Below, piece by piece: positions 1 to 64,000 of a stretch of 64,000 nt of DNA (positions are counted from its first letter, which is position 1; each line of letters starts with the position of its first letter). Source of the DNA: Halomonas sp. 1513 (lineage in GTDB: Bacteria > Pseudomonadota > Gammaproteobacteria > Pseudomonadales > Halomonadaceae); NCBI GenBank assembly GCA_001971685.1, contig CP019326.1:3286001-3350000 (forward strand), read 5' to 3'. The position numbers were made by a program, and so were the translations under genes. Under the pieces are notes generated by a model, which was not told the origin of the DNA, ran no database searches, and saw only the letters and a program-made list of their open reading frames with translations.

Positions 1-507
1 GGGGTGGCGGTGCTGCTCGGCCGCGGCGACCCGCTGTCGCTGCTGGTGCTCGACGTCTCGCCGGGCGACGCGCTGATGGTAGTCGCCGCCAGCTGCTACG
101 CCACCTACGGCGTGATGCTAAAGCGCTGGCAGATGGATCTACCGCCCTGGGTGATGCTCTACGTGCAGGCGGTCTTCGCCACCCTGCTGCTGCTGCCCGG
201 CTACCTGCTCGGGCCGATGACACCGGTGGATGGCGGCAACGTCTGGCTGATCGCCTACGCCGGCATCCCCGCCTCGATCATCACCACCTTCCTGTGGATG
301 CGTGCGGTACGCCAGATCGGCGCCAGCAAGGCCAGTATCTTCCTCAACCTGATGCCGCTGTTCAGCGCCATCATCGCCATGCTGTTCCTCGGTGAGCGCC
401 TGGCCGGCTGGCACCTGCTCGGCGGCGGCCTGACCCTGATCGGCGTGATCATGGCCCAGACCCTCACCCAGCCGCTGTTACAGCGCCAACGCCAGAGCCA
501 GCCATGA
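1..507 (+). CDS. DMT-superfamily (EamA) transporter, 3' part only
   Basis: The frame is already open at base 1, so the N-terminal part lies outside the window; about 168 residues are visible. They hold roughly five hydrophobic helices and the conserved stretch FLNLMPLFSAIIAMLFLGE typical of the second EamA repeat of drug/metabolite transporters, which are inner-membrane exporters of amino acids or other metabolites. A short polar tail rich in Gln and Arg follows the last helix. Its stop overlaps the start of chaC by four bases (ATGA), so the two are probably co-translated. The substrate cannot be told from sequence; family assignment is firm, specificity unknown. Confidence 0.85.
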   Translation, partial: GVAVLLGRGDPLSLLVLDVSPGDALMVVAASCYATYGVMLKRWQMDLPPWVMLYVQAVFATLLLLPGYLLGPMTPVDGGNVWLIAYAGIPASIITTFLWMRAVRQIGASKASIFLNLMPLFSAIIAMLFLGERLAGWHLLGGGLTLIGVIMAQTLTQPLLQRQRQSQP

Positions 508-1070
508 GCCTCGACACCACCCTGATCAACCGCCAGCGCATGCCCGTCGACGACGACGCCAAGCTATGGCTGTTCGGCTACGGCTCACTGATCTGGAAGG
601 CGGAATTTGCCTACCTCGAGCGCCGTCCCGCGCATATCGAGGGCTGGGTACGACGCTTCTGGCAGGCATCACATGACCACCGAGGCACCCCACAGGCACC
701 CGGCCGCGTGGTCACGCTGATACGCCAGCCCGGTGCGCTCTGCCATGGCATGGCCTACCGCATCAGCGGTGAAGTGCTGCACGGGCTGGATATCCGCGAG
801 AAGAACGGCTACCTGCGCGAGACCACCCTGATGCACTTCGCCGACGGCAGCCACGCCGACGGCCTGCTCTACCTCGCCACCGAGGACAACGCCGCCTTTC
901 TCGGCGACGCCTCCCTCGAGTCAATCGCTCGCCAGATCGCCGCCGCCCATGGCCCCAGCGGCGCCAACCGCGACTACCTGCTCAACCTCGCCACCGCCCT
1001 GGAAGCTCTCGGCGCCGACGATCCGCATGTATTTGCGCTCGCGGAGAGCGTGCGTTCGAATAAATCGTAA
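504..1070 (+). CDS. chaC: ChaC-type glutathione-specific gamma-glutamylcyclotransferase
   Basis: 188 residues. The N-terminal FGYGSLIW (about residues 24-31) is the diagnostic substrate-binding loop of the ChaC family, followed by a conserved W-R-R-F-W segment and the REKNGY motif near residues 98-103, whose Glu (E99) is the expected catalytic acid. Known family members cut cytosolic glutathione to 5-oxoproline and Cys-Gly. The length is slightly shorter than E. coli ChaC. It overlaps the upstream transporter by four bases. The family also includes proteins acting on other gamma-glutamyl compounds, so substrate is inferred. Confidence 0.85.
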   Translation: MSLDTTLINRQRMPVDDDAKLWLFGYGSLIWKAEFAYLERRPAHIEGWVRRFWQASHDHRGTPQAPGRVVTLIRQPGALCHGMAYRISGEVLHGLDIREKNGYLRETTLMHFADGSHADGLLYLATEDNAAFLGDASLESIARQIAAAHGPSGANRDYLLNLATALEALGADDPHVFALAESVRSNKS

Positions 1071-1151
1071 AGTTAACGCCGCGTAAGCCGATAGCCTCGG
1101 TAGAGCACAGTGCCTGAGAAACCGGTGCCATCTGTATGAGGGGAAACCGCC

Positions 1152-2366
1152 ATGCCACAGGCCTTGCTCACCAAGGTCGAATCGGAGTTGATCAAGCCCT
1201 GGTATCGCCTGCGCTTCAGCCCAGCGGTTGAGGCACGCTTTGAAACGGACACATCGCCACGTCGCTGTCGGCATCTAGTCCTGGCAGGCATCGTGGCGCT
1301 GGTCATCTACGATCTCTTCCTCCTTAACGACTATATTTTTCGCCCCGAGATTCTGGGCACTGCCGCCTGGCTTCGTTTGGGGCTGATCACTCCGCTGGGA
1401 CTTACGGCCCTCTACTGCGTGAGCCGCAACCTGGCACCGGCCGTGCGCGAGGCGATGATGTCGGCCGCGGTCATTTCGACGATGCTGATCTCCAACGTGA
1501 TCTTTTTCATTTCGAAAGCGCCCTACTCCTTTCTCGACACCTTTGCCTTCGGGCTGATTCCGCTGGTGAGTAACGTCATCTTTTCACTACGCTTCGCATT
1601 TGCTGCTGCCACCTCGCTAATCTGCACCCTCATGATGGCGGTCTTCGTGGTGCTCTACCAACCCATGGCGTTCGAAATCAAGGTCTACACCCTGGTCCTC
1701 TTCACTGCCAATGTCGTCTTCACTCTGCTCGCCAATTTCCGCCTGGAGTCCAGCGAGCGAAAATCCTACTTGCTGCTGCTGCGCGAGCGTCTGAGGAACC
1801 AGGTCGCGTTAGAGGACAACCAGGCTCTGACCAAGATATCGGCCACCGACCCGCTAACCGGTGTCGCGAACCGCCGCCATTTCGACAGCGTGCTTGCACA
1901 GCACTGGGAAGACGCCATCGCCAGACAGACCATGCTCGGCATACTGGTCATCGATATTGACTACTTCAAGAACTACAACGACCACTACGGGCACCTTCAA
2001 GGGGATCACTGCCTTCGCCATGTTGCGCTGGAAATACAGCAACATGTGCGACATGAAGACGATCTGGTGGTGCGCTTTGGCGGTGAAGAATTCGTCGTAT
2101 TGTTACTCAACGCTTCTGCCGCGTCGGCCTACCGGGCCGCCGAGCGTATCCGCCAGGGCATCGAGGCGCTGGGTCTGCCCAATGAAGGTGCCCCTCACGC
2201 CCCGATGGTGACGGTCAGCATCGGGGCTGCGGTAACGCAGCCGGCCGAAGGCATGGCGCCACCCGCCCTGCTCCGGCGTGCCGATGAAGCCCTTTACCAA
2301 GCCAAGGGCGCAGGCCGCAATCGCAGCGTACTGGCGCCGCTGGAGGGCGGGCCAGTGTGCGTCTAG
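1152..2366 (+). CDS. Membrane-anchored diguanylate cyclase (GGDEF)
   Basis: 404 residues. The N-terminal ~200 residues are hydrophobic with about six membrane helices (a MASE-like sensor I cannot assign to a named family); the C-terminal ~170 residues form a GGDEF domain with an intact GGEEF active site at residues 310-314, preceded by the metal-site stretch VIDIDYFKNYND. It should make cyclic di-GMP from two GTP at the cytoplasmic face. The allosteric I-site position (RxxD five residues before GGEEF) reads HEDD, so product inhibition may be lost. The ATG has a good AGGGG ribosome site at about 1139-1143. It stands alone, with its own 80-base leader, and converges with the ABC operon to its right. 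Confidence 0.93.
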   Translation: MPQALLTKVESELIKPWYRLRFSPAVEARFETDTSPRRCRHLVLAGIVALVIYDLFLLNDYIFRPEILGTAAWLRLGLITPLGLTALYCVSRNLAPAVREAMMSAAVISTMLISNVIFFISKAPYSFLDTFAFGLIPLVSNVIFSLRFAFAAATSLICTLMMAVFVVLYQPMAFEIKVYTLVLFTANVVFTLLANFRLESSERKSYLLLLRERLRNQVALEDNQALTKISATDPLTGVANRRHFDSVLAQHWEDAIARQTMLGILVIDIDYFKNYNDHYGHLQGDHCLRHVALEIQQHVRHEDDLVVRFGGEEFVVLLLNASAASAYRAAERIRQGIEALGLPNEGAPHAPMVTVSIGAAVTQPAEGMAPPALLRRADEALYQAKGAGRNRSVLAPLEGGPVCV

Positions 2367-2391
2367 CCTTGCCAGCAAGAGCCATGCGATT

Positions 2392-3234
2392 TCAGCGTAT
2401 CCCCGCCCTGAGGAACGACTGCACGAACTGGCGCTGGAAGAGCAGGAAGGCGATCAGCAGCGGGGCGATGCTGAGCAGGGTGGCGGCGCTGACGGTGGCC
2501 CAGTTGACGCCGGTCTCCGGGGCCGAGAACACCCCCAGCCCGACGGTCAGCGGGCGGCTCTCCACCGAGTTGGTGACCACCAGCGGCCACAGGAAATTGT
2601 TCCAGTGGTGGCTGATCGACACTAGGCCATAGGCCAGGTAGGTGGGCTTGGCCAGCGGCACATAGACCTTGAGCAGGATCGCCAGCCAGCCGCAGCCCTC
2701 GATGCGGGCGGCATCCTCCAGCTCGCGGGGAATGGTCTTGAAGGTCTGGCGCAGCAGGAAGATGCCGAAGGCGCTGGCCACGTAGGGCAGCCCGATGCCG
2801 GTGATGGTATCGACCAGCCCCAATGAACTGGCGATACGGTAGTTCTCGACGATCAGCACCTCGGGGAACACGAACAGCTGGATCAGCACCAGCATGAACA
2901 GCAGGTCCTTGCCGGGAATCGGGAAGCGCGCGAAGGCGAAGCCGGCCAGGGTACACACCACGAACTGCGCCAGCACCACCCCGGTGACCAGCAGGAAGGT
3001 GTTGAGGTAGTAGCGCGCGAACGGCGCCTGGGCCCAGGCGTTGGCGAAGTTGTCCAGGGTCAGCGGCGCGAACAGGTCGAAGCGCACCATGAACGCCGGT
3101 GGATGAAAGGCCGCCCACACCGCGTAGACCAGCGGAAAGATCCAGATGATCGCCAGCAGCCAGGCGGCGGTGGTCTCGAGGCTCGGCACGCGCAGCGCCA
3201 GTCCTCTGGCAATAGAGAGAGTGGCTTGGCTCAT
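2392..3234 (-). CDS. ABC sugar-type permease, UgpE/MalG family
   Basis: 280 residues with six predicted membrane helices and, between about residues 165 and 195, the EAA-like loop (RELEDAARIEGCGWLA) that docks on the ATPase. This is the second inner-membrane subunit of a CUT1-type importer. It is the last gene of a four-gene minus-strand set: ATPase, binding protein, permease A, permease E. It starts 28 bases after the other permease. Substrate is not determined by this subunit; glycerol-3-phosphate, glycerol or a sugar are all possible from family membership. Confidence 0.88.
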   Translation of the reverse strand: MSQATLSIARGLALRVPSLETTAAWLLAIIWIFPLVYAVWAAFHPPAFMVRFDLFAPLTLDNFANAWAQAPFARYYLNTFLLVTGVVLAQFVVCTLAGFAFARFPIPGKDLLFMLVLIQLFVFPEVLIVENYRIASSLGLVDTITGIGLPYVASAFGIFLLRQTFKTIPRELEDAARIEGCGWLAILLKVYVPLAKPTYLAYGLVSISHHWNNFLWPLVVTNSVESRPLTVGLGVFSAPETGVNWATVSAATLLSIAPLLIAFLLFQRQFVQSFLRAGIR

Positions 3235-3262
3235 GCGCTCGCCCCTTGCAGTGGTGACACGC

Positions 3263-4147
3263 TCATTGGTAGTGGGTCCGTCGGTCGAGGATGGCGAATT
3301 TCACCGTGGCCACTACCCCCAATACCAGCAGGATCACCACCGTGATGGTGGCGGCGTAGGTGCGGTCGAAGAACGAGAAGGCGTTCTCGTAGACGTAGTA
3401 GAGCAGCAGGTTGGTGGCGTTGTTGGGGCCGCCCTTGGTGAGGATGAACAGGTGATCCACCACCCGCACGGCGTTGATCAGCGCATTGATCAGCACGAAC
3501 AGCGTGGTCGGCATCAGCAGCGGGAAGGTCACCCGCCAGAAGAAGCTCCAGCGGCTGGTGCCCTCCAGGTCCGAGGCCTCCTTGAGCTCCGGCGGAATGC
3601 TCTGCAGCGCCGCCAGGTAGAAGATCATGAAGAACCCGGCCTCCTTCCAGACGGTCATCACGATCACCGAGGTCAGCGCCACGCTGGGGTCGCCCAGCCA
3701 GTTGACCCCGGACAACCCAAAGGCGCCGAGCAGCTTGTTGAACAGGCCGATCTGCGGCGCGTAGAAGAACATCCAGATATTCGCCGCGGCGATCATCGGC
3801 AGGATGGTCGGCGTGAAATAGGCCATGCGCACGAAGCCGCGGCCCGGCAGCCGGGCGTTGACGAACAGCGCCATGCCCAGGGCAATAGCAATCGAGGTGG
3901 GAATGGTGCCCAGCGCATAGATCAGGTTGTTGCGTGCCACCCGCCAGAAGGTGGTGTCGTCGATCAACAGCTGGTAGTTCTCGAGGCCGACGAACTCGGC
4001 GGGCTCACCGCGAAAGCCGGGCAGGAACAGGCTATTGATCAGCGTGGCGATCGTCGGTAGATAGGCGAAGGTCGCCAGCAGCACCGCCGCGGGCAACAGC
4101 AGCAGGGCGCCGTAGAGCTGCATGCGTCGGTGAGAACTCTGGATCAC
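3263..4147 (-). CDS. ABC sugar-type permease, UgpA/MalF family
   Basis: 294 residues, about six membrane helices, with an EAA-type coupling loop (PPELKEASDLEGTSRW) around residue 200. It pairs with the downstream UgpE-like permease to form the channel of the importer. The start ATG follows the structured repeat that fills the 168-base gap after the binding-protein gene, so expression of the two permeases is likely to be set apart from the binding protein by that structure. First subunit of the CUT1 pair; specificity not readable. Confidence 0.88.
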   Translation of the reverse strand: MIQSSHRRMQLYGALLLLPAAVLLATFAYLPTIATLINSLFLPGFRGEPAEFVGLENYQLLIDDTTFWRVARNNLIYALGTIPTSIAIALGMALFVNARLPGRGFVRMAYFTPTILPMIAAANIWMFFYAPQIGLFNKLLGAFGLSGVNWLGDPSVALTSVIVMTVWKEAGFFMIFYLAALQSIPPELKEASDLEGTSRWSFFWRVTFPLLMPTTLFVLINALINAVRVVDHLFILTKGGPNNATNLLLYYVYENAFSFFDRTYAATITVVILLVLGVVATVKFAILDRRTHYQ

Positions 4148-4173
4148 GATGACATATCCTGTCTGGGTCTGAT

Positions 4174-4269
4174 CCGGGGCAAGGGCGTTGAGCAGGCGCT
4201 GTCAATCCTTCCCTGGACGCTACCGACGCCATCCATGGCGTCGAACCTGCTCGCTGCCCTTGCCGCCGG
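4174..4269. repeat. Structured palindromic intergenic repeat, copy A
   Basis: A 96-base nested inverted repeat. Outer arms 4174-4186 and 4256-4269 (core GGCAAGGGC with GCCCTTGCC), middle arms 4190-4196 GAGCAGG and 4246-4252 CCTGCTC, and an inner 7-bp hairpin 4225-4242 (GACGCCA, loop TCCA, TGGCGTC). A 95-base relative with the same plan lies at 45898-45992; the arms differ in sequence but keep pairing. It sits between the binding-protein and permease genes of an ABC operon, the place where REP-like elements commonly modulate mRNA stability. No transposase or target-site duplication was seen. Confidence 0.8.
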
Positions 4270-4315
4270 TCACAGTGGTCGACTGGCGGTTGCTCCGACT
4301 AGCAGTCCCTCCCCT

Positions 4316-5620
4316 TTAGCGCGCGTAGCGCCGCAGCACACCATCGGCTTCGCGCTGGGCCTGGGCCAGTGCTTCAGCCGGCGTCATCTGCCCGGTCAGC
4401 GCCGCCTGCACGGCGTTGTCCAGCGCCCGGCGCACGCGCCCGCCCTGGTAGGTGGAGAGCTCGGCGGTGCCGTGCTCGAGCTGGTCGCGGGCCACCGCCG
4501 CCGGGGCAAAGGTCTCGACGTAGTCGCGCAGCAGCTCGGTCTCGTAGGCGTCCGGGCTGACGCCCATGTAGCCGGTCTCGATCGACCAGGCCGCGGCGCG
4601 CTCGGGATCGGTCATCCAGCGGATGAAGGTCATGGCGGCGCGCTGCTCCTCCTCGGTGGTGTCGTTGAAGATGTAGAAGTTGCCGCCACCGGTTGGGCTG
4701 CCGCGCTGGGTCTTCATCGGCAGCATGGCCACGCCGAACTCGAAGTCGGCCTCGTTGCGCACCGCGGTGAGGTTGCCGGTGGTGTGCCACATCATCGCCG
4801 TGGACTGCTCGATGAAGTTCTGGCGCAGGGTGCCCCACTCGATGGTGCCGTCGGGCATTGCCTCGTGCTCCTGGGACAGCGATACCCAGTACTCCAGCGC
4901 CTCGACGGCGGCGGGATCGTCGAAATAGACCTCGGTGCCGTCGTCGCTCATCAGCCGATGGCCGTTCTGGAAGGCGAAGGCCTGGAACATCCAGTAGGGG
5001 TAGCCGGTGGAGGGCACCATCACGCCCCACTGGTCGCCGCCGGAGGCCTCGCGCACCGCGGCGGCCATCTCGGCCATGTCGTCCCAGGTTTCCGGCGGCG
5101 TCTCGGGGTCGAGGCCGGCGGCCTCGAAGGCGTCCTTGTTCCAGTACAGCACGATGGTCGAGCGCTGGAAGGGGATGCCGTAGGTCTGGCCATCCACCTG
5201 GCCGTTCTCCATCAGCCCCGGGTAGAAGCTGTCGAGCCACTCGCGCTCCGCGTCGCTCTCGAGCAGGTCGTCGAAGGCGACGATGGCGTCCTGCTCGAGC
5301 AGCTCATAGAGGTCGATGGAGAACAGCACCGAGAGCTGCGGCGCATCGCCGGCCTCGATGGCCGACATGGCGCGCACCCGGGTGTCGTCGTAGTTGCCGG
5401 CGTAGATCGCATCGACGCTGATAGTCGGGTGCTCGGCCTCGAACTCGTCGACCAGCTCGTCGATGACGTCGGTCAGCGCCCCACCCACCGCGATGGGATA
5501 GTACATGGTCAGCTCGACGGGATCGTCGGCCAGCGCCGGGCTGGCGCTAAGCACGGCGGCGGCCAGCGCCGTCAGGGGAAAAGAGAGACGTGCACGCATG
5601 GGATGGCTCCTGTAGTTCAC
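4316..5620 (-). CDS. ABC extracellular solute-binding protein, family 1 (UgpB-like)
   Basis: 434 residues with a Sec signal peptide (basic MRARLSFPLTALAAAVLSAS then cleavage near ALA-DD). The mature part has the two-lobe family-1 binding-protein pattern, including a GNYDD segment near residue 80 and GGGNFYIF near residue 285, both reminiscent of UgpB relatives. It captures the substrate in the periplasm for the two permeases. Its start overlaps the stop of the ATPase gene by four bases. I favour a glycerol-3-phosphate, glycerol or oligosaccharide ligand, but the ligand contacts were not checked and this is uncertain. Confidence 0.85.
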   Translation of the reverse strand: MNYRSHPMRARLSFPLTALAAAVLSASPALADDPVELTMYYPIAVGGALTDVIDELVDEFEAEHPTISVDAIYAGNYDDTRVRAMSAIEAGDAPQLSVLFSIDLYELLEQDAIVAFDDLLESDAEREWLDSFYPGLMENGQVDGQTYGIPFQRSTIVLYWNKDAFEAAGLDPETPPETWDDMAEMAAAVREASGGDQWGVMVPSTGYPYWMFQAFAFQNGHRLMSDDGTEVYFDDPAAVEALEYWVSLSQEHEAMPDGTIEWGTLRQNFIEQSTAMMWHTTGNLTAVRNEADFEFGVAMLPMKTQRGSPTGGGNFYIFNDTTEEEQRAAMTFIRWMTDPERAAAWSIETGYMGVSPDAYETELLRDYVETFAPAAVARDQLEHGTAELSTYQGGRVRRALDNAVQAALTGQMTPAEALAQAQREADGVLRRYAR

Positions 5621-6762
5621 GGGTGAGACGCTCGCGAGTGAGAGGTTAACGGGTCAGTCGTGCCGGGATTCGCGGCAAATGCCACGGCGGTGAGATCGTC
5701 ACGACGCAGCCCGTCGGCGGCGAACAGATGCGCCGCACTCGGCGCCCAGGCCAGCCGGCAGCGGGTACCGGGCGGCATCGGCCGCTTGCCAGGCAGCCGC
5801 GCACGCAGCCGCTGGCTACCTACGCCGAGCTGGAGGATGGTGTCGGCGCCAAGGTACTCCTCGTCGATCACCTCGGCGGGCACGCCGCTGGCGTCGCTGG
5901 GAAGCACCTCGATATCCTCGGGACGAATGCCCAGCTGGCCGCCCGCAGCGGCGGCAGGCGCCACCGCTACCGCAGACTCGCCGTCGATGACCGCGGCGCT
6001 GTCACTTGCCGTCAGTTGCACCAGGTTCATTGCCGGGCTGCCGATAAAACTCGCCGCGAAGGCGCTGGCCGGGCGGTTGTAGAGCTCGGCGGGCGAGCCG
6101 TCCTGCACGATGCGGCCGTTCTGCATCAGGATCACCCGGTCGCCCATGCTCATCGCCTCGACCTGGTCGTGGGTGACGTAGATCACCGTCATGCCCAGGC
6201 GCGCCTGGAGCGACTTGATCTCACGACGCATCTCGCCGCGCAGGCGGGCATCGAGGTTGGAGAGCGGCTCATCCATCAGGCAGATGGGATGTTCGGAGAT
6301 GATCGAGCGCGCCAGCGCCACCCGCTGGCGCTGGCCGCCGGAGAGCTGGGCCGGCTTGCGCTCGAGATAGGCCTCGAGATCGACCAGCTCGGCGACTCGG
6401 GCCAGGCGCTCGCGGCGCTCGGCCTTGGGCACCTTGCGGCTGCGCAGGCCGAACACGATGTTGTCGGCCACGCTGAGGTGGGGGAACAGCGCGTAGGACT
6501 GGAACACCATGCTCAGGCCGCGGTCCCCCGGCGGCAGGAAGGTCACGTCGCGATCGCCGATGGCGATGCGCCCTTGCGTGGCCTGCTCGAGGCCGGCGAT
6601 CATGCGCAGCGTGGTGGACTTGCCGCAGCCCGAGGGGCCAAGCAGGATCACGAACTGGCCCGGCGTGACGTCGAACGAGATGGCGTCCACCGCGGTGGTG
6701 TCGTCCCAGCGCTTGCTGACCGCCTCGAGACGGATGCGCTGATGATTGTTATTGGTGGTCAT
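5617..6762 (-). CDS. ABC sugar importer ATPase, UgpC/MalK family
   Basis: 381 residues. Walker [10 protein letters not shown] at about residues 42-50, signature [13 protein letters not shown] near residue 140, Walker [13 protein letters not shown], and an H-loop TVIYVTHDQ. The C-terminal ~140 residues form the TOBE/OB-type regulatory extension usual for CUT1 ATPases, which bind the UgpA/UgpE-type permeases in the cytoplasm. It is the first gene of the operon, with the binding-protein start overlapping its stop. The operon is divergent from the GNAT-nitrilase gene across about 205 bases. Confidence 0.92.
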
Positions 6763-6967
6763 GGCGTGCCCGCAGTCAGATGGCGGCGAAGGAACATAAC
6801 GTCTCCCATGAAAACTAGCGTAGTCGCTGGCCTCGACTTGTCATCAACGGATTATCCTCGCGCATCATGACCGTTGCCTGACACTGCGATGACCGCTGGA
6901 TGACCGACGCCGGGGTCGGTGCGTGCTAGAATTCAGGCTCTTTTTTTCGTTCAGGAATTCGCTGCCC
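6763..6967. promoter_or_regulatory. Divergent intergenic region
   Basis: 205 bases separate the ABC operon (left) from the GNAT-nitrilase operon (right), so both promoters must lie here. A TAGAAT hexamer at 6927-6932 is a plausible -10 for the rightward operon; no convincing -35 is spaced to it. A short palindrome, CCGACGCCGGGGTCGG, covers about 6904-6919. Nothing else recognisable was seen. Confidence 0.3.
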
Positions 6968-8539
6968 ATGTCCCTCGACGATCTGCACCTCAACCTGCGC
7001 AACCTGACCGCGGACGACTACCCCCAGCTCAAGTCGCTGATGGACAAGGTCTATGACGATATCGGCGGCGCCTGGCCCAAGCTGACCATCGACAAGCTGG
7101 TCAGCGAGTTTCCCGACGGCCAGATCGTCATCGAGGACGACCAGACCATCGTCGGCGTGGCGCTTACCGCACTGGTGGACTACGACGAGTTCTCCAACCC
7201 GCACCAGTACGACGACCTGATCGGCCACCGCGAGGTCATCCTCAACCAGCCCGACGGCGACGCCATGTACGGTCTCGATGTGCTGATCGACCCGGACTAC
7301 CGCGGCTACCGCCTGGGCCGGCGCCTGTATGAAGCGCGCAAGGAGCTGTGCCGCTCGATGAACCTGCGCGCCATCCTCGCCGGCGGTCGTATTCCCGAGT
7401 ACCACCAGCACGCCGACGAGCTCTCGCCGACCGAGTACATCGAGAAGGTGTCGCGCAAGGAGATCCACGACCCGATCCTCTCCTTCCAACTGGCCAACGA
7501 CTTCCTGGTCAAGCGCCTGCTGCGCAAGTACCTGCCGGAGGACGAGAAGTCCCAGGGCTTCGCCACCCTGCTGGAGTGGAACAACATCCTCTATGAGCCC
7601 GCCGAGCGCGTACTCGAGAGCCGCAAGACCCAGGTTCGGGTGGGCGCGGTGCAGTGGCAGATGCGCGAGTTCGACTCGGTGGAGACGGTGCTCCAGCAGA
7701 TCGAGTACTTCGTCGACGCGCTGTCCGGCTACCAGAGCGACTTCGCGGTCTTCCCCGAGCTGTTCAACGCGCCGCTGATGGGCCTGCAGGACCGCGCCGC
7801 CCAGCGCGACCAATTGGCCGCGATCCGCTTCCTGTCGGGCTTTACCGAGCGCTTCAAGACCGAGCTGTCGCGCATGGCGGTGTCCTACAACATCAATATC
7901 GTGGCCGGCTCGATGATCGAGGAGGCCGAGGATGGCAAGCTCTACAACATCGCCTACCTGTGCCACCGCGACGGCACCCTGGAGCGCCAGGCCAAGCTGC
8001 ACATCACTCCTCAGGAGCGTCGCGACTGGGTGATCGAGGGCGGCGACGACCTGCGCGTGTTCGACACCGACGCCGGCCGCGTGGGCATCCAGATCTGCTA
8101 CGACGTCGAGTTTCCCGAGCTCTCGCGCCTGCTCGCCGATCAGGACATGGACATCCTGTTCGTGCCGTTCTGGACCGACACCAAGAACGGCTACCTGCGG
8201 GTGCGCCACTGCGCCCAGGCCCGCGCCATCGAGAACGAGTGCTACGTGGTGCTGTGCGGCAGCGTCGGCAACGTGCCGTCGATCGAGAACCTCGACATCC
8301 AGTACGCCCAGTCGTCGGTGTTCTCGCCCTCGGACTTCGCCTTCCCCCACGACGCGGTGCTCGCCGAGACCACCCCCAATACCGAGATGATCATGTTCTC
8401 GGATCTCGACCTGACGCGCCTCACCGTGGTGCGCAGCGAAGGCTCGGTGACCAACCTCAAGGATCGCCGCAAGGATCTGTTCGACCTGCGCTGGCGCGAC
8501 TGGTCGTGGAAGTCCGGCGCCAACCTCGAGGACAACTGA
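6968..8539 (+). CDS. Bifunctional GNAT acetyltransferase / carbon-nitrogen hydrolase
   Basis: About 523 residues. Residues ~8-200 form a GNAT fold (LDVLIDPDYRGYRLGRRLYE is the acetyl-CoA-binding region); residues ~225-510 form a nitrilase-superfamily domain with the catalytic Glu-Lys-Cys set at E264 (FPELFN), K343 (AKLHIT) and C377 (QICYDVEF). The combination is a known fused architecture of unproven substrate. I start at ATG 6968, 15 codons inside the longest frame, because an AGGAA ribosome site lies about 9 bases upstream. First of three closely packed genes with the peptidase and threonine aldolase. Likely cytoplasmic amidase or amine-modifying enzyme; the exact reaction is unknown. Confidence 0.9.
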   Translation: MSLDDLHLNLRNLTADDYPQLKSLMDKVYDDIGGAWPKLTIDKLVSEFPDGQIVIEDDQTIVGVALTALVDYDEFSNPHQYDDLIGHREVILNQPDGDAMYGLDVLIDPDYRGYRLGRRLYEARKELCRSMNLRAILAGGRIPEYHQHADELSPTEYIEKVSRKEIHDPILSFQLANDFLVKRLLRKYLPEDEKSQGFATLLEWNNILYEPAERVLESRKTQVRVGAVQWQMREFDSVETVLQQIEYFVDALSGYQSDFAVFPELFNAPLMGLQDRAAQRDQLAAIRFLSGFTERFKTELSRMAVSYNINIVAGSMIEEAEDGKLYNIAYLCHRDGTLERQAKLHITPQERRDWVIEGGDDLRVFDTDAGRVGIQICYDVEFPELSRLLADQDMDILFVPFWTDTKNGYLRVRHCAQARAIENECYVVLCGSVGNVPSIENLDIQYAQSSVFSPSDFAFPHDAVLAETTPNTEMIMFSDLDLTRLTVVRSEGSVTNLKDRRKDLFDLRWRDWSWKSGANLEDN

Positions 8540-8543
8540 GGCC

Positions 8544-9407
8544 ATGCTGGGGCGTCTCAAGCGCTGGCGCAGCAGGCAGTTCGAGCAGCGCCACCCGTTC
8601 CCCGACGACGCCTGGGCCGAGGCCCGGGCGCGTATCCCGCTGCTCGCTGCGCTCGATGCCGACGACGCCAGCCGCCTCGCTCAGCGCGCCTGGCGCTTCG
8701 CCCACGCCAAGCGCCTGACCCTGCACCCCGAGCTCGCCGCGACCACCGATTTCGACCTTCCGGCGCGGCTGGCGCTGGCCGCCCAGGCCTGCCTGCTGAC
8801 CCTGGGCTGGAACGACGACGAGCACGCCGAGGCCTTCGCCAACGTCCACGAGGTGCTGGTGCTGCCCGAGGCCTTCCAGCGCCAGGTCGAGGAGATGGAC
8901 GAGTTCGGCGTGATGCACGAGTACGTTGACGAACGCGCCGGCGAGACCTCCTACCAGGGCCCGGTGGTGGTGGCATTTCCCGACCTGATGGAGAGCGGCG
9001 AGTGGAGCGGTTTCAACGTGCTGATCCATGAGTTCGCCCACAAGCTCGACATGGGCAACGCCAGCGATATCGACGGCTTTCCGCCGCTGCCCCGGGACAT
9101 GGACCCGCGCGAATGGCATCGCCTGTTCAGCGCGGTGTGGGACGACCTGCAGGCGCGCCTCGAACGCGGCGAAGAGACGCCCATCGACGACTATGCGGCG
9201 AGTCACCCCGGCGAGTGCTATGCGGTATGCTGCGAATACTTCTTCAGCGCCCCGGACGTGCTCGACCAGGCCTACCCCTCGCTGTACGCACTGCTGGTAC
9301 GCTATTTTCGTCAGGATCCGCTGACGCGCCTGCCGGCCGAGCACGACGCCGTCGAGCACCGTCACCGTCAACCCCATGAGGAACGCGATGATCGATCTGC
9401 GCAGTGA
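8544..9407 (+). CDS. mtfA: MtfA-type zinc metallopeptidase (M90 family)
   Basis: 287 residues. A zinc site HEFAH lies at residues 162-166 and a further acidic ligand is expected in the ECYAVCCEYFF segment downstream, as in E. coli MtfA (Mlc titration factor A). MtfA is a cytosolic peptidase that binds the repressor Mlc in E. coli and so affects glucose PTS control; whether an Mlc partner exists here is not visible. The gene begins four bases after the GNAT-nitrilase stop and its end overlaps the threonine aldolase start, supporting one operon. Confidence 0.88.
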   Translation: MLGRLKRWRSRQFEQRHPFPDDAWAEARARIPLLAALDADDASRLAQRAWRFAHAKRLTLHPELAATTDFDLPARLALAAQACLLTLGWNDDEHAEAFANVHEVLVLPEAFQRQVEEMDEFGVMHEYVDERAGETSYQGPVVVAFPDLMESGEWSGFNVLIHEFAHKLDMGNASDIDGFPPLPRDMDPREWHRLFSAVWDDLQARLERGEETPIDDYAASHPGECYAVCCEYFFSAPDVLDQAYPSLYALLVRYFRQDPLTRLPAEHDAVEHRHRQPHEERDDRSAQ

Positions 9408-10398
9408 TACCGTGACCCGCCCCACCCCGGCGATGCTCGCCGCCATGGCCGAGGCCCCGGTGGGCGACGACGTATGGGGCGACGACCCCAGCGTGAAGCG
9501 CTTCGAGGAGGCCGTCGCCGCGCGCGCCGGCAAGGCCGCGGCGCTGTTCTTTCCCTCCGGCACTCAGAGCAACCTGGCCGCGCTGCTGGCGCACTGCCAG
9601 CGCGGCGATGAGTACATCGCCGGCCAGCTGGCTCACACCTACAAGTACGAAGGCGGCGGTGCCGCGGTGTTCGGCAGCATCCAGCCCCAGCCGCTGGAGA
9701 ACGCCGCCGACGGCTCGCTGCCGCTGGACAAGATCCGCGCCGCCATCAAGCCCCGCGACTTCCACTTCGCCCGCACCCGGCTGCTGGCGCTGGAGAACAC
9801 CATCGGTGGCAAGGTGCTCGACCCCGACTACGTGCAGGCGGCCACCGACCTGGCCCGCGAGCACGGCCTGGCCACCCACCTCGACGGCGCGCGGCTGTTC
9901 AACGCCGCGGTGGCCAGCGACACGCCGCTGGCCACGCTGTGTGCGCCCTTCGACAGCGTCTCGCTGTGCTTCTCCAAGGGGTTAGGCGCGCCGGTGGGAT
10001 CGGTGCTGGCAGGCCCGCAGCCGCTGATCGACGAGGCGCTGCACTGGCGCAAGGTACTCGGCGGCGGCATGCGCCAGTCAGGCCTGCTGGCCGCCGCCTG
10101 CCACCACGCCCTGGAGCATCACGTCGCTGACCTGGCCCTCGACCACGCCAAGGCGGCACGGCTCGGCGAGGCCATCGCGGCGCTGCCCGGTGTGGAGGTA
10201 AGCTCAGTTGCCACCAACATGCTCTTTGCGCACTTCCCGGACGCCCATCGCCAGCCGCTGGTCGCCCATCTCAAGGCGCGCGGCATCCTCGCCGAGCTGC
10301 TCTACGCCACCCGCTTCGTGGTCCATCGCGATATCAGCGACGCCGATATCGACGCGGTGATCGATGCCTTCGGCGAGTATTTCCAACAGCACGGTTGA
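9388..10398 (+). CDS. ltaE: Low-specificity L-threonine aldolase
   Basis: 336 residues, PLP enzyme splitting L-threonine or allo-threonine to glycine and acetaldehyde. The N-terminus MIDLRSDTVTRPT matches the E. coli enzyme from its first residue, which decides the start: ATG 9388 with GAGGA five bases upstream, rather than the in-frame ATG at 9376. The PLP lysine is K197 in CFSKGLGAPVGS, and GGGMRQSG follows at the expected distance. The start lies inside the end of mtfA (20-base overlap), indicating translational coupling. Confidence 0.93.
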   Translation: MIDLRSDTVTRPTPAMLAAMAEAPVGDDVWGDDPSVKRFEEAVAARAGKAAALFFPSGTQSNLAALLAHCQRGDEYIAGQLAHTYKYEGGGAAVFGSIQPQPLENAADGSLPLDKIRAAIKPRDFHFARTRLLALENTIGGKVLDPDYVQAATDLAREHGLATHLDGARLFNAAVASDTPLATLCAPFDSVSLCFSKGLGAPVGSVLAGPQPLIDEALHWRKVLGGGMRQSGLLAAACHHALEHHVADLALDHAKAARLGEAIAALPGVEVSSVATNMLFAHFPDAHRQPLVAHLKARGILAELLYATRFVVHRDISDADIDAVIDAFGEYFQQHG

Positions 10399-10452
10399 GC
10401 GCGCTGGCGGTCATTGACGGCGTCGTATAGCAAACGTCGCGACACGCCGGTA

Positions 10453-11370
10453 TCAATCATCAGGCCCGACGTCCGGTGCCTCACCCATGCGCACGCCGTC
10501 GCTGTGGCGCTCTAGCGCCAGCAGCCAGGCGCTGTGATCCCATTGGGTCTTGCCCTCGTCGTAGAGCTCGCGATAGTACTCGGCGGCTTTCTCCAGCACC
10601 GGCAGCGACATGCCGAGTGCTTTCGCCTCGGCCAGGCAGGTATCGATATCCTTGATGAAATTACGCAACGGCGCGCCGGGAATGAAGCGCCGGTCGAGCA
10701 TTCGCTGGCCGTGTTCCTGCAGCACCCTGCTGTCGCCATGGCCTCCGGCCAGGGCCACCGGGATCTGCGCCGGGTCGGCACCGCCCGCCGACGCCAGCAG
10801 CATGGCCTGGGCCACGCCGGTGATATTCACCGCCACCATCACCTGGTTGGAGAGCTTGACCAGCTGCCCGGAGCCGGCCGGTCCCACATGGGTGGTCCGC
10901 CCCATCGGCTTGAAGATGCCGTCCGCTTCCGCGCGCTCGAAGGCAGCCTTGTCGCCGCCGGCCATGATCGCCAGCGATGCCTCGGCCGCACCCAGGCTGC
11001 CGCCGGAGACCGGGGCATCGAGATGGGCGACGCCGATCTCGGCGAGTCGCTCGGCATGCTCGCGGGCCATCGAGGGGGGAATCGACGCCATGTCGATAAA
11101 CACCGCGCCACGCTTCATCCGCTGGGTGGCCCCGGAGTCGAAGAAGACCTCACGTACGACCGGCCCACTGTCGAGTATCGAGAGGATGTAGTCGGCGTTC
11201 TCGACCGCCTCGACGGGGGTGTCGACCACCACCGCCCCATGCGCCTCGAGCGCCTCTGCCTTGCTGCGGGTACGGTTCCACACCGTGACCGAGAACCCCG
11301 CCTTGAGAAGGTTGGTGGCCATCGGCCCGCCCATCAGGCCGGTGCCCAGAAAAGCGATTTGCGTACTCAT
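10453..11370 (-). CDS. NAD(P)-dependent beta-hydroxyacid dehydrogenase (HIBADH family)
   Basis: 305 residues. N-terminal Rossmann motif GTGLMGGPMATNL (residues 10-22), the substrate motif DAPVSGGSLGAAEASL around residue 117, and KLSNQVMVAVNI with the catalytic Lys of the 3-hydroxyisobutyrate / tartronate-semialdehyde reductase family near residue 170. It oxidises or reduces a small 3-hydroxy acid in the cytosol. AAGGAGAC precedes the ATG. It follows the FAH-type hydratase gene on the same strand with a 68-base gap, so the pair may act in one catabolic route. Exact substrate cannot be read from the sequence. Confidence 0.87.
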   Translation of the reverse strand: MSTQIAFLGTGLMGGPMATNLLKAGFSVTVWNRTRSKAEALEAHGAVVVDTPVEAVENADYILSILDSGPVVREVFFDSGATQRMKRGAVFIDMASIPPSMAREHAERLAEIGVAHLDAPVSGGSLGAAEASLAIMAGGDKAAFERAEADGIFKPMGRTTHVGPAGSGQLVKLSNQVMVAVNITGVAQAMLLASAGGADPAQIPVALAGGHGDSRVLQEHGQRMLDRRFIPGAPLRNFIKDIDTCLAEAKALGMSLPVLEKAAEYYRELYDEGKTQWDHSAWLLALERHSDGVRMGEAPDVGPDD

Positions 11371-11438
11371 GTAGCGTCTCCTTGTTGTGATTATGAGGCC
11401 CGGTGACGAGGCACTTTCCCGCCGCAGTGTCGGCAGGA

Positions 11439-12197
11439 TCAGGTCAGCCGAAGGGTCGCCCGCCCGATTCCTGTAAACACGGCCTCCACGTCAACCGGCT
11501 GCTCGGCCACGATCTTGCCGGTGTAGGAACCGCAGGTGACAATCTCCCCGGCGCGCAGTGACTGCCCGGTTTGCGGCAAGGCATTGGCCAGCCACACCAG
11601 CAGTGCCGCCGGATCCCCCGCCGGGTTGCCGCCCTGGGTGTTCACCGCCATCCGCCCGCCGATCGTCAGCGCCACCTCGATGCGCTCGAGCGAGAGCGAC
11701 TGCCAATCCGCTGCGCCGTCGCCCACCACCAGGCAACCGCAGTTCTGCAGGTCGGCTAGCTGCGAGAGCTTGTCGACACCGCTCGGCCAGTCGAGAAAAC
11801 GCGAATCGACGAGCTCGATGGCGGCGTGGGCCGAGGCGACCGCAGCCAATACCTCGTCACGCGAGTAGGCGCTATCCCGCGCTGGCAGGTCATGCTTCAG
11901 CCGGAAGGCCACCTCGGCCTCGATGGCCCCCACGGTAAAGTCGGCGAGTCGTCGTTCGACATGCCCTTCATGCAGCAGCCTTGCGGGTAGCGCGGCGTAG
12001 TGGGGCGCCGACTCGGGGCTCGCCGCCCCCACTTTCCAGCCGCCTCGACCGCCGAGCCGCTCGACGAGTCGCTGCTGTATCCGATAGGCCTGCTCGGCGT
12101 CACGCGGGCGACAGCTGTCGGGCAGCGCCGATAGCCGCGGCCCGCCGTTCAACACCGCTTCCAGCAGGCCGGCAGCCTGTTCGTTCAACTCATTCAT
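11439..12197 (-). CDS. 2-keto-4-pentenoate hydratase / FAH-family protein
   Basis: 252 residues. The segment AYRIQQRLVERLGGRGGWKVG near residues 32-52 and the acidic metal-binding EAEVAFRL near residue 95 are typical of the hydratase/decarboxylase branch (MhpD, 2-oxopent-4-enoate hydratase, 2-oxo-3-hexenedioate decarboxylase). These enzymes act late in meta-cleavage pathways, but no ring-cleavage genes lie nearby, so here it may serve another 2-oxo acid. It lies 78 bases downstream of the LysR gene on the same strand and upstream of the HIBADH-family gene. Confidence 0.83.
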   Translation of the reverse strand: MNELNEQAAGLLEAVLNGGPRLSALPDSCRPRDAEQAYRIQQRLVERLGGRGGWKVGAASPESAPHYAALPARLLHEGHVERRLADFTVGAIEAEVAFRLKHDLPARDSAYSRDEVLAAVASAHAAIELVDSRFLDWPSGVDKLSQLADLQNCGCLVVGDGAADWQSLSLERIEVALTIGGRMAVNTQGGNPAGDPAALLVWLANALPQTGQSLRAGEIVTCGSYTGKIVAEQPVDVEAVFTGIGRATLRLT

Positions 12198-12275
12198 GAT
12201 TCACCCAGTTGATGATGATTGTGCGAGGGGATGGTGCCTGGTTGTGTATCAGCCCATACAGTATACCCGTGGTCA

Positions 12276-13181
12276 TCAAGATACGGCGGGGCTAGAAGAG
12301 GCCCCGGCATCATCCAGGTCACGCTCAGCGGCCAGCCAGCGCCACAGCCACTCGGCGTCCTCGCTGACCTCGCGGCGGCTGGGCCGCACCAGCCAAAAGC
12401 GCTCGTCGCTGGCCAGGGCATGGCCCAGCGGCGTGGCCAGGTCGTGGCGCTCGGCCAGTAACCGCCGATGCGCCAGGGCAATGCCGGCCCCTTGACTGGC
12501 CAGGGCCAGCGTCATCACCTGGTTGTCACAGCTCAGGGCACGACAGCGGGTCTCCAACCCCGCCACGCCGGCGCTCTCCAACCACGCCGACCAGCCCACG
12601 CCGAAGCCCAGCGCGTGCAGCAGGGTATGGCCGGCAAGATCCTGCGGCGTCTTGAGCTGCGCCGCCAGCGGCGCTGCACAGACCGGCACCAGCCACTCGG
12701 CGCCCAGCGACAGCGCCTCCACGCCCGACCAATCGCCGTGCCCATAGCGAATCTCGATATCGGCCCCTTCGGGCCCGAAGTCGTCCTGCCAGATGGCGCT
12801 TACCAGCCGTATCGCGATCAGCGGATGTTCGCGCTGCACACGCGGCAGCCGCGGTGCCAGCCAGTTCTGCTGGATCACCGGCGTGGTGCGCAGCGTCACC
12901 GAGTGGTCCGCAGCACTACCAAATACCTCGGCGGTGCCCTCACCGAGCCGGGTGAAGGCATCGTTGATGCTCGGCAGCCATGCCCGGCCGGCTGGCGTCA
13001 GGCTCAGGCTGCGCGGATGCCGCACGAACAGCTTGTGGCCCAGGCGGTCCTCGAGCAGCCGGATGCGCTGGCTGATCGCCGCTTGGGTCACGCCCAGCTC
13101 ACGACCGGCGGCGGTAAAACTCAGCGTGCGGGCCGCCGCCTCGAAGGCCTGCAGCCACAGCAGTGGCGGTAAGTCGCTCAT
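12276..13181 (-). CDS. LysR-type regulator, GcvA-like
   Basis: 301 residues. N-terminal winged helix-turn-helix (residues ~5-65; LPPLLWLQAFEAAARTLSFT, AAISQRIRLLE), then a periplasmic-binding-protein-like effector domain. The N-terminus resembles the GcvA branch. It is divergent from the gamma-butyrobetaine hydroxylase gene across 120 bases holding a candidate LysR box, and is followed on its own strand by the hydratase and HIBADH-family genes, so it could control either side. The likely effector, a betaine or carnitine compound, is inferred from context only. Confidence 0.88.
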   Translation of the reverse strand: MSDLPPLLWLQAFEAAARTLSFTAAGRELGVTQAAISQRIRLLEDRLGHKLFVRHPRSLSLTPAGRAWLPSINDAFTRLGEGTAEVFGSAADHSVTLRTTPVIQQNWLAPRLPRVQREHPLIAIRLVSAIWQDDFGPEGADIEIRYGHGDWSGVEALSLGAEWLVPVCAAPLAAQLKTPQDLAGHTLLHALGFGVGWSAWLESAGVAGLETRCRALSCDNQVMTLALASQGAGIALAHRRLLAERHDLATPLGHALASDERFWLVRPSRREVSEDAEWLWRWLAAERDLDDAGASSSPAVS

Positions 13182-13259
13182 GAGAAAGTCCGCTATAAGC
13201 TCAGCTTGGCCAAAGGGGCCAGATTAATCGTTTGTCACGCCCTCGGCCAGCCTCCACCC

Positions 13260-13280
13260 TGATGTCCGTTATTCACATCA
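13260..13280. promoter_or_regulatory. Candidate LysR-type operator
   Basis: Perfect inverted repeat TGATGT-N9-ACATCA placed 22 bases before the hydroxylase start and inside the divergent LysR/hydroxylase spacer. Dyads of this spacing are typical recognition sites for LysR regulators. No binding evidence is available. Confidence 0.45.
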
Positions 13281-13301
13281 GCAGCGCGGAGAGACACTTT
13301 C

Positions 13302-14513
13302 ATGCTCAACAGCCCTTCCTCTCGACCCGATATGCTCACCGCGCAGCGGGCGCCTGAACGGCCAGACGAGCTTGCCGCACCGCCCATGGCCGAGCTGATG
13401 CCCTACCCCGCCACCCCGCTGCTGCGTGAGGCAAGCGCCAGCGACGCGCGTGTCGAGCTGACCTGGGAGGATGGCCAGCGCGCCAGCCTGCCGCTGCTCT
13501 GGCTGCGCGACCACTGCCCCTGCGAGGCGTGCCGTCACCCTCAGACCCGTGAGCGGTTGATCGCACCCCTCGATGAGGTGCCCGAGTGCGCCGAAGTGAG
13601 TCTCGAGGGCGGCCACCTGGGGCTGCGCTGGGCCGACGGCCATCTCAGCCGGTTCGCCGCAGGCTGGCTCTATCAGCGCCGCCCCGGGGCAGCGGACGAG
13701 AGCGCACTGCCCGCGCGCCAGGCCTGGCGCGAGGCGTTCATTCCGACCCGCGTCGCCCACCCCGACTTCTTCTCGCCCCGCGGCGAAGCCGCCTGGCTCG
13801 AGGCGCTGCTGCGCGATGGCCTGGTGCTGCTCGACGGCGGCCCCCAGGCCGACGAGGAAGTCAGCCGCATCGCCGAGCGCATCGGCCCCCAGCGGCCCAC
13901 CAACTTCGGTGCGCGCTTCGACGTGCGCTCCAAGCCCAATCCCAACAACGCCGCCTACACCGCCATCGGCCTGGCGCTGCACACCGACCTGCCCAACTGG
14001 CGCCAGCCGCCGGATATCCAGCTGCTCTACTGCCTGCAGAACGAGGCCGAGGGCGGTGAATCGCTGTTCGCCGACGGCTTCCAGGTCGCCGAGGCGCTGC
14101 GCCAGCAGTCGCCCGAGCACTTCCGCCTGCTCAGCGAGCTGGCCATCGACTTTCGTTTCCAGGACGAGACCCAGGATATCGCCGTGCGCGCCCCGATCAT
14201 CGAATGCGACGCCAGCGGCCGGGTGGTAGAGGTGCGTTTCAACAACTGGATCCGCGACACCCTGCGCCTGCCCGCCGAGCAGATGACCGCCTGGTACCGC
14301 GCCTATCACCACTTCTGGACGCTGCTCCACTCGCCGCGCTACCAGCTCGACTTCGCCCTGGCGCCGGGCGAGATGGTGGCCTTCGACAACCGCCGCGTGC
14401 TGCACGGCCGGCGCGCCTTCGATCCCAACACCGGCGCCCGTCACCTGCAGGGCACCTACCTCGACCGCGACATGCTCGAATCGCGGCTGCGCGTGCTGGC
14501 GCGTCACCGCTAA
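13302..14513 (+). CDS. Gamma-butyrobetaine dioxygenase (2-oxoglutarate dependent)
   Basis: 403 residues. The N-terminal ~100 residues carry the DUF971-like zinc domain with the cysteine cluster HCPCEACRHP (about residues 68-77); the C-terminal TauD-type jelly roll has the iron triad H227-x-D229 (LHTDLPNW) and H368 (RVLHGRRAF). This two-domain plan is that of gamma-butyrobetaine hydroxylase, which makes L-carnitine with O2 and 2-oxoglutarate. The following gene encodes a betaine/carnitine-type binding protein, which agrees. Trimethyllysine dioxygenase shares the fold but is mostly eukaryotic. In bacteria the usual role is feeding gamma-butyrobetaine into carnitine catabolism. Confidence 0.88.
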   Translation: MLNSPSSRPDMLTAQRAPERPDELAAPPMAELMPYPATPLLREASASDARVELTWEDGQRASLPLLWLRDHCPCEACRHPQTRERLIAPLDEVPECAEVSLEGGHLGLRWADGHLSRFAAGWLYQRRPGAADESALPARQAWREAFIPTRVAHPDFFSPRGEAAWLEALLRDGLVLLDGGPQADEEVSRIAERIGPQRPTNFGARFDVRSKPNPNNAAYTAIGLALHTDLPNWRQPPDIQLLYCLQNEAEGGESLFADGFQVAEALRQQSPEHFRLLSELAIDFRFQDETQDIAVRAPIIECDASGRVVEVRFNNWIRDTLRLPAEQMTAWYRAYHHFWTLLHSPRYQLDFALAPGEMVAFDNRRVLHGRRAFDPNTGARHLQGTYLDRDMLESRLRVLARHR

Positions 14514-14530
14514 CGCCGCTCCCTCATGCT

Positions 14531-14565
14531 GCCGCCGGCCACGACAACGCACATACGCCGGCGGC
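14531..14565 (+). other. Hairpin between hydroxylase and binding-protein genes
   Basis: GCCGCCGGC at 14531-14539 pairs with GCCGGCGGC at 14557-14565 around a 17-base loop. No T-tract follows, so it is more likely an mRNA-stabilising or processing structure than a terminator. Confidence 0.45.
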
Positions 14566-14596
14566 GTCGACCCACCATCACAACAGGAGAGACTCC

Positions 14597-15538
14597 ATGA
14601 CTGCCCCCCTGACCTCCCCGCGCGCGCTGCTGGCATGCGGCCTGCTGGCCGGCCTGGCGCTGCCCGCTCACGGCGACGACGCCACCCTCGACTTCGGCGT
14701 ACCCGCCTGGCCCGGCATCACCGTCAAGACCGAGATCGCCGAGCAGCTGCTGGGCCCGCTCGGCTATGCGACACGCACCCATGAGCTGGGCCTGCAGGTG
14801 GTCTACCAGGGCATCGACAGCGGCGACATCGATGTCTTCCTGGGCGGCTGGATGCCCGCCCAGCGTGACATGTTCACGCCCCGCGAGGCCGATGATCGCC
14901 TGCGCGCGGTGGCCAACAACGTCGACGGCGCCCAGATGACCCTGGCGGTACCCGAGTACCTCTATGAGCAGGGCATCCAGAGCTTCGCCGACCTCGACGC
15001 CAACCGCGAGCTGTTCAACGGTCAGATCCACGGCTTCGGCGCCGGCTCGGCGGCCAGCGAGATCCTCGAGGCCGCGATCGATGACGACACCTGGGGGCTC
15101 GGCGACTGGCGCCTGGTCGATACCAGCGAGGTCGGCATGCTCAGCGCCGCCCAGGACGCCATCTCCCGCGAGGAGGCGATCGTCTGGGTCGGCTGGACGC
15201 CGCACTGGATGAACCTCGAGCTGCCGATGCGCTACCTCGACGACCCGCAGGACCTGTTCGGCGAGAACAACGGCGAGAGCGACGTGCTGACCCTGATGCG
15301 CAGCGACTACGCCGAGGCCAACGCCGAGCTGGTCGGCTTCTTCGAGGCCTTCACCTTCAGCGCCGAGGAGCAGAGCTGGATGATCCAGGAGTATGGCCAG
15401 CAGGAGCGCGACCTCAGCGAGGTGGCCGCCGAGTGGATCCGCGACAACGCCGAGCGCGTCGAGGCGATGTTGGCCAACGTCAGCGACCGCCACGGCGAGC
15501 CGGCCTGGCCTCAGGTCGCTGAGGCCCTCGAGCTCTGA
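14597..15538 (+). CDS. Orphan glycine betaine/carnitine-type substrate-binding protein (OpuAC)
   Basis: 313 residues with a Sec signal peptide ending near AHGDD. The mature protein has the OpuAC pattern: DFGVPAWPG at its start, FLGGWMPAQ in the middle and VGWTPHWMN further on, supplying the tryptophans that form an aromatic cage around a quaternary ammonium group. No permease or ATPase gene is adjacent, so it probably feeds a core transporter encoded elsewhere, as CaiX does in Pseudomonas. ATG 14597 has CAGGAGA nine bases upstream. Given the hydroxylase before it, carnitine or gamma-butyrobetaine is the likely ligand; choline or glycine betaine are alternatives. Confidence 0.85.
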   Translation: MTAPLTSPRALLACGLLAGLALPAHGDDATLDFGVPAWPGITVKTEIAEQLLGPLGYATRTHELGLQVVYQGIDSGDIDVFLGGWMPAQRDMFTPREADDRLRAVANNVDGAQMTLAVPEYLYEQGIQSFADLDANRELFNGQIHGFGAGSAASEILEAAIDDDTWGLGDWRLVDTSEVGMLSAAQDAISREEAIVWVGWTPHWMNLELPMRYLDDPQDLFGENNGESDVLTLMRSDYAEANAELVGFFEAFTFSAEEQSWMIQEYGQQERDLSEVAAEWIRDNAERVEAMLANVSDRHGEPAWPQVAEALEL

Positions 15539-15551
15539 CCAGCCTCTACAT

Positions 15552-16493
15552 TCAGTTCCCCTGGGCCGGCACCCGGCCGGCCATCTCGCCTTCGAGATGT
15601 TCGATGAAGGCGCGAATCCGCGCCGGCACCTGCCGGCGCTGCTCGTACACCGCGTAGAAGTCCGCGCGCACGCCACGCCACTCAGGTAGCAGCGCCACCA
15701 GCGCGCCGCTGGCCAGATGATCGTGGACATCCCACCACGAACGCAGCATCACCCCGTGACCGTCCAGCGCCAGCCGGGTGATCACCTCACCGTCATTGCT
15801 GGCCAGCCGCCCGTCCACCTTGACCGCCTGGGTCTCGTCGCTATCAGGGCACTCGAAGCGCCATAGCGGAAAGTCGCTGTCGTTCTCGCGGATCACCAGG
15901 CAGGGGTGGCGAGCCAGGTCGGCGGGCGAGTCGAGCCTTGGCATGCTCGCTGCGTAGCCGGGCGCGGCGCACAGCACGCGGCGATTGGCGAGGATCCGCC
16001 GCGCCACCAGCCGCGAATCGGGAGGCTCGCCGACGCGGATGCCGACATCGAAGCCGTGATCGCCGAGGTTGAGGGGAAAGTTGGTCAGTTCCAGCCAGCC
16101 CTCGAGCCGCGGGTGCTCGCAGCAGAAGGCCGACAGCAGCGGCGCCACGTGACGACGCCCGAAGCCGAACGTGGCGTTGACCCGCAGTCGCCCGGCGAGC
16201 GGGCCTTGGCCACCCTCGCCACGCGACTCCAGCAGCTCGCCTTCCAGCGCTTCCAGCTCGTCGAGAATCAACACGCCGCGGGACAGGTAGAGTTCACCCT
16301 CGGCGGTCAACGTCAGACGCCGGGTGGTGCGATGGGCCAGTGCCACGCCGACCCGCGCCTCGAGCTGCTTGAGGCGCTTGCTCACCGCCGACAGCGACAG
16401 CCCCAGGTCACGCGCGGTGGCGGTCAGGCTCCCGGCCCGGGCCAGGTGCTGAAAGAACGCCAGATCGTCGAGCTGCGACACGCCACTCTCCAC
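15552..16493 (-). CDS. dmlR: DmlR-like LysR regulator of D-malate use
   Basis: 313 residues. Helix-turn-helix at residues ~10-65 (LSAVSKRLKQLEARVGVALA) and an effector domain with segments matching E. coli DmlR: FGFGRRHVAPLLSAF, CLVIREND and LRSWWDV. DmlR activates the D-malate dehydrogenase gene dmlA in response to D-malate. Here dmlA is the second gene of the divergent unit, which supports the assignment. Its 3' end lies 13 bases from the convergent binding-protein gene. Confidence 0.87.
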   Translation of the reverse strand: MESGVSQLDDLAFFQHLARAGSLTATARDLGLSLSAVSKRLKQLEARVGVALAHRTTRRLTLTAEGELYLSRGVLILDELEALEGELLESRGEGGQGPLAGRLRVNATFGFGRRHVAPLLSAFCCEHPRLEGWLELTNFPLNLGDHGFDVGIRVGEPPDSRLVARRILANRRVLCAAPGYAASMPRLDSPADLARHPCLVIRENDSDFPLWRFECPDSDETQAVKVDGRLASNDGEVITRLALDGHGVMLRSWWDVHDHLASGALVALLPEWRGVRADFYAVYEQRRQVPARIRAFIEHLEGEMAGRVPAQGN

Positions 16494-16579
16494 TTATTTT
16501 CAACAATACCTTGAAGTTTACCCTGATTATCGAAAACCAAATAGGGACTAGACTAGGCTCAGGTAACCGGAGACACACC

Positions 16580-17464
16580 ATGTTCCAAGGCTTTCGCCAC
16601 GTCGATATCTCGGTGGGCGCCAACACGATCCACGCCAGGATCGGCGGCAGCGGTCCCGCCCTGCTACTGCTGCACGGCCATCCCCAGACTCACGTCATCT
16701 GGCACCGCGTCGCCGATGCCCTGGCCGAGCACTATACGGTGGTTGCCACCGACCTGCGCGGCTACGGCGACTCGTCGAAGCCGCCCGGCGAACCCGACCA
16801 TGCCAACTACAGCAAGCGCGCCATGGCCGACGATCAGTTGGCGGTGATGCGCGAGCTTGGCTTCGAGCGCTTCTACCTCTGCGGCCACGACCGCGGCGGC
16901 CGCGTGGCTCACCGCCTGGTCATGGATCACCCGGAGGCGGTGGAAAAGCTGATGCTACTCGACATCGCCCCGACCCTGGCCATGTACGAACAGACCGACC
17001 GCACCTTCGCCACGGCCTACTTCCACTGGTTCTTCCTGATTCAGCCGGCGCCGCTGCCGGAAACCCTGATCGAGGCCTCGCCGGCCGACTACATCACCCG
17101 CACCATGGGCGGGCGCCACGCCAGCCTGGAAGCCTTCGACCCCGCGGCCATCGCCGAGTACCAGCGCTGCCTGGCCCAGCCCGGTGCGGCCCACGCCCTG
17201 TGCGAGGACTACCGCGCCAGCAACGGCATCGACCTGGAGCACGATCGCGCCGACCGCGAGGCCGGGCGGCGCATCACTTGCCCGGTCAGCGTTCTGTGGG
17301 GCAAGCACGGCATCATCGAACGCTGCTTCGACCCGCTGGCGGAGTGGCGCGCCGTGGCAGAGAAGGTCGAGGGCGAGGCCCTACCCTGCGGCCACTACAT
17401 CCCCGAGGAGGCGCCGCAAGCACTGCTCGAGCGCCTCCTGCGCTTCATGACTCCCAACCACTGA
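16580..17464 (+). CDS. Alpha/beta hydrolase, haloacetate dehalogenase-like
   Basis: 294 residues. HGHPQTH (33-39), nucleophile D104 in GHDRGGRV with R105 and R108, the pair H149-W150 in YFHWFF, QPAPLPE, EDYRAS (209-214) and catalytic H272 in CGHYIPEEAP all match the fluoroacetate dehalogenase group, in which the arginines hold the carboxylate and His-Trp bind the halide. From memory of the Rhodopseudomonas enzyme, two further pocket residues (Trp185 and Tyr219 there) appear as Gly here, so the halogen or even the reaction may differ. ATG 16580 has GGAGA six bases upstream. It precedes dmlA by 15 bases and is divergent from dmlR. Confidence 0.8.
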   Translation: MFQGFRHVDISVGANTIHARIGGSGPALLLLHGHPQTHVIWHRVADALAEHYTVVATDLRGYGDSSKPPGEPDHANYSKRAMADDQLAVMRELGFERFYLCGHDRGGRVAHRLVMDHPEAVEKLMLLDIAPTLAMYEQTDRTFATAYFHWFFLIQPAPLPETLIEASPADYITRTMGGRHASLEAFDPAAIAEYQRCLAQPGAAHALCEDYRASNGIDLEHDRADREAGRRITCPVSVLWGKHGIIERCFDPLAEWRAVAEKVEGEALPCGHYIPEEAPQALLERLLRFMTPNH

Positions 17465-17479
17465 CCCGAGGACCCGACC

Positions 17480-18553
17480 ATGACCCATCGTATCGCCGTG
17501 ATCGCCGGTGACGGCATCGGCACCGAAGTGATTCCCGAAGGCCTGCGCGCCCTCGAAGCCGCCGCCAAGCGCTTCAATATCGACCTCGACTGCCAGACTT
17601 TCGAGTTCGGCAGCTGCGACTACTACCTCGAGCACGGCAAGATGCTGCCCGACGACTGGTTCGAACAGCTCAAGGACTTCGATGCGCTGTTCTACGGCGC
17701 GGTGGGCTGGCCGGAGAAGGTGCCCGACCATATCTCGCTGTGGGGCTCGCTGCTGCAGTTCCGCCGCCAGTTCGACCAGTACATCAACCTGCGCCCGTGC
17801 AAGCTGATGCCCGGCATCAAGAGTCCGCTGGCCGGCCGCCAGCCCGGCGATATCGACTTCTACGTGGTGCGCGAAAACACCGAGGGCGAGTACTCCAGCG
17901 TCGGCGGCAAGATGTTCGAGGGCACCGACCGCGAAGTGGTGATCCAGGACACCGTGATGACCCGCACCGGCATCGACCGGGTTCTTAAGTACGCCTTCGA
18001 CCTGGCCCAGACCCGGCCGCGGAAGAAGCTCACCTCGGCCACCAAGTCCAACGGCATCTCGATCACCATGCCCTACTGGGACGAGCGCGTGGAGGCCATG
18101 GCCAAGGGCTACCCGGAGATCGCCATGGACAAGTTCCACATCGATATCCTCACCGCCAACTTCGTGCTGCACCCGGACTGGTTCGACGTGGTGGTGGGCA
18201 GCAACCTGTTCGGCGACATCCTCTCCGACCTCGGCCCGGCCTGCACCGGCACCATCGGCATCGCCCCCTCGGCCAACATCAACCCCGAGGGCAAGTTCCC
18301 CAGCCTGTTCGAGCCGGTCCACGGCAGCGCCCCGGATATCGCCGGCAAGGGCATCGCCAACCCCATCGGCCAGATCTGGTCAGGCGCCATGATGCTCGAG
18401 CATCTCGGCCATCAGGAGGCCGGCGACGCCATGCTCAAGGCCATCGAAGCGGTGCTCGCCAGCGGTGATCAGAGCGTGCTGACGCCGGACGTCGGCGGCC
18501 AGGGCACCACCGAGAGCCTGGGTCGCGCCATCGCCGAGAAGATCGCCGGCTAA
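17480..18553 (+). CDS. dmlA: D-malate dehydrogenase (decarboxylating) / tartrate dehydrogenase
   Basis: 357 residues, beta-decarboxylating dehydrogenase fold. GDGIGTEVIPEG near the N-terminus, YYLEHGKMLPDDW, FYGAVGWPEKVPDH, NTEGEYSSVGG, the metal site SNLFGDILSDLGPACTG and FEPVHGSAPDIAGKGIANP follow E. coli DmlA very closely along the whole length. It oxidises D-malate to pyruvate and CO2 with NAD; relatives also act on tartrate and isopropylmalate. Co-transcribed with the hydrolase and presumably induced by the divergent DmlR-like protein. A strong terminator follows. Confidence 0.92.
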   Translation: MTHRIAVIAGDGIGTEVIPEGLRALEAAAKRFNIDLDCQTFEFGSCDYYLEHGKMLPDDWFEQLKDFDALFYGAVGWPEKVPDHISLWGSLLQFRRQFDQYINLRPCKLMPGIKSPLAGRQPGDIDFYVVRENTEGEYSSVGGKMFEGTDREVVIQDTVMTRTGIDRVLKYAFDLAQTRPRKKLTSATKSNGISITMPYWDERVEAMAKGYPEIAMDKFHIDILTANFVLHPDWFDVVVGSNLFGDILSDLGPACTGTIGIAPSANINPEGKFPSLFEPVHGSAPDIAGKGIANPIGQIWSGAMMLEHLGHQEAGDAMLKAIEAVLASGDQSVLTPDVGGQGTTESLGRAIAEKIAG

Positions 18554-18580
18554 GGCTGCACGCCAACCCCAGCACCAGAC

Positions 18581-18610
18581 AGCCCCCACCGGTCAACGCC
18601 GGTGGGGGCT
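18581..18610. terminator. Bidirectional Rho-independent terminator dmlA / wrbA
   Basis: Perfect 12-bp stem AGCCCCCACCGG with CCGGTGGGGGCT around a 6-base loop TCAACG, between convergent dmlA and wrbA. A short T-run (CATTTT) follows on the plus side. Confidence 0.85.
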
Positions 18611-18649
18611 GTGCATTTTCGCCTTTCAGGTTCGCTGCGGGGGCCTGGA

Positions 18650-19249
18650 TCAACCCTTGAGCTTGGCGGCGATGCCGGCCACGTGCTCGCCCTGGAAGCG
18701 GGCGATCTTCAGCTCGCGCTCGTCGGGTTGGCGCGAGCCGTCGCCGCCGGCGATGGTGGCGGCGCCGTAGGGGGTGCCACCGCTGACCTTGGAAATATCG
18801 AACTGCTCCTCGATACCGTAGCCGATCGGCACGATCACCATGCCGTGGTGAGCCAGGGTGGTCCAGGTCGAGGTGATGGTCATCTCGTCGCCGCCGCCGG
18901 TGCCGGTCGAGGTGAACACGCTGGCCACCTTGCCGCGCAGCGCACCCTTGGCCCACAGGCCGCCGGTCTGGTCGAGGAAGGTGCGCAGCTGGCCGGCCAT
19001 GTTGCCAAAACGCGTCGGCGTGCCGAAGATCACCGCGTCATAGTCGGCCAGTTCGGCGGGAGACGCTTCCGGGGTGTCGTAGTCCTGCCTGCCGCCGGCG
19101 TTGGCCAGCGCCTCGGCGCTCATGGTTTCCGGCACGCGCTTGACGGTCACCTCGACGCCCGCCACCTTGGCGGCGCCTTCGGCCACGGCCTTGGCCATGG
19201 TGTCGATGTGGCCATACATGGAGTAGTAAAGCACCAGTACCTTGGTCAT
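18650..19249 (-). CDS. wrbA: NAD(P)H:quinone oxidoreductase WrbA
   Basis: 199 residues, flavodoxin-like FMN protein reducing quinones by two electrons. [12 protein letters not shown] binds the FMN phosphate; [20 protein letters not shown] and TGTGGGDE are the other family markers. I start at ATG 19249, giving [10 protein letters not shown] as in the E. coli protein, because GAGGA lies nine bases before it; the ATG at 19258 has the same GAGGA touching it, too close to act as its ribosome site. Single gene, convergent with dmlA. Confidence 0.93.
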
Positions 19250-19481
19250 TGCGGTCATCCTCTCATCGTCGGTTGATGTATGGCGCTACGATAGCGCAGC
19301 CGTGAATGAGAAAAAGCGAATGATTTCGACAGCTCGGTGCGATTTTATCGACTCATCTCGGGCTGGGAACCCCACCGACAAACCGCTGTCATCAGCTGTG
19401 CTGCCCCGCAAGCCGCAAGAGACGGAATCGCTGCGATGGCCTCATCGCCGCAACACTCGCCCCCACGCAAGGAGCCTTACC

Positions 19482-19922
19482 GTGACGATCTTCGAAGCCC
19501 TGCGCCACGATCATGACATTCAGCGCGACCTGCTCGATCAGCTGGTGGCCACCCACGGCGATACTCAAGCGCGCCGCGACCTCTATCGCCAGGTACGCGC
19601 CGAGTTGACGCATCACGCTGCCGCCGAGGAGCGTGCGCTGTACATTCCGATGATGGCCATCGATCTGACCCAGGAGAAGGCGCGCCACAGTGTGGCCGAG
19701 CACCATGAGATCGACGAGCTGATCGAGACCCTGGACGCCACCGAATTCGACTCTCCCGCCTGGCTGACCCACGCCAAGTCGCTGCAGCACCTGGTGACCC
19801 ACCACCTCGACGAGGAGGAGCACGAGGTGTTCCAGCTGGCAGGCCGCGGCCTGCAAGCGCAGCAAAAGACCGACCTGGCCGACGACTACCGCCGGGAAAT
19901 GGCACGGCTGCGCCAGGCATGA
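19482..19922 (+). CDS. Hemerythrin-like (HHE) domain protein
   Basis: 146 residues from GTG 19482, which has AAGGA eight bases upstream; the frame is open further upstream but that part reads as non-coding leader. Histidine- and glutamate-bearing helices (LRHDHDIQRD, LTHHAAAEERALY, AEHHEID, THHLDEEEHEVF) give the metal-ligand pattern of HHE proteins, which bind a di-iron centre and sense or carry O2 or NO. The stop overlaps the lipocalin start by four bases. Exact role unknown. Confidence 0.85.
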   Translation: MTIFEALRHDHDIQRDLLDQLVATHGDTQARRDLYRQVRAELTHHAAAEERALYIPMMAIDLTQEKARHSVAEHHEIDELIETLDATEFDSPAWLTHAKSLQHLVTHHLDEEEHEVFQLAGRGLQAQQKTDLADDYRREMARLRQA

Positions 19923-20500
19923 GGCAACCGAGCACTCGCACCGGCATGCGCAACCGGGTGCCTCGCCGGCACGTCATCGCGCTGCCCGCCGCCACGGCAC
20001 TGCTCGTGGCGGGCTGCACCGGCATCCCCAGCGGCACCCAGCCGGTGACCGGCTTCGAACTCGAGCGCTATCTCGGCCAGTGGTACGAGATCGCGCGCCT
20101 CGACCACTCCTTCGAGCGCGGGCTGGACTGCGTGACCGCCGACTACTCGCTGCGCGACGATGACGGCGTGCGCGTCATCAACCGCGGCTACAACCTCGAG
20201 GATCAGGCGTGGGACGAGGCCGAGGGGCGCGCCTACTTCATCGGCGAGGAGGACGTCGGTCGACTCAAGGTGAGCTTCTTCGGCCCCTTCTTCGGCGGCT
20301 ACAACATCCTCGAGCTCGACGATGACTACCAGTACGCCCTGGTCGCCGGCCCCAACCGCGACTACCTGTGGATCCTGGCCCGCGACCCCGAGCTCGACGA
20401 CGCCACCTACCGGCGGCTGCGCGACACCGCCGAAGAGCTCGACTTTGCCGTCGACGAATTGATCGAAGTCGAGCAAGGCGAGGCCTGCCCCGCTCGTTGA
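19919..20500 (+). CDS. blc: Outer-membrane lipocalin (Blc)
   Basis: 193 residues. A lipobox LVAGC near residue 34 marks a lipoprotein signal peptide. The lipocalin signature LGQWYEIARLDHSFERG follows, then FFGPFFGGYNILELD and DYLWILARDP as in E. coli Blc. Such proteins bind lysophospholipids at the outer membrane under envelope stress. Start overlaps the hemerythrin gene (ATGA); a shorter start at 19946 (MRNR) is equally acceptable and would still leave a full signal peptide. Confidence 0.9.
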   Translation: MRQPSTRTGMRNRVPRRHVIALPAATALLVAGCTGIPSGTQPVTGFELERYLGQWYEIARLDHSFERGLDCVTADYSLRDDDGVRVINRGYNLEDQAWDEAEGRAYFIGEEDVGRLKVSFFGPFFGGYNILELDDDYQYALVAGPNRDYLWILARDPELDDATYRRLRDTAEELDFAVDELIEVEQGEACPAR

Positions 20501-20506
20501 GGAAGC

Positions 20507-20538
20507 GCCGGGGTTTTCATTCTGGCACCCGGCTTTTT
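20507..20538 (+). terminator. Rho-independent terminator after blc
   Basis: GCCGGG (20507-20512) pairs with CCCGGC (20528-20533) across a 15-base loop, followed directly by TTTTT (20534-20538). Confidence 0.7.
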
Positions 20539-20623
20539 CACCAGCTCGACGTGACCGCTTGCCGCCGTGGGCAGTGACTTGGATGGTGGGGCACACTCTG
20601 GCCACACGACGCGAGATCACGGC

Positions 20624-21625
20624 ATGCTGAACGACTGGCTCGACCTGACCCTGGACGGCAACGCCAGCGGCGCCCGCGAGGGTCGCCTGGCGTCAGGTAG
20701 CTATCGCTGCCACGCCGCTGGCATTCTCGAGCTGACCCCGAAGACACAGAGCCGCGACGCCGTCGCCTGCGTGATCTCCGCCGGCATCCACGGCAACGAA
20801 ACCGCCCCCATCGAGCTAGTCGGTGAGCTGCTGTCATGCCTCGAGGCAGGCAAGCTGACACTCGGCGCGCCGCTGCTGATACTGCTGGGCAATATCCCGG
20901 CGATCCGCCACTCAACGCGCTTCATCACCACCAATCTCAACCGGCTGTTTCGCCGCGACCTGGCCCTCGAGGGCGACGAGCCCGAGCGAGCACGCACGCT
21001 GATGGCCAGCGTCGATGACTTTTACCAGCGCCACGCCGAGCTGCCACGGCTGCATTACGATATGCACACCGCGATCCGCGACAGCCGCTATCCGCGCTTC
21101 GTCGTCGAGCCGTTTGCCGACTCGCCTACCGCCGCCGAGCAGTGGCAGTGGCTAGCCGCCGCCGAGATGCAGGCGGTGCTCCACCAGCACCAGCATAGTT
21201 GGACCTTCTCGCACTACTCGAAGCACTACCACGGCGCCCAGGCCTTCACCCTCGAGCTGGGCCGGGTCGCGCCCTTCGGCGACAATGACATGGCCGCCCT
21301 GCGCCCGCTGCGCCACCTCCTCGAAGCGCTGCTGGAAGGGCGCGAGCCGCCGCGCGGCGACCCGCTGCGCTTGGCCTTCTTCCGCGTCGAGCAGGAGCTG
21401 ATGCGCCACGCCGAGGAGTTCCGGCTGTGCTTCGCCGACGACGTGGCCAACTTCACTGAATTTCCCCCGGGCACCTGCCTGGCCCGTGACGCCGAGGCCG
21501 GCGACTGCGTCGTCGGAGAGCAACCGCTGGCGGTGGTCTTCCCCAACGCCGAGGTCGAGCTGGGCGCCCGCGCGGCGCTGCTGGTCAAGGCAACTGCAGC
21601 AGCACCGGGGCCTACCGATCAGTAG
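20624..21625 (+). CDS. astE: Succinylglutamate desuccinylase
   Basis: 333 residues, zinc carboxypeptidase-like (M14) fold. The zinc motif GIHGNETAP (H and E ligands), the third ligand in YDMHTAIRDS and the catalytic Glu region FTLELGRVAPFG follow E. coli AstE closely. It catalyses the last step of the arginine succinyltransferase pathway, releasing succinate and glutamate. No other ast genes are in the window; instead an arginine-type ABC importer follows, so arginine uptake and breakdown are linked here. ATG 20624 gives MLNDWLDLTL, aligned with the E. coli start. Confidence 0.9.
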   Translation: MLNDWLDLTLDGNASGAREGRLASGSYRCHAAGILELTPKTQSRDAVACVISAGIHGNETAPIELVGELLSCLEAGKLTLGAPLLILLGNIPAIRHSTRFITTNLNRLFRRDLALEGDEPERARTLMASVDDFYQRHAELPRLHYDMHTAIRDSRYPRFVVEPFADSPTAAEQWQWLAAAEMQAVLHQHQHSWTFSHYSKHYHGAQAFTLELGRVAPFGDNDMAALRPLRHLLEALLEGREPPRGDPLRLAFFRVEQELMRHAEEFRLCFADDVANFTEFPPGTCLARDAEAGDCVVGEQPLAVVFPNAEVELGARAALLVKATAAAPGPTDQ

Positions 21626-21693
21626 ATAGGCGCGACATTTCACCTTTAGGCAAGATGATTTTCCACATTACAACAACAGCTTGGAGATTTACG

Positions 21694-21777
21694 ATGCAAC
21701 CTCCCCACAACACCCTAGACCAACGTCTAACCCAGCTCCCCGAGTTCGACCCTGTCCGCACCGCGCTGGCCTGTTAG
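21694..21777 (+). CDS. Possible 27-residue leader peptide
   Basis: ATG with GGAG eight bases upstream opens a 27-codon frame (MQPPHNTLDQRLTQLPEFDP then VRTALAC). It lies in the ~240-base spacer between astE and the importer ATPase gene. It carries three arginine codons but no run of them, so an attenuator role is only a possibility. TAGAAT at its 3' end (21775-21780) could instead be a promoter -10. No homologue recognised. Confidence 0.3.
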   Translation: MQPPHNTLDQRLTQLPEFDPVRTALAC

Positions 21778-21864
21778 AATCGCCCCCTTTTCGCGCCAGC
21801 CACGCTCACGTTACCCACGCTGAACCAGGGCCCGCCCTCAGCCCATGTCATGGAGCTAATTATC

Positions 21865-22635
21865 ATGGCCGCAACGCCAATGCCCCTCGAAGCGCGCAAC
21901 ATCAAGAAGCGTTTTGGCGACACCGAGGTACTCAAAGGCCTCTCGCTACAAGCCCACAAGGGAGACGTCATCACCCTGATCGGCGCCTCCGGCTCCGGCA
22001 AGAGCACCTTTCTACGCTGCATGAACCTGCTCGAGCAGCCCGACGAGGGCGACCTGCTGATGCACGGCGAAGAGATCCGCTTCAAGCAGACCCGGCGCGG
22101 CCGCGAGCCGGCCGACTGGAAGCAGGTGGTGCGCATGCGCGCCAAGCTGTCGATGGTCTTCCAGAGCTTCAACCTGTGGGCGCACATGACGCTGCTCGAG
22201 AACATCATCGAGGCGCCGGTTCACGTGCTCGGCAAGCCCAAGAAAGAGGCCATCGAGCAGGCCCAGGCGCTGCTCGAGCGGGTCGGCCTCACGGCGCGTG
22301 CCAACGCCTACCCGGCCCAGATGTCAGGTGGCCAGCAGCAGCGCGGTGCGATCGCCCGGGCCCTGGCCATGGAGCCGGAGGTGATGCTGTTCGACGAACC
22401 CACCTCGGCGCTCGACCCGGAGCTGGTCGGCGACGTGCTCAAGGTGATGCGCGACCTGGCCGCCGAAGGCCGGACCATGGTGGTGGTCACCCACGAGATG
22501 AGCTTCGCCCGGGATGTCTCCAGCCAGGTGATCTACCTGCACCAGGGCCTGGTCGAAGAGGCCGGCCCGCCCCAGGATGTGCTGGCCAACCCAAGTTCGC
22601 CGCGCCTCCAGCAGTTCCTGGCGCCCAAGTACTGA
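21865..22635 (+). CDS. Basic amino acid ABC importer ATPase (HisP/AotP type)
   Basis: 256 residues. Walker A GASGSGKST near residue 39, the Q-loop in VFQSFNLWAHMTLLEN, signature MSGGQQQRGAIARALAM, Walker B VMLFDEPTSALDPELVG and VVVTHEMSFARDV define the polar-amino-acid (PAAT) family; the FNLWAHMTLLEN stretch is typical of histidine/arginine systems. I prefer ATG 21865 to ATG 21850 because GGAG stands about nine bases before it. First gene of a unit with two permeases and three binding proteins. Confidence 0.9.
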   Translation: MAATPMPLEARNIKKRFGDTEVLKGLSLQAHKGDVITLIGASGSGKSTFLRCMNLLEQPDEGDLLMHGEEIRFKQTRRGREPADWKQVVRMRAKLSMVFQSFNLWAHMTLLENIIEAPVHVLGKPKKEAIEQAQALLERVGLTARANAYPAQMSGGQQQRGAIARALAMEPEVMLFDEPTSALDPELVGDVLKVMRDLAAEGRTMVVVTHEMSFARDVSSQVIYLHQGLVEEAGPPQDVLANPSSPRLQQFLAPKY

Positions 22636-22651
22636 CCGCGGGAGACTCACC

Positions 22652-23353
22652 ATGCTTGATCTGCAAGGCTACGGCCCGCGACTGATCGAAGGCGCCGGGG
22701 TCACCCTGTCACTGGCGCTGCTGTCGCTGATCCTGGCCATCGTGCTGGGCCTGCTCACCGCCAGCGCCAAGATGTCGCGCAGCTGGTCGCTGCACAAGAT
22801 CGCCACCCTCTACACCACGGTGATCCGTGGCGTACCCGATCTGGTGCTGATGATGCTGCTGTTCTTCGGCGGCCAGATGGCGCTAAACGTGGCGACCGAC
22901 GCCCTCTACGACCGCTTCGGGGTGGACTGGTACATCAATCTCAACGCCTTTGCCGCCGGGGTGATCACCATCGGTTTCATCTTCGGCGCCTACATGGGTG
23001 AAACCTTCCGCGGCGCCTTCCTGGCCGTCGACGAGGGCCAGATCGAGGCCGGCAAGGCCTACGGCATGAGCGACTGGCTGGTGTTCCGGCGCATCCGCTT
23101 TCCGCTGATGATGCGCCACGCCCTGCCGGGCCTCTCCAACAACTGGATGGTACTGCTCAAGACCACCGCGCTGGTCTCGGTGATCGGCCTCTCGGATATG
23201 GTTCGGGTGGCCGCCGAGGCCTCCCGCGCCACCCATGAGCCCTTTACCTTTCTGCTGCCAGTTGCGGCCATCTATCTGCTGATCGCCAGCGTCTCGGAGT
23301 GGCTCTTCGCACGGCTGCAGAAGCGCTACAACGTCGGCTTCGGAGGGCACTGA
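22652..23353 (+). CDS. Amino acid ABC permease, HisQ/AotQ type
   Basis: 233 residues from ATG 22652 (GGGAG upstream), giving MLDLQGYGP. Membrane helices and the coupling loop EAGKAYGMSDWLVFRRIRFP are typical of the first permease of histidine/arginine/ornithine importers. It forms a heterodimer with the next gene product in the inner membrane. The next permease starts two bases after its stop codon. Confidence 0.9.
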   Translation: MLDLQGYGPRLIEGAGVTLSLALLSLILAIVLGLLTASAKMSRSWSLHKIATLYTTVIRGVPDLVLMMLLFFGGQMALNVATDALYDRFGVDWYINLNAFAAGVITIGFIFGAYMGETFRGAFLAVDEGQIEAGKAYGMSDWLVFRRIRFPLMMRHALPGLSNNWMVLLKTTALVSVIGLSDMVRVAAEASRATHEPFTFLLPVAAIYLLIASVSEWLFARLQKRYNVGFGGH

Positions 23354-23354
23354 C

Positions 23355-24077
23355 ATGGAACTCATGACCTGGTTCACCGACCTGCTCGACGGCAACCTGA
23401 TCTTCACCCCGCGGACCCTGGGCTACTACTGGGACGGCCTGGTGACCACCACCCAGCTGGTGTTCCTGTCGCTGCTCGCCGGCCTGATACTGGCCGTGCC
23501 GCTGGCCATCGGCCGCAGCTCGCGCCACCGCTGGATCAGCCTGCCGATCTACGCCTACACCTATGTGTTCCGCGGCACCCCGCTGCTGATCCAGCTCTAC
23601 ATCATTTACTACGGGGTGGTGTTCGTCGACGGCATCCAGGAGACGATCTTCTGGCCGCTGCTGCGCGAGGCCTTCTACCCGGCACTGATCGCCTTCACCC
23701 TCAACACCGCGGCCTACACCACCGAGATCTTTCGCGGCGCGATCAAGGCCACCTCGCGCGGTGAGATCGAGGCGGCCCGCGCCTACGGCATGTCCAATGC
23801 CCTGACCATGCGCCGCATCGTGCTGCCCAGCGCCTTTCGCCGCGCCCTGCCGGCCTACGGCAACGAGGTGATCTTCATGCTGCATGCCAGCGCCATCGCC
23901 AGCGTGGTCACGCTGATGGACCTGACCGGGGCGGCACGCTTCGTCTACGCGCGCTTCTACGCGCCGTTCGAGGCCTTCCTGTTCGTGGCGGCGATCTACC
24001 TGTGCCTGACCTTCGCCATCCTCTACTTCTTCCGTTTCCTCGAGAAACGGCTGCTGGCGCATCTCAGGCCGGCATGA
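23355..24077 (+). CDS. Amino acid ABC permease, HisM/AotM type
   Basis: 240 residues. About five helices, FRGTPLLIQLYIIYYG (the conserved PLL-Q segment of PAAT permeases), and coupling loop EAARAYGMSNALTMRRIVLP. Second permease of the importer. A hairpin separates it from the first of the three binding-protein genes. Confidence 0.9.
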   Translation: MELMTWFTDLLDGNLIFTPRTLGYYWDGLVTTTQLVFLSLLAGLILAVPLAIGRSSRHRWISLPIYAYTYVFRGTPLLIQLYIIYYGVVFVDGIQETIFWPLLREAFYPALIAFTLNTAAYTTEIFRGAIKATSRGEIEAARAYGMSNALTMRRIVLPSAFRRALPAYGNEVIFMLHASAIASVVTLMDLTGAARFVYARFYAPFEAFLFVAAIYLCLTFAILYFFRFLEKRLLAHLRPA

Positions 24078-24112
24078 CGATGGGCCGATACCCGCCGTCA
24101 AACACGCGTTGG

Positions 24113-24140
24113 GAAACTGGCCTGGCAAGGCCACTTTCCC
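24113..24140 (+). other. Hairpin between permease and first binding protein
   Basis: GGAAACTGGCC pairs with GGCCACTTTCC (one C-C mismatch) around TGGCAA, followed by CTCTTCC. It may weaken read-through or protect mRNA, giving different levels of permease and binding protein. Confidence 0.5.
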
Positions 24141-24222
24141 TCTTCCGGCCAGTCGCAAGCTGCGCTAATGTAGCCGGGTTCTCACCCTTGGGTGACCCCC
24201 GACAACAACAGGGACATGCATC

Positions 24223-24993
24223 ATGAAAAAGCTGCTCACCATCACGATTCTCGGCGCCGCCATGGTCGCCGGGACCGCCCAGGCCCGCGACTACGATCAC
24301 GTGCGCTTCGGCGTCGACGTGCCCTACGAGCCGATGGAGTACCGCACCCCGGACGGCGAACTGACCGGTTTCGATATCGACCTGGGTAACGCCCTGTGCG
24401 AGGAGATAGGCATCACCTGTGAGTGGATCGTGCAGGAGTGGGACGGCATCATCCCCGGCCTGATGTCGCGCAACTATGACGCCATCATGTCGTCGATGAC
24501 CATCAACGACGAGCGCCGCCAGACGGTGCTGTTCTCCGACCCCTACTTCACCCCGCCGTCGGCCTGGTTCGCCCCGGCCGACAGCGAGCTCGACGACGCC
24601 ACCGAGGAGAGCCTCGACGGCAAGACCATCGGCGTGCAGCGCGGCACCCTGCAGGACAACTTCGCCACCGACATGTTCGGCAGCGTAGCAAACGTCAGCC
24701 GCTACTCCACCGCCGACGACATGGTGCTGGACATGCAGGCCGGCCGCCTGGATATCGTGTTCCTCGACTATCCGGTAGGCAAGTCGACCCTGCTCGACAG
24801 CGAAAGCCGCGACTACAAGGTGGTCGGCGAGATGATCACCGAGCCCAAGGAGTACTTCGGCGACGGCTTCGGCATCGCCTTCCGCCAGCGTGACGAGGCA
24901 CTCGCCGAGCGCTTCAACGAGGCCCTGGCGACGCTGCAAGACGACGGCACCTACGACGAGATCTACGAGCGCTACTTCGGCGACGACGAGTAA
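24223..24993 (+). CDS. Amino acid ABC binding protein, paralogue 1
   Basis: 256 residues with a Sec signal (MKKLLTITILGAAMVAGTAQA). The mature part has the family-3 pattern VRFGVDVPYEPMEYRTPDG, LTGFDIDLGNALCEE and DGIIPGLMSRNYDAIMSSM of lysine/arginine/ornithine- and histidine-binding proteins, with two cysteines positioned near CEEIGITCEW. It captures a cationic amino acid for the QM permeases. Strongly similar to the next two genes. An intrinsic terminator follows, so it can be expressed apart from paralogue 2. Confidence 0.9.
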   Translation: MKKLLTITILGAAMVAGTAQARDYDHVRFGVDVPYEPMEYRTPDGELTGFDIDLGNALCEEIGITCEWIVQEWDGIIPGLMSRNYDAIMSSMTINDERRQTVLFSDPYFTPPSAWFAPADSELDDATEESLDGKTIGVQRGTLQDNFATDMFGSVANVSRYSTADDMVLDMQAGRLDIVFLDYPVGKSTLLDSESRDYKVVGEMITEPKEYFGDGFGIAFRQRDEALAERFNEALATLQDDGTYDEIYERYFGDDE

Positions 24994-25003
24994 TCCCGTC
25001 CTG

Positions 25004-25030
25004 CGCTCCCGGCTGCGCCGGGAGCGTTTT
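25004..25030 (+). terminator. Rho-independent terminator after binding protein 1
   Basis: Perfect 10-bp stem CGCTCCCGGC (25004-25013) with GCCGGGAGCG (25017-25026), loop TGC, then TTTT. Confidence 0.85.
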
Positions 25031-25107
25031 CCAGCCTGCCCATTGCCGAACTTGCCCCCGCAAGCTCGGCAGTATTTTGCTTTTTTCACAACAATAAGGA
25101 CGTTCTC

Positions 25108-25875
25108 ATGTACCGCTATCTTGGCATCACCCTGCTCGGCGCCGCCCTGGTGGCCGGCAGTGCCCAGGCCCGCGACAGCTATGACCACGTGCGCTTCGGC
25201 GTCGACGTGCCCTACGAGCCGATGGAGTACCGCACCCCGGACGGCGAGCTGACCGGCTTCGATATCGATCTCGGCAACGCCCTGTGCGAGCAGATGGGCA
25301 TCACCTGCGAGTGGATCGAGCAGCAGTGGGACGGCATCATCCCCGGCCTGATGGCGCGCAACTACGACGCCATCATGTCGTCGATGACCATCAACGAGGA
25401 GCGCCGCGAGCAAGTGCTGTTCTCCGACGCCTACCTGACGGTGCCCTCGGCCTGGTTCGCTCCCGAAGAGAGCGAGATCGATACCGCAGACGAGCAGACC
25501 CTCGACGGCCTGACCCTCGGCGTGCAGCGCGGCACCCTGCAGGACAGCTACGCCACCGACTTCTACGGCGACGTGGCCAATGTGCGCCGCTACGCCACCG
25601 CAGACGACATGCTGCTCGACATGGAGTCGGGGCGTCTCGACCTGGTGTTCGTCAACTACCCGGTGGGCAAGACTACCCTGCTCGACAGCGAGCGCGGCGA
25701 CTACCGCGTGGTCGGCGAGATGATTCGCGAGCCCTACGAGTACTTCGGTGACGGCATTGCCATCGCCTTCCGGCCCCGCGACGAGGCACTCGCCGAGCGC
25801 TTCAACACGGCCCTCGCCGAGCTCCAGGAGAGCGGCGTCTACGACGAGATCCACGACCGCTACTTCAGCGAATAA
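25108..25875 (+). CDS. Amino acid ABC binding protein, paralogue 2
   Basis: 255 residues, signal peptide ending GSAQARD. Nearly the same domain text as paralogue 1 through the first lobe (FGVDVPYEPMEYRTPDGELT shared) and clearly diverged in the second lobe and hinge, for example ATADDMLLDMESGRLDLVF. The DNA is also alike, so the duplication is fairly recent or kept alike by conversion. AATAAGGA lies upstream of the ATG. Likely the same class of ligand with a shifted affinity; no separate ATPase or permease belongs to it here. Confidence 0.9.
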   Translation: MYRYLGITLLGAALVAGSAQARDSYDHVRFGVDVPYEPMEYRTPDGELTGFDIDLGNALCEQMGITCEWIEQQWDGIIPGLMARNYDAIMSSMTINEERREQVLFSDAYLTVPSAWFAPEESEIDTADEQTLDGLTLGVQRGTLQDSYATDFYGDVANVRRYATADDMLLDMESGRLDLVFVNYPVGKTTLLDSERGDYRVVGEMIREPYEYFGDGIAIAFRPRDEALAERFNTALAELQESGVYDEIHDRYFSE

Positions 25876-25900
25876 AGCAGCTCACTGCGATTCTGTGTCA

Positions 25901-25922
25901 GGCCCCACCCAATGGCGGGGCC
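25901..25922 (+). other. Hairpin after binding protein 2
   Basis: GGCCCCACC pairs with GGCGGGGCC with a single A-C mismatch and a four-base loop CAAT. No T-run follows, so termination would be weak. Confidence 0.5.
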
Positions 25923-25989
25923 GCTTGACACCTCCCGTGCAATCGCGCATGTTTTCCAGGTGGCATCGACACCCAAGAGGTCCACTTCC

Positions 25990-26064
25990 ATGACTTTCCA
26001 CCCTAGGATCGTCCAGGCGAGTTTCGTTGAGAGCTTCTATCTCAGCGAATGGTTCGACGAATAG
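25990..26064 (+). CDS. Possible 24-residue peptide
   Basis: ATG with AAGAGG about ten bases upstream, 24 codons, ending in SFYLSEWFDE. It is unrelated in length and charge to the binding proteins although the acidic aromatic ending is faintly like theirs. No homologue recognised; could be a leader peptide or chance. Confidence 0.25.
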   Translation: MTFHPRIVQASFVESFYLSEWFDE

Positions 26065-26247
26065 CCCTCCCCCCGGCCAGCCCTGGCCACTCGGCACCTG
26101 CGTGCCCGATATCACCGCTGACACCGCGATGAACCCTGCCCGGCCCGACGCCCAGGCGCGATCCATCGGCTGAATCAGCGGCAACGCCCTACGTACCAAC
26201 AATCACAAGCTGCCACCGCGCGGCGACCTAGACCCATGGAGATTCCC

Positions 26248-27033
26248 ATGCGCTATTACACGCTACTGCTGAGCGCTGCGCTCGGCGCCACCCTGATCAC
26301 CGGCACCGCCCAGGCCCGCGACTACGACGAGGTCCGCCTCGGCGTCGACATCCCCTACGAGCCGTTCATGTATCGCCAGGCCGACGGCGAACTGACCGGC
26401 TTCGAGATCGAGCTCGGCGAGGCGGTCTGCGACTATCTCGAGATCAACTGCACCTGGGTCGAGCAGGACTGGGACGGCATCATTCCCGGCCTGATGGCGC
26501 GCAACTACGACGCCATCATGTCGTCGATGGCGATCACCGAGGAGCGCGCCCAGCGAGTACTGTTCTCCGAGCCCTACTACACCACCCCCAGCGCCTGGAT
26601 CACCACCCACGAGCACGACATCGACATCGACGACCGCGACAGCCTCGACGGCCTGACGGTGGGCGTGCAGCGCGCCACCCTGCAGGACAACTACGTCACC
26701 GAGCTGTACGGAGACGTGCTCGACATTCGCCGCTACACCGGCGTCGACGACGTGGTCACCGACCTGCGCGCCGGGCGCCTCGACCTGACCTTCATGGACT
26801 ACCCGATCGCCGAGGCGGCCATCGAGATCGATACCGAAGGTAGCGACTTCCAGCGCATCAGCGACTTCATCAAGGAGCCCGAGCACATCTTCGGCAAGGG
26901 CGTCGGCGTTGCCTTCCGCCCCCGCGACGAGGCGCTGGCCGAGCGCTTCAACGAGGCCCTGGCGGCGCTCAAGGAGGACGGCACCTATGATGAGATCATG
27001 CAGCGTTACTTCAGCTACGACGTAAAACTGTAA
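26248..27033 (+). CDS. Amino acid ABC binding protein, paralogue 3
   Basis: 261 residues from ATG 26248, chosen over ATG 26236 because GGAG lies seven bases before it; the signal peptide then begins MRYYTLLLSAALGA. Family-3 fold as in the two genes before it, but the most diverged: VRLGVDIPYEPFMYRQADG, FEIELGEAVCDYLEINCTWV, and an Ile-Asp-rich hinge (HDIDIDDRDSLDG). It may accept a different ligand of the same transporter, such as a dipeptide or a modified amino acid. The IadA-like gene follows. Confidence 0.88.
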   Translation: MRYYTLLLSAALGATLITGTAQARDYDEVRLGVDIPYEPFMYRQADGELTGFEIELGEAVCDYLEINCTWVEQDWDGIIPGLMARNYDAIMSSMAITEERAQRVLFSEPYYTTPSAWITTHEHDIDIDDRDSLDGLTVGVQRATLQDNYVTELYGDVLDIRRYTGVDDVVTDLRAGRLDLTFMDYPIAEAAIEIDTEGSDFQRISDFIKEPEHIFGKGVGVAFRPRDEALAERFNEALAALKEDGTYDEIMQRYFSYDVKL

Positions 27034-27045
27034 CGTCACTTGAGC

Positions 27046-27078
27046 CCCACGACGCCGGCCGCAGCGCCGCGTCGTGGG
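27046..27078 (+). other. Hairpin between binding protein 3 and iadA-like gene
   Basis: CCCACGACGC (27046-27055) pairs with GCGTCGTGGG (27069-27078), loop 13 bases, no T-run. Possible attenuation or mRNA-protecting structure. Confidence 0.5.
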
Positions 27079-27102
27079 TTACCCGCCCCCCAGAGAACGA
27101 CC

Positions 27103-28242
27103 ATGCTGACACTGCTCAAGAATGCACGACTCTACGCCCCGGAGCCGCTGGGGCTCTGCCACCTGCTGATCGCCGATCGCCGCATCGCCGCGATCTGCGC
27201 TGCACAAGACACGCCCCCCGTTGAGGGGACCGCCGTCGAGGTAATCGACCTCGGCGGACGCCGGGTGATCCCCGGCCTGGTCGACCCGCTGGTGCATATC
27301 ACCGGCGGCGGCGGCGAAGGCGGTTTCGGCACCCGCACCGCCGAGCTGACCAGCGCCGATGCCCTCGCCTCCGGCGTTACCACCCTGGTAGCGGCGCTGG
27401 GCACCGACGCCCTGACCCGCACCCCGTCCAACCTGATCGGCAAGGCGCGGGAGCTCGCCGCCGCCGGCCTGAGCGTCTACGCCTATACCGGCTCCTACCA
27501 GCTACCGCCGGTGACCCTGACCGGTTCGGTGGCCAGCGATATTCTCTATATCCCCGAGTTCATCGGCGTCGGCGAGGTCGCCATCAGCGACCACCGCGGC
27601 TCGCAGCCCAGCGCCCAGGAGCTGACCCGGCTGGCCTCGGAGGCGCGCACCGCCGGCCTGCTGGCGGGCAAGGCGGGGATCGTCTTCATCCATACCGGCG
27701 ATGCCGCGAGCCACCTCGAGCCGCTGCGCGAGGTGGCCCGCAGCAGTGCCATCCCGCTGTCGCAGTTCTACCCCACGCATATCAACCGCACCGCGGCGCT
27801 GTTCGAGGACGGCCTGCGCTTCGCCCGCGAGGGCGGACGCATCGACTTCACCACCAGCACCACCGACGCCCTGCTGGGCGGCGGCGAAGTGGCCGCCTCG
27901 GAGGCCGTGGCCCGCGCCCGCCACGCCCGCGTCGACCTGGCCCGGGTCAGCCTCTCCTCGGATGCCAACGCCTCGCTGCCGCAGTTCGACGTCGAGCGTC
28001 GCTTCGTGGGCCTCGAACCCGGCCGCCTGGCCAGCCTGTTCGAGGTGCTCGGCGAGTGCGTCACCCACCACGAGATCCCCCTCGAGCAGGCGCTGCCGTG
28101 CGCCGCCGGCAATGCCGCCGATGCCCTGAAGTTGCCGCACAAGGGGCGGCTGACGGTGGGCGCCGACGCCGACCTGCTGGTGCTGTCAGACAGCGGCTGG
28201 GCCATCGACGAGGTGTGGGCGCTGGGCCGGCGGGTACACTGA
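27103..28242 (+). CDS. iadA: IadA-like beta-aspartyl dipeptidase family amidohydrolase
   Basis: 379 residues, aligning with E. coli isoaspartyl dipeptidase along its length (GGGGEGGFGTRT, AISDHRGSQP, YPTHINRTAALFE, VSLSSDANAS). Three metal ligands are kept: H197 (FIHTGD), H226 (PTHINR) and D287 (SSDANA). Two are changed: the HxH motif reads L63-V-H65 and the carboxylated lysine is E158. Family members with such changes may bind one metal or use another substrate. True IadA releases Asp from beta-Asp peptides, including beta-Asp-Arg from cyanophycin, which would suit this arginine locus. Activity is therefore uncertain. Confidence 0.75.
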   Translation: MLTLLKNARLYAPEPLGLCHLLIADRRIAAICAAQDTPPVEGTAVEVIDLGGRRVIPGLVDPLVHITGGGGEGGFGTRTAELTSADALASGVTTLVAALGTDALTRTPSNLIGKARELAAAGLSVYAYTGSYQLPPVTLTGSVASDILYIPEFIGVGEVAISDHRGSQPSAQELTRLASEARTAGLLAGKAGIVFIHTGDAASHLEPLREVARSSAIPLSQFYPTHINRTAALFEDGLRFAREGGRIDFTTSTTDALLGGGEVAASEAVARARHARVDLARVSLSSDANASLPQFDVERRFVGLEPGRLASLFEVLGECVTHHEIPLEQALPCAAGNAADALKLPHKGRLTVGADADLLVLSDSGWAIDEVWALGRRVH

Positions 28243-28260
28243 TGCAGCGAGCGTGCTGCC

Positions 28261-29460
28261 TCAGCGCAGCACGCGGCGAATCAGGAACGGACCGATCACT
28301 TCGAAGACCACGGTGGAGGCCACCACCGCCGAAAGCAGTAGCGAGCGGTGCTCGGGAAAGCGCTCCACCACCAGCAGCGCCATGCCCATGGCGATACCGG
28401 CCTGGGGCGTCAGCGCCAGGCCGATGTCCCGTGGCAGATCGCCGCCCCGCCCAACCAGCTGCACGCCCAGCGCCCCGCCCATGAAACGCCCCGCCAGGCG
28501 CAGCGCGATATAGGCCAGGGTCAGCCACAGCGCCGCGCCCATATAGCTGAGATCGATGTGTGCCCCGGAGAGCACGAAGAAGAACACCAGGAACGGCCAC
28601 TCGATATGCTCGACCTGGCGGAACGAGCGGGTGTGATGTGAGGAGAGATTGGCCACCAGAGCGCCGGCAAACATCGCCGCCAGCAGCCCCGACACCTCGA
28701 GCCAGGTGGAGAAGCCGGTCAGCAGCAGGATCAACGCAAACGCCTCGACCTGAGTCGGCTCTCCGGGCCGCAGGCGGCCGGTGAGCCAGGCCGCCGGCAG
28801 GCCGATGGCCGCGCCCAGCGCCAGCGCGCCGCCCAGCTCCCAGCCGGCGTAGGCCAGTGCCAGGCTGCCGTCGCCGGTCAGCTGCCAGCCGAGCAGCGCC
28901 ATGGCCAACCCGAACAGCAGGATCCCCCAGGCATCGTCGATGGCCACCATGCCCATCAGCAGCCGTGCGCGCAGGCGGTCATCGCCGCGGGCGTAGACCT
29001 CGTCGCTGATCTCGGCCGGCTCGGTGGCCACCGAGATCGCCGCCAGGGCGACCACCACCACCAGCGGAAAGCCCAGCAGCCACAGCCCCACGCCGACGAA
29101 CAGCGCACCGCTGAGCACGATCGACAGCGAGATCACCACCAGCAGCCAGCCGTTGCGGCGCAGCCGCGAGAGAGTCAGCTCGCCGCCGAGCAGAAACGAC
29201 ACCAGCACCAGCGCCATGTGGATCAGCGGCTCGCTCATGCCCCCCAGCGGCGCGCTGCCGTCGCGCCCCAGCAGCAGCTGCTGGACCAGCGCCAAGGCCA
29301 CGCCAACCAGCACCAGCAGCGAGATGCGCGGCAGGCGCCAGCGCCTGGCCAGCGCGTCCACCCCGATGCTGATGCTCAGGATTATCCCCAGCAGGATCAG
29401 GTTGGCCGACCCCACGCTGAGTTCGGCCATCGGCCACTGCCAGGTTTCGCTCGCGGTCAT
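28261..29460 (-). CDS. Cation:proton antiporter, CPA2 family
   Basis: 399 residues with about eleven to twelve membrane helices. MVAIDDAWGI around residue 170 holds the paired aspartates of the CPA2 ion site, and ISVATEPAEISDEVYARGDD the conserved neighbouring segment. No C-terminal RCK/TrkA domain is present. It exchanges Na+ or K+ for H+. Its start is nine bases beyond the amidotransferase stop, so it looks like the last gene of the TRAP/gamma-glutamyl operon. No good ribosome site was seen at 29460; an internal start near 29430 is possible. Confidence 0.85.
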   Translation of the reverse strand: MTASETWQWPMAELSVGSANLILLGIILSISIGVDALARRWRLPRISLLVLVGVALALVQQLLLGRDGSAPLGGMSEPLIHMALVLVSFLLGGELTLSRLRRNGWLLVVISLSIVLSGALFVGVGLWLLGFPLVVVVALAAISVATEPAEISDEVYARGDDRLRARLLMGMVAIDDAWGILLFGLAMALLGWQLTGDGSLALAYAGWELGGALALGAAIGLPAAWLTGRLRPGEPTQVEAFALILLLTGFSTWLEVSGLLAAMFAGALVANLSSHHTRSFRQVEHIEWPFLVFFFVLSGAHIDLSYMGAALWLTLAYIALRLAGRFMGGALGVQLVGRGGDLPRDIGLALTPQAGIAMGMALLVVERFPEHRSLLLSAVVASTVVFEVIGPFLIRRVLR

Positions 29461-29469
29461 GCAGCGAGC

Positions 29470-30177
29470 CTAGCGAGCCTGCTGCATGAAGTTCAAGATC
29501 CAGCGCACCGTCAACTCGGCATCCAGCGGCGCGGAGAGTGAGTCGAGCCCCTCGGCGACCCGCGTCGCGCCGACCAGCTCACGGCGCAGCTGCATCAGGT
29601 CATGGGAGTAGGGTTTATTGAACTCGGGATGCCCCTGCACGCCGAGGAAGTGCTCGCCGACCTGCATCAGGTAGTAGGGGCAGAAGTCGCTGCCGGCCAG
29701 CACCCGCGCCTCCGGCGGCAGGCGTTCGACCTGGTCCTGGTGGCTGACCAGCAGATCGAGATGGGGCTGCCACGGCTGCATCCACGCGGTGCGCGCGTTG
29801 ACGCAGTTGAACGACATGCCCACCCCCCAGCCCCGCGGGCTCTTGACCACCTCGCCGCCCAGCGCCTTGGCAATCAGCTGGTGGCCGAAGCACACCCCCA
29901 CCAGCGGCTTACCGGCGTCCCACAGCTGGCGCACGAACTCGCACAGCGCCTCGACCCACGCCAGGCCGTCGTTGACGCCGAACTTGGAGCCGGTGGTCAG
30001 CCAGGCGTCGGCGGCCTCGACGTCGTCGGGGATCTCGCCGTCGAGGCAGCGCCAGACGCGAAATTCGAGGCTCGGGTCGACGCGCTTGAACAGCGCCTCG
30101 AACATCGCCGGGTAGTTGCCGTGAGTCGCGATCAACTCCGGCGCCACATCGTCGCACTGCAGCAGCCCTATGCGCAT
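29470..30177 (-). CDS. Class I glutamine amidotransferase-like hydrolase
   Basis: 235 residues from ATG 30177, which has GAGGAG eight bases upstream. The triad is visible: nucleophile C96 in VGVCFGHQLIAKALGG, and His and Glu in GVQGHPEF. No synthase domain is attached. Free-standing members include gamma-glutamyl hydrolases acting on gamma-glutamyl amines. Placed after a glutamine-synthetase-like ligase and two dehydrogenases, it would release glutamate at the end of a gamma-glutamylated route; this role is inferred from the neighbourhood. Confidence 0.82.
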   Translation of the reverse strand: MRIGLLQCDDVAPELIATHGNYPAMFEALFKRVDPSLEFRVWRCLDGEIPDDVEAADAWLTTGSKFGVNDGLAWVEALCEFVRQLWDAGKPLVGVCFGHQLIAKALGGEVVKSPRGWGVGMSFNCVNARTAWMQPWQPHLDLLVSHQDQVERLPPEARVLAGSDFCPYYLMQVGEHFLGVQGHPEFNKPYSHDLMQLRRELVGATRVAEGLDSLSAPLDAELTVRWILNFMQQAR

Positions 30178-30238
30178 CGCCCGGCCTCCTCTTTGCAAGT
30201 CTTGCTCGACATGGTGTGCCACGCTTGGCAGCTATCGC

Positions 30239-31420
30239 TCAAAGACGCCCCTCCACCGCCGCGACGAAGATGTCGCGATACTGATTGGCGTCGAAGGCGA
30301 TCGGGTTGGTACCCGACGAGGGGTCGGCCACCGCCATCTGCCCGACCTTGTCGGCCTGCTGGGTATCGATCTTAAGCGCTGCCAGGGTATGCGGGATCGC
30401 CAGCCGCTCGCGCAGCTCCAGCACCCAGTCGATCACCGCCGCGGTACCCGGCTGGCGCAGGTCGAGATAGCGCCCCAGGCGCACCATCGGCTCGCCGATC
30501 GCCTGCTGATTGGCGCGCAGCACATAGGGCATCAGGATCGCATTGAGGGTGCCGTGGTGGGCGTCATACAGCGCCCCCAGCGGATGCGCCAGGGCATGCA
30601 TCGCGCCCAGGCCGCGCTGGAAGGCGGTGGCGCCCATGCTCGAGGCCACCAGCATGTTCATGCGCGCCTCGAGGTCGCTGCCGTCGGCGTAGGCCCGCGG
30701 CAGGTACTGGCAGACCCGGCGCATGCCCTCCACGGCGATGCCCTCGGCCATGGGATGGTAGAGCGGCGAGCACCACGCCTCGAGGCAGTGCGACAGCGCA
30801 TCCATGCCGGTGGCGGCGGTCAGCGTGGGCGGCAAACCGGCGCTCAGCTCGGGGTCGAGGATCACCGTGGCCGGCACCATGCCGGGATGGAAGATGATGC
30901 GCTTGACGTGCTCGACCTCGTCGGTGATCACCGAGGCGCGGCCCACCTCCGAGCCGGTACCGGCGGTGGTCGGCACGGCAACGATGGGGGCGATGGCGTC
31001 AGCGTCGGCGTTCTTCCAGTTGTCGCCGACGTCCTCCAGCGACCACAGCGACAGCCCCTCGCGCTGGTTGGCCATCAGCGCCACCGCCTTGGCGGCGTCG
31101 AGCCCCGAGCCGCCGCCGAAGGCGATCACCCCGTCGTGGCCGCCGTCGCGGAAGGCGGCCATGCCATCGAGGACGTTCTTGCCGGTGGGGTTGCCCTTGA
31201 TCTCGCTGAACACGGCGATGCCCAGGCCGCTGTCGTGGCAGGCCAGCACGACGTCGCGCACCATCGGCAGGTTGGCGAGCCCCGGGTCGGTGATCAGCAG
31301 CGGGGCCTGCATGCCCAGCGCCTGGCATACCGCAGGCAGCTCGCGGATGCGCCCGACGCCGGTAAGGATATTGGCGGGGTAGTTCCAGCCCATGCTGAAC
31401 TGGCTCATGTCCTGGCTCAT
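30239..31420 (-). CDS. Iron-containing alcohol dehydrogenase
   Basis: 393 residues, type III (Fe) alcohol dehydrogenase. NAD-binding FGGGSGLDAAKAVAL near residue 95, metal ligands in TGMDALSHCLEAW (Asp and His) and in HALAHPLGALYDAHHG (two His). It oxidises a primary alcohol to an aldehyde, or the reverse, in the cytosol. Only nine bases after the aldehyde dehydrogenase stop, so the two are translated together; the two would take an alcohol to an acid. Substrate inferred, not seen. Confidence 0.9.
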   Translation of the reverse strand: MSQDMSQFSMGWNYPANILTGVGRIRELPAVCQALGMQAPLLITDPGLANLPMVRDVVLACHDSGLGIAVFSEIKGNPTGKNVLDGMAAFRDGGHDGVIAFGGGSGLDAAKAVALMANQREGLSLWSLEDVGDNWKNADADAIAPIVAVPTTAGTGSEVGRASVITDEVEHVKRIIFHPGMVPATVILDPELSAGLPPTLTAATGMDALSHCLEAWCSPLYHPMAEGIAVEGMRRVCQYLPRAYADGSDLEARMNMLVASSMGATAFQRGLGAMHALAHPLGALYDAHHGTLNAILMPYVLRANQQAIGEPMVRLGRYLDLRQPGTAAVIDWVLELRERLAIPHTLAALKIDTQQADKVGQMAVADPSSGTNPIAFDANQYRDIFVAAVEGRL

Positions 31421-31429
31421 TGGCGACTC

Positions 31430-32815
31430 CTAGGCGTGCTTGAGATGGAAAGATTTGGGCCGGGTCAGGGTCTCGTAGCCTAGCCGCGACAGCGAGCAGC
31501 CGCGCCCCGACTGCTTGACGCCGGTCCAGGCCAGCTCGGGGTCGAGGTAGTCGCAGCGGTTGGTGAACACCGTCCCCGCCTCGAGGCGCTGGGCCAGCCG
31601 CTCGCCGGCCGCCATGTCGCGGGTGAAGACCGCGGCGGTGAGGCCAAAGGCGCTGTCGTTCATCAGCGCCACCGCCTCATCGTCGGACGCCACCGGCATG
31701 ATACCCACCACCGGGCCGAAACTCTCCTCGTGCATGACCCGCATCGAGTGATCGACCCCGGTGAGAAGCTGCGGCGCCAGGTAGGCGCTGCCCGGCACCG
31801 ACAGTGGATAGTCACCGGGATCGATCCACGCCTTGGCCCCGGCGCTGACTGCCTCCTCGATCTGGCCGCGCACGAAGTCCGCCGCCGCCGGGCGCACCAG
31901 CGGGCCGAGGGTGGTGGCCGGGTCGCTGGGGTTGCCCAGCCGCAGCTGCTTGACCCAGGCCACCGCGCGCTCGACGAAGGCGTCGAAGATCGCCTGGTCG
32001 ACGTAGATGCGCTCGATGCCGCAGCAGCTCTGGCCGGAGTTGAAGAAGGCGCCGTCCATCACCCCTTCCACCGCGGCGTCGAGATCCACGTCGCCGCGAA
32101 TATAGGCCGGATCCTTGCCGCCCAGCTCCAGGCCGCTGGCGATGAAGCGCCCCGCCGCGTTGCGCTCGACCATCTCGCCGCCGGCCACCGAGCCGGTGAA
32201 GGAGACGTGGTCGATGCGCCGGTCGCGGATCAGCTGCTCGGTGGCGTCGTGCGACAGGTGCAGGTGCTGGAACACGCCCTCGGGCAGGCCCGCGGCATCG
32301 AAGGCCTGCTGGATGCGCTCGGCGCACAGCGGGGTCTGGGCGGAGTGCTTGAGGATCACCGTGTTGCCGGCCATGATCGCCGGCACGATGGCGTTCACCG
32401 CGGTCATGAAGGGGAAATTCCACGGCGCGACGATAAACGACACGCCCAGCGGTTCGCGGGTGATATAGCGAGTAAAGCCCGGCTTGTCGGCGAGCCGGAT
32501 CGGCGCCAGCGCCGCCTCGGCCAGGCCGATCATGCCCCTGGCGCGCTCCTCGAAGCCGCCGATCTCGCCACCCGCGGCGGCGATCGGGCGGCCCATCTGC
32601 CAGGTCAGCTCAGTGGCCAACTCATCGCGCCGGGCGACGAAGGCATCGACCATCGCCGAGCACAGCCGACCGCGCTCGGCGACAGGCACCTGGCGCCAGC
32701 TGCGCTGGGCGCTGGCCGCCCGCGACAGCGTGGCCTCGATCTGCGCCGGATCGGCCTGCTCCCGCTCGACATAGACCGTGCCGTCGACGGGGGATATCGT
32801 TTTCTGTATGGCCAT
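31430..32815 (-). CDS. NAD(P)-dependent aldehyde dehydrogenase
   Basis: 461 residues from ATG 32815 (MAIQKTISPVDG, AGGAAAG upstream). Catalytic Glu in LELGGKDPAYI and catalytic Cys in NSGQSCCGIERIY; FIVAPWNFPF is the cofactor-site segment. The family oxidises aldehydes to acids. Coupled to the alcohol dehydrogenase and downstream of the GS-like ligase, it would convert a gamma-glutamyl aldehyde to the acid. Preceded by a 7-bp tandem repeat in the 109-base spacer to the ligase gene. Confidence 0.9.
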   Translation of the reverse strand: MAIQKTISPVDGTVYVEREQADPAQIEATLSRAASAQRSWRQVPVAERGRLCSAMVDAFVARRDELATELTWQMGRPIAAAGGEIGGFEERARGMIGLAEAALAPIRLADKPGFTRYITREPLGVSFIVAPWNFPFMTAVNAIVPAIMAGNTVILKHSAQTPLCAERIQQAFDAAGLPEGVFQHLHLSHDATEQLIRDRRIDHVSFTGSVAGGEMVERNAAGRFIASGLELGGKDPAYIRGDVDLDAAVEGVMDGAFFNSGQSCCGIERIYVDQAIFDAFVERAVAWVKQLRLGNPSDPATTLGPLVRPAAADFVRGQIEEAVSAGAKAWIDPGDYPLSVPGSAYLAPQLLTGVDHSMRVMHEESFGPVVGIMPVASDDEAVALMNDSAFGLTAAVFTRDMAAGERLAQRLEAGTVFTNRCDYLDPELAWTGVKQSGRGCSLSRLGYETLTRPKSFHLKHA

Positions 32816-32892
32816 ACGCTTCTCTTTCCTTCCTGTAACAAGTGACACGGCTCAGTTCGCTTCTATCCGGCACTCGGCTCGCGGCCACCCCG

Positions 32893-32924
32893 GCGCTGGG
32901 CGCTGGGCGCTGGGCGCTGGGCGC
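32893..32924. repeat. 7-bp tandem repeat between GS-like and ALDH genes
   Basis: Four exact copies of GCGCTGG (32893-32920) plus a partial fifth, directly after the ligase stop codon. It is a short VNTR; copy number could vary between strains and alter mRNA spacing. Confidence 0.8.
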
Positions 32925-34304
32925 TTAGATAATCTCGAAATAGCGGTCCAGCTCCCAATCGGTGATATGCCGACGGAACTCGCGCTCCTCCCACTCCCGG
33001 GTCGCCGCGAAGTGCTCGACGAAGTCGTCGCCGAACAGCGCCCGGGCCGGCTGCGACGCCTTGAGCCGCTGGGCGGCCTCCCAAAGCGTGCGCGGCAGCG
33101 CCTGGTGCTCGGGGTGGTCGAGTTCGTAGGCGTTGCCGCGCACCTGCTCGTCGGGTTCGAGGCGCTGCTGGATGCCGTACAGGCCGGCGCCGATGGCGGC
33201 CGCCAGGGCGAGATAGGGGTTGGCATCGGCACTGCCGAGCCGGTACTCGACGCGCTGCGACTTGGCGCTGCCGGGAATCACGCGCAGCGCGGTGGTGCGG
33301 TTCTCGACGCCCCAGGTCGCCTCGGTGGGTGCCCAGAAGCCGGGAATCAGCCGCGTATAGCTGTTGATGGTGGGCGCGAACATGGCCAGGAATTCGGGCA
33401 TCAGCTGCTGCTGGCCGGCCACGAAGTGACGCTGGATATCGCTCATGGAGTAGGGCTTGTCGGCATCGAAGAAGGCCGACTCGCCGCTGTCGGCATGCCG
33501 CAACGAGAGGTGGATATGGCCGCTCTGGCCCGGGTAGTCCGGCGACCACTTGGCCATGAAGGTGGCCATCAGGCCGCGGCGCTGCGCCCACACCTTGGTG
33601 AAGGTCTTGAACAGCGCGCCCTTGTCACCGGCGGCCAAGGCGCCATCGACGCCGATCGCCGCCTCGAGCACCCCGGGGCCGGTCTCGGTGTGCAGCCCCT
33701 CGATGGGGAAGTCCATGGCCTCGGAGAGCGCCAGCAGCTCATGGTAGAGCTCGGCGTGCACCGAGCTTCTGAGCATCGAGTAGCCCATCATGTCCGGGGT
33801 CAGCGGGGTCAGGTTGCGGTAGCCTTTCTCGCGGATCGAATCCGGGGTCTCGCGGAACATGAAGAATTCGTACTCCAGCGAGCCGTGGGCGCTGAAGCCC
33901 ATCTCAGCGGCCCGGTCGAGCACCCGCCGCAGCAGCCCGCGCGGGCAGATCGCCTCGGCACGGCCGGTGAACTCGGCGAGAAACAGCAGCATGTCGCCCT
34001 CCGCCGGCACCTCGCGGCAGCTCTCGGGGACGATGCGCAGCTCGGCATCCGGGTAGCCGGTATGCCAGCCGGTATATTTGACGTTATCGTAGAGCACGTC
34101 CTTGCTGTCCCAGCCCAGCACCACGTCGCAGAACGCGAAGCCCTCGTCCAGGGCGTGGAAGAACTTGTCGCGACGCATGTACTTGCCGAGCATCACGCCG
34201 TCCATGTCGAACATGCCGACCTTGACATGGGACAGGCCGCGCGCCTCGACCAGGCGTCGGGCCTCGTCGGCGCTGGTAATCTGTCGGGGTAATAATTGAC
34301 TCAT
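32925..34304 (-). CDS. Glutamine synthetase-family gamma-glutamyl ligase
   Basis: 459 residues. N-terminal beta-grasp segment VKVGMFDMDGVMLGKYM, metal-binding HGSLEYEFFMF, GQSGHIHLSL, and NRTTALRVIPG with the arginine that binds glutamate. The nucleotide-adenylylation region of true GlnA is absent, and the sequence sits with the PuuA-like ligases that join glutamate to an amine using ATP. With alcohol and aldehyde dehydrogenases and an amidotransferase behind it, and a TRAP importer before it, I infer an amino-alcohol or amine as substrate. Ammonia-assimilating activity seems unlikely. Confidence 0.85.
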   Translation of the reverse strand: MSQLLPRQITSADEARRLVEARGLSHVKVGMFDMDGVMLGKYMRRDKFFHALDEGFAFCDVVLGWDSKDVLYDNVKYTGWHTGYPDAELRIVPESCREVPAEGDMLLFLAEFTGRAEAICPRGLLRRVLDRAAEMGFSAHGSLEYEFFMFRETPDSIREKGYRNLTPLTPDMMGYSMLRSSVHAELYHELLALSEAMDFPIEGLHTETGPGVLEAAIGVDGALAAGDKGALFKTFTKVWAQRRGLMATFMAKWSPDYPGQSGHIHLSLRHADSGESAFFDADKPYSMSDIQRHFVAGQQQLMPEFLAMFAPTINSYTRLIPGFWAPTEATWGVENRTTALRVIPGSAKSQRVEYRLGSADANPYLALAAAIGAGLYGIQQRLEPDEQVRGNAYELDHPEHQALPRTLWEAAQRLKASQPARALFGDDFVEHFAATREWEEREFRRHITDWELDRYFEII

Positions 34305-34387
34305 GGCAGCTTCCTAAATGGGCCAGCGGTCGTTGCCCGCGCCGCGGGCATAAGGAAGCGGGCCAGCAGCCCGCCTCCTGGGGTTCC

Positions 34388-35452
34388 TCAACTGTAGCGG
34401 TAAGGAGGCCCCGCCTGCTGCATGGTCTCGCGGTAGTCCTTGAGGATCTGCACGACCTTGGCACTACGCTCGCTCTGCTCGGCGATCTCGTCCCAGAACT
34501 CCAGCGCCGCGTCCTCCAGGGTCTGCCACTCCTCCTCGGGGATCGAAGTGAGTTCGAGCTTGCCGCCGGTGGTGCGGTAGTGGGCCTCGCCCCACCAGTA
34601 CCAGTGCTGCCGGTAGTAGTGCGAGTTGTCCATGCACAGCTTGAACAGCGTCTGCAGGTGCTCGGGCACCTCGTTCCAGCGGTCGCTGTTGGCGAAGTAG
34701 GAGCCGGCCCAGGCGCCGGAGATGTTGTTGGTCAGGTAGTAGTTGGCGACGTCCGCCCAGCCGACGGTATAGGCCTCGGTGATACCCGCCCAGGCGATAC
34801 CGTCCAGCTCGCGGGTCTGCATGGCGACTTCGATGTCTTCCCACGGCAGGGTCACCGGCACCACGCCGAAGCGGCTCAGGAAGCGCCCGGCGGTGGGGAA
34901 GGTGAAGACGCGCTTGCCGCGCAGGTCCTCGAGGCTGCGGATCGGCTCGCGGGTCACGAAGTTGCAGGGGTCCCAGGCGCCGGCACCCAGCCAGGTCACG
35001 CCGTCGACCTCGGCGTAGGCCTCCTCCCAGATCTCCTTGAGGCCGTAGTGGTGGAACAGCGTCGGCACGTCGAGGCTGTAGCGCGAGGCGAACGGGAAGT
35101 AGCCGCCGAACACCGAGACATCCACCGGTGCGGCGATGGAGTCGTCGTCGCTCTGCACCGCGTCGATGGTGCCGCGCTGCATGGCGCGGAACAGCTCGCC
35201 GGTGGGCACCAGCTGGTCGGCGTAGTAGAGCTCGATCTCCATCTCGCCGTTGGCGGCCTTGTTGAAGGCATCGATGGAGGGCTTGATGACATGGGCCGCC
35301 AGCGCCGGACCGGCGTAGGTCTGCATGCGCCAGCGAATCGGGCTGCGCGACTGGGCATGCACGTAGGGCGCGCCGACGCTGGCCGCGCCTACCGTGGCGG
35401 CGGTGGCCACCCCGGCCTTCTTGAGGAAATTACGCCTGTTGTGATCGGTCAT
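34388..35452 (-). CDS. TRAP transporter binding protein (DctP), Tat-exported
   Basis: 354 residues from ATG 35452, which has GGAGA six to seven bases upstream. A twin-arginine signal (NRRNFLKKAGVATAATVGAA) is clear, so it is exported folded. The mature domain has IRWRMQTYAGP at its start and the usual central PIRSLEDLRGKRVFTF helix-strand. It resembles the TakP-like branch. It delivers its ligand in the periplasm to the DctQM permease encoded just upstream. Ligand unknown; context suggests an amine or amino alcohol. Confidence 0.88.
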   Translation of the reverse strand: MTDHNRRNFLKKAGVATAATVGAASVGAPYVHAQSRSPIRWRMQTYAGPALAAHVIKPSIDAFNKAANGEMEIELYYADQLVPTGELFRAMQRGTIDAVQSDDDSIAAPVDVSVFGGYFPFASRYSLDVPTLFHHYGLKEIWEEAYAEVDGVTWLGAGAWDPCNFVTREPIRSLEDLRGKRVFTFPTAGRFLSRFGVVPVTLPWEDIEVAMQTRELDGIAWAGITEAYTVGWADVANYYLTNNISGAWAGSYFANSDRWNEVPEHLQTLFKLCMDNSHYYRQHWYWWGEAHYRTTGGKLELTSIPEEEWQTLEDAALEFWDEIAEQSERSAKVVQILKDYRETMQQAGPPYRYS

Positions 35453-35542
35453 GATACTTCTCCATGGATTGTTGTTGTTACCACTCGTCACGCCGCTTGC
35501 TCGCGGCTCTTGTGCCTGCCCGTCGCCGGGCATGCTCGCGCC

Positions 35543-36862
35543 TTATCCGTAGTAGAGTTCCGGCAGCCACAGCGCCAGCTGCGGAAAGACGGTGATCAGC
35601 CCTAGCCCCAGCACCATGATCGCCACGAACGGCCAGACGCTGCGGTAGATGTCCATCAGCGTCACCTCGGGGGGCGCCATGGCGCGCATCAGGAACAGGT
35701 TGTAGCCGAACGGCGGGGTCATGTAGGCGATCTGCACGGTGATGGTGTAGAGCACCCCGTACCACACCGGGTCGAAGCCCAGGCTGACCACCAGCGGTAC
35801 GTAGAGCGGGGCGACGATCACCAGCATCGCGGTATCGTCGAGGAACATGCCCATCAGGATGTAGGAGAGCTGCATCATCAGCAGGATCTCCCAAGGGCCG
35901 AGGCCCATACGGTCGAGGAAGACGTTCTCGATGGCGCGCACCGCGCCCAGGCCATCGAACACCGCGCCGAAGCACAGCGCGGCGAGGATGATCCACATGA
36001 ACATGCAGCTGATGCCCAGGGTGCGGCGCACCGTAACCTCGATCACCGCGCGGGTAAGGCGGCCCTTGACCAGCGCCGCCAGGGTCGCGGCGAAGGCGCC
36101 GTAGGCGGCGCTCTCCACCAGGCTGGTGACGCCCATCAGGAACAGCCCGGTCATCGAGAAGAAGATCAGCAGCGGCAGTATGCCGGCACTGAGCAGCTTG
36201 AGCTTGGCGCCCAGCTGCATGGTGCGCTCCTCGACCGGCAGCGCCGGCCCCAGGCTCGGCTGCAGCCGGCAGCGCACCACGATGTAGATCACGAACATCG
36301 CCGCCAGGATCAAGCCGGGAATCGCCCCCGCCAGCCACAGCTTGCCCACCGGCTGACGCGCGATCATGCCGTAGAGCACCAGCACCACGCTGGGCGGCAC
36401 CAGGATGCCCAGCGAACTGCCGGCCTGGATCACCCCGGTGACCATGATCTTGTCATAGCCGCGACGCAGCAGCTCGGGCAGGGCGATGCTGGCGCCGATC
36501 GCCATGCCCGCCACGCTCAGGCCGTTCATCGCCGAGACCACCACCATCAGGCCGATGGTGCCCACCGCCAGGCCGCCCTTCAGCGAGCCCATCCAGACGT
36601 GGAACATCTCGTAGAGATCACCGGCGATACCCGACTCGGAGAGCATGTAGCCCATGAACACGAACAGCGGCAGGGTCAACAGCGGGTACCAGTTCATCAG
36701 CACGAAGCTGGCGTTGAACGGCATCTCCACCCCGCCGTCGCCCCACAGCAGCAGCGCCGCGGCGGCGCCGACGAAGCCGATCACCCCGAACACCCGCTGG
36801 CCGGTCAGCAGCAGCAGCATCATGGTCGAGAACATCAGCAGCGCGATCATCTCGTAGCTCAT
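35543..36862 (-). CDS. TRAP transporter large permease (DctM)
   Basis: 439 residues with about twelve membrane helices. SVAGMAIGASIALPELLRRG and AGSSLGILVPPSVVLVLYG are the DctM signature stretches; the C-terminus holds another conserved PPFGYNLFLMR segment. It uses the Na+ gradient to bring in the DctP ligand. Its start overlaps the DctQ stop by four bases. Confidence 0.92.
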   Translation of the reverse strand: MSYEMIALLMFSTMMLLLLTGQRVFGVIGFVGAAAALLLWGDGGVEMPFNASFVLMNWYPLLTLPLFVFMGYMLSESGIAGDLYEMFHVWMGSLKGGLAVGTIGLMVVVSAMNGLSVAGMAIGASIALPELLRRGYDKIMVTGVIQAGSSLGILVPPSVVLVLYGMIARQPVGKLWLAGAIPGLILAAMFVIYIVVRCRLQPSLGPALPVEERTMQLGAKLKLLSAGILPLLIFFSMTGLFLMGVTSLVESAAYGAFAATLAALVKGRLTRAVIEVTVRRTLGISCMFMWIILAALCFGAVFDGLGAVRAIENVFLDRMGLGPWEILLMMQLSYILMGMFLDDTAMLVIVAPLYVPLVVSLGFDPVWYGVLYTITVQIAYMTPPFGYNLFLMRAMAPPEVTLMDIYRSVWPFVAIMVLGLGLITVFPQLALWLPELYYG

Positions 36863-37386
36863 GCCTCGCCCTCCGCGTCGATGGGGCGACCCAGCGCGGC
36901 GCCGAGATCACGGAAGAAGGTGGCGAATGCCTGCAGCAGCATCAGCACGATGCCAAAGCACATGATCAGCTTGACCGGCGCCAGCGGCGGCGCCCAGGAG
37001 GAGTGGTTGCGCTGGCCGTACTCCAGCGCGTACTGGGTGCTGGAGATGCCGCCCAGCAGCAAAGTGGCCAGGAAGGTGATCAGGAACAGGATGGTGACGG
37101 CATCCACCGCCGCCTGGGTGCGCGGCGACCAGCGGCTGTAGAACAGGTCCATGCGCACGTGGGCGCCCATCTGCATGGCGTAGGCGCCGCCCAGCAGGTA
37201 GTAGCTGGCGAGCATGAACTGCGACATCTCCACGCCCCACAGCAGCGGCGCATTAAGCACCGAGCGCGAGAAGGAGGCGTAGAGCAGCAGCCCCATCATC
37301 AGGAAGATCATGTACATCACCAGCCGCCCCACCCCACGATTGAGGCGCTCTACCCAGCGGACATAGACGCATATTGTTGTTGGCAT
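36859..37386 (-). CDS. TRAP transporter small permease (DctQ)
   Basis: 175 residues with four membrane helices, the usual size. Tightly coupled to DctM (ATGA overlap). First structural gene of the operon after the LysR gene, 154 bases downstream of that regulator. Confidence 0.9.
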   Translation of the reverse strand: MPTTICVYVRWVERLNRGVGRLVMYMIFLMMGLLLYASFSRSVLNAPLLWGVEMSQFMLASYYLLGGAYAMQMGAHVRMDLFYSRWSPRTQAAVDAVTILFLITFLATLLLGGISSTQYALEYGQRNHSSWAPPLAPVKLIMCFGIVLMLLQAFATFFRDLGAALGRPIDAEGEA

Positions 37387-37413
37387 TGGGTGGTCATTCC
37401 CGCGTCATGAATC

Positions 37414-37499
37414 GAATCGATTCAGTCTTGGACGCAGATCGAGGATCTGGCAAAGAGCATCGGTCGCACCGACGCCGCCGCTATCGGAAAAATCGATAG
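37414..37499. promoter_or_regulatory. Candidate operator dyads upstream of the TRAP operon
   Basis: Two palindromic sites share an ATCGAT-like core: GAATCGATTC (37414-37423) and CTATCG-N7-CGATAG (37481-37499). They lie in the 154 bases between the LysR gene and dctQ, where the operon promoter should be. Regulator binding is inferred. Confidence 0.4.
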
Positions 37500-37540
37500 T
37501 GCACACCCAAGGCGCATTCGGCGGGGTGCGATGCGCCGAC

Positions 37541-38500
37541 TCAGGGCTGGGTAGAGACCTCGGAGGAGAGCCAGGGCAGGCCGCGGTCGAGCTCCTGTCG
37601 GAAGCGCAGCTCCAGCAGGCGGCGGGCGTCGCGGGCGAGCTGCGCGGGCAGGTCGCCCAGCTCGTCACGGCGCGAGACCAGCGTCAGCTCACGCTGCAGC
37701 GTCGCCACCGGCAGCGGCGCCACCCGTACCTGAAGCGTCTCCAGGCCGGCCTGGTAGAGACATAGCGGGGTGGTGATGGTCCAGCCGGCGCCTGCGCTGA
37801 CCAGGCGCAGCACGGCGAAGGTGTTGTCGAGATGCAGGCGCGCCGGCAACTCGAGCCGGTTGAGGCGCAGGTGGCGCTCGATGGCCTGGCCGATCAGCGA
37901 CTGCGGCGTATAGCGCACGAAATCCAGCTGGCGGGCCAGCCAGCGCAGGTTGTCGAGGGGCCCCGACCAACTGGCCGGCGCCACCAGCACGAAGGGCTCG
38001 CGCAGCACTGCGTGGCGCTCGAGGCCGTCATAGTTCTCGAGCCGGTCGTCGGAGACGATGATGTCGACGTGGCGGGTCAGCAGGGCGTGGCTGTGCATGT
38101 GCGACAGCCCGGTGGTCAGGGTGTAGTCGCGGGTGTGGCGCTTGATCAGCTCGATCAGCGGCTGGCCCACCGCCGTGGCCAGCGAGTCGACCAGCGCCAG
38201 GCGCACCTGATGCAGTTGGCCGAAGGCGCCGGAGACCAGCTCGCGGCGGGTGCTGCGCGCCTCGTCGAGCAGGCGCCGGGCGCGGTCGTAGAAGAAGCGT
38301 CCGGCACTGGTCGGCTCCAGCGGCCGGGCGTTGCGCTTGAACAGGCTGACGCCGAGCCCCTCCTCGAGGGTGGCCAGGCTCTGGGATACCGACGACTGCT
38401 TGAGACCCAGGCGCCGCGCGGCGGCGCTCTGGCTGCCCTGCTCCAGGGTCTCGACGAAGATTTCCATGCTGCGTAGATCGAACCCGAAACCGCTGCGCAT
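37541..38500 (-). CDS. LysR-type regulator of the TRAP/gamma-glutamyl operon
   Basis: 319 residues. Helix-turn-helix at residues ~8-65 (MEIFVETLEQGSQSAAARRL, QSSVSQSLATLEEG), then an effector domain. It precedes dctQ in the same direction, so it may control the operon and perhaps itself. It is divergent from the cyclotransferase-like gene across 95 bases. Effector not readable. Confidence 0.87.
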   Translation of the reverse strand: MRSGFGFDLRSMEIFVETLEQGSQSAAARRLGLKQSSVSQSLATLEEGLGVSLFKRNARPLEPTSAGRFFYDRARRLLDEARSTRRELVSGAFGQLHQVRLALVDSLATAVGQPLIELIKRHTRDYTLTTGLSHMHSHALLTRHVDIIVSDDRLENYDGLERHAVLREPFVLVAPASWSGPLDNLRWLARQLDFVRYTPQSLIGQAIERHLRLNRLELPARLHLDNTFAVLRLVSAGAGWTITTPLCLYQAGLETLQVRVAPLPVATLQRELTLVSRRDELGDLPAQLARDARRLLELRFRQELDRGLPWLSSEVSTQP

Positions 38501-38595
38501 CCCAGTGTCCTTGAGTGGCCCACACTTGACCCTGTATCTCCAGCATCAGACTATCCTGTCAGGACGACCAGGCCCAGCCTGACCGGGAGGATCCC

Positions 38596-39006
38596 ATGCC
38601 CCATCTGCTGTTCGTGTACGGCACCCTCAAGCGCGGTTTTGCCAACCACGCAGGCCACCTAAGCGAGGCCGACTTCCTCGACCTGGCGGTGACCTGCGAG
38701 CCGTTTCCGCTGGTGCTCAACGGTCCGCGTTACTCGCCAGTGCTGGTCGACGCCCAAGGCCGGGGGCTCAAGGTCCAGGGCGAGCTGTTCAGCGTCGACG
38801 CACCAACCCTGGATGAACTCGACCGCCTGGAGCGGGTCAATGAGCGCGACGGCTATCGCCGCCGCCGACTGGCGGTCGCCGATCCGCGCGGTCAGGTCCG
38901 CGCCGCCTGGAGCTACCTCAAGCCCCCCAGCTGGGTGGAGGATGTGAGAAGCGAGCCCATGGCGGTGTATGATGATCATCGCTACCGACCCAGGCCCGAC
39001 GATTGA
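38596..39006 (+). CDS. Gamma-glutamylcyclotransferase / gamma-glutamylamine cyclotransferase family
   Basis: 136 residues. FVYGTLKRGFANH at the N-terminus, CEPFPLVLNG, VQGELFSVD and the catalytic Glu region LDELDRLERV match the AIG2-like fold, closest to the GGACT/YtfP branch rather than ChaC. GGACT converts gamma-glutamylamines to 5-oxoproline plus free amine. Being divergent from the regulator of a gamma-glutamyl operon, it may process the same intermediates. GGGAGG-type site eight bases before the ATG. Confidence 0.82.
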   Translation: MPHLLFVYGTLKRGFANHAGHLSEADFLDLAVTCEPFPLVLNGPRYSPVLVDAQGRGLKVQGELFSVDAPTLDELDRLERVNERDGYRRRRLAVADPRGQVRAAWSYLKPPSWVEDVRSEPMAVYDDHRYRPRPDD

Positions 39007-39043
39007 CAAGCAACTGCCCCATCGCTACAACCCGGAGGTAACG

Positions 39044-39859
39044 ATGAGCGCAACGGCAAGCGCCGCCGCCCCTGACAGTTTCCGCCCCGCCTCGACCTGG
39101 ACCGCCTGGGGCCAATGGCTGGCCCTGGCGACCATGAGCATCGATCATCTGACCCGCTACGTGCTGCCCGACAGCTGGCAGCTCGACTGGGCCGGCTCCT
39201 CGATCGGGCGCATCGCCTTCCCGCTGTTTGCCGCCATGGTCGCTTGGCACGGGCTGTTCAATACCCGCAATCCGCAGCGCTATGCGCGGCGCATCCTGAT
39301 CATCGGCGTCGCCGCGCAGCTGCCCTACATGATGATGCCGCGGGCCTCGGACGCCATCATCCTCAATGTCTGCTTCACGCTGGCGGCAGGCCTCGCCGGC
39401 GGCGCATGGCTGCGTGAGCTGGCGGCTCGTCAGGGGCGCGGCGAGCTGGCCGCGCACTGGGCGGTATTGGGCGCCGCGGCGACGCTGATCGTCTGGTACC
39501 TGCTCGGCGACTGGGTCGAGTACGGTCACAACGGCCTGCTGCTGATCCCGCTGCTGATGTTCGCCATGCATCACCTGAGCCAGGCCGGAGCCCACTTTTC
39601 GGCACGCCTGCTGGCCGCCGCCGCGGCATTCCCGGCGCTGTGGGTGGCGGGCCAGATGAACGCCTCGGACATGGCCAAGTCGTTCACCGTCGCCACCTGC
39701 CTGGCGGTGCTGCTGCTCGCCGCCGGCGCCGCCCAGCGCGTGCCTCAGGTCGGCGTGGCGATGCCGCGGCGGCTATGGCTGGCCTGGTACCCCGGCCACT
39801 TCGCGCTGATCGCCGCGTGGCTGTGGGTGATCGGCGCCGCGAGCTGGCCGCTGGGCTAG
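39044..39859 (+). CDS. TraX-like membrane protein
   Basis: 271 residues from ATG 39044 with GGAGGT five bases upstream; the longer frame from 38969 overlaps the previous gene. About eight membrane helices, with LATMSIDHLTRYV and GRIAFPLFAAMVAWH typical of the TraX family, named after an F-plasmid pilin N-acetylase. Chromosomal TraX relatives are common and of unknown function. No conjugation genes are near. Confidence 0.82.
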   Translation: MSATASAAAPDSFRPASTWTAWGQWLALATMSIDHLTRYVLPDSWQLDWAGSSIGRIAFPLFAAMVAWHGLFNTRNPQRYARRILIIGVAAQLPYMMMPRASDAIILNVCFTLAAGLAGGAWLRELAARQGRGELAAHWAVLGAAATLIVWYLLGDWVEYGHNGLLLIPLLMFAMHHLSQAGAHFSARLLAAAAAFPALWVAGQMNASDMAKSFTVATCLAVLLLAAGAAQRVPQVGVAMPRRLWLAWYPGHFALIAAWLWVIGAASWPLG

Positions 39860-39871
39860 CCGGCCCTCGCC

Positions 39872-40744
39872 TCACGGCCAGCTGTAGACACCGCGATTGA
39901 GGCCGTCGCGTATTGCCGAGTGCACCTTGTTGCCGCGCAGCGTAGCGCCGCTATAGCCGTCTACGTCTCCTGCCAGCCGCTGCGGGGTGTAGAGCAGGAA
40001 AATCTCATACAGCTCTCGCCCCTCCAGTGACTCGCCGAGCTGACGATGCTGCTCCAGTACCGGATACAGGTCATCGTCTTCATCCAGCCGGCGATAATCA
40101 GTGCCGGCATAGGCCAGGTGACGATAACTGAGGCTGCCGATCCGGCCGTCGCGCAGCTCGAACTGCACATTGACCTGCATCTCGCCGCCGTCGCTGAACA
40201 CGCCACGATAGCGACCGTCGGGATAGTGAGCGCTGAGCAGCGCCTTGGCCAGCCGCGACTCCGCCTCATCAAGCCCCTCTTCCTGAAGACCCTCCTCTTC
40301 ATCTACTACGGCATCCGCTTGCGTATCCGCAGGTGCCTCCCTCTGCTGCTCGGTCTCAGCTACCGGGCTATCGAGCGGCTCGCCCTGGTCGTCGACCAGC
40401 CGCCCGATACGGTAGTTCTCCAGCTGGCGCTCGGCGGCCGGGCTGTGTGGCCGCCCGGGGCGTTTGTTGTCCCACGCCTCGCTGGACTCGCGGCCGCACC
40501 ACTCGAGGATCACCTCCTCCTCGGTGGGATGGTCGGGCACATAGTCGGTGATGTCGTAGACACCGCCGTGGATGGCCTTCCAGCAGCTCTCGGCAGTGGC
40601 GTGCTCGGCCAACTCGTCGAGGGTGATATCACGCTCCTCACCCGAGCTGTCGGCCTCCTCGTCCGAGGAGAGCGCCTGCACCGACACCAGAGTGCCGATA
40701 CTGGCCAGGAAGGCGATGAAGGCACTATAGGCAAACTTGTTCAT
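39872..40744 (-). CDS. Cytochrome b5-like / FMN-binding extracytoplasmic protein
   Basis: 290 residues. N-terminal signal or anchor (about residues 1-25), a cytochrome b5-type heme domain at ~40-115 with ligands H72 (VPDHPTEE) and H100 (GRPHSPAA), an acidic linker, then an FMN-binding domain at ~160-285 ending in DGYSGAT (262-268), a match to the ApbE flavinylation motif with T268 as the attachment residue. It overlaps the ferric-reductase-like gene (ATGA), so the two should form one electron-transfer chain outside the membrane. Final acceptor unknown; ApbE itself is not in the window. Confidence 0.85.
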   Translation of the reverse strand: MNKFAYSAFIAFLASIGTLVSVQALSSDEEADSSGEERDITLDELAEHATAESCWKAIHGGVYDITDYVPDHPTEEEVILEWCGRESSEAWDNKRPGRPHSPAAERQLENYRIGRLVDDQGEPLDSPVAETEQQREAPADTQADAVVDEEEGLQEEGLDEAESRLAKALLSAHYPDGRYRGVFSDGGEMQVNVQFELRDGRIGSLSYRHLAYAGTDYRRLDEDDDLYPVLEQHRQLGESLEGRELYEIFLLYTPQRLAGDVDGYSGATLRGNKVHSAIRDGLNRGVYSWP

Positions 40745-42033
40745 AGGAAATCGAAGACCTCGCAGTGGATGCGCGCGGCCGGCACGCCTTGGGCGTCAAG
40801 CAGGTCGCGCAGGTGGCCAATCATCCCGGGCGGGCCACACAGGTAGATCTCTCGGTGGGCGTAGTCCGGACAGTGGTGGCGCAGGAAGGATTCGGTCAGC
40901 GGCCCCAGCTCGCGATAGAAGTGGGCCGTCACCGTGAAGCGCTCGACCTCCGCGGCGCAGCGGGTGAGCTCATCGAGGTAGTAGGCGCGGTCGGGGCCGT
41001 TGGCCAGGTAGAACAGCTGCACGTCGCGCGTCTCGTCCGACGCGGCCATGCCTCGCGCCGCGCTGACGAACGGAGTGATGCCGATGCCGCCCCCCAGCCA
41101 TAGCGCATCGCGCTGGGGATAGTCCGCGGCGAAGAAGTCGCCGTATGGCCCTTCGATCATCGCCCGGCTGCCGACGCTAACCGTCTGCAGGGCATGGCTG
41201 GCATCGCCGAGGTCCTTGATGCCGACCCGCAGCAGCGGGTCATGCGGTGCCGAGGCGATGGTATAGGGGTGCTCCTCGCCGCGCCCCGCGGTCAGTGACT
41301 CGTCGAGCGGCGTGAGGTAGACGAACTGGCCGGGGCGATAGCTGAGCCCGTCGGCCTCTGGACGCAGCGCAATTTCCACCACGCCGCGGGCCAGCGATTC
41401 GACGCTCTCCACCCGGTAAGCGTGCCGGGCAAGCGACGGCGACAGCAGCTTGCGCCATACGATGGCCCCGGCGCCCAGGGCGCCCAGCAGCCACCACGGC
41501 CAGGTCTCCCCCGCCAGCGGCAGCGCGTGGCCCAGCGCCAGCAGCAAGGCCGCCGCCGAGAGCAGATGCAGACGCTTCCAGCGCTGATAGTCGAGCCGCC
41601 CGAAGAACTGGAAGGTCGGCGCCAGGAAGACCACCATCGCCAGCCAGGCCAGCCAACCGCTCCACAGCGCCAGCTGCGACAGCGGCGGAAACAGCTTCAG
41701 CACCGCGACATCGAGGCCCGCCGGCACCCGCGCCAGGCCGAGCGCCAGCACATGCAGCATGATCAGGATAAAAGCGCCGAAGCCGAGCAGCCGGTGCAGC
41801 TGCCAGAGCCGGTCGAGCCCACCGAACCAGCGGTCTAGGCCCGGCAGCCGGATGCTCAAGGCCGCCGTCACCAGCAGCATGGCCAGTCCCAGAATACCGC
41901 TGACGCGCCCCACCCAGCCGAGCAGCGCGGCGGCTTCCCCCGTCGGCCAGCCTAGCCTGGGCGCCGCTACCACCAGCGGCACCAGCAAGGCGATGATCAG
42001 CAGCAGATCACCGCGCTTCAATCGATAGCCCAT
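40741..42033 (-). CDS. Ferric-reductase-like membrane flavoreductase
   Basis: 430 residues. Six membrane helices with two His pairs, H80/H94 and H156/H169 (spacing 14 and 13), expected to hold two b hemes; then a cytoplasmic ferredoxin-NADP reductase module with FAD site RPGQFVYL and HPYTIAS (255-261), NAD(P) site LGGGIGITPF (about 313-322) and CGPPGMI near 401. It should carry electrons from NAD(P)H across the membrane to the cytochrome b5-FMN protein encoded next. No separate MsrQ-type quinone partner is near. Confidence 0.88.
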   Translation of the reverse strand: MGYRLKRGDLLLIIALLVPLVVAAPRLGWPTGEAAALLGWVGRVSGILGLAMLLVTAALSIRLPGLDRWFGGLDRLWQLHRLLGFGAFILIMLHVLALGLARVPAGLDVAVLKLFPPLSQLALWSGWLAWLAMVVFLAPTFQFFGRLDYQRWKRLHLLSAAALLLALGHALPLAGETWPWWLLGALGAGAIVWRKLLSPSLARHAYRVESVESLARGVVEIALRPEADGLSYRPGQFVYLTPLDESLTAGRGEEHPYTIASAPHDPLLRVGIKDLGDASHALQTVSVGSRAMIEGPYGDFFAADYPQRDALWLGGGIGITPFVSAARGMAASDETRDVQLFYLANGPDRAYYLDELTRCAAEVERFTVTAHFYRELGPLTESFLRHHCPDYAHREIYLCGPPGMIGHLRDLLDAQGVPAARIHCEVFDFL

Positions 42034-42136
42034 ATCCCCTCCTTTGCCCCAGTGTTACCGATCGCCGGCCAACCGCAAGGGAGGCGACATGCCAATGCCG
42101 TTTGGCTTGATCCAGGTCAAGCCGTGGCGCCCCCAT

Positions 42137-42161
42137 AAAAAGGCCGCCCCTGGGGGCGGCC
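42137..42161 (-). terminator. Rho-independent terminator after the Tsx-like gene
   Basis: GGCCGCCC / GGGCGGCC stem (42142-42161) with loop CTGG; the A-run at 42137-42141 reads as a U-tract on the minus strand. Confidence 0.85.
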
Positions 42162-42193
42162 AACCACGCGAGCGAACCCTGTGTTCGGCGCGA

Positions 42194-43051
42194 CTAGAAG
42201 TGCCACTCCAGATTGACGGTCATGGCGTCGGTATCCACCCCCGGCGCGTTCTGGTTGCCGAACTTGTTGCGCCAGTACTCGTAGCCGACCCCGGCCCACA
42301 GCTGGTTGCTCTCACCCCAGCTGAGCTGCCCCACGTCGAGCATCAACGCGCTGCGCAGCAGTTGCTCGGTAGCGGTGTCATTGCCGAAATAGTCCTCGCC
42401 CTTGCTGCCGTTCAGGTTGTAGAAGCCCTGGAACTTCATCGCCGCGGCGCCGACGTCGAAGGGCACGTTCCAGGCGATATTGAGCTGATAGTAGGGGTCG
42501 AAGCTGATGCGGTTGTCGACGCCGGCGCTGTCGCACACCTGGCCGCAGTGATTCCACTCGCGGCTGACGAACAGACTGACGTCGAGAAAGCCGCGCGGCA
42601 GATCGAACTTGAGGGTCGGGCCCAGCACCAGCTGGCGCTTGCGCGGTGCGAAGGCGCTGTTCTTGGTATTGAGATCGAAGCCGCCGGTCAGCGCCACGTC
42701 GCCCACCGGGCCGAACGCAAGCGGCTCGCCGAACAGCTTGCCGTAGTGCAGCTGGTGGCGGTAGACCAGATAGGCTTCGGTAGCACCGCTGTCGCTGCCC
42801 GCCGCTGGGTCGTTGCCGTCGGACTGCAGCACGTCGAGACTGAAGAAGTTCTGGCCACGGGAGTAGCCGCTGGCATGACTCAGGTTGAGGATGTGTTTGC
42901 TGACATGGTCAGGGTTATTGGGCTCGGTGAAGTCGCTGCCGTAGCGGTAGCCGAGCGAGGTATTGCTCCAGGTCGCGGCCTGTGCCTGGCCAGCCAGGGC
43001 GAGCGCCAGCGCCAATCCGGTGCCTATCGTTACAAAGCGTGCATGAATCAT
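42194..43051 (-). CDS. Outer-membrane Tsx-like channel protein
   Basis: 285 residues, Sec signal (cleavage near QAQA-AT), then alternating amphipathic strands ending in the outer-membrane sorting signal LEWHF. Its general pattern recalls the nucleoside-channel Tsx superfamily. Two close cysteines (HCGQVC) near residue 170 may form a disulfide in a loop. It is divergent from a LysR gene across 151 bases. The family is recognised loosely; the transported compound is unknown. Confidence 0.65.
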   Translation of the reverse strand: MIHARFVTIGTGLALALALAGQAQAATWSNTSLGYRYGSDFTEPNNPDHVSKHILNLSHASGYSRGQNFFSLDVLQSDGNDPAAGSDSGATEAYLVYRHQLHYGKLFGEPLAFGPVGDVALTGGFDLNTKNSAFAPRKRQLVLGPTLKFDLPRGFLDVSLFVSREWNHCGQVCDSAGVDNRISFDPYYQLNIAWNVPFDVGAAAMKFQGFYNLNGSKGEDYFGNDTATEQLLRSALMLDVGQLSWGESNQLWAGVGYEYWRNKFGNQNAPGVDTDAMTVNLEWHF

Positions 43052-43202
43052 GGAAAGAGGATCTCCGGCGTCTTGTCGTTGTCGTGGATGCAGTCGCGCT
43101 GCACCCGCCCAGTCTAGGGACGCCAGAGAAGATGAAAACCGATATACTCCAATACCACTTATAAACCAAACAATATGATCAATCGGTCAACAAGGAGCCG
43201 AC

Positions 43203-44123
43203 ATGACGTCTCGCCAGGCCTCCCTCGACCCCTATCTGCTGCGTGTGCTGTGCCTGCTGATCGCCGAGCGCAGCGTGTCGCGAACCGCCCTGCGCCTGCA
43301 TCAGTCACAGCCGGCGATCAGCGCCGCATTGCGTAAGCTGCGCGAGACCTTCGACGATCCACTGCTGGTCAGGGAGAAAGGCGGCATGGTGCCCACCGAG
43401 CGCGCCCTGCAGCTGCTACCCGACGCCGAGGCGGCGCTGGCCGCCCTCGACAAGCTGACCCGGCCGCCGCAGGCATTCAGCCCCTTCGCCAGCCGCCAGC
43501 GCTTCCGGCTCGGCGCGCCCGACTACCTGGCGCCGATCTTCATGACCACCGCAGTGGCCCGCTTCTGCCGCGAGGCACCCCAGGCGCAGCTGGAGATCCA
43601 GGCGCTGGGGCCGGAGTTCGACGTGGAAAGCGCCCTGGCCGAGGGCGAACTGGACGTGGTGATCGGCAACTGGCCCGAGCCGCCGGAGCGCATGCACCTG
43701 TCGATGCTGCTGGAAGATGAGATCGTGTGCCTGGTGTCGTCGCGCCACCCACTGGCGCGTCGCGGCATGACCCGCGAGCAGTACCTGGCCGCTCGGCATG
43801 TGGTGCCACTGCCCTACTCGATGAGCCAGCGTGGGCTGATCGACAGCCAGCTGGCCAGCCTGAGAGAGCGCCGCCATGCGGTGGTCGAGGTGCAGTCCTT
43901 CACCCTGGCGCCCTATCTGCTGCCGGACAGCGACCTGGTGTTCACCACCAGCCGCCATTTCGCACGCTTCTATGCCAATCTGCTGCCGCTGAGCATCCTG
44001 CCCTCGCCGATCGCCTTCCCGCCGATGCGCTTCTACCAGCTATGGCACGAGCGCAGCCACCAGGCGCCGCCCCAGCGCTGGCTGAGGCGGCTGCTGGGCG
44101 AGGCCGGACGGCAGGTGCAGTAG
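43203..44123 (+). CDS. LysR-type regulator
   Basis: 306 residues with N-terminal helix-turn-helix (DPYLLRVLCLLIAERSVS, PAISAALRKLRETFDDPLLV) in the style of the NodD/NahR-like LysR proteins. AAGGAG lies eight bases before the ATG, and the upstream spacer is AT-rich. Probably controls the divergent channel gene and perhaps itself. Its stop is two bases from the convergent purK end. Confidence 0.85.
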   Translation: MTSRQASLDPYLLRVLCLLIAERSVSRTALRLHQSQPAISAALRKLRETFDDPLLVREKGGMVPTERALQLLPDAEAALAALDKLTRPPQAFSPFASRQRFRLGAPDYLAPIFMTTAVARFCREAPQAQLEIQALGPEFDVESALAEGELDVVIGNWPEPPERMHLSMLLEDEIVCLVSSRHPLARRGMTREQYLAARHVVPLPYSMSQRGLIDSQLASLRERRHAVVEVQSFTLAPYLLPDSDLVFTTSRHFARFYANLLPLSILPSPIAFPPMRFYQLWHERSHQAPPQRWLRRLLGEAGRQVQ

Positions 44124-44125
44124 GC

Positions 44126-45238
44126 TTATTCGAAGCTGAAGCGCGGTGCCGGCGCATCCGGCAGCAGGGCGGCACAGGCGCGCACCTTGTCGAGCAGCTC
44201 GGCGTGGGTCGGCGCCACCAGGTTGACGTGGGCCAGCTTGCGCCCGGGGCGCTCGCGCTTGTCGTAGCGGTGCAGGTGGGCATCACCGATGGCGAGTATC
44301 GCCGCCGGGTCACCCTCCTGGCCGATCACGTTGACCATGCAGGTCGGCATGCGCGCCGCGGTGTCGCCCAGCGGCAGCCCCTGAATGGCCCGCAGGTGGT
44401 TCTCGAACTGGCTGGTCACCGCGCCGTCCATGCTCCAGTGGCCGGAGTTGTGCACGCGTGGCGCCATCTCGTTGGCCAGCAGGCTGCCGTCGCGGGCCTG
44501 GAACAGCTCCAGGGTCAGCACCCCGACGTAGTCGAGCTCATCGAGCAGCGCACGGATATAGCCGTCGGCGGTCTGCTGCACGCTGGCTTCGAGGTCGGGC
44601 AGCGGAGCAATCGAGTAGCGCAGGATACCGTCGACGTGCTGGTTCTCGGCCATCGGATAGAACACCACCTGGCCGTCGCGGCCACGCACGGCGATGATCG
44701 ACACTTCGCGCACGAAGTCGACGAAGGCCTCGACGATCAGCCGCGGGTGGTTGATGGCACGCCAGGCAGCCGCGGCCTCGGCGGGATCCTTGAGCACCGC
44801 CTGACCCTTGCCGTCATAGCCCTCGGTCACCGACTTGGCGACCACCGGGGTGCCCAGTTCACGGGCCGCGGCTTCGAGCTCGGCGGCGCTCTCCACCAGC
44901 CGATAGGCCGGGGTGGGGATGCCCAGGCGGTCGAACAGCGCCTTCTCCTCGGCGCGGTTCTGGCACACGCGGATCGCCTCGCTGGACGGATAGACCGGCT
45001 TGACCTCCTCGATGGCCTGCACCAGCGACACCGGCAGGTGCTCGAACTCGTAGGTGACCAGCTCGACCTTCTCCAGGAAGGCCTCGAGGTGCCTGCGATC
45101 GGTATCGATCATCACGTCGCCGATGCCGGCGCTGGGGTGGCCGGTGGTGTCGAGGAAGGTGAAGCGGTTGGCCAGCGGATAGCCGGCCAGCGCCAGCATG
45201 CGGCCCAGCTGGCCGGCGCCGAGTACACCGATGTTCAT
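44126..45238 (-). CDS. purK: 5-(carboxyamino)imidazole ribonucleotide synthase
   Basis: 370 residues, ATP-grasp enzyme of purine synthesis. Starts MNIGVLGAGQLGRML; KSVTEGYDGKGQ is the ATP-binding loop and NEMAPRVHNSGHW the metal and product site. It carboxylates AIR to N5-CAIR with ATP and bicarbonate. It follows purE by 10 bases on the same strand. The frame is open upstream into purE but ATG 45238 is the sensible start. Confidence 0.95.
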   Translation of the reverse strand: MNIGVLGAGQLGRMLALAGYPLANRFTFLDTTGHPSAGIGDVMIDTDRRHLEAFLEKVELVTYEFEHLPVSLVQAIEEVKPVYPSSEAIRVCQNRAEEKALFDRLGIPTPAYRLVESAAELEAAARELGTPVVAKSVTEGYDGKGQAVLKDPAEAAAAWRAINHPRLIVEAFVDFVREVSIIAVRGRDGQVVFYPMAENQHVDGILRYSIAPLPDLEASVQQTADGYIRALLDELDYVGVLTLELFQARDGSLLANEMAPRVHNSGHWSMDGAVTSQFENHLRAIQGLPLGDTAARMPTCMVNVIGQEGDPAAILAIGDAHLHRYDKRERPGRKLAHVNLVAPTHAELLDKVRACAALLPDAPAPRFSFE

Positions 45239-45248
45239 CTGGGTCACC

Positions 45249-45758
45249 TCACTGCGCTTGCGGTCGGGGATCGGGGTTGTCGAGCACCGCCTGGGTCTGC
45301 TCGGCGCGGAAGGCCTCCACCGCCTCGCGCACCTTGGCATCCTGCAGGCCGACGATCTGCGCCGCCAGCAGGCCGGCATTGGTGGCGCCGGCCTTGCCGA
45401 TGGCCAGCGTCCCCACGGCGATACCGCCGGGCATCTGGGCGATCGACAGCAGCGAGTCGAGCCCCTTGAGCGACTTGGACTCCACCGGCACGCCGAGCAC
45501 CGGCAGCGGCGTCTGGGACGCCACCATCCCCGGCAAGTGCGCCGCACCACCGGCGCCGGCGACGATCACCTGCAGGCCGCGCCCGGCGGCACTCTTGGCA
45601 TAGTCGAACAGCAGATCGGGGGTGCGGTGGGCCGAGACCACCTTGGTCTCATAGGCCACGCCGAGGCGTTCGAGCATCGCCACCGCATGCTCCATCACCG
45701 GCCAGTCGGACTTGGACCCCATGATCACGCCTACGCGCGGCTGCTGATTGGATGGCAT
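45249..45758 (-). CDS. purE: N5-CAIR mutase
   Basis: 169 residues. [13 protein letters not shown] at the N-terminus and AHRTPD around residue 43 are the substrate-phosphate and catalytic motifs; [11 protein letters not shown] and [18 protein letters not shown] follow as in E. coli PurE. It rearranges N5-CAIR to CAIR. First gene of purEK. Its leader contains a perfect 20-base palindrome. Confidence 0.95.
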
Positions 45759-45805
45759 CTATGGCTCCCGGAAGTGACACTGGAATGCGAAGGGCAGACA
45801 TTCTA

Positions 45806-45825
45806 ACGGCGCCCGCGGGCGCCGT
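45806..45825. repeat. Perfect 20-base palindrome upstream of purE
   Basis: ACGGCGCCCGCGGGCGCCGT is its own reverse complement, 48 bases before the purE start. It does not match the PurR box I know. It could be a hairpin or regulator site. Confidence 0.5.
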
Positions 45826-45897
45826 CATCTTGACCAAGCAGGCAGGACTGATCCGTTGATATGCCTATTGCGAATACCGGCACCGCTCAGGACTGAT

Positions 45898-45992
45898 CCG
45901 GGGGCAGGCTTACGAGGAGGCGCTGTAAACCATCCATGGGCGCTACCGATGCCATCCATGGCATCGAAACCTCCTCTTCAGCCTGCCCCCGG
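45898..45992. repeat. Structured palindromic intergenic repeat, copy B
   Basis: 95 bases with three nested stems: outer 13 bp perfect (45898-45910 with 45980-45992), middle GAGGAGG/CCTCCTC (45914-45920 with 45970-45976) and inner GATGCCA/TGGCATC (45948-45965, loop TCCA). It matches the plan of the element at 4174-4269, with the same loop and the shared stretch GCGCTACCGA. The 12-mer AGGACTGATCCG before it (45889-45900) is repeated at 45844-45855. It lies between purE and the TRAP-TAXI operon, with no gene in the 283-base gap. Confidence 0.8.
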
Positions 45993-46041
45993 CGTCCTTC
46001 GCTTAGTAGCTATGCGCGGTTAGCCTAGGCGTGCACGGCGC

Positions 46042-48066
46042 TTAGCCGCTATTCGGCGAAGGCGTGGCCACCGCCTCACGACGGCTGGCCAGCCAGTTGC
46101 CGCCGATCGCCAGCGCCATCACCACCACCCCGACGATCTCGGCCATCAGGTTGGGGTAGAACACCGCCACGATGGACGGCACGATGGCCAGTCGCGGCAG
46201 CAGCGACATGCGCGTGAACAGGTAGCCCTCCAGCGCCGCGGCGAAGGCACAGAGCGCGAATATCGCGATCACCCCGTTCCAGATCACCACCGGTACCGGT
46301 CCGCCGACGATGATCTCCGGATTGAAGACCATGAACATCGGGATCAGGTAGAGGCCCTTGGCGAACTTCCAGGCCTGGAAGCCGGTCTCCATCGGCTTGG
46401 AGCCGGCGATCGCCGCCCCGGCAAAGCCGGCCAAGGCTATCGGTGGCGTGACGTTGGAGTCCTGGGAGTACCAGAACACCACCAGGTGGGCGATCAGCAG
46501 CGGCACGCCGAACTCGGCGGTCAGTGCCGGGCCGACCAGCACGATCAGCACGATATAGCTGGCGGTGACCGGCAGGCCCATGCCCAGGATCAGGCTGGCC
46601 AGCAGTACCATCACCAGCGCCAGCACCAGGTTGCCGCCGGAGAACGCCATCATCATCGACGAGAACTTGAGGCCCAGGCCGGTGAGGCCGACCACGCCGA
46701 CGATGATGCCGGCCACGGCACACGCCATGGACACCGCCACGGCATTACGCGCGCCAAGCTCGAGGCCTTCGACCAGCTTGATGAAGCCGGCGATCACCAC
46801 CCGCTTGATGCTCTCGAAGGTCACCGTCTGCCCCTGGCGCGGCGCCACGAACAGGAACCAGATCGCATAGCGCAGAACCGCCACGGCGACCATGGTCACC
46901 ACGGCATAGAAACCCACTCGCATCGGCGAAAGATTCATCACCAGCAGCCACACCAGCACGCCCAGCGGCAGCAGGAAGTGCCAGCCGTCGCGCATCACGT
47001 CGCGCATCTTGGGCAGCTCGCTGCGCGCCATGCCCTGCATGCCCTGCTTGAGTGCGATGATATGCACGAACAGGTAGACGGTGGCGAAGTACATGATCGC
47101 CGGCAGGATGCTGACCTTGACCACCTCGAGATAGGGGGTGTTGGTGTACTCGGCGATCAGGAAGGCGCCAGCGCCCATCAGCGGCGGCATGATCTGGCCG
47201 CCGGTGGAGGCCGCGGCCTCGATGCCGCCGGCCTGGTGCGGCTTGTAGCCGAGTCGCTTCATCAGCGGAATGGTGAAGGCGCCGGTGGTCACCACGTTGG
47301 CGATGGCGCTGCCGGAGATCGAGCCCATGCCCGCCGAGGCGATGACCGCCGCCTTGGCCGGCCCGCCGCGCTGGCGGCCGGTGGCCGCGTAGGCCATGTC
47401 GATGAAGAACTTGCCGGCGCCGGTGCTTTCGAGGAAGGCGCCGAACAGCACGAAGATGAAGATGTAGGTCGCCGCCACGCCCAGCGGCAGGCCGAAGATC
47501 CCCTCCTGGCCGAGATACAGCTGGCCGGCCACCCGCTCGAGGTTATAGCCGCGATGCTCGAGGATGCCCGGCATCCACTGGCCGAGCCACGGCAGCTCGC
47601 CGCGCGGCCCGGCGAAGGCGTAGACGATGGCCAGCAGGCCGATCAGCGTCATGCCGAAGCCCACCGCGCGACGGCTGGCCTCGAGGACGGTCACGGTGGC
47701 AATGCAGGCCACCAGGATATCCGTCTCGTTCCAGAAGCCGGCACGCGAGATGATGTCATCCAGGAAGAACAGGATATAGCCGCCGGTGACCACCGCCCCG
47801 GCAAAGAACACCGCATCGATCAGCCCGCCGATGATGCCGCGCTTGCGGTGGGGGCCGAAGGCCGGAAAGATCAAAAAGGCCAGCATCATGATCAGCGCCA
47901 GGTGAATCCCGCGCTGGTAGAACAGCCCCAGCGGCTGGATACCCGCCGAGTAGAGCTGAAACAGGGACAGCCCTACCGCCACGATAGTGATCAACCACAG
48001 TATCGCGCGCGGTTGGATGGCGTTGCCGCCCGGCATCTGCACCGGTGGGCTCGTCGAGTCGCTCAT
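46042..48066 (-). CDS. Fused TRAP permease (DctQM) of TAXI system
   Basis: 674 residues with about 16-18 membrane helices: a small DctQ-like N-terminus (residues ~20-180) fused to a DctM-like body with GQIMPPLMGAGAFLIAEYTN and ILGMGLPVTASYIVLIVLVG. This fused form is the usual one of TRAP-TAXI systems. Works with the TAXI binding protein two genes upstream. Glutamate, other organic acids or unknown ligands are possible. Confidence 0.92.
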   Translation of the reverse strand: MSDSTSPPVQMPGGNAIQPRAILWLITIVAVGLSLFQLYSAGIQPLGLFYQRGIHLALIMMLAFLIFPAFGPHRKRGIIGGLIDAVFFAGAVVTGGYILFFLDDIISRAGFWNETDILVACIATVTVLEASRRAVGFGMTLIGLLAIVYAFAGPRGELPWLGQWMPGILEHRGYNLERVAGQLYLGQEGIFGLPLGVAATYIFIFVLFGAFLESTGAGKFFIDMAYAATGRQRGGPAKAAVIASAGMGSISGSAIANVVTTGAFTIPLMKRLGYKPHQAGGIEAAASTGGQIMPPLMGAGAFLIAEYTNTPYLEVVKVSILPAIMYFATVYLFVHIIALKQGMQGMARSELPKMRDVMRDGWHFLLPLGVLVWLLVMNLSPMRVGFYAVVTMVAVAVLRYAIWFLFVAPRQGQTVTFESIKRVVIAGFIKLVEGLELGARNAVAVSMACAVAGIIVGVVGLTGLGLKFSSMMMAFSGGNLVLALVMVLLASLILGMGLPVTASYIVLIVLVGPALTAEFGVPLLIAHLVVFWYSQDSNVTPPIALAGFAGAAIAGSKPMETGFQAWKFAKGLYLIPMFMVFNPEIIVGGPVPVVIWNGVIAIFALCAFAAALEGYLFTRMSLLPRLAIVPSIVAVFYPNLMAEIVGVVVMALAIGGNWLASRREAVATPSPNSG

Positions 48067-48096
48067 GAATTCCTCGTCAGACGTCGTCTGGCTCGC

Positions 48097-48621
48097 TCAA
48101 TGCTCGAGCGTGATAAGTTGTAGGATGACCCGTTCACCGCTGGCTCGCTCGCTGAGGCTCAGGGTCTGCGTCTCACCGCCCACCTCCCAGATCAGGCGAT
48201 GATCGACCTCGCGGGAGCCGACCCGCAGTGCATAGCGGTTGTCGGCGACGGGCTCATGAATGTCATTGATCCAATAGCCGCCCTGGCCATCGGATACCTG
48301 TTCGCCGCGCCCCTGGGAGTGCCCCAGGCCGGCGGCAAAGTCGGGCTGATGACTGCGCTCCAACTGCATCTCGCCGGCCACGTTGCGGTAGCAGTCGAGG
48401 ACCGTGAAATGGCGCACCGAATGGTTCCAGCCCAGGCACCATCGCTCCCCCGGTGCCCGCGCCACCTCGGCGAGCACGCTGCCGTCCTGGCCTACCGCCT
48501 GCAAGACGGCGTCTGGACGCGCCGCATCATCGCCCAACGCTAATATGGGAGCGCTAAAACACAACAGCAGGGCGGACACCAGTGTCCGCCCTGCCAGGTT
48601 GCCGAATCTCACGATGTTCAT
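48097..48621 (-). CDS. DUF1850 protein of TRAP-TAXI operon
   Basis: 174 residues, N-terminal signal peptide (MNIVRFGNLAG then a hydrophobic run ending near ALG). LGWNHSVRHFTVLDCYRNV is typical of DUF1850 proteins, which are found between the binding-protein and permease genes of TRAP-TAXI operons and have no proven role. GTG 48627 is an alternative start. Likely periplasmic helper of the transporter. Confidence 0.82.
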   Translation of the reverse strand: MNIVRFGNLAGRTLVSALLLCFSAPILALGDDAARPDAVLQAVGQDGSVLAEVARAPGERWCLGWNHSVRHFTVLDCYRNVAGEMQLERSHQPDFAAGLGHSQGRGEQVSDGQGGYWINDIHEPVADNRYALRVGSREVDHRLIWEVGGETQTLSLSERASGERVILQLITLEH

Positions 48622-48652
48622 CGTCACATCGCTGGATCGCGCCGCGTTACCG

Positions 48653-49612
48653 TTACGGACGCAGACGATCCGGGATGTCGGCGTCGACTTCCTCGAAATA
48701 GCGAATCGCGCCCGGATGCAGCGGCACCGGGGTGGATTCCATGGTGAACTCGATGGTGGTGTCGTTGGCCGCCGGATGCACCGCGATCAGCTCATCGGTG
48801 TGCTCGAACAGCAGCTTGGTCAGCTGGTAGGCGAGCTCTTCGTCCATGTCGGAATTGACCACCAGGACGTTGGGGATACCGATGGTCTGGACCGCTTCAT
48901 CCATGCCGTCGTACATGCCCGCCTCGAGCTCGTAAGGCGCAAACACCGGCTCGACTTCCTGGGCGTTGGCGATCTCCTCGTCGGAGAAACCGATCAGGCG
49001 AATGTCGCGGGTTGCCGCCAGGTTGAGGATCGAGCTGGTGGGCGGGCCCACGCTCCAGAAACCGGCGTCGATGTCACCGTCGCGAATGGCGTCGGCGGTC
49101 TCGTTGAAGTTGAGACGCTGGGGACGGAAGTCGTCGTAGCTCATGCCGTTGGCTTCGATCAGGGCGCGAGCGTTGAGCTCGGTACCGCTGCCCGGGGCAC
49201 CCACGGAGACACGCTTGCCTTCCAGGTCGGCCAGCGACTCGATGTCGGAGTCGGCCAGGGTCACCAGCTGCACGGCATTAGGATAGACCGACGCCAGGGC
49301 GCGCGTGTTCTCGATCTGGCGGCCTTCGAAATCGCCGGTACCGTTGTAGGCCTGGTAGACGGTATCCGCCAGGGCCAGGGCCAGGTCGGCATCGCCGCGC
49401 ATGATCAGGCCCATGTTCTCCACCGAGGCGCCGGTAACTTCGGCCGTGGCGCTGGCACCTTCGATATGGTCGTTGATCATCTCGGCAAAGCCGCCGCCGA
49501 TCGGGTAGTAGACCCCGCCGGTACCGCCGGTGGCGATGGACAGCTGCTGGGCGGCTGCCAGCGGGGCAGTGGCCAGCAGTGATGCGGCAACCGCATATTT
49601 GATAGTGCGCAT
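48653..49612 (-). CDS. TAXI-family TRAP binding protein
   Basis: 319 residues from ATG 49612 (GGAGGA upstream). Signal peptide MRTIKYAVAASLLATAPLAA; the mature start LSIATGGTGGVYYPIGGGFA is the family signature. It captures a solute in the periplasm for the fused permease. First gene of the TAXI operon. Confidence 0.92.
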   Translation of the reverse strand: MRTIKYAVAASLLATAPLAAAQQLSIATGGTGGVYYPIGGGFAEMINDHIEGASATAEVTGASVENMGLIMRGDADLALALADTVYQAYNGTGDFEGRQIENTRALASVYPNAVQLVTLADSDIESLADLEGKRVSVGAPGSGTELNARALIEANGMSYDDFRPQRLNFNETADAIRDGDIDAGFWSVGPPTSSILNLAATRDIRLIGFSDEEIANAQEVEPVFAPYELEAGMYDGMDEAVQTIGIPNVLVVNSDMDEELAYQLTKLLFEHTDELIAVHPAANDTTIEFTMESTPVPLHPGAIRYFEEVDADIPDRLRP

Positions 49613-49775
49613 GGACTTCCTCCGGTCGTGAAACCTGACGTTCGTTATGATTGTTGGCGACCCGCCGCGCATGTGAACCGGGGGCCGCACTCCTGAAAAA
49701 CCTAGCACGTCAGTAGCCTGAGTGACTACAACGACAATTTCACCATTGCCGAGCACGGCGGGATATGCTCGCCAT

Positions 49776-50315
49776 TCAACGCTCGCCGCTGAGCCAGGTC
49801 GGGGCCAGCTCGTGCTGGCCGCGACCATCGGTGACATATAGCGTGCCTTCGCTGATCATCACCGCCCAGTCGATGCTGCGCGGCAGCTCCTCGGCCAGCG
49901 CCGCCAGCGGCGCCGCCGGCAGGCTGGCCACGTGCACGTTGGCCAGCGACTCGGCCGTGGCCAGCACCTTTGAGGCCCAGGCGTCGACCTTGCCGTAGGC
50001 CAGCAGCGAGACCCGCTCGGCGCGGCGCGAGCACCAGGTCAGGCGGTCGGCGTCGGGCAGGCCGACCTCGATCCAGTGCAGCACCCGACCGTCGAGGCTC
50101 TTCTGCCACAGCGCCGGCTCGTCGACGTCCGACAGGCCGCGGCCGAAGGCCAGCGCCTCGTCGTACCACAGCGCGTGCGCCAGCAGCCTCACCGTCATGC
50201 GCGTCTCGGTCTCCGAGGGGTGGCGCGCCACGGTAAAGCGCTCGGTGGCATAGACGCCGCGGTCGAGATCGGTGAGCGACAGGGTCACTTTATAAGGGGT
50301 TGCGCTAAGCGCCAT
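49776..50315 (-). CDS. yaeQ: YaeQ family protein
   Basis: 179 residues aligning with E. coli YaeQ (MALSATPYKVTLSLTDLDRG, ETETRMTVRLLAHALW, GLPDADRLTWCSRRA). The family has a PD-(D/E)XK-like fold and an unproven function. Single gene, divergent from the small HTH gene across 164 bases. Confidence 0.88.
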   Translation of the reverse strand: MALSATPYKVTLSLTDLDRGVYATERFTVARHPSETETRMTVRLLAHALWYDEALAFGRGLSDVDEPALWQKSLDGRVLHWIEVGLPDADRLTWCSRRAERVSLLAYGKVDAWASKVLATAESLANVHVASLPAAPLAALAEELPRSIDWAVMISEGTLYVTDGRGQHELAPTWLSGER

Positions 50316-50479
50316 TGCAAGATCCTGATGTCCAAGGCAATAAAACGGGCAATTGACGCTAGTCTACGCCGTCTCGTCGGGCAGGTCTGCGCGGGGCAAA
50401 AAAATCTCCGTGAAGCGCTGGAAGATTGCCGCAAAACCTTGCATCCTGAACAGGTCGAAAGCCAAGCCAACGGAGCCAC

Positions 50480-50749
50480 ATGAGCACGGCACGATTAACG
50501 ACCGGTTGGGACCTGCGTGAGCCTTCGCCAGCGACACCCGACCTGGACGTCCGGGAACTCGAGAAGCGTTCCCGCCTGATGCGCGTCGTCACTCGCCGCA
50601 TCGCCCTATCCGACCTGCCTAACCGCGAGATTGCCCAGCGCGCCGGCATCCCCACGCAGCGCCTCAGCGACCTGCTGGCCGGCAAGATCGAGCACTTTTC
50701 CGTCGAAGAACTGGAAACCCTGCGCCATAGCGTCGAAGACGAAAGCTAG
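50480..50749 (+). CDS. Small XRE-type HTH protein
   Basis: 89 residues. A helix-turn-helix of the HigA/XRE type is visible at ~45-80 (NREIAQRAGIPTQRLSDLLA); the first 30 residues are unstructured-looking. No toxin gene is adjacent. Its stop codon touches the ATG of the FAD oxidoreductase gene (TAG then ATG), so the two are co-expressed. It may regulate the selenium genes to the right, or be an orphan antitoxin-like regulator. Confidence 0.75.
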   Translation: MSTARLTTGWDLREPSPATPDLDVRELEKRSRLMRVVTRRIALSDLPNREIAQRAGIPTQRLSDLLAGKIEHFSVEELETLRHSVEDES

Positions 50750-51898
50750 ATGGCCCGCGAGCTGGTGCTGGTGGGGGGAGGCCATAGCCACGTCGAGGTG
50801 CTGCGCCGCTTTGCGCTGGCCCCCGCCCTCGACGTACGCCTGACCCTGATCAGCCGCGACCGCTTCACGCCCTACGCCGGCATGCTGCCCGGCTATCTCG
50901 CCGGGCACTACGACTTCGACGACGCGCATATCGACCTGGCGCCGCTGGCCGAGGCCGCCGGCGCGCGCTTCCTGCGCGACAGCATCGACGGCCTCGACCT
51001 CGCCGCCCAGCGGGTGATTCCCCACGACCACTCGCCGCTCACCTACGACCGCCTGTCGCTGAATATCGGTGCCACACCGCGCCTGGCGACGGTACCCGGT
51101 GCCGCCGACCACGCCACGCCGCTCAAGCCCATCGACGGGCTCAATGCGCGCTGGCTGGCGCTGCTCGAGCGGCTGCAGCACGACCCGGTCAGCAAGACCA
51201 TCATGGTGGTGGGTGGCGGCGTCGGCGGCGTCGAGATGCTGCTGGCCATGCAGCAGCGTCTGCAGCGCCTGTGCCGTGAGCGCGGTCTGGATGAGGATCT
51301 GCTGCGTTTCTGCCTGGTGACCCGCGGCCCGCGGCTGCTGCCCGGCCACAATGCGCGGGTGAGGCGACGCTTTACCCGCCTGCTGACGCGCCGCGGCGTG
51401 ACGCTGCACAGCGATGCCGAGGTGGTCAGCGTCGGCGCCGGATGCATCCACATCGCCGACGGCCGCCGGCTGGTCTTCGATGAACTGCTGTGGGCGACGC
51501 AGGCCGGTGCCGCGCCGTGGCTGGCCAGCACTGGCCTCGACCTCGACGCCGAGGGTTTCATCCGCGTCGACGACCACCTGGCCAGCGTCAGCCATCCCCA
51601 CGTGTTCGCCGCCGGCGACACCGCCTCGATGATCAACTACCGCCGCGACAAGCCCGCGGTTAACGCCGTGCGTCAGGGCCCTGCGCTGGCCGACAACCTG
51701 CGCGCCAGCCTTCACGACCGCCCCCTGACCCGCTACCGCCCCCAGCGCCGCCACCTGGCGCTGATCAGCACCGGCGACCGCTACGCCGTCGCCTGCCGCG
51801 GCCCCTGGAGCTGGTCCGGCGCCTGGGTGTGGCGCTGGAAGGATCGCAGCGACCGCCGCTTCATGGCCCGCTACCGCCCGCCGCTGGCAGCGCCATGA
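50750..51898 (+). CDS. Stand-alone NDH-2-like FAD/NAD oxidoreductase, paralogue of SelD fusion domain
   Basis: 382 residues. FAD site ELVLVGGGHSHVEVLRRFA, NAD site IMVVGGGVGGVEML, and HVFAAGDTASM near the end. It is plainly a paralogue of the first ~400 residues of the SelD fusion 1.1 kb away (shared TPYxGMLPGYxAGHY and WVWRWKD tail) and ends exactly where that protein enters its SelD part. No redox-active CxxC was seen. It could oxidise or reduce a selenium compound or quinone; unproven. Convergent with egtD, 22 bases apart. Confidence 0.85.
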   Translation: MARELVLVGGGHSHVEVLRRFALAPALDVRLTLISRDRFTPYAGMLPGYLAGHYDFDDAHIDLAPLAEAAGARFLRDSIDGLDLAAQRVIPHDHSPLTYDRLSLNIGATPRLATVPGAADHATPLKPIDGLNARWLALLERLQHDPVSKTIMVVGGGVGGVEMLLAMQQRLQRLCRERGLDEDLLRFCLVTRGPRLLPGHNARVRRRFTRLLTRRGVTLHSDAEVVSVGAGCIHIADGRRLVFDELLWATQAGAAPWLASTGLDLDAEGFIRVDDHLASVSHPHVFAAGDTASMINYRRDKPAVNAVRQGPALADNLRASLHDRPLTRYRPQRRHLALISTGDRYAVACRGPWSWSGAWVWRWKDRSDRRFMARYRPPLAAP

Positions 51899-51920
51899 AA
51901 GACGTCCGGCCATAGGCGAG

Positions 51921-52883
51921 CTAGTCGTTGGATAGATAGTGCACGCTGAACAGGCCCTCGGCGTCGCGCCAGACCGCGCTCGGCCGATACCCCGCTCGCC
52001 GTGCCAACGCCTGGAAGCCCGCCACGCTGTATTTACAGGAGTTCTCGGTGTGCAGCGTCTCGCCCGGTTCGAACTCGAAGCGGTGATCCTCGAGGACGAG
52101 CGTCTGCCGGCACTCGCTGACCAGGTGCATCTCGATGCGCGAGGCCGCCTCGTTGAAGAAGGCCCGATGGCGGAAGCTGCCAGGCTCTACCTTGGCCCCC
52201 AGTTCCCGGCGCATGCGCTCCAGCAGGTTGAGGTTGAAGGCCGCCGTCACACCGGCGGCATCGTTGTAGGCCGCCTCGAGGAGGTCGCTATCCTTGACCA
52301 GGTCGACGCCGATCAGCACCCCGCTGCCGTGGGGCAGGGCCCGGCGCAGCGCGGCGAGGAAGGCCTCGGCCTCGGCCGGCGCGAAGTTGCCGATGCTCGA
52401 GCCGGGAAAGAAGGCCACCACCCGTCGCCCCTCGACACCCGACGGCAAGCGCAGGCGCGCCGAAAAGTCCGCCCAGGCGGCATGCACCTCCAGCCAGGGG
52501 TAGTCGGCCGCCAGGCGGCGGGTGCTCTGCAGCAGGAAATCCCGAGAGATATCCACCCCCAGGTAGCGCGTCGGGCGCATCGCCTCGAGCAGCAGGCGCA
52601 CCTTGCGGCTGGCGCCGCTGCCCAGTTCGACCAGCAGCGACTCCGGCCCGACCAGCGCCGCGATCTCCTCGGCGGCCTCGGCGAGGATGCTCTCCTCGGT
52701 GCGGGTCAGGTAGTACTCGGGCTGGCGGCAGATCGATTCGAACAGCAGGGATCCCTGCTCATCGTAGAAATACTTGGGCGACAAGGCCTTGGGAGAGCGG
52801 CCCAGCCCGGCGATCACGTCGTCGCGAAACGACGGCCCCGTCTCGTCGACATGCTGGTCGTGAAAACGCACTGCAGTGGACAT
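51921..52883 (-). CDS. egtD: L-histidine N-alpha-methyltransferase (hercynine synthesis)
   Basis: 320 residues from ATG 52883; the frame runs further upstream but without family similarity. SAM-binding VELGSGASRKVRLLLEA, then VVAFFPGSSIGNF, and HTENSCKYSVAGF which carries the histidine-binding Glu and Ser of EgtD. It makes hercynine (trimethyl-histidine), the precursor of ergothioneine and selenoneine. It is divergent from the SelD fusion across 135 bases and close to senB and senA, which use its product. Confidence 0.92.
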   Translation of the reverse strand: MSTAVRFHDQHVDETGPSFRDDVIAGLGRSPKALSPKYFYDEQGSLLFESICRQPEYYLTRTEESILAEAAEEIAALVGPESLLVELGSGASRKVRLLLEAMRPTRYLGVDISRDFLLQSTRRLAADYPWLEVHAAWADFSARLRLPSGVEGRRVVAFFPGSSIGNFAPAEAEAFLAALRRALPHGSGVLIGVDLVKDSDLLEAAYNDAAGVTAAFNLNLLERMRRELGAKVEPGSFRHRAFFNEAASRIEMHLVSECRQTLVLEDHRFEFEPGETLHTENSCKYSVAGFQALARRAGYRPSAVWRDAEGLFSVHYLSND

Positions 52884-53018
52884 CGCTTGGCCTCGCTGGC
52901 GAACGGTGCTGGCAGGGTTCGACAATACGCCGATCTGCGGGATGGCGTCGTACCATCGATTTGCCTTTAGACTGTGGCGGCAACGTCGACGTCTCATCAA
53001 TCTAGAGCGAGCCTGACC

Positions 53019-55349
53019 ATGCAGCAACCGCAGCAGTCCCTGGGGTTACAAGCGTTACGGGATATCGTCCTGGTTGGCGGCGGACACACCCACGTGGGGG
53101 TGTTGAAGCGCTTCGCCATGAAACCCGAACCCGGCGTCAGGCTCACCGTGATCTGCCGCGACACCCATACCCCCTACTCGGGCATGCTGCCGGGCTATGT
53201 GGCCGGGCACTACAGCTATGACGACGTGCATATCGACCTGCGCCGCCTGGCGGAGTACGCCGGGGCACGCTTCTTCCGCGACGAGGCCATCGGCATCGAC
53301 CACGAGGCCCAGACCGTCCTCTGCCGCTCGCGCCCGCCGGTGCCCTACGACTGGATGTCGATCAATATCGGCTCGACCCCCAGCGTGAATTCGGTCAGCG
53401 GTGCCGGCGAGCATGCGGTGCCGGTCAAGCCGATCCACCAGTTCAACGACCGCTGGCAGAGCCTGCTCGAACGTCTCTCGCACCCACACACCGGGCAGCA
53501 CCCGGACCAGACCCGCGTCGCGGTGGTCGGCGGCGGCGCTGGCGGCGTCGAGCTGCTGCTGGCCATGCAGTACCGGCTGAGCAACGAACTCAGCGCCCAG
53601 GCCCGCGACCCGAGTGAACTGCGCTTCTCCCTCTTCACCCGTGGCACGCAGATCCTGCCGACCCACAATCCCCGAGTGCGCGCTCACTTCCAGGCCACCC
53701 TCAAGCAGCGCGGCGTCGAGGTGCACACCGCCACCGACGTGGTCGGTGTCGAGGCGGGCCGGCTGCAGACCGCCGACGGCAACTGGCACGCCGCCGACGA
53801 GATCGTCTGGGTCACCAATGCCGGCGGCGCCGCCTGGCTGCGCGACACCCACCTGGCACTCGACGACGACGGCTTCATCCAGGTCGGCGACACCCTGCAG
53901 TCGCTCTCCGACCCACGCATCTTCGCCGCCGGCGATATCGCCAGCCAGGTCGACCATCCCCGCGAGAAGGCCGGGGTCTTCGCCGTGCGGCAAGGGCGCC
54001 CGCTGGCCGACAACCTGCGCGCCGCCGTGACCGGCCGCGCCCTGTCGCCCTACCGCCCCCAGGCGCAATGGCTGGCGCTGATCAGCACCGGCGACCGTCA
54101 TGCCGTGGCCTCCCGCGGCGGCCTCTTTCTCGCCGGTGACTGGGTGTGGCGCTGGAAGGACGGCATCGATCGGCGTTTCATGTCCAAGTTCAACGACTTG
54201 CCGCCGATGGAGGAAGGCGCCATGCGGGCGCCCCGGGCCAGCCGCGTGGCGCTGAACGAGGAGGAGAGCGCCCAGGCGATCTCGGCCATCGCCATGCGCT
54301 GCGGCGGCTGTGGTGCCAAGGTCGGCGCCTCGGTGCTCTCCCGGGCCCTCTCGACCCTGCAGCCGGTGGAGCGGGACGAGGTGCTGGTGGGCCTTCACGC
54401 CCCGGACGATGCCGCCGTGGTACGGGTACCGCCGGGCAAGGACGTGGTGCATACCGTCGACTTCTTCCGCGCCTTCATCGACGACCCCTATGTGTTCGGC
54501 AAGGTCGCCGCCAATCACGCCCTGGGCGACATCTTCGCCATGGGCGCCGAGGCCCAGACCGCCACCGCCGTGGCCACGGTGCCCCAGGGGCTCGAGGCCA
54601 AGGTCGAGGACACCGTCTACCAGATGATGCGCGGTGCCGTTGAGGTGCTCAACGAGGCCGGCTGCGCCCTGGTCGGCGGGCACACCGGCGAGGGCAGCGA
54701 GCTGGCCCTGGGGTTTGCCGTCAACGGCCTGATCGACGCCGGTGGAGCGAGCGACAGCCCCAAGGGGAAAGCGATCCTGACGAAAGGCGGCCTGCGCCCG
54801 GGCCAGGTGCTGATCCTGACCAAGCCCATCGGCACCGGCACCCTGTTCGCCGCCCATGCCCGGCTCGGCGCCCGGGGGCGCTGGATCGACGCCGCCCTGG
54901 AGAGCATGTGCCAGTCCAACCGCCAGGGGGCGAGCTGCCTCCGCGAACACGGCGCCACCGCCTGTACCGACCTCACCGGTTTCGGCCTGCTGGGGCACCT
55001 GGTGGAGATGACGCGCCCTTCCGGGGTGGATGCCGAACTCGACCTGACGGCGCTGCCGCTGCTCGAGGGCGCCGAGGAGACCGTCGCCGCCGGTATCCTG
55101 AGCTCGCTGCAACCCGCCAACGTGCGCCTGCGCCGTGCCATCCACGACCAGGCCGCCTGGGTCGACCACCCCCGCTATCCGCTGCTGTTCGACCCCCAGA
55201 CCGCCGGCGGCCTGCTGGCCAGCGTGCCCGCCGAGCGCGCCGAGGCCTGCCTCGCGGCCCTGCACGCCCTGGGCTACGCCAGGGCCGCCATCATCGGCCA
55301 CGTCCTCGAGGCCGGCGAAGCGCTGGAACCCATCCACCTGAAGGGTTGA
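53019..55349 (+). CDS. selD: FAD-oxidoreductase / selenide, water dikinase fusion (selenophosphate synthase)
   Basis: 776 residues from ATG 53019. Residues ~14-405 form an NDH-2-like FAD/NAD oxidoreductase (GGGHTHVGVLKRF; VAVVGGGAGGVELL; IFAAGDIASQ). Residues ~420-770 are SelD: C428-G-G-C431-G-A-K434, where C431 and K434 match the catalytic Cys17 and Lys20 of E. coli SelD, then DDAAVVRVPPGKD, NHALGDIFAMGAEAQT and GGHTGEGSELALGFAVNG. It makes selenophosphate from selenide and ATP; the fused domain may supply or guard the selenide. In this cluster it plays the SenC part. The fused form is known in several proteobacteria. Confidence 0.93.
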   Translation: MQQPQQSLGLQALRDIVLVGGGHTHVGVLKRFAMKPEPGVRLTVICRDTHTPYSGMLPGYVAGHYSYDDVHIDLRRLAEYAGARFFRDEAIGIDHEAQTVLCRSRPPVPYDWMSINIGSTPSVNSVSGAGEHAVPVKPIHQFNDRWQSLLERLSHPHTGQHPDQTRVAVVGGGAGGVELLLAMQYRLSNELSAQARDPSELRFSLFTRGTQILPTHNPRVRAHFQATLKQRGVEVHTATDVVGVEAGRLQTADGNWHAADEIVWVTNAGGAAWLRDTHLALDDDGFIQVGDTLQSLSDPRIFAAGDIASQVDHPREKAGVFAVRQGRPLADNLRAAVTGRALSPYRPQAQWLALISTGDRHAVASRGGLFLAGDWVWRWKDGIDRRFMSKFNDLPPMEEGAMRAPRASRVALNEEESAQAISAIAMRCGGCGAKVGASVLSRALSTLQPVERDEVLVGLHAPDDAAVVRVPPGKDVVHTVDFFRAFIDDPYVFGKVAANHALGDIFAMGAEAQTATAVATVPQGLEAKVEDTVYQMMRGAVEVLNEAGCALVGGHTGEGSELALGFAVNGLIDAGGASDSPKGKAILTKGGLRPGQVLILTKPIGTGTLFAAHARLGARGRWIDAALESMCQSNRQGASCLREHGATACTDLTGFGLLGHLVEMTRPSGVDAELDLTALPLLEGAEETVAAGILSSLQPANVRLRRAIHDQAAWVDHPRYPLLFDPQTAGGLLASVPAERAEACLAALHALGYARAAIIGHVLEAGEALEPIHLKG

Positions 55350-55357
55350 GGGCGAGA

Positions 55358-56350
55358 TTAAAGCGTCAGCCCGCAGGCGGCGATGACTCGCGCCAGCGCC
55401 TCCCGCTCGGCCGCGGGGCTGAACAGTGGTGCCCGCACCAGCACCTGCTGGCGGAGCCGGTCGACGAAGGCCGGTTCGGCCTCTGCTCGGCACAACAGGG
55501 CCCTCAGGGCCGCGGTGTCGGCCACCGGGAAGTAGCCGGCGTAGTCGTCGCCCAGCAGCCCGCGGTTTCCGGGGATATCGGAGGCCACCACCGGCAGGCC
55601 GGCCACGCAGGCCTCGCTGACCACATTGGCGCCCCCTTCCATGCGCGAGCTGATCACCATCAGCCGTGCCCGGGCCATCCACTGACGCACCCGCCAACGG
55701 GGCAGGTCGCCGAGCCAGCGGTAACGCGCATTGCAGGCCATCTCCTCGCGGGCGGCCTCGGCCCACTCCGGGCGGTGGGCGCCACCGAGTTGCACCACGC
55801 ACAACCGCGACGTCGATGGCAGCTCGTGCACGGCCAGGGCCGCACGCAGCGAATCCTTCTCCTCGCGCAGGTGGCCGGCGACCAGCACCTCGAAACGGCG
55901 ACGGATGGGTCCCGGGGCACGGGGCGGCAGTGGCAGGGCCGACTGGTGGACGACATGCAGGCGCGACAGGAAGCGCGGCGGCAGATCCTCGGCCAGGCAG
56001 TCATGCAGGCCGATCAAGGCATCGCTGGCGGCGAGGCTGTCGAGAAACGCCTCCGGGTCGCTGTGCTGGAAGCGGTAGACGTCGGTTCCGGTCAGCACCA
56101 CCACCAGCGGGCATGCCGGAAAAGCGGCGCGACAGGCGCGAATGGCGGCGTGGCTGCGCACCGCATGCAGCGCCAGCACCAGGTCGGGAGGCTGGCCGTC
56201 CAGGCGGCAGCCATCGGCGTCCCCGTCGGATTGTGCAACGCGCACGCGACAGCCCAGGTCGTGCAGCAGCCCCGCCCAGCGGGTGGCCGTGGTCCGGTTG
56301 CCGGCATGAGAGCCTCGACGCGCCGGCGTGATCAGCGCTACCTTCAACAC
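55358..56350 (-). CDS. senB: SenB-type selenosugar synthase (GT-B glycosyltransferase)
   Basis: 330 residues from GTG 56350, with an AGGGAG site eight bases upstream inside the tandem repeat. N-terminus KVALITPARRGSHAGNRTTA and the central RMEGGANVVSEACVAGLPVV (nucleotide-sugar site of GT-B enzymes) match the SenB group, which joins selenophosphate to a UDP-sugar to make a selenosugar. It is the only glycosyltransferase in the window and converges with the selD stop (8 bases), making the two a tail-to-tail pair. The match to SenB rests on context plus motifs recalled, not on a search. Confidence 0.85.
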   Translation of the reverse strand: MLKVALITPARRGSHAGNRTTATRWAGLLHDLGCRVRVAQSDGDADGCRLDGQPPDLVLALHAVRSHAAIRACRAAFPACPLVVVLTGTDVYRFQHSDPEAFLDSLAASDALIGLHDCLAEDLPPRFLSRLHVVHQSALPLPPRAPGPIRRRFEVLVAGHLREEKDSLRAALAVHELPSTSRLCVVQLGGAHRPEWAEAAREEMACNARYRWLGDLPRWRVRQWMARARLMVISSRMEGGANVVSEACVAGLPVVASDIPGNRGLLGDDYAGYFPVADTAALRALLCRAEAEPAFVDRLRQQVLVRAPLFSPAAEREALARVIAACGLTL

Positions 56351-56402
56351 TATCTCGACTCCCTATCTCGACTACTTAGCTCGACTCCCTATCCTTGCTC
56401 CC
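56351..56402. repeat. 13-bp tandem repeat between senB and senA
   Basis: Four consecutive 13-base units: TATCTCGACTCCC, TATCTCGACTACT, TAGCTCGACTCCC, TATCCTTGCTCCC. They begin at the base before the senB start codon and end 28 bases before senA, so they form the senB leader and the divergent promoter spacer. The 9-mer ATCTCGACT recurs at 57858-57866, 28 bases before the start of the selenate-type binding-protein gene. Confidence 0.75.
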
Positions 56403-56430
56403 TGAGCGCTCCACTCTCGACGAGGTCGGC

Positions 56431-57780
56431 ATGCTCTCCACACCACTCAGCACACCGCCTACGCCACCCCGGCCCGCCGTCGAGCTGGCGGCGATGCTCA
56501 CCGACGCGCGGACGCGCAGCCTGGCGCTGATGCAGGACACCCTGGAGGCCCGCGAACTCGGCCCGCGGCTGGCGATCGTCAATCCACCGCTGTGGGAGCT
56601 GGGCCACCTGGGCTACTTCCACGACCATTTCGCCCTGCGCGGCCTCTTTGGCCTGCCCGACTACCAGCTCGCCGATGCCGAGCGACTGTTCGATTCCAGC
56701 AGCATCGCCCATGACGACCGTTGGTCGCTACCGCTTCCGTCACGGGAGCAGACCCTGGCGTATCTGTCGCGGGTCCAGCAGGCCATGCTCGAACGCCTGC
56801 CCGACGGCGAGGCCAGCCCGGCCCAGAGCTATGTCTACCAGCTCACCACCCTGCACGAGGACATGCACGGCGAGGCCTTCCTCTACACCCGCCAGACCCT
56901 TGGCGACCCGGCCCCCGACCTGGGCACGCCACCGCCGGGGTTCGCCCCTGGCGAGCCCGCTGCCGGTGCGCTGCCCGGCGACGTCGCCATCCCCGGCGGC
57001 CGCCACCTGCTGGGCTCCGATGAAAGCGTTCCCTTCCGGTTCGACAATGAGAAGGCGCCCCTGGAAGTCCAAGTGGCGCCCTTCTCGATCGCCAAGGCGC
57101 CGGTGACCAACGCCGAGTTCGCCGCCTTCGTCGACGACGGCGGCTATGCACGACGAGAACTGTGGAGCGAGGCCGGCTGGCGCTGGTGCGAAAAACAGGG
57201 CCTGCGGGCACCCGTCTACTGGCGCAAGGGCGCCAACGGCCGCTGGGAGGAGCGACGCTTCGACCGCTGGTTGCCGCTGGCCCCCCATCAGCCGGTGGTG
57301 CATGTGAGCTGGTTCGAGGCCGAGGCCTGGTGTCGCTGGGCCGGTCGTCGCCTGCCCAGCGAAGCCGAATGGGAGGTTGCCGCCAGCCGCGAGCCAACAC
57401 CCGACGGGGCCTCGCTCGCCCCCGGCAAGCGTCGCTTCCCCTGGGGCGACACGCCGCCGGATGCCCGGCTGGCCAATCTGGACGGCTGGCGCCTGGCGTC
57501 GCTGGACGTGGCGGCACTGCCCGACGGCGACAGCGCCTTCGGCTGCCGACAGATGCTGGGCAACGTCTGGGAGTGGACGGCCTCGCCCTTCGGCCCCTTC
57601 CCGGGCTTCGAGCCCGAGCTGTACCGCGACTACTCGGCGCCCTGGTTCAAGGAGGGCCGCTACGTGCTGCGCGGCGGGGCCTGGGCCACCCGGGGGCGGC
57701 TGATCCATAACGGCTACCGTAATTTCTTCACCCCGGAGCGCCAGGACATCCTGGCGGGGTTTCGTACCTGCGCGCTCTAA
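56431..57780 (+). CDS. senA: SenA/EgtB-family non-heme iron selenoneine synthase
   Basis: 449 residues from ATG 56431 (GAGG five bases upstream). N-terminal DinB-like domain holds the iron ligands H59 (ELGH), H142 and H146 (LHEDMHGE); the 83-residue spacing from first to second His equals that in EgtB. The C-terminal FGE-sulfatase-type domain runs from ~185 with VHVSWFEAEAWCRWAGRRLP and ends in GFRTCAL. EgtB joins hercynine to gamma-glutamylcysteine or cysteine; SenA joins hercynine to selenosugar. With senB and selD adjacent, SenA is favoured; EgtB function cannot be excluded by motifs alone. Confidence 0.88.
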   Translation: MLSTPLSTPPTPPRPAVELAAMLTDARTRSLALMQDTLEARELGPRLAIVNPPLWELGHLGYFHDHFALRGLFGLPDYQLADAERLFDSSSIAHDDRWSLPLPSREQTLAYLSRVQQAMLERLPDGEASPAQSYVYQLTTLHEDMHGEAFLYTRQTLGDPAPDLGTPPPGFAPGEPAAGALPGDVAIPGGRHLLGSDESVPFRFDNEKAPLEVQVAPFSIAKAPVTNAEFAAFVDDGGYARRELWSEAGWRWCEKQGLRAPVYWRKGANGRWEERRFDRWLPLAPHQPVVHVSWFEAEAWCRWAGRRLPSEAEWEVAASREPTPDGASLAPGKRRFPWGDTPPDARLANLDGWRLASLDVAALPDGDSAFGCRQMLGNVWEWTASPFGPFPGFEPELYRDYSAPWFKEGRYVLRGGAWATRGRLIHNGYRNFFTPERQDILAGFRTCAL

Positions 57781-57893
57781 GAGGAGATAGCCCTGGGATT
57801 TTCGGTATCATGGCCCGTTCCGGTTACCCAGGCTCTATGCTCTAGAAGCCAAGATAATCTCGACTGGCCACTCCCCCACAAGGACGCCCTGAC

Positions 57894-58760
57894 ATGTTCC
57901 GACGCCTGCTGCCTGCTCTTGCGCTTGTCACACTCATCACGCCTTCCCTGGCCGCCGCCCAGACCCTGGTGTTCACCGCCATCCCCGACGAGGATGAGAC
58001 ACGCCTGCAGCAGCGCTTCCAGGCCGTCGCCGACTACCTCGCCGAGACGCTGGAGGTGGAGGTCCGCTTCATTCCGGTAACCTCCTATGCCGCCTCGGTC
58101 ACCGCCTTTCGCAACAACCAGGTGCAGCTGGCCTGGTTCGGCGGCTTCACCGGCGTGCAGGCACGCCAGTTGGTGCCGGGCTCTCGCGCCATCGCGCAGG
58201 GCGTGGAGGACCCCGAGTACAAGAGCTACTTCATCGCCAACCAGCAGACCGGACTCGAACCGCACGGCGGCGACACCGCCCCCGAGGGCCTGCGCGACCT
58301 GACCTTCAGCTTCGGCTCCCAGAGCTCGACCTCCGGGCGGCTGATGCCGGAGTACTTCCTGCGCGAGCACCTCGGCGCCTCGCCCGACGAGCTGTTTACC
58401 CGGGTCGGCTTCAGCGGCAACCACAGCCGTACCATCTCGGTGGTGCAGTCCGGCGCCTACCAGGCCGGCGTGGTCAGCTACAAGGCGTGGGAGAACGAGC
58501 TCGAAGCGGGCAACATCGACCTCGACCGGGTTCAGGTGATCTGGGAGACGCCGCCCTACCCCGACTACCAGTGGACGGTGCGTGGCGACGTCGATGAGCG
58601 CTTCGGCGAGGGCTTCACCGAGCGCCTCCAGCAGGCCCTGCTCGACATGGATGACCCCGACCTGCTGGCCAGCTTTCCCCGCGCAGGCTTCATCCCTGCC
58701 GTGAACGACGACTACCGGGAAATCCTCGAGGTCGCGCAGTCCCTGGGGCTGCTCGACTGA
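57894..58760 (+). CDS. PhnD-like binding protein of putative selenate/oxyanion ABC importer
   Basis: 288 residues, Sec signal ending near AAAQ. Mature PhnD-like fold with LVFTAIPDEDE at the start, QLAWFGGFTGVQAR, and FSFGSQSSTSGRLMPEYFL with the serine/threonine loop that binds an oxyanion in PhnD proteins. This type is found beside selenium genes in several bacteria and annotated as putative selenate binding protein. It overlaps the ATPase gene by one base (TGATG). Ligand (selenate, selenite or phosphonate) is inferred from context. Confidence 0.85.
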   Translation: MFRRLLPALALVTLITPSLAAAQTLVFTAIPDEDETRLQQRFQAVADYLAETLEVEVRFIPVTSYAASVTAFRNNQVQLAWFGGFTGVQARQLVPGSRAIAQGVEDPEYKSYFIANQQTGLEPHGGDTAPEGLRDLTFSFGSQSSTSGRLMPEYFLREHLGASPDELFTRVGFSGNHSRTISVVQSGAYQAGVVSYKAWENELEAGNIDLDRVQVIWETPPYPDYQWTVRGDVDERFGEGFTERLQQALLDMDDPDLLASFPRAGFIPAVNDDYREILEVAQSLGLLD

Positions 58761-59413
58761 TGACCTTGCTGGCGCTGCAGGATGCCGTCGCCACCTATGG
58801 CGAGGTGCGCGTGCTCGGCCCACTGAGCCTGACGCTGGCACCCGGCGAACGCGTGGCGCTGGTGGGTCGCAGCGGTGCCGGCAAGTCGACGCTGCTGTCG
58901 GTGATGTATGACCGTTGGCGCGACCAGGGGGCCGCCCTGATGCCCCAGGACCTGGGTCTCGTGACGACACTCTCGGTATTCCACAATGTCTACATGGGCC
59001 GGCTCGACCGCCACCCCTGGTGGCGCAACCTGCTGACCCTGGTGCGCCCACGGCCAGCCGACGTGACGGAGATCGACACCCTGCTCGGCCGGCTCGGCCT
59101 GGACGACAAGCGCTGGACACCCTGCGGCGAACTCTCCGGCGGGCAACGCCAGCGCGTTGCCGCGGCGCGGGTCATCCATCAGGGCGGCGGCATGCTGCTC
59201 GCCGACGAGCCCGTCTCGGCACTCGACGGCCCGCTCTCCGAGGTGACCCTGACCGCGCTGACCGACGCCTACCCCACCGCGGTGCTGGCCATGCACGACG
59301 TGGACCTGGCACTGCGCTACTGCACCCGGGTGATCGGCATCCAGGATGGCGCCATCGCCATCGACCAGCCCAGCCAGCGCCTCTCCGCCACCGACCTGCT
59401 GCCGCTCTACTGA
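58760..59413 (+). CDS. ABC importer ATPase (PhnC-like)
   Basis: 217 residues, at the short end for the family. Walker A GRSGAGKST near residue 37, signature [13 protein letters not shown], Walker B MLLADEPVSALD, H-loop VLAMHDVDLAL. Starts and stops in TGATG junctions, so the three genes are tightly coupled. Powers the fused permease that follows. Confidence 0.9.
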   Translation: MTLLALQDAVATYGEVRVLGPLSLTLAPGERVALVGRSGAGKSTLLSVMYDRWRDQGAALMPQDLGLVTTLSVFHNVYMGRLDRHPWWRNLLTLVRPRPADVTEIDTLLGRLGLDDKRWTPCGELSGGQRQRVAAARVIHQGGGMLLADEPVSALDGPLSEVTLTALTDAYPTAVLAMHDVDLALRYCTRVIGIQDGAIAIDQPSQRLSATDLLPLY

Positions 59414-60885
59414 TGCCGTTGACCGCCACGCGTCGCGTTACCCTGGGGCTGGTCCTGCTGGCGGCGGTGTGCCTGCTGTTCGGCGACTTCGAGATCAGCA
59501 CCCACGACCCCTGGCACGCGCTGGGCCGCCTGTTCATGGGGCTGATCCAGCCCGACCTCTCGCGCGTCGACTTCCTCGGCGAGGCCCTGCTGCGAACCGT
59601 GGCCTTCGCCTTCGTCGGCGTGGGGCTCGGCTCGGCGGCGGGCATGCTGCTGGCCCTGCTCTTCCGGCATGTCTGGGTGCGCACCTTCTGCGCCTTTATC
59701 CGCGCCATCCACGAACTGTTCTGGGCGCTGATCTTCCTGCAGAGCTTCGGCCTGCACCCGATCACCGGGGTACTGGCCATCGCCATTCCCTACGCCGGCA
59801 CCTTCGCCAAGGTCTATGCCGAGATCCTCGACGAGTGCGACCCACAGCCGGAACGCAGCCTGCCACAGCGCGCCGGGCGGCTATCGGCGCTGGTCTATAC
59901 CCGCATCAGCCAGGCCTGGCCGCACCTGGTCAGCTATACCGCCTACCGCCTCGAGTGCGGCCTGCGCTCCAGCGCGGTGATCGGCTTCGTCGGCATGCCG
60001 ACCCTGGGCTTTCACCTGGCAGGCGCCTTCGCCCAGGGCCACTACGGCACGGTGGGCGCACTGCTGCTGCTCTTCTACGCCCTGATCGCCAGCCTGCGGC
60101 TATGGGCGCGGCCACGGCTGCTGCCCCTCTACCTGGTGGCCTCCCCCTTCCTGCTGGGTACCGGGCTGCCGATCGTGTGGAGCAACGTCTCGCGCTTCTT
60201 CACCGAGGACATCGTGCCCGCCCCGCTGCGCAACGGCGAGGGCCTGGAGGGCCTGTGGCCCTGGTTCGGCGACCTCCTGCTCGGCCAGGCCCTGCCCGGC
60301 ATCTGGCACACCCTGCTGCTGACCCAGATCGCCCTGGTACTCACCGGGGTGCTGGCGATGACGCTGTTCCCGCTGATCTCGCGCCACTTCACCGGGCGCC
60401 TGGGCGGCACCGCCGGTCATGTGCTGCTGGTGGTCATGCGTTCGACGCCGGAGTATCTGCTGGCCTTTATCCTGCTGCAGCTGTGGGGGCCCTCGATGCT
60501 GCCGGCGGTGGTCGCCCTGGCGCTGCACAACGGCGGCATCATCGGCCACCTGGTCGGACGCCGCAGCAACGAGATCCACCTGCGCCAGGACGCCCCGGGC
60601 GGCATCAACCGCTACGCCTACGAGGTGGCGCCGCGGGTCTACGGCCCCTTCCTGGCGCTGCTCTTCTACCGCTGGGAGATCATCATGCGCGAGACGGCGA
60701 TACTCGGGATTCTCGGCATCGCCACCCTGGGTTTCTACGTCGACAGCGCCATCCAGGAGCTGCGCTTCGACCGCGCCATGCTGCTGATCCTGATCACCGC
60801 GCTGCTCAACATCGCGGTGGATATCCTCGCCCGCCGACTGCGCGCCCACCTGCGCCTTAGCCACACCGCCCGTAGCGAGCCGTAG
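59413..60885 (+). CDS. Fused duplicated ABC permease (two PhnE-like halves)
   Basis: 490 residues with about twelve membrane helices. Two permease halves are visible, each with a PhnE-type coupling region: one near 195-200 (RLECGLRSSAVIGFVGMPTL) and one near 430 (YRWEIIMRETAILGILGIAT). A fused pair would serve as the whole channel, so no second permease is needed. Last gene of the selenium importer, followed by a strong terminator. Confidence 0.88.
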   Translation: MPLTATRRVTLGLVLLAAVCLLFGDFEISTHDPWHALGRLFMGLIQPDLSRVDFLGEALLRTVAFAFVGVGLGSAAGMLLALLFRHVWVRTFCAFIRAIHELFWALIFLQSFGLHPITGVLAIAIPYAGTFAKVYAEILDECDPQPERSLPQRAGRLSALVYTRISQAWPHLVSYTAYRLECGLRSSAVIGFVGMPTLGFHLAGAFAQGHYGTVGALLLLFYALIASLRLWARPRLLPLYLVASPFLLGTGLPIVWSNVSRFFTEDIVPAPLRNGEGLEGLWPWFGDLLLGQALPGIWHTLLLTQIALVLTGVLAMTLFPLISRHFTGRLGGTAGHVLLVVMRSTPEYLLAFILLQLWGPSMLPAVVALALHNGGIIGHLVGRRSNEIHLRQDAPGGINRYAYEVAPRVYGPFLALLFYRWEIIMRETAILGILGIATLGFYVDSAIQELRFDRAMLLILITALLNIAVDILARRLRAHLRLSHTARSEP

Positions 60886-60909
60886 CCGACTCGTCCCCGA
60901 AGGACAAAC

Positions 60910-60935
60910 GCCCCCGCCGGGTGACCGGCGGGGGC
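60910..60935. terminator. Bidirectional Rho-independent terminator
   Basis: Perfect 11-bp stem GCCCCCGCCGG with CCGGCGGGGGC around GTGA, between the convergent permease and ilvD genes. Confidence 0.8.
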
Positions 60936-60968
60936 GCTGTCGGATGATACCTTCCAGCAGGCGGGCGT

Positions 60969-62657
60969 TCAGTCCAGCAGGTCGGTCACCGCACCGCGCG
61001 AGGCCGAGCTCACCGTTTTGGCATACTTGGCCAGCACGCCGCGGGTGTAGCGTGGCGCCGGCTGCTGCCAGGCGCCGCGGCGCCGCGCCAGCTCCTCGTC
61101 GGAGATGTCGACGTCGATGGAGTTGGCCTCGGCGTCGATGGTGATGGTGTCGCCGTCCTCGACCAGCGCCAGCGGGCCGCCCTCGAAGGCCTCCGGCGAG
61201 ACATGGCCGACCACGAAGCCGTGGCTGCCGCCGGAGAAGCGTCCGTCGGTGATCAGCGCCACCTGGCTGCCCAGGCCGCGGCCCATGATCGCCGAGGTCG
61301 GGGTGAGCATCTCGCGCATGCCGGGGCCGCCGCGGGGGCCTTCGTAGCGGATCACCACCACGTCACCGGCCACCACGCTGCCGTCGTTGATCCGCGCCTG
61401 GGCCTCCTCCTCGGAGCCGAACACCCGTGCACTGCCGGAGAAGCGCGTGCCCTCCTTGCCGGTGATCTTGGCCACCGCGCCCTGGGGCGCCAGGTTGCCG
61501 TAGAGGATGCGCAGGTGGCTCTCGGCCTTGAGCGGCGCCTCGAGCGGCGCGATGATCTTCTGCTCCACGGGATAAGGCGCCACCTCGGCGAGGTTCTCGG
61601 CCAGCGTCTTGCCGGTCACCGTCAGGCAGTCGCCGTGCAGCATGCCGGCATCCAGCAGCGTCTTCATCAGCGGCTGGATACCGCCGATCGCCACCAGCTC
61701 GCTCATCATGTAGTGGCCGCTGGGGCGCAGGTCGGCCAGTACCGGCACGCGCTTGCCGATCTCGGTAAAGTCCTCCAGCGACAGCTCGACACCGATGGTG
61801 CTGGCCATGGCGATCAGGTGCAGCACCGCATTGGTGGAGCCGCCCAGTGCGATCACCACGGTGATGGCATTCTCGAAGGCCTGGCGGGTCATGATGTCGG
61901 AGGGCTTGATGTCCTGGGCCAGCAGCTCCAGCACCGCGGCGCCAGCCGCCTCGCAGTCGGCAGCCTTGGCATGCGAGACCGCGTTCTGCGCCGAGCTGCC
62001 CGGCAGGCTCATGCCCAGCGCTTCGATGGCCGAGGCCATGGTGTTGGCGGTATACATGCCGCCGCAGGACCCCGGCCCGGGAATCGCCGTCTCCTCGATC
62101 TGCTTGAGCTCGATGAGGTCCAGATCGCCCCGCGAATGGGCGCCCATGGCCTCGAACACCGAAACGATGTCGGTGTGGCCCTCGCCGGGCAGGATGGTGC
62201 CGCCGTAGACGAACACGCTGGGCCGGTCGAGCCGCGCCAGGCCCATCAGGCAGCCCGGCATGTTCTTGTCGCAGCCACCGATGGCGACCAAGCCGTCGAA
62301 GCCCTCGCAGGCCGCGACCGTCTCGATGGAGTCGGCGATCACCTCCCGCGACACCAGCGAATACTTCATGCCCTCGGTGCCATTGGCGATACCGTCGGAG
62401 ATGGTGATGGTATTGAAGATCACGCCCTTGCCGCCGGCCGCATCGGCGCCGTCGCTGGCGCGCCAGGCCAGGTCGTCGATATGGCTGTTGCAGGGCGTGA
62501 GGTTGCTCCAGGTCGAGGCGATGCCTACCTGAGGCTTGGTAAAGTCGCTGTCGGTGAAACCCACCGCGCGCAGCATGGCACGGCTGGCCGCCTTGCCTGG
62601 GCCATCCACTACCGGGGCGGAGTGACGGCGGCGGGAATCATTCGGCGTATCGCTCAT
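60969..62657 (-). CDS. ilvD: Dihydroxy-acid dehydratase
   Basis: 562 residues from ATG 62657 (AGGAGC six bases upstream). Cluster-ligand cysteines in [23 protein letters not shown] and [14 protein letters not shown] mark the Fe-S dehydratase of the IlvD/Edd family; RPSGHYMM and [19 protein letters not shown] follow IlvD. It makes 2-oxo acids in isoleucine and valine synthesis. Single gene. Confidence 0.95.
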
Positions 62658-62742
62658 GGGGCGCTCCTGACGGTTTCGATGCATTTTTTAGAGCATAAAG
62701 AGTGGCCCCCCTGAGCGCATCTGGCAACCGGCCAGACTGGCA

Positions 62743-63435
62743 TCAGTCGAATCGGGCCCAGACCGCGTCGTGGAAGCCGCGCTCCTTGGCCACCGTGTCG
62801 CGGAAGCACTCGGCCATGGCGGCGAAAGCGGTCGCGTCGAGCTGCGCCGCTTGCTCATCGAGGCGCTGGCGCAGCCAGGCGACGAATTCCTGAAAGGCCG
62901 GGTTGTCGTGCAGATCGATCCACTCCCCCATCAAGGGGTGCAGTCCGTCCACGCGGGTCACCCGCAGCGCCCACTCGAGATAGATCCACTCGGTCACCAC
63001 CAGCGCCGCCAGCAGCTCGGCGTAACTGCCGCTCAGGCCCGTATCGCGCAGCAGCCGCTGGAAGGCCTGGGTCTCGGGCAGGTAGTCGGGGGCCTGGCCG
63101 GCCACACCGAAGGTCTCGAAGGTGCGCTGGAAGGTGCTGTTCTCGTCGCTGGTCAGCATGCCCATGAACTGGCCCAGCACCACCCGGTCGTCCATGCCCG
63201 GGGCATGGCCGATGGCGTGGCCGATCAGCGCCGTGAAGGGGTCGACGAAGCCGTAGTCCTGCACCATATAGGCGGCGAAGTCGTCTCCCGCCAGCCGGCC
63301 CTCGGCCAGGGCGTCGAACAGCGGGTGGTCCACCGTGGCCGACCAGTCGGGCTCGCTGATCTCGCGCAGCCAGTCGCTGATGCGCGGGGCGCTGCGCGAG
63401 GCGGCCCAGTCGCGGTACTGCTCATAGGTGCTCAT
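62743..63435 (-). CDS. TenA family protein (TenA_E-like)
   Basis: 230 residues with an AAGGAG site before ATG 63435. All-helical TenA fold (YMVQDYGFVDPFTALIGHAI). The position of the catalytic cysteine of thiaminase-type TenA_C reads VVTEWIYLEWA without a Cys, so it belongs with TenA_E-like enzymes that act on amino-pyrimidine salvage products. Its start overlaps the stop of the symporter gene, a likely precursor transporter. Confidence 0.82.
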   Translation of the reverse strand: MSTYEQYRDWAASRSAPRISDWLREISEPDWSATVDHPLFDALAEGRLAGDDFAAYMVQDYGFVDPFTALIGHAIGHAPGMDDRVVLGQFMGMLTSDENSTFQRTFETFGVAGQAPDYLPETQAFQRLLRDTGLSGSYAELLAALVVTEWIYLEWALRVTRVDGLHPLMGEWIDLHDNPAFQEFVAWLRQRLDEQAAQLDATAFAAMAECFRDTVAKERGFHDAVWARFD

Positions 63436-64000
63436 GATGCGCTCCTTGGCATGTCAGAGGAGAAGGCAGGGCGCCGCCAGGCGATCAGCAGGCTGACCAG
63501 GGTCGACGCCAGCAGCGCGCCGAGAAACGGCGCCAGAGTGGGAATGCTGTCGGGGAAGCTCGCCGCCAGCAGGCCGGCGCTGAGGCTGCCGGAGGTGATC
63601 CAGCCCGGCACCACGGCGCCGAGCATGCCGGCAACGCCACCGGCCACCGCCGCCAGCGGGCTCATCCGCCGCCACAGCCCCAGCAGCACCGGCACCACGA
63701 TGGCGGCACACAGCAGGTCGGCGATCAGGAACAGGCGCAGCACCGAGTAGCCCTGCAGCGCCACCGCCACCACCGGTACCATCAGCGCCACCGTGGCCAG
63801 TCTTGCCCCACCAATCGACAGCCCCGGCTTGCCGGCATCCGCCACCACCAGCGAGGCGATGCCGTTCTGCAGGGTATCGACGCTTGATGCCACCAGGGTC
63901 ACCGCCAGCACCAGCGCCGGCAGCGCCAGCCAGGCCGGCGCCTCGGCCAGCAGCGCGAAGAACGGGATCGGCGGCTCACCGAGAGCGATGCCGCTCATCG
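63432..64000 (-). CDS. Sodium:solute symporter, C-terminal part
   Basis: The 5' end is off the right edge; about 189 residues are visible with five hydrophobic helices (VASSVDTLQNGIASL, FLIADLLCAAIVVPVLLGLW) in the pattern of the last helices of SSS-family transporters, which move a solute with Na+ across the inner membrane. Coupled to the TenA-like gene (ATGA overlap), so hydroxymethylpyrimidine, thiamin or a related pyrimidine is a reasonable substrate, by context only. Confidence 0.82.
   Translation of the reverse strand, partial: MSGIALGEPPIPFFALLAEAPAWLALPALVLAVTLVASSVDTLQNGIASLVVADAGKPGLSIGGARLATVALMVPVVAVALQGYSVLRLFLIADLLCAAIVVPVLLGLWRRMSPLAAVAGGVAGMLGAVVPGWITSGSLSAGLLAASFPDSIPTLAPFLGALLASTLVSLLIAWRRPAFSSDMPRSAS

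Follow-up and report, generated by a model that had tools for sequence, protein, structure and literature searches.

Does the group of selenium-related genes in this 64,000-nucleotide stretch of Halomonas sp. 1513 (the whole of which we call the window) encode a full route to selenoneine together with its own means of selenium uptake, and how did it come to lie there? Family calls were made by comparing NCBIfam model scores with curated cut-offs, and our reading, in which we place considerable confidence, is that the locus is a horizontally acquired selenoneine cassette carrying its own selenium importer. As the original prediction held, the genes for EgtD, a SelD fusion, SenB and SenA lie within 6 kb of one another: they span 5.9 kb (51,921–57,780), all four products exceed their curated cut-offs, and genes for a PhnD-like importer, with a TIGR04553 binding protein, an ATPase and a permease, follow up to position 60,885 (Table 1). 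That prediction was also right in treating the pathway itself as already known from senABC; the locus is a good example of it, not a new pathway.

Table 1. Features of the locus, in window coordinates; bit scores are followed by the model cut-off.
Feature	Positions	Strand	Evidence and remarks
Small HTH_37 protein, 89 aa	50480..50749	+	Pfam HTH_37 39 bits (27); 98-99% identity in four same-genus genomes; native to the genus and a possible regulator
Standalone FAD/NAD(P) protein, TIGR03169 family	50750..51898	+	457 bits (310); identity 85-90% in four same-genus genomes and 55% with the SelD-fused domain; resident gene, outside the transferred stretch
EgtD, predicted histidine trimethyltransferase	51921..52883	-	TIGR03438 404 bits (291); sole EgtD match in the genome
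FAD–SelD fusion (SenC role), predicted selenophosphate synthesis	52974..55349	+	TIGR03169 512 bits (310) and TIGR00476 292 bits (125); GCGAK stretch has its C and K
SenB, predicted selenosugar synthase	55358..56350	-	TIGR04348 386 bits (300); N18, T21, K165, E238 invariant with V. paradoxus SenB
SenA, predicted selenoneine synthase	56434..57780	+	NF041186 514 bits (420); M144, Y400, N430, F431
Periplasmic binding protein, TIGR04553	57894..58760	+	394 bits (250); 45% identity to Synechococcus PhnD1 over 258 columns
Importer ABC transporter ATPase	58760..59413	+	Pfam ABC_tran 76 bits (25); PhnC model 143 bits, below its cut-off of 266
Importer permease, about 490 residues, two PhnE-like halves in one chain	59413..60885	+	PhnE model 210 bits over two stretches, just below its cut-off of 217; halves 23% identical over 182 aa
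Stretch apparently acquired from a Billgrantia-type donor, with approximate ends	51899..60800		Identity mosaic in 300-bp bins

The alternation of strands among the biosynthetic genes is real, but where it had been called unusual for a pathway cluster, a comparison of 80 SenB loci reveals it to be usual in this lineage: of the 60 loci with SenA, 55 have it divergent from SenB and within 400 bp, and of the 68 with SelD, 51 have it tail-to-tail with SenB and no more than 300 bp away. Promoter-like sites were not found at the locus, terminator-like sites numbered 3 against 2.4 expected, and neither Rfam families nor tRNA or tmRNA genes were detected within the 64-kb window at default thresholds.

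The proposed active-site comparison of SenB bears out its assignment, as the four invariant residues listed in Table 1 correspond to N20, T23, K158 and E231 of the Variovorax paradoxus enzyme. The fused SelD is an additional one, since a second SelD adjoins a selenouridine synthase elsewhere in the genome. Its architecture resembles that of the NADH dehydrogenase-like/SelD fusions, in which an N-terminal FAD domain sits on a Cys-type SelD and which PMC4561486 describes as the commonest SelD fusion; unlike those fusions in general, the one in the window is tied to SenA, SenB and EgtD. The standalone FAD protein, which the original prediction had counted as an extra component of this version of the pathway, is instead a resident gene of the genus that lies outside the transferred cassette. 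Nor is a dedicated selenoneine function for it supported, given its presence in four same-genus genomes that lack sen genes. A cysteine-based mechanism can likewise be set aside for this protein: in a 185-row alignment of the TIGR03169 family, it carries P and S at the two commonest Cys columns (150 and 111 rows). The same holds for its five closest relatives, but both cysteines are kept in the fused copy.

We propose that these proteins act as follows. The importer would bring in selenium as an inorganic oxyanion, most probably selenite. An FAD/NAD(P)H enzyme would supply selenium as selenide or keep it in that form, a task for the domain fused to SelD, perhaps with help from the resident standalone copy. 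The SelD domain would convert it to selenophosphate, from which SenB would transfer selenium to a UDP-sugar, forming a selenosugar. EgtD would trimethylate histidine to hercynine, and SenA would couple hercynine with the selenosugar using oxygen, the resulting selenoxide breaking down and being reduced to selenoneine. What the sequence data establish are the family assignments, the conserved residues, the linkage of the genes and the identity mosaic; the activities of the enzymes, the cargo of the importer, what the FAD enzyme does and which way the DNA moved are deduced from these. The SenA and SenB families, SelD/SenC and the predicted product are the same as for senABC of V. paradoxus, to which the window appears to add the FAD–SelD fusion, alternating strands, and linked EgtD and importer genes.

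The central assignment in this scheme is that of SenA. In a tree rooted on EgtB, set beforehand as a refuting test of this assignment, 76 Se-type proteins including the window enzyme stand apart from 16 EgtB proteins (support 82/89). Within the Se-type group, the characterised V. paradoxus SenA, present as a fragment without its middle, branches before the window clade and OvsA (96/90); the window protein lies outside the OvsA clade (100/100), in a clade of its own with weak support (33/48). Its predicted iron ligands are H58, H141 and H145, accompanied by a Se-type M144 and a hercynine-type trio of Y400, N430 and F431, which we take to be donor and acceptor determinants, respectively. With EgtB, the ergothioneine enzyme, it shares the fold family, the iron ligands and the hercynine-type acceptor residues, but in 15 of 15 EgtB proteins and in 4x8b the M144 site is occupied by Q, and the window enzyme scores 319 bits with the EgtB model, under the cut-off of 360. 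OvoA, compared by family model alone, gives 139 bits against a cut-off of 400. The original prediction saw no EgtA, EgtC or EgtE; the genome-wide searches covered EgtB and EgtD. Across the whole genome, the EgtB model retrieves nothing besides SenA at E <= 1e-40, and the EgtD model nothing besides the cluster EgtD at E <= 1e-30. EgtB exceeds its cut-off in 21 of 61 Halomonadaceae genomes and this SenA type occurs in four, with no genome having both. Tree and active-site residues, the latter against both EgtB and OvsA, thus support the view that the C–Se enzyme of the cluster is a selenoneine-type SenA, with the corresponding activity predicted.

Two alternatives bear on the identity of this enzyme and on the history of the DNA around it. 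Were the enzyme an OvsA-type synthase acting on histidine, the product would be ovoselenol or a relative. Its best PDB match is indeed OvsA (8ux5, 327 bits, against 256 for SenA), it shares the iron ligands and M144 with the OvsA structures 8u41 and 8ux5, OvsA loci such as L015 also link SenB with FAD–SelD, and passing the NCBIfam SenA model does not separate the two types because six of seven OvsA-clade proteins pass it as well. The tree and the acceptor residues nevertheless lead us to reject the OvsA identity suggested by the PDB match: M/Q/A occupies the three acceptor sites in all ten OvsA-clade proteins where the window has Y/N/F, and 8ux5, unlike 8u41, carries Y/N/F itself, which helps its score. 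The cluster moreover contains EgtD, a gene found in all four Halomonadaceae genomes with this SenA, in none of four same-genus genomes without SenA and in one of seven OvsA-clade genomes, and we regard the ovoselenol reading as extremely improbable. As to history, the four same-genus genomes carry at this locus only the HTH gene, the FAD protein and the importer, with the sen genes absent from all four. Across 30 bins of 300 bp (51,801 to 60,800), the 51.9–60.8 kb stretch is 87–99% identical to Billgrantia DNA (L005), with 26 bins at 94% or more; the flanks mostly match the genus, except that L009 reaches 96% in one flank bin. From this mosaic and the same-genus gene content it follows that the sen genes and the importer came in together and that the FAD protein was resident. 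They appear to have arrived as a single block out of another, related genus, with a Billgrantia-type organism the probable donor, and the incoming cassette apparently replaced the resident importer in one step, so that a whole selenometabolite pathway with hercynine supply and importer seems to be moving between genera. An ancestral cassette lost from the other four species might be argued from other genera (L014, L181 and L182, the first two seemingly one genome), which keep the order HTH-EgtD-SelD-SenB-SenA-importer at the same YaeQ/IlvD site. We consider such loss very unlikely, as Billgrantia-type DNA resembles the cassette more closely than it does the neighbouring genes, and the importer proteins are 75–91% identical to those of the window in the four relatives against 95–97% in L005.

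The substrate of the importer admits two further alternatives. The binding protein belongs to the TIGR04553 family, but selenate, the putative type named in the original prediction, is a database guess taken from the NCBIfam family name, and the binding site argues for selenite. The site has the acceptor Asp described for phosphate; of 67 distinct relatives, 57 have Asp at this position and 10 have Asn. Near neutral pH selenate is unprotonated and should therefore be disfavoured at such a site, as sulphate is, which makes it an unlikely substrate. Phosphate or phosphite, with the position beside selenium genes being historical, has a better claim, though we still find it doubtful: PhnD1 proteins of the family bind phosphite (0.05–4.3 uM) and phosphate (7–182 uM), phosphate is present in the 7S6G crystal, and the picocyanobacterial phnD1 neighbour is tesA, not selD. 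Against this stands the distribution of the family. Within one order, the TIGR04553 binding protein occurs in 66 of 244 genomes, SelD is present in all 66, none of the 101 SelD-less genomes has the protein, and in 40 of the 66 its gene lies within 5 kb of SelD; genomes with other PhnD-like matches only have no such bias (SelD in 22 of 46). Outside the order, where linkage alone was examined, 6 of 13 TIGR04553 loci are linked to SelD. The probable cargo of the importer is selenite, not selenate.

This family also places the importer of a salt-loving bacterium beside an enigmatic transporter of marine cyanobacteria that is labelled a 'phosphonate' system. The crystallised picocyanobacterial PhnD1 (7S6G, 5LQ5) passes the TIGR04553 cut-off and shares D11, Y44, S124, T125, S126, H156, D203 and Y204 with the window protein, which differs in having S for N174 and Y at the F90 site. 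Published ligand measurements on these nearest solved relatives cover phosphorus ligands only, and 'selen' has zero occurrences in the main text of the two PhnD1 papers. PhnD1 binds phosphite, yet the tested strains cannot use phosphite for growth and do not induce phnD1C1E1 upon phosphate starvation, as would follow if phosphite mimics selenite; PhnD1 may be a selenium importer. We give roughly even chances to the broader hypothesis that TIGR04553 systems, including phnD1C1E1, are dedicated selenite importers with a phosphite-shaped site, which would pass selenium through a TIGR03169 FAD/NAD(P)H enzyme to SelD for selenouridine, selenoneine or ovoselenol, the phosphite binding of PhnD1 reflecting mimicry of selenite. 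If so, a transporter reported in all 97 picocyanobacterial strains of the Cyanorak database would shift from a phosphorus to a selenium system. According to a passage of a 2026 review (PMC13188914), prokaryotes have as yet no identified high-affinity transport system specific for selenium; the presence of SelD in every TIGR04553 genome of one order makes this family a candidate, for which purified proteins and crystals of cyanobacterial members already exist.

The survey of SenB loci yields one further observation. Among 46 loci flanked on either side by 7 kb or more of sequence, 13 lack a SenA nearby, which could suggest a third selenometabolite. For most of them we reject this idea: apart from G251, a MAG assembly and the sole case without a SenA-family match at E <= 1e-30, the genomes of these loci (12 of 13) have such a match elsewhere, nine of them over the cut-off, and seven of these SenA-family proteins fall in the OvsA clade.

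Among solved chains, the window's SenA is closest to the ovoselenol synthase OvsA (327 bits), ahead of EgtB of the ergothioneine route (270) and the selenoneine synthase SenA (256), so that assigning the enzyme required care. Our maximum-likelihood tree of 92 sequences, rooted on EgtB, comprised the window's protein, three PDB fragments (OvsA, EgtB and SenA), 81 proteins from homologous loci and seven from a protein search, with support given as SH-aLRT/ultrafast bootstrap. It separates 76 selenium-type proteins from 16 EgtB (82/89) and places the window's enzyme outside a firm OvsA clade of 11 (100/100), in a clade of 63 with weak support (33/48); the V. paradoxus SenA fragment diverges before both of these clades (96/90). 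Residues separate the types more clearly than the tree does. Next to the third iron ligand, M144 is shared by 63/63 window-clade proteins, 10/10 OvsA-clade proteins and V. paradoxus SenA, whereas EgtB has Q at the equivalent site (15/15 Halomonadaceae EgtB and PDB 4x8b). Positions 400/430/431 read Y/N/F in the window's SenA, V. paradoxus SenA and 15/15 EgtB, in contrast to M/Q/A in 10/10 OvsA-clade proteins; across the window clade of 63, Y400 occurs in 60, N430 in 57 (T in four), and position 431 is F in 37 and Y in 24, the remainder being gaps or X. Identity as OvsA is rejected on both the clade and the acceptor sites, and the SenA call of the original prediction is supported, more clearly by the active-site residues than by the tree. 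Six of seven Marinobacter-type proteins (loci L148–L154) pass the NCBIfam SenA model (>420 bits) yet belong to the OvsA clade with M/Q/A, so SenA calls made by that model need a residue check. Between the two OvsA structures, 8ux5 differs from 8u41 at three sites, carrying SenA/EgtB-type residues there, and looks like an engineered variant.

The distribution of the hercynine-forming EgtD, together with these hercynine-type residues, points to selenoneine as the expected product. EgtD is found in 4/4 Halomonadaceae genomes with window-type SenA, in 1/7 OvsA-clade genomes and in 0/4 same-genus genomes lacking sen genes; among the 53 window-clade loci, many truncated by contig edges, 19 have a linked EgtD. 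The final steps would be selenoxide elimination and then reduction to selenoneine, as described in the excerpted text of PMC10702425. Across 61 Halomonadaceae genomes, EgtB exceeds its cut-off in 21, the SenA type occurs in four and both in none; in this sample, the route to ergothioneine and that to selenoneine seem to exclude each other.

The simplest reading of the locus is that a donor stretch carrying the sen genes plus an importer replaced a resident importer, the junctions lying at about 51.9 and 60.9 kb. Between YaeQ and IlvD, four same-genus genomes carry, all codirectional, an HTH protein, an FAD protein and the importer's binding protein, ATPase and permease. The window's order is HTH, standalone FAD protein, EgtD, FAD-SelD fusion, SenB, SenA, binding protein, ATPase, permease; the FAD gene and the importer thus flank the four sen genes. 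None of these four was found at the YaeQ–IlvD site of the relatives; genome-wide, these relatives show neither EgtD nor any EgtB-type or SenA-type match, and each has a single orthodox SelD. In an identity profile along the window (300-base bins against relatives), same-genus genomes are mostly closest at 44.0–51.8 kb and 61.1–64 kb (74–97%, mostly >84%), with exceptions such as one bin at 96% to the H. alkalisoli locus L009. Across 51.8–60.8 kb, the Billgrantia montanilacus locus L005 is 87–99% identical (≥94% in 26 of 30 bins) and L009 gives similar values, the same-genus importers being 77–93% identical. The window's IlvD protein shares 94–97% identity with same-genus proteins, against 90% with that of L005. 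Close protein matches are Halomonas-type, SenA being 96% identical to that of Halomonas sp. ANAO-440 and SenB 96% to that of H. chromatireducens.

Features in and beside the predicted selenoneine island (window positions)
Position	Feature	Observation
46042-49837	Fused TRAP permease, small protein and TAXI-type binding protein adjoining the island	Common to same-genus genomes; apparently unrelated to selenium
56350-56393	13-bp unit, 3.4 copies, in the short gap separating the senB and senA starts	Probably a variable repeat; also in L005, shorter in L009, not seen in the other relatives compared
59413-60885	Permease	Two PhnE-like halves in one polypeptide, 23% identical across 182 aa
60905-60945	Strong GC-rich hairpin separating the ends of the convergent permease and ilvD genes	Near the inferred right junction

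On this replacement reading, the standalone FAD gene would be an untouched resident. The extra FAD protein that the original prediction counted as part of this version is indeed present, but the four same-genus loci and the identity mosaic set it apart from the cassette. Nine of the ten nearest named loci (L005–L014, of which L008 is only 4.6 kb long) show one FAD copy, the fused one, and L010, which is truncated by its contig edge, shows none; the closest match to the standalone protein from another genus is at 59%. In the cassette this domain is joined to SelD, and in the four relatives it immediately precedes the importer; a natural, if unproven, guess is therefore that the enzyme acts between uptake and selenophosphate, for example by supplying selenide. 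Its closest solved relatives are NDH-2-like. The fused copy has cysteines that are common in the family and that the standalone copy lacks, so the two may differ in activity. The host genome (4.13 Mb, single contig) also encodes, elsewhere, an orthodox SelD (418 bits, cut-off 125) adjoined by a tRNA 2-selenouridine synthase (321 bits, cut-off 220), making the fused SelD an additional copy tied to the sen cluster.

As far as tested, the importer's occurrence tracks selenium use of whatever kind. At curated cut-offs, 244 genomes drawn from the order contain its binding-protein family, TIGR04553, in 66 (20 families), SenB in 13, all with TIGR04553, and SelD in 143. SelD is present in 66/66 TIGR04553 genomes, and TIGR04553 in 0/101 SelD-less ones (Fisher p ~1e-19, relatedness ignored; 0.586 to the 20th power, ~2e-5, counting each family once). 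As controls, SelD occurs in 22/46 genomes with only sub-cut-off PhnD-like matches and in 55/132 without any. The binding protein lies ≤5 kb from SelD in 40/66 genomes and ≤10 kb in 41/66; SelD is far off on the same contig in 8/66, and on another contig or not among the matches listed in 17/66. A phylum-wide draw of 398 genomes gave 34 positives, and all 17 previously unexamined loci were fetched, two of them ending at contig edges; considering the neighbourhood only, SelD lies within ~10 kb in 6/13 outside the order and 2/4 inside. Four (L188, L192, L199, L200) have SelD–SelU neighbours and no sen genes, and two (L184, L187) have sen clusters with orthodox-type SelD.

The binding protein's closest solved relatives are two PhnD1 proteins, that of Synechococcus at 239 bits and that of Prochlorococcus at 209, which themselves pass the TIGR04553 cut-off of 250 (335 and 301, respectively). 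According to the excerpted report, PhnD1 prefers phosphite to phosphate, phosphite does not support growth of strains WH8102 and MITS9220, and phosphate starvation does not induce the system; its authors conclude that it is a constitutive phosphate transporter (PMC10284923). In PhnD1 numbering, D11, Y44, S124, T125, S126, H156 and Y204 are invariant among 67 distinct relatives from the examined loci, the T65 site is S in 54 and the S123 site G in 50. At position 203, 57 of them have Asp and 10 have Asn, Prochlorococcus PtxB having Q there; N174 and F90 are replaced by S and Y in the window's protein and five Halomonas-type relatives. Like phosphite, selenite has a pyramidal shape, and near neutral pH it is partly protonated, so it should suit a site whose Asp acts as acceptor; selenate carries no proton. 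Of the proposed selenate-type importer, the selenium link is supported by SelD's presence in 66/66 TIGR04553 genomes, but the acceptor-Asp site would suit selenite instead. One caution is that phosphite selectivity arises partly from a P-H...pi contact with a capping tyrosine (PMC5700983). Selenite has a lone pair at that place. For PhnD1 itself, an excerpt of PMC1273633 describes Prochlorococcus and Synechococcus SelD with a 320-residue NADH-dehydrogenase-like extension, resembling the window's fusion by that description only, and cyanobacteria with ybbB. Against a selenium role there, the picocyanobacterial phnDCE neighbour is tesA, not selD (PMC10284923, in part), and a survey (PMC5029168, in part) names three Prochlorococcus genomes that have SelD and no known use for it.

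The selenoneine pathway was already described, as the original prediction acknowledged, and the importer family already bears a selenium-related NCBI name. New, as far as we have seen, are the cluster's transfer history, the setting apart of the resident FAD gene, the counted and controlled SelD link of the importer, the residues that tell SenA and OvsA apart, as the database model does not, and the link from the importer to the PhnD1 puzzle; none was found in the literature searched, which excluded the two founding papers, Nature 2022 and Nat Chem 2024. Among the best 80 of at least 577 confirmed SenB loci, 60 have SenA, 68 have SelD, 62 a FAD-SelD fusion, 43 the binding protein and 20 EgtD; with ≥7 kb on both sides (n=46), the counts are SenA 33, SelD 43, binding protein 34 and EgtD 15. 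Accordingly, the fused SelD and joined importer, present as predicted, are common in the lineage and not distinctive of this genome, and neither are the alternating strands, which had been thought unusual for a pathway cluster. Permease aligned lengths are 459–495 in 42 SenB loci. Five SenB loci without a nearby SenA (L042, L052, L057, L075, L078) share a recurring neighbour set, by eye including one molybdopterin hydroxylase-like and one amidohydrolase-like protein, which might represent a selenium-dependent hydroxylase context.
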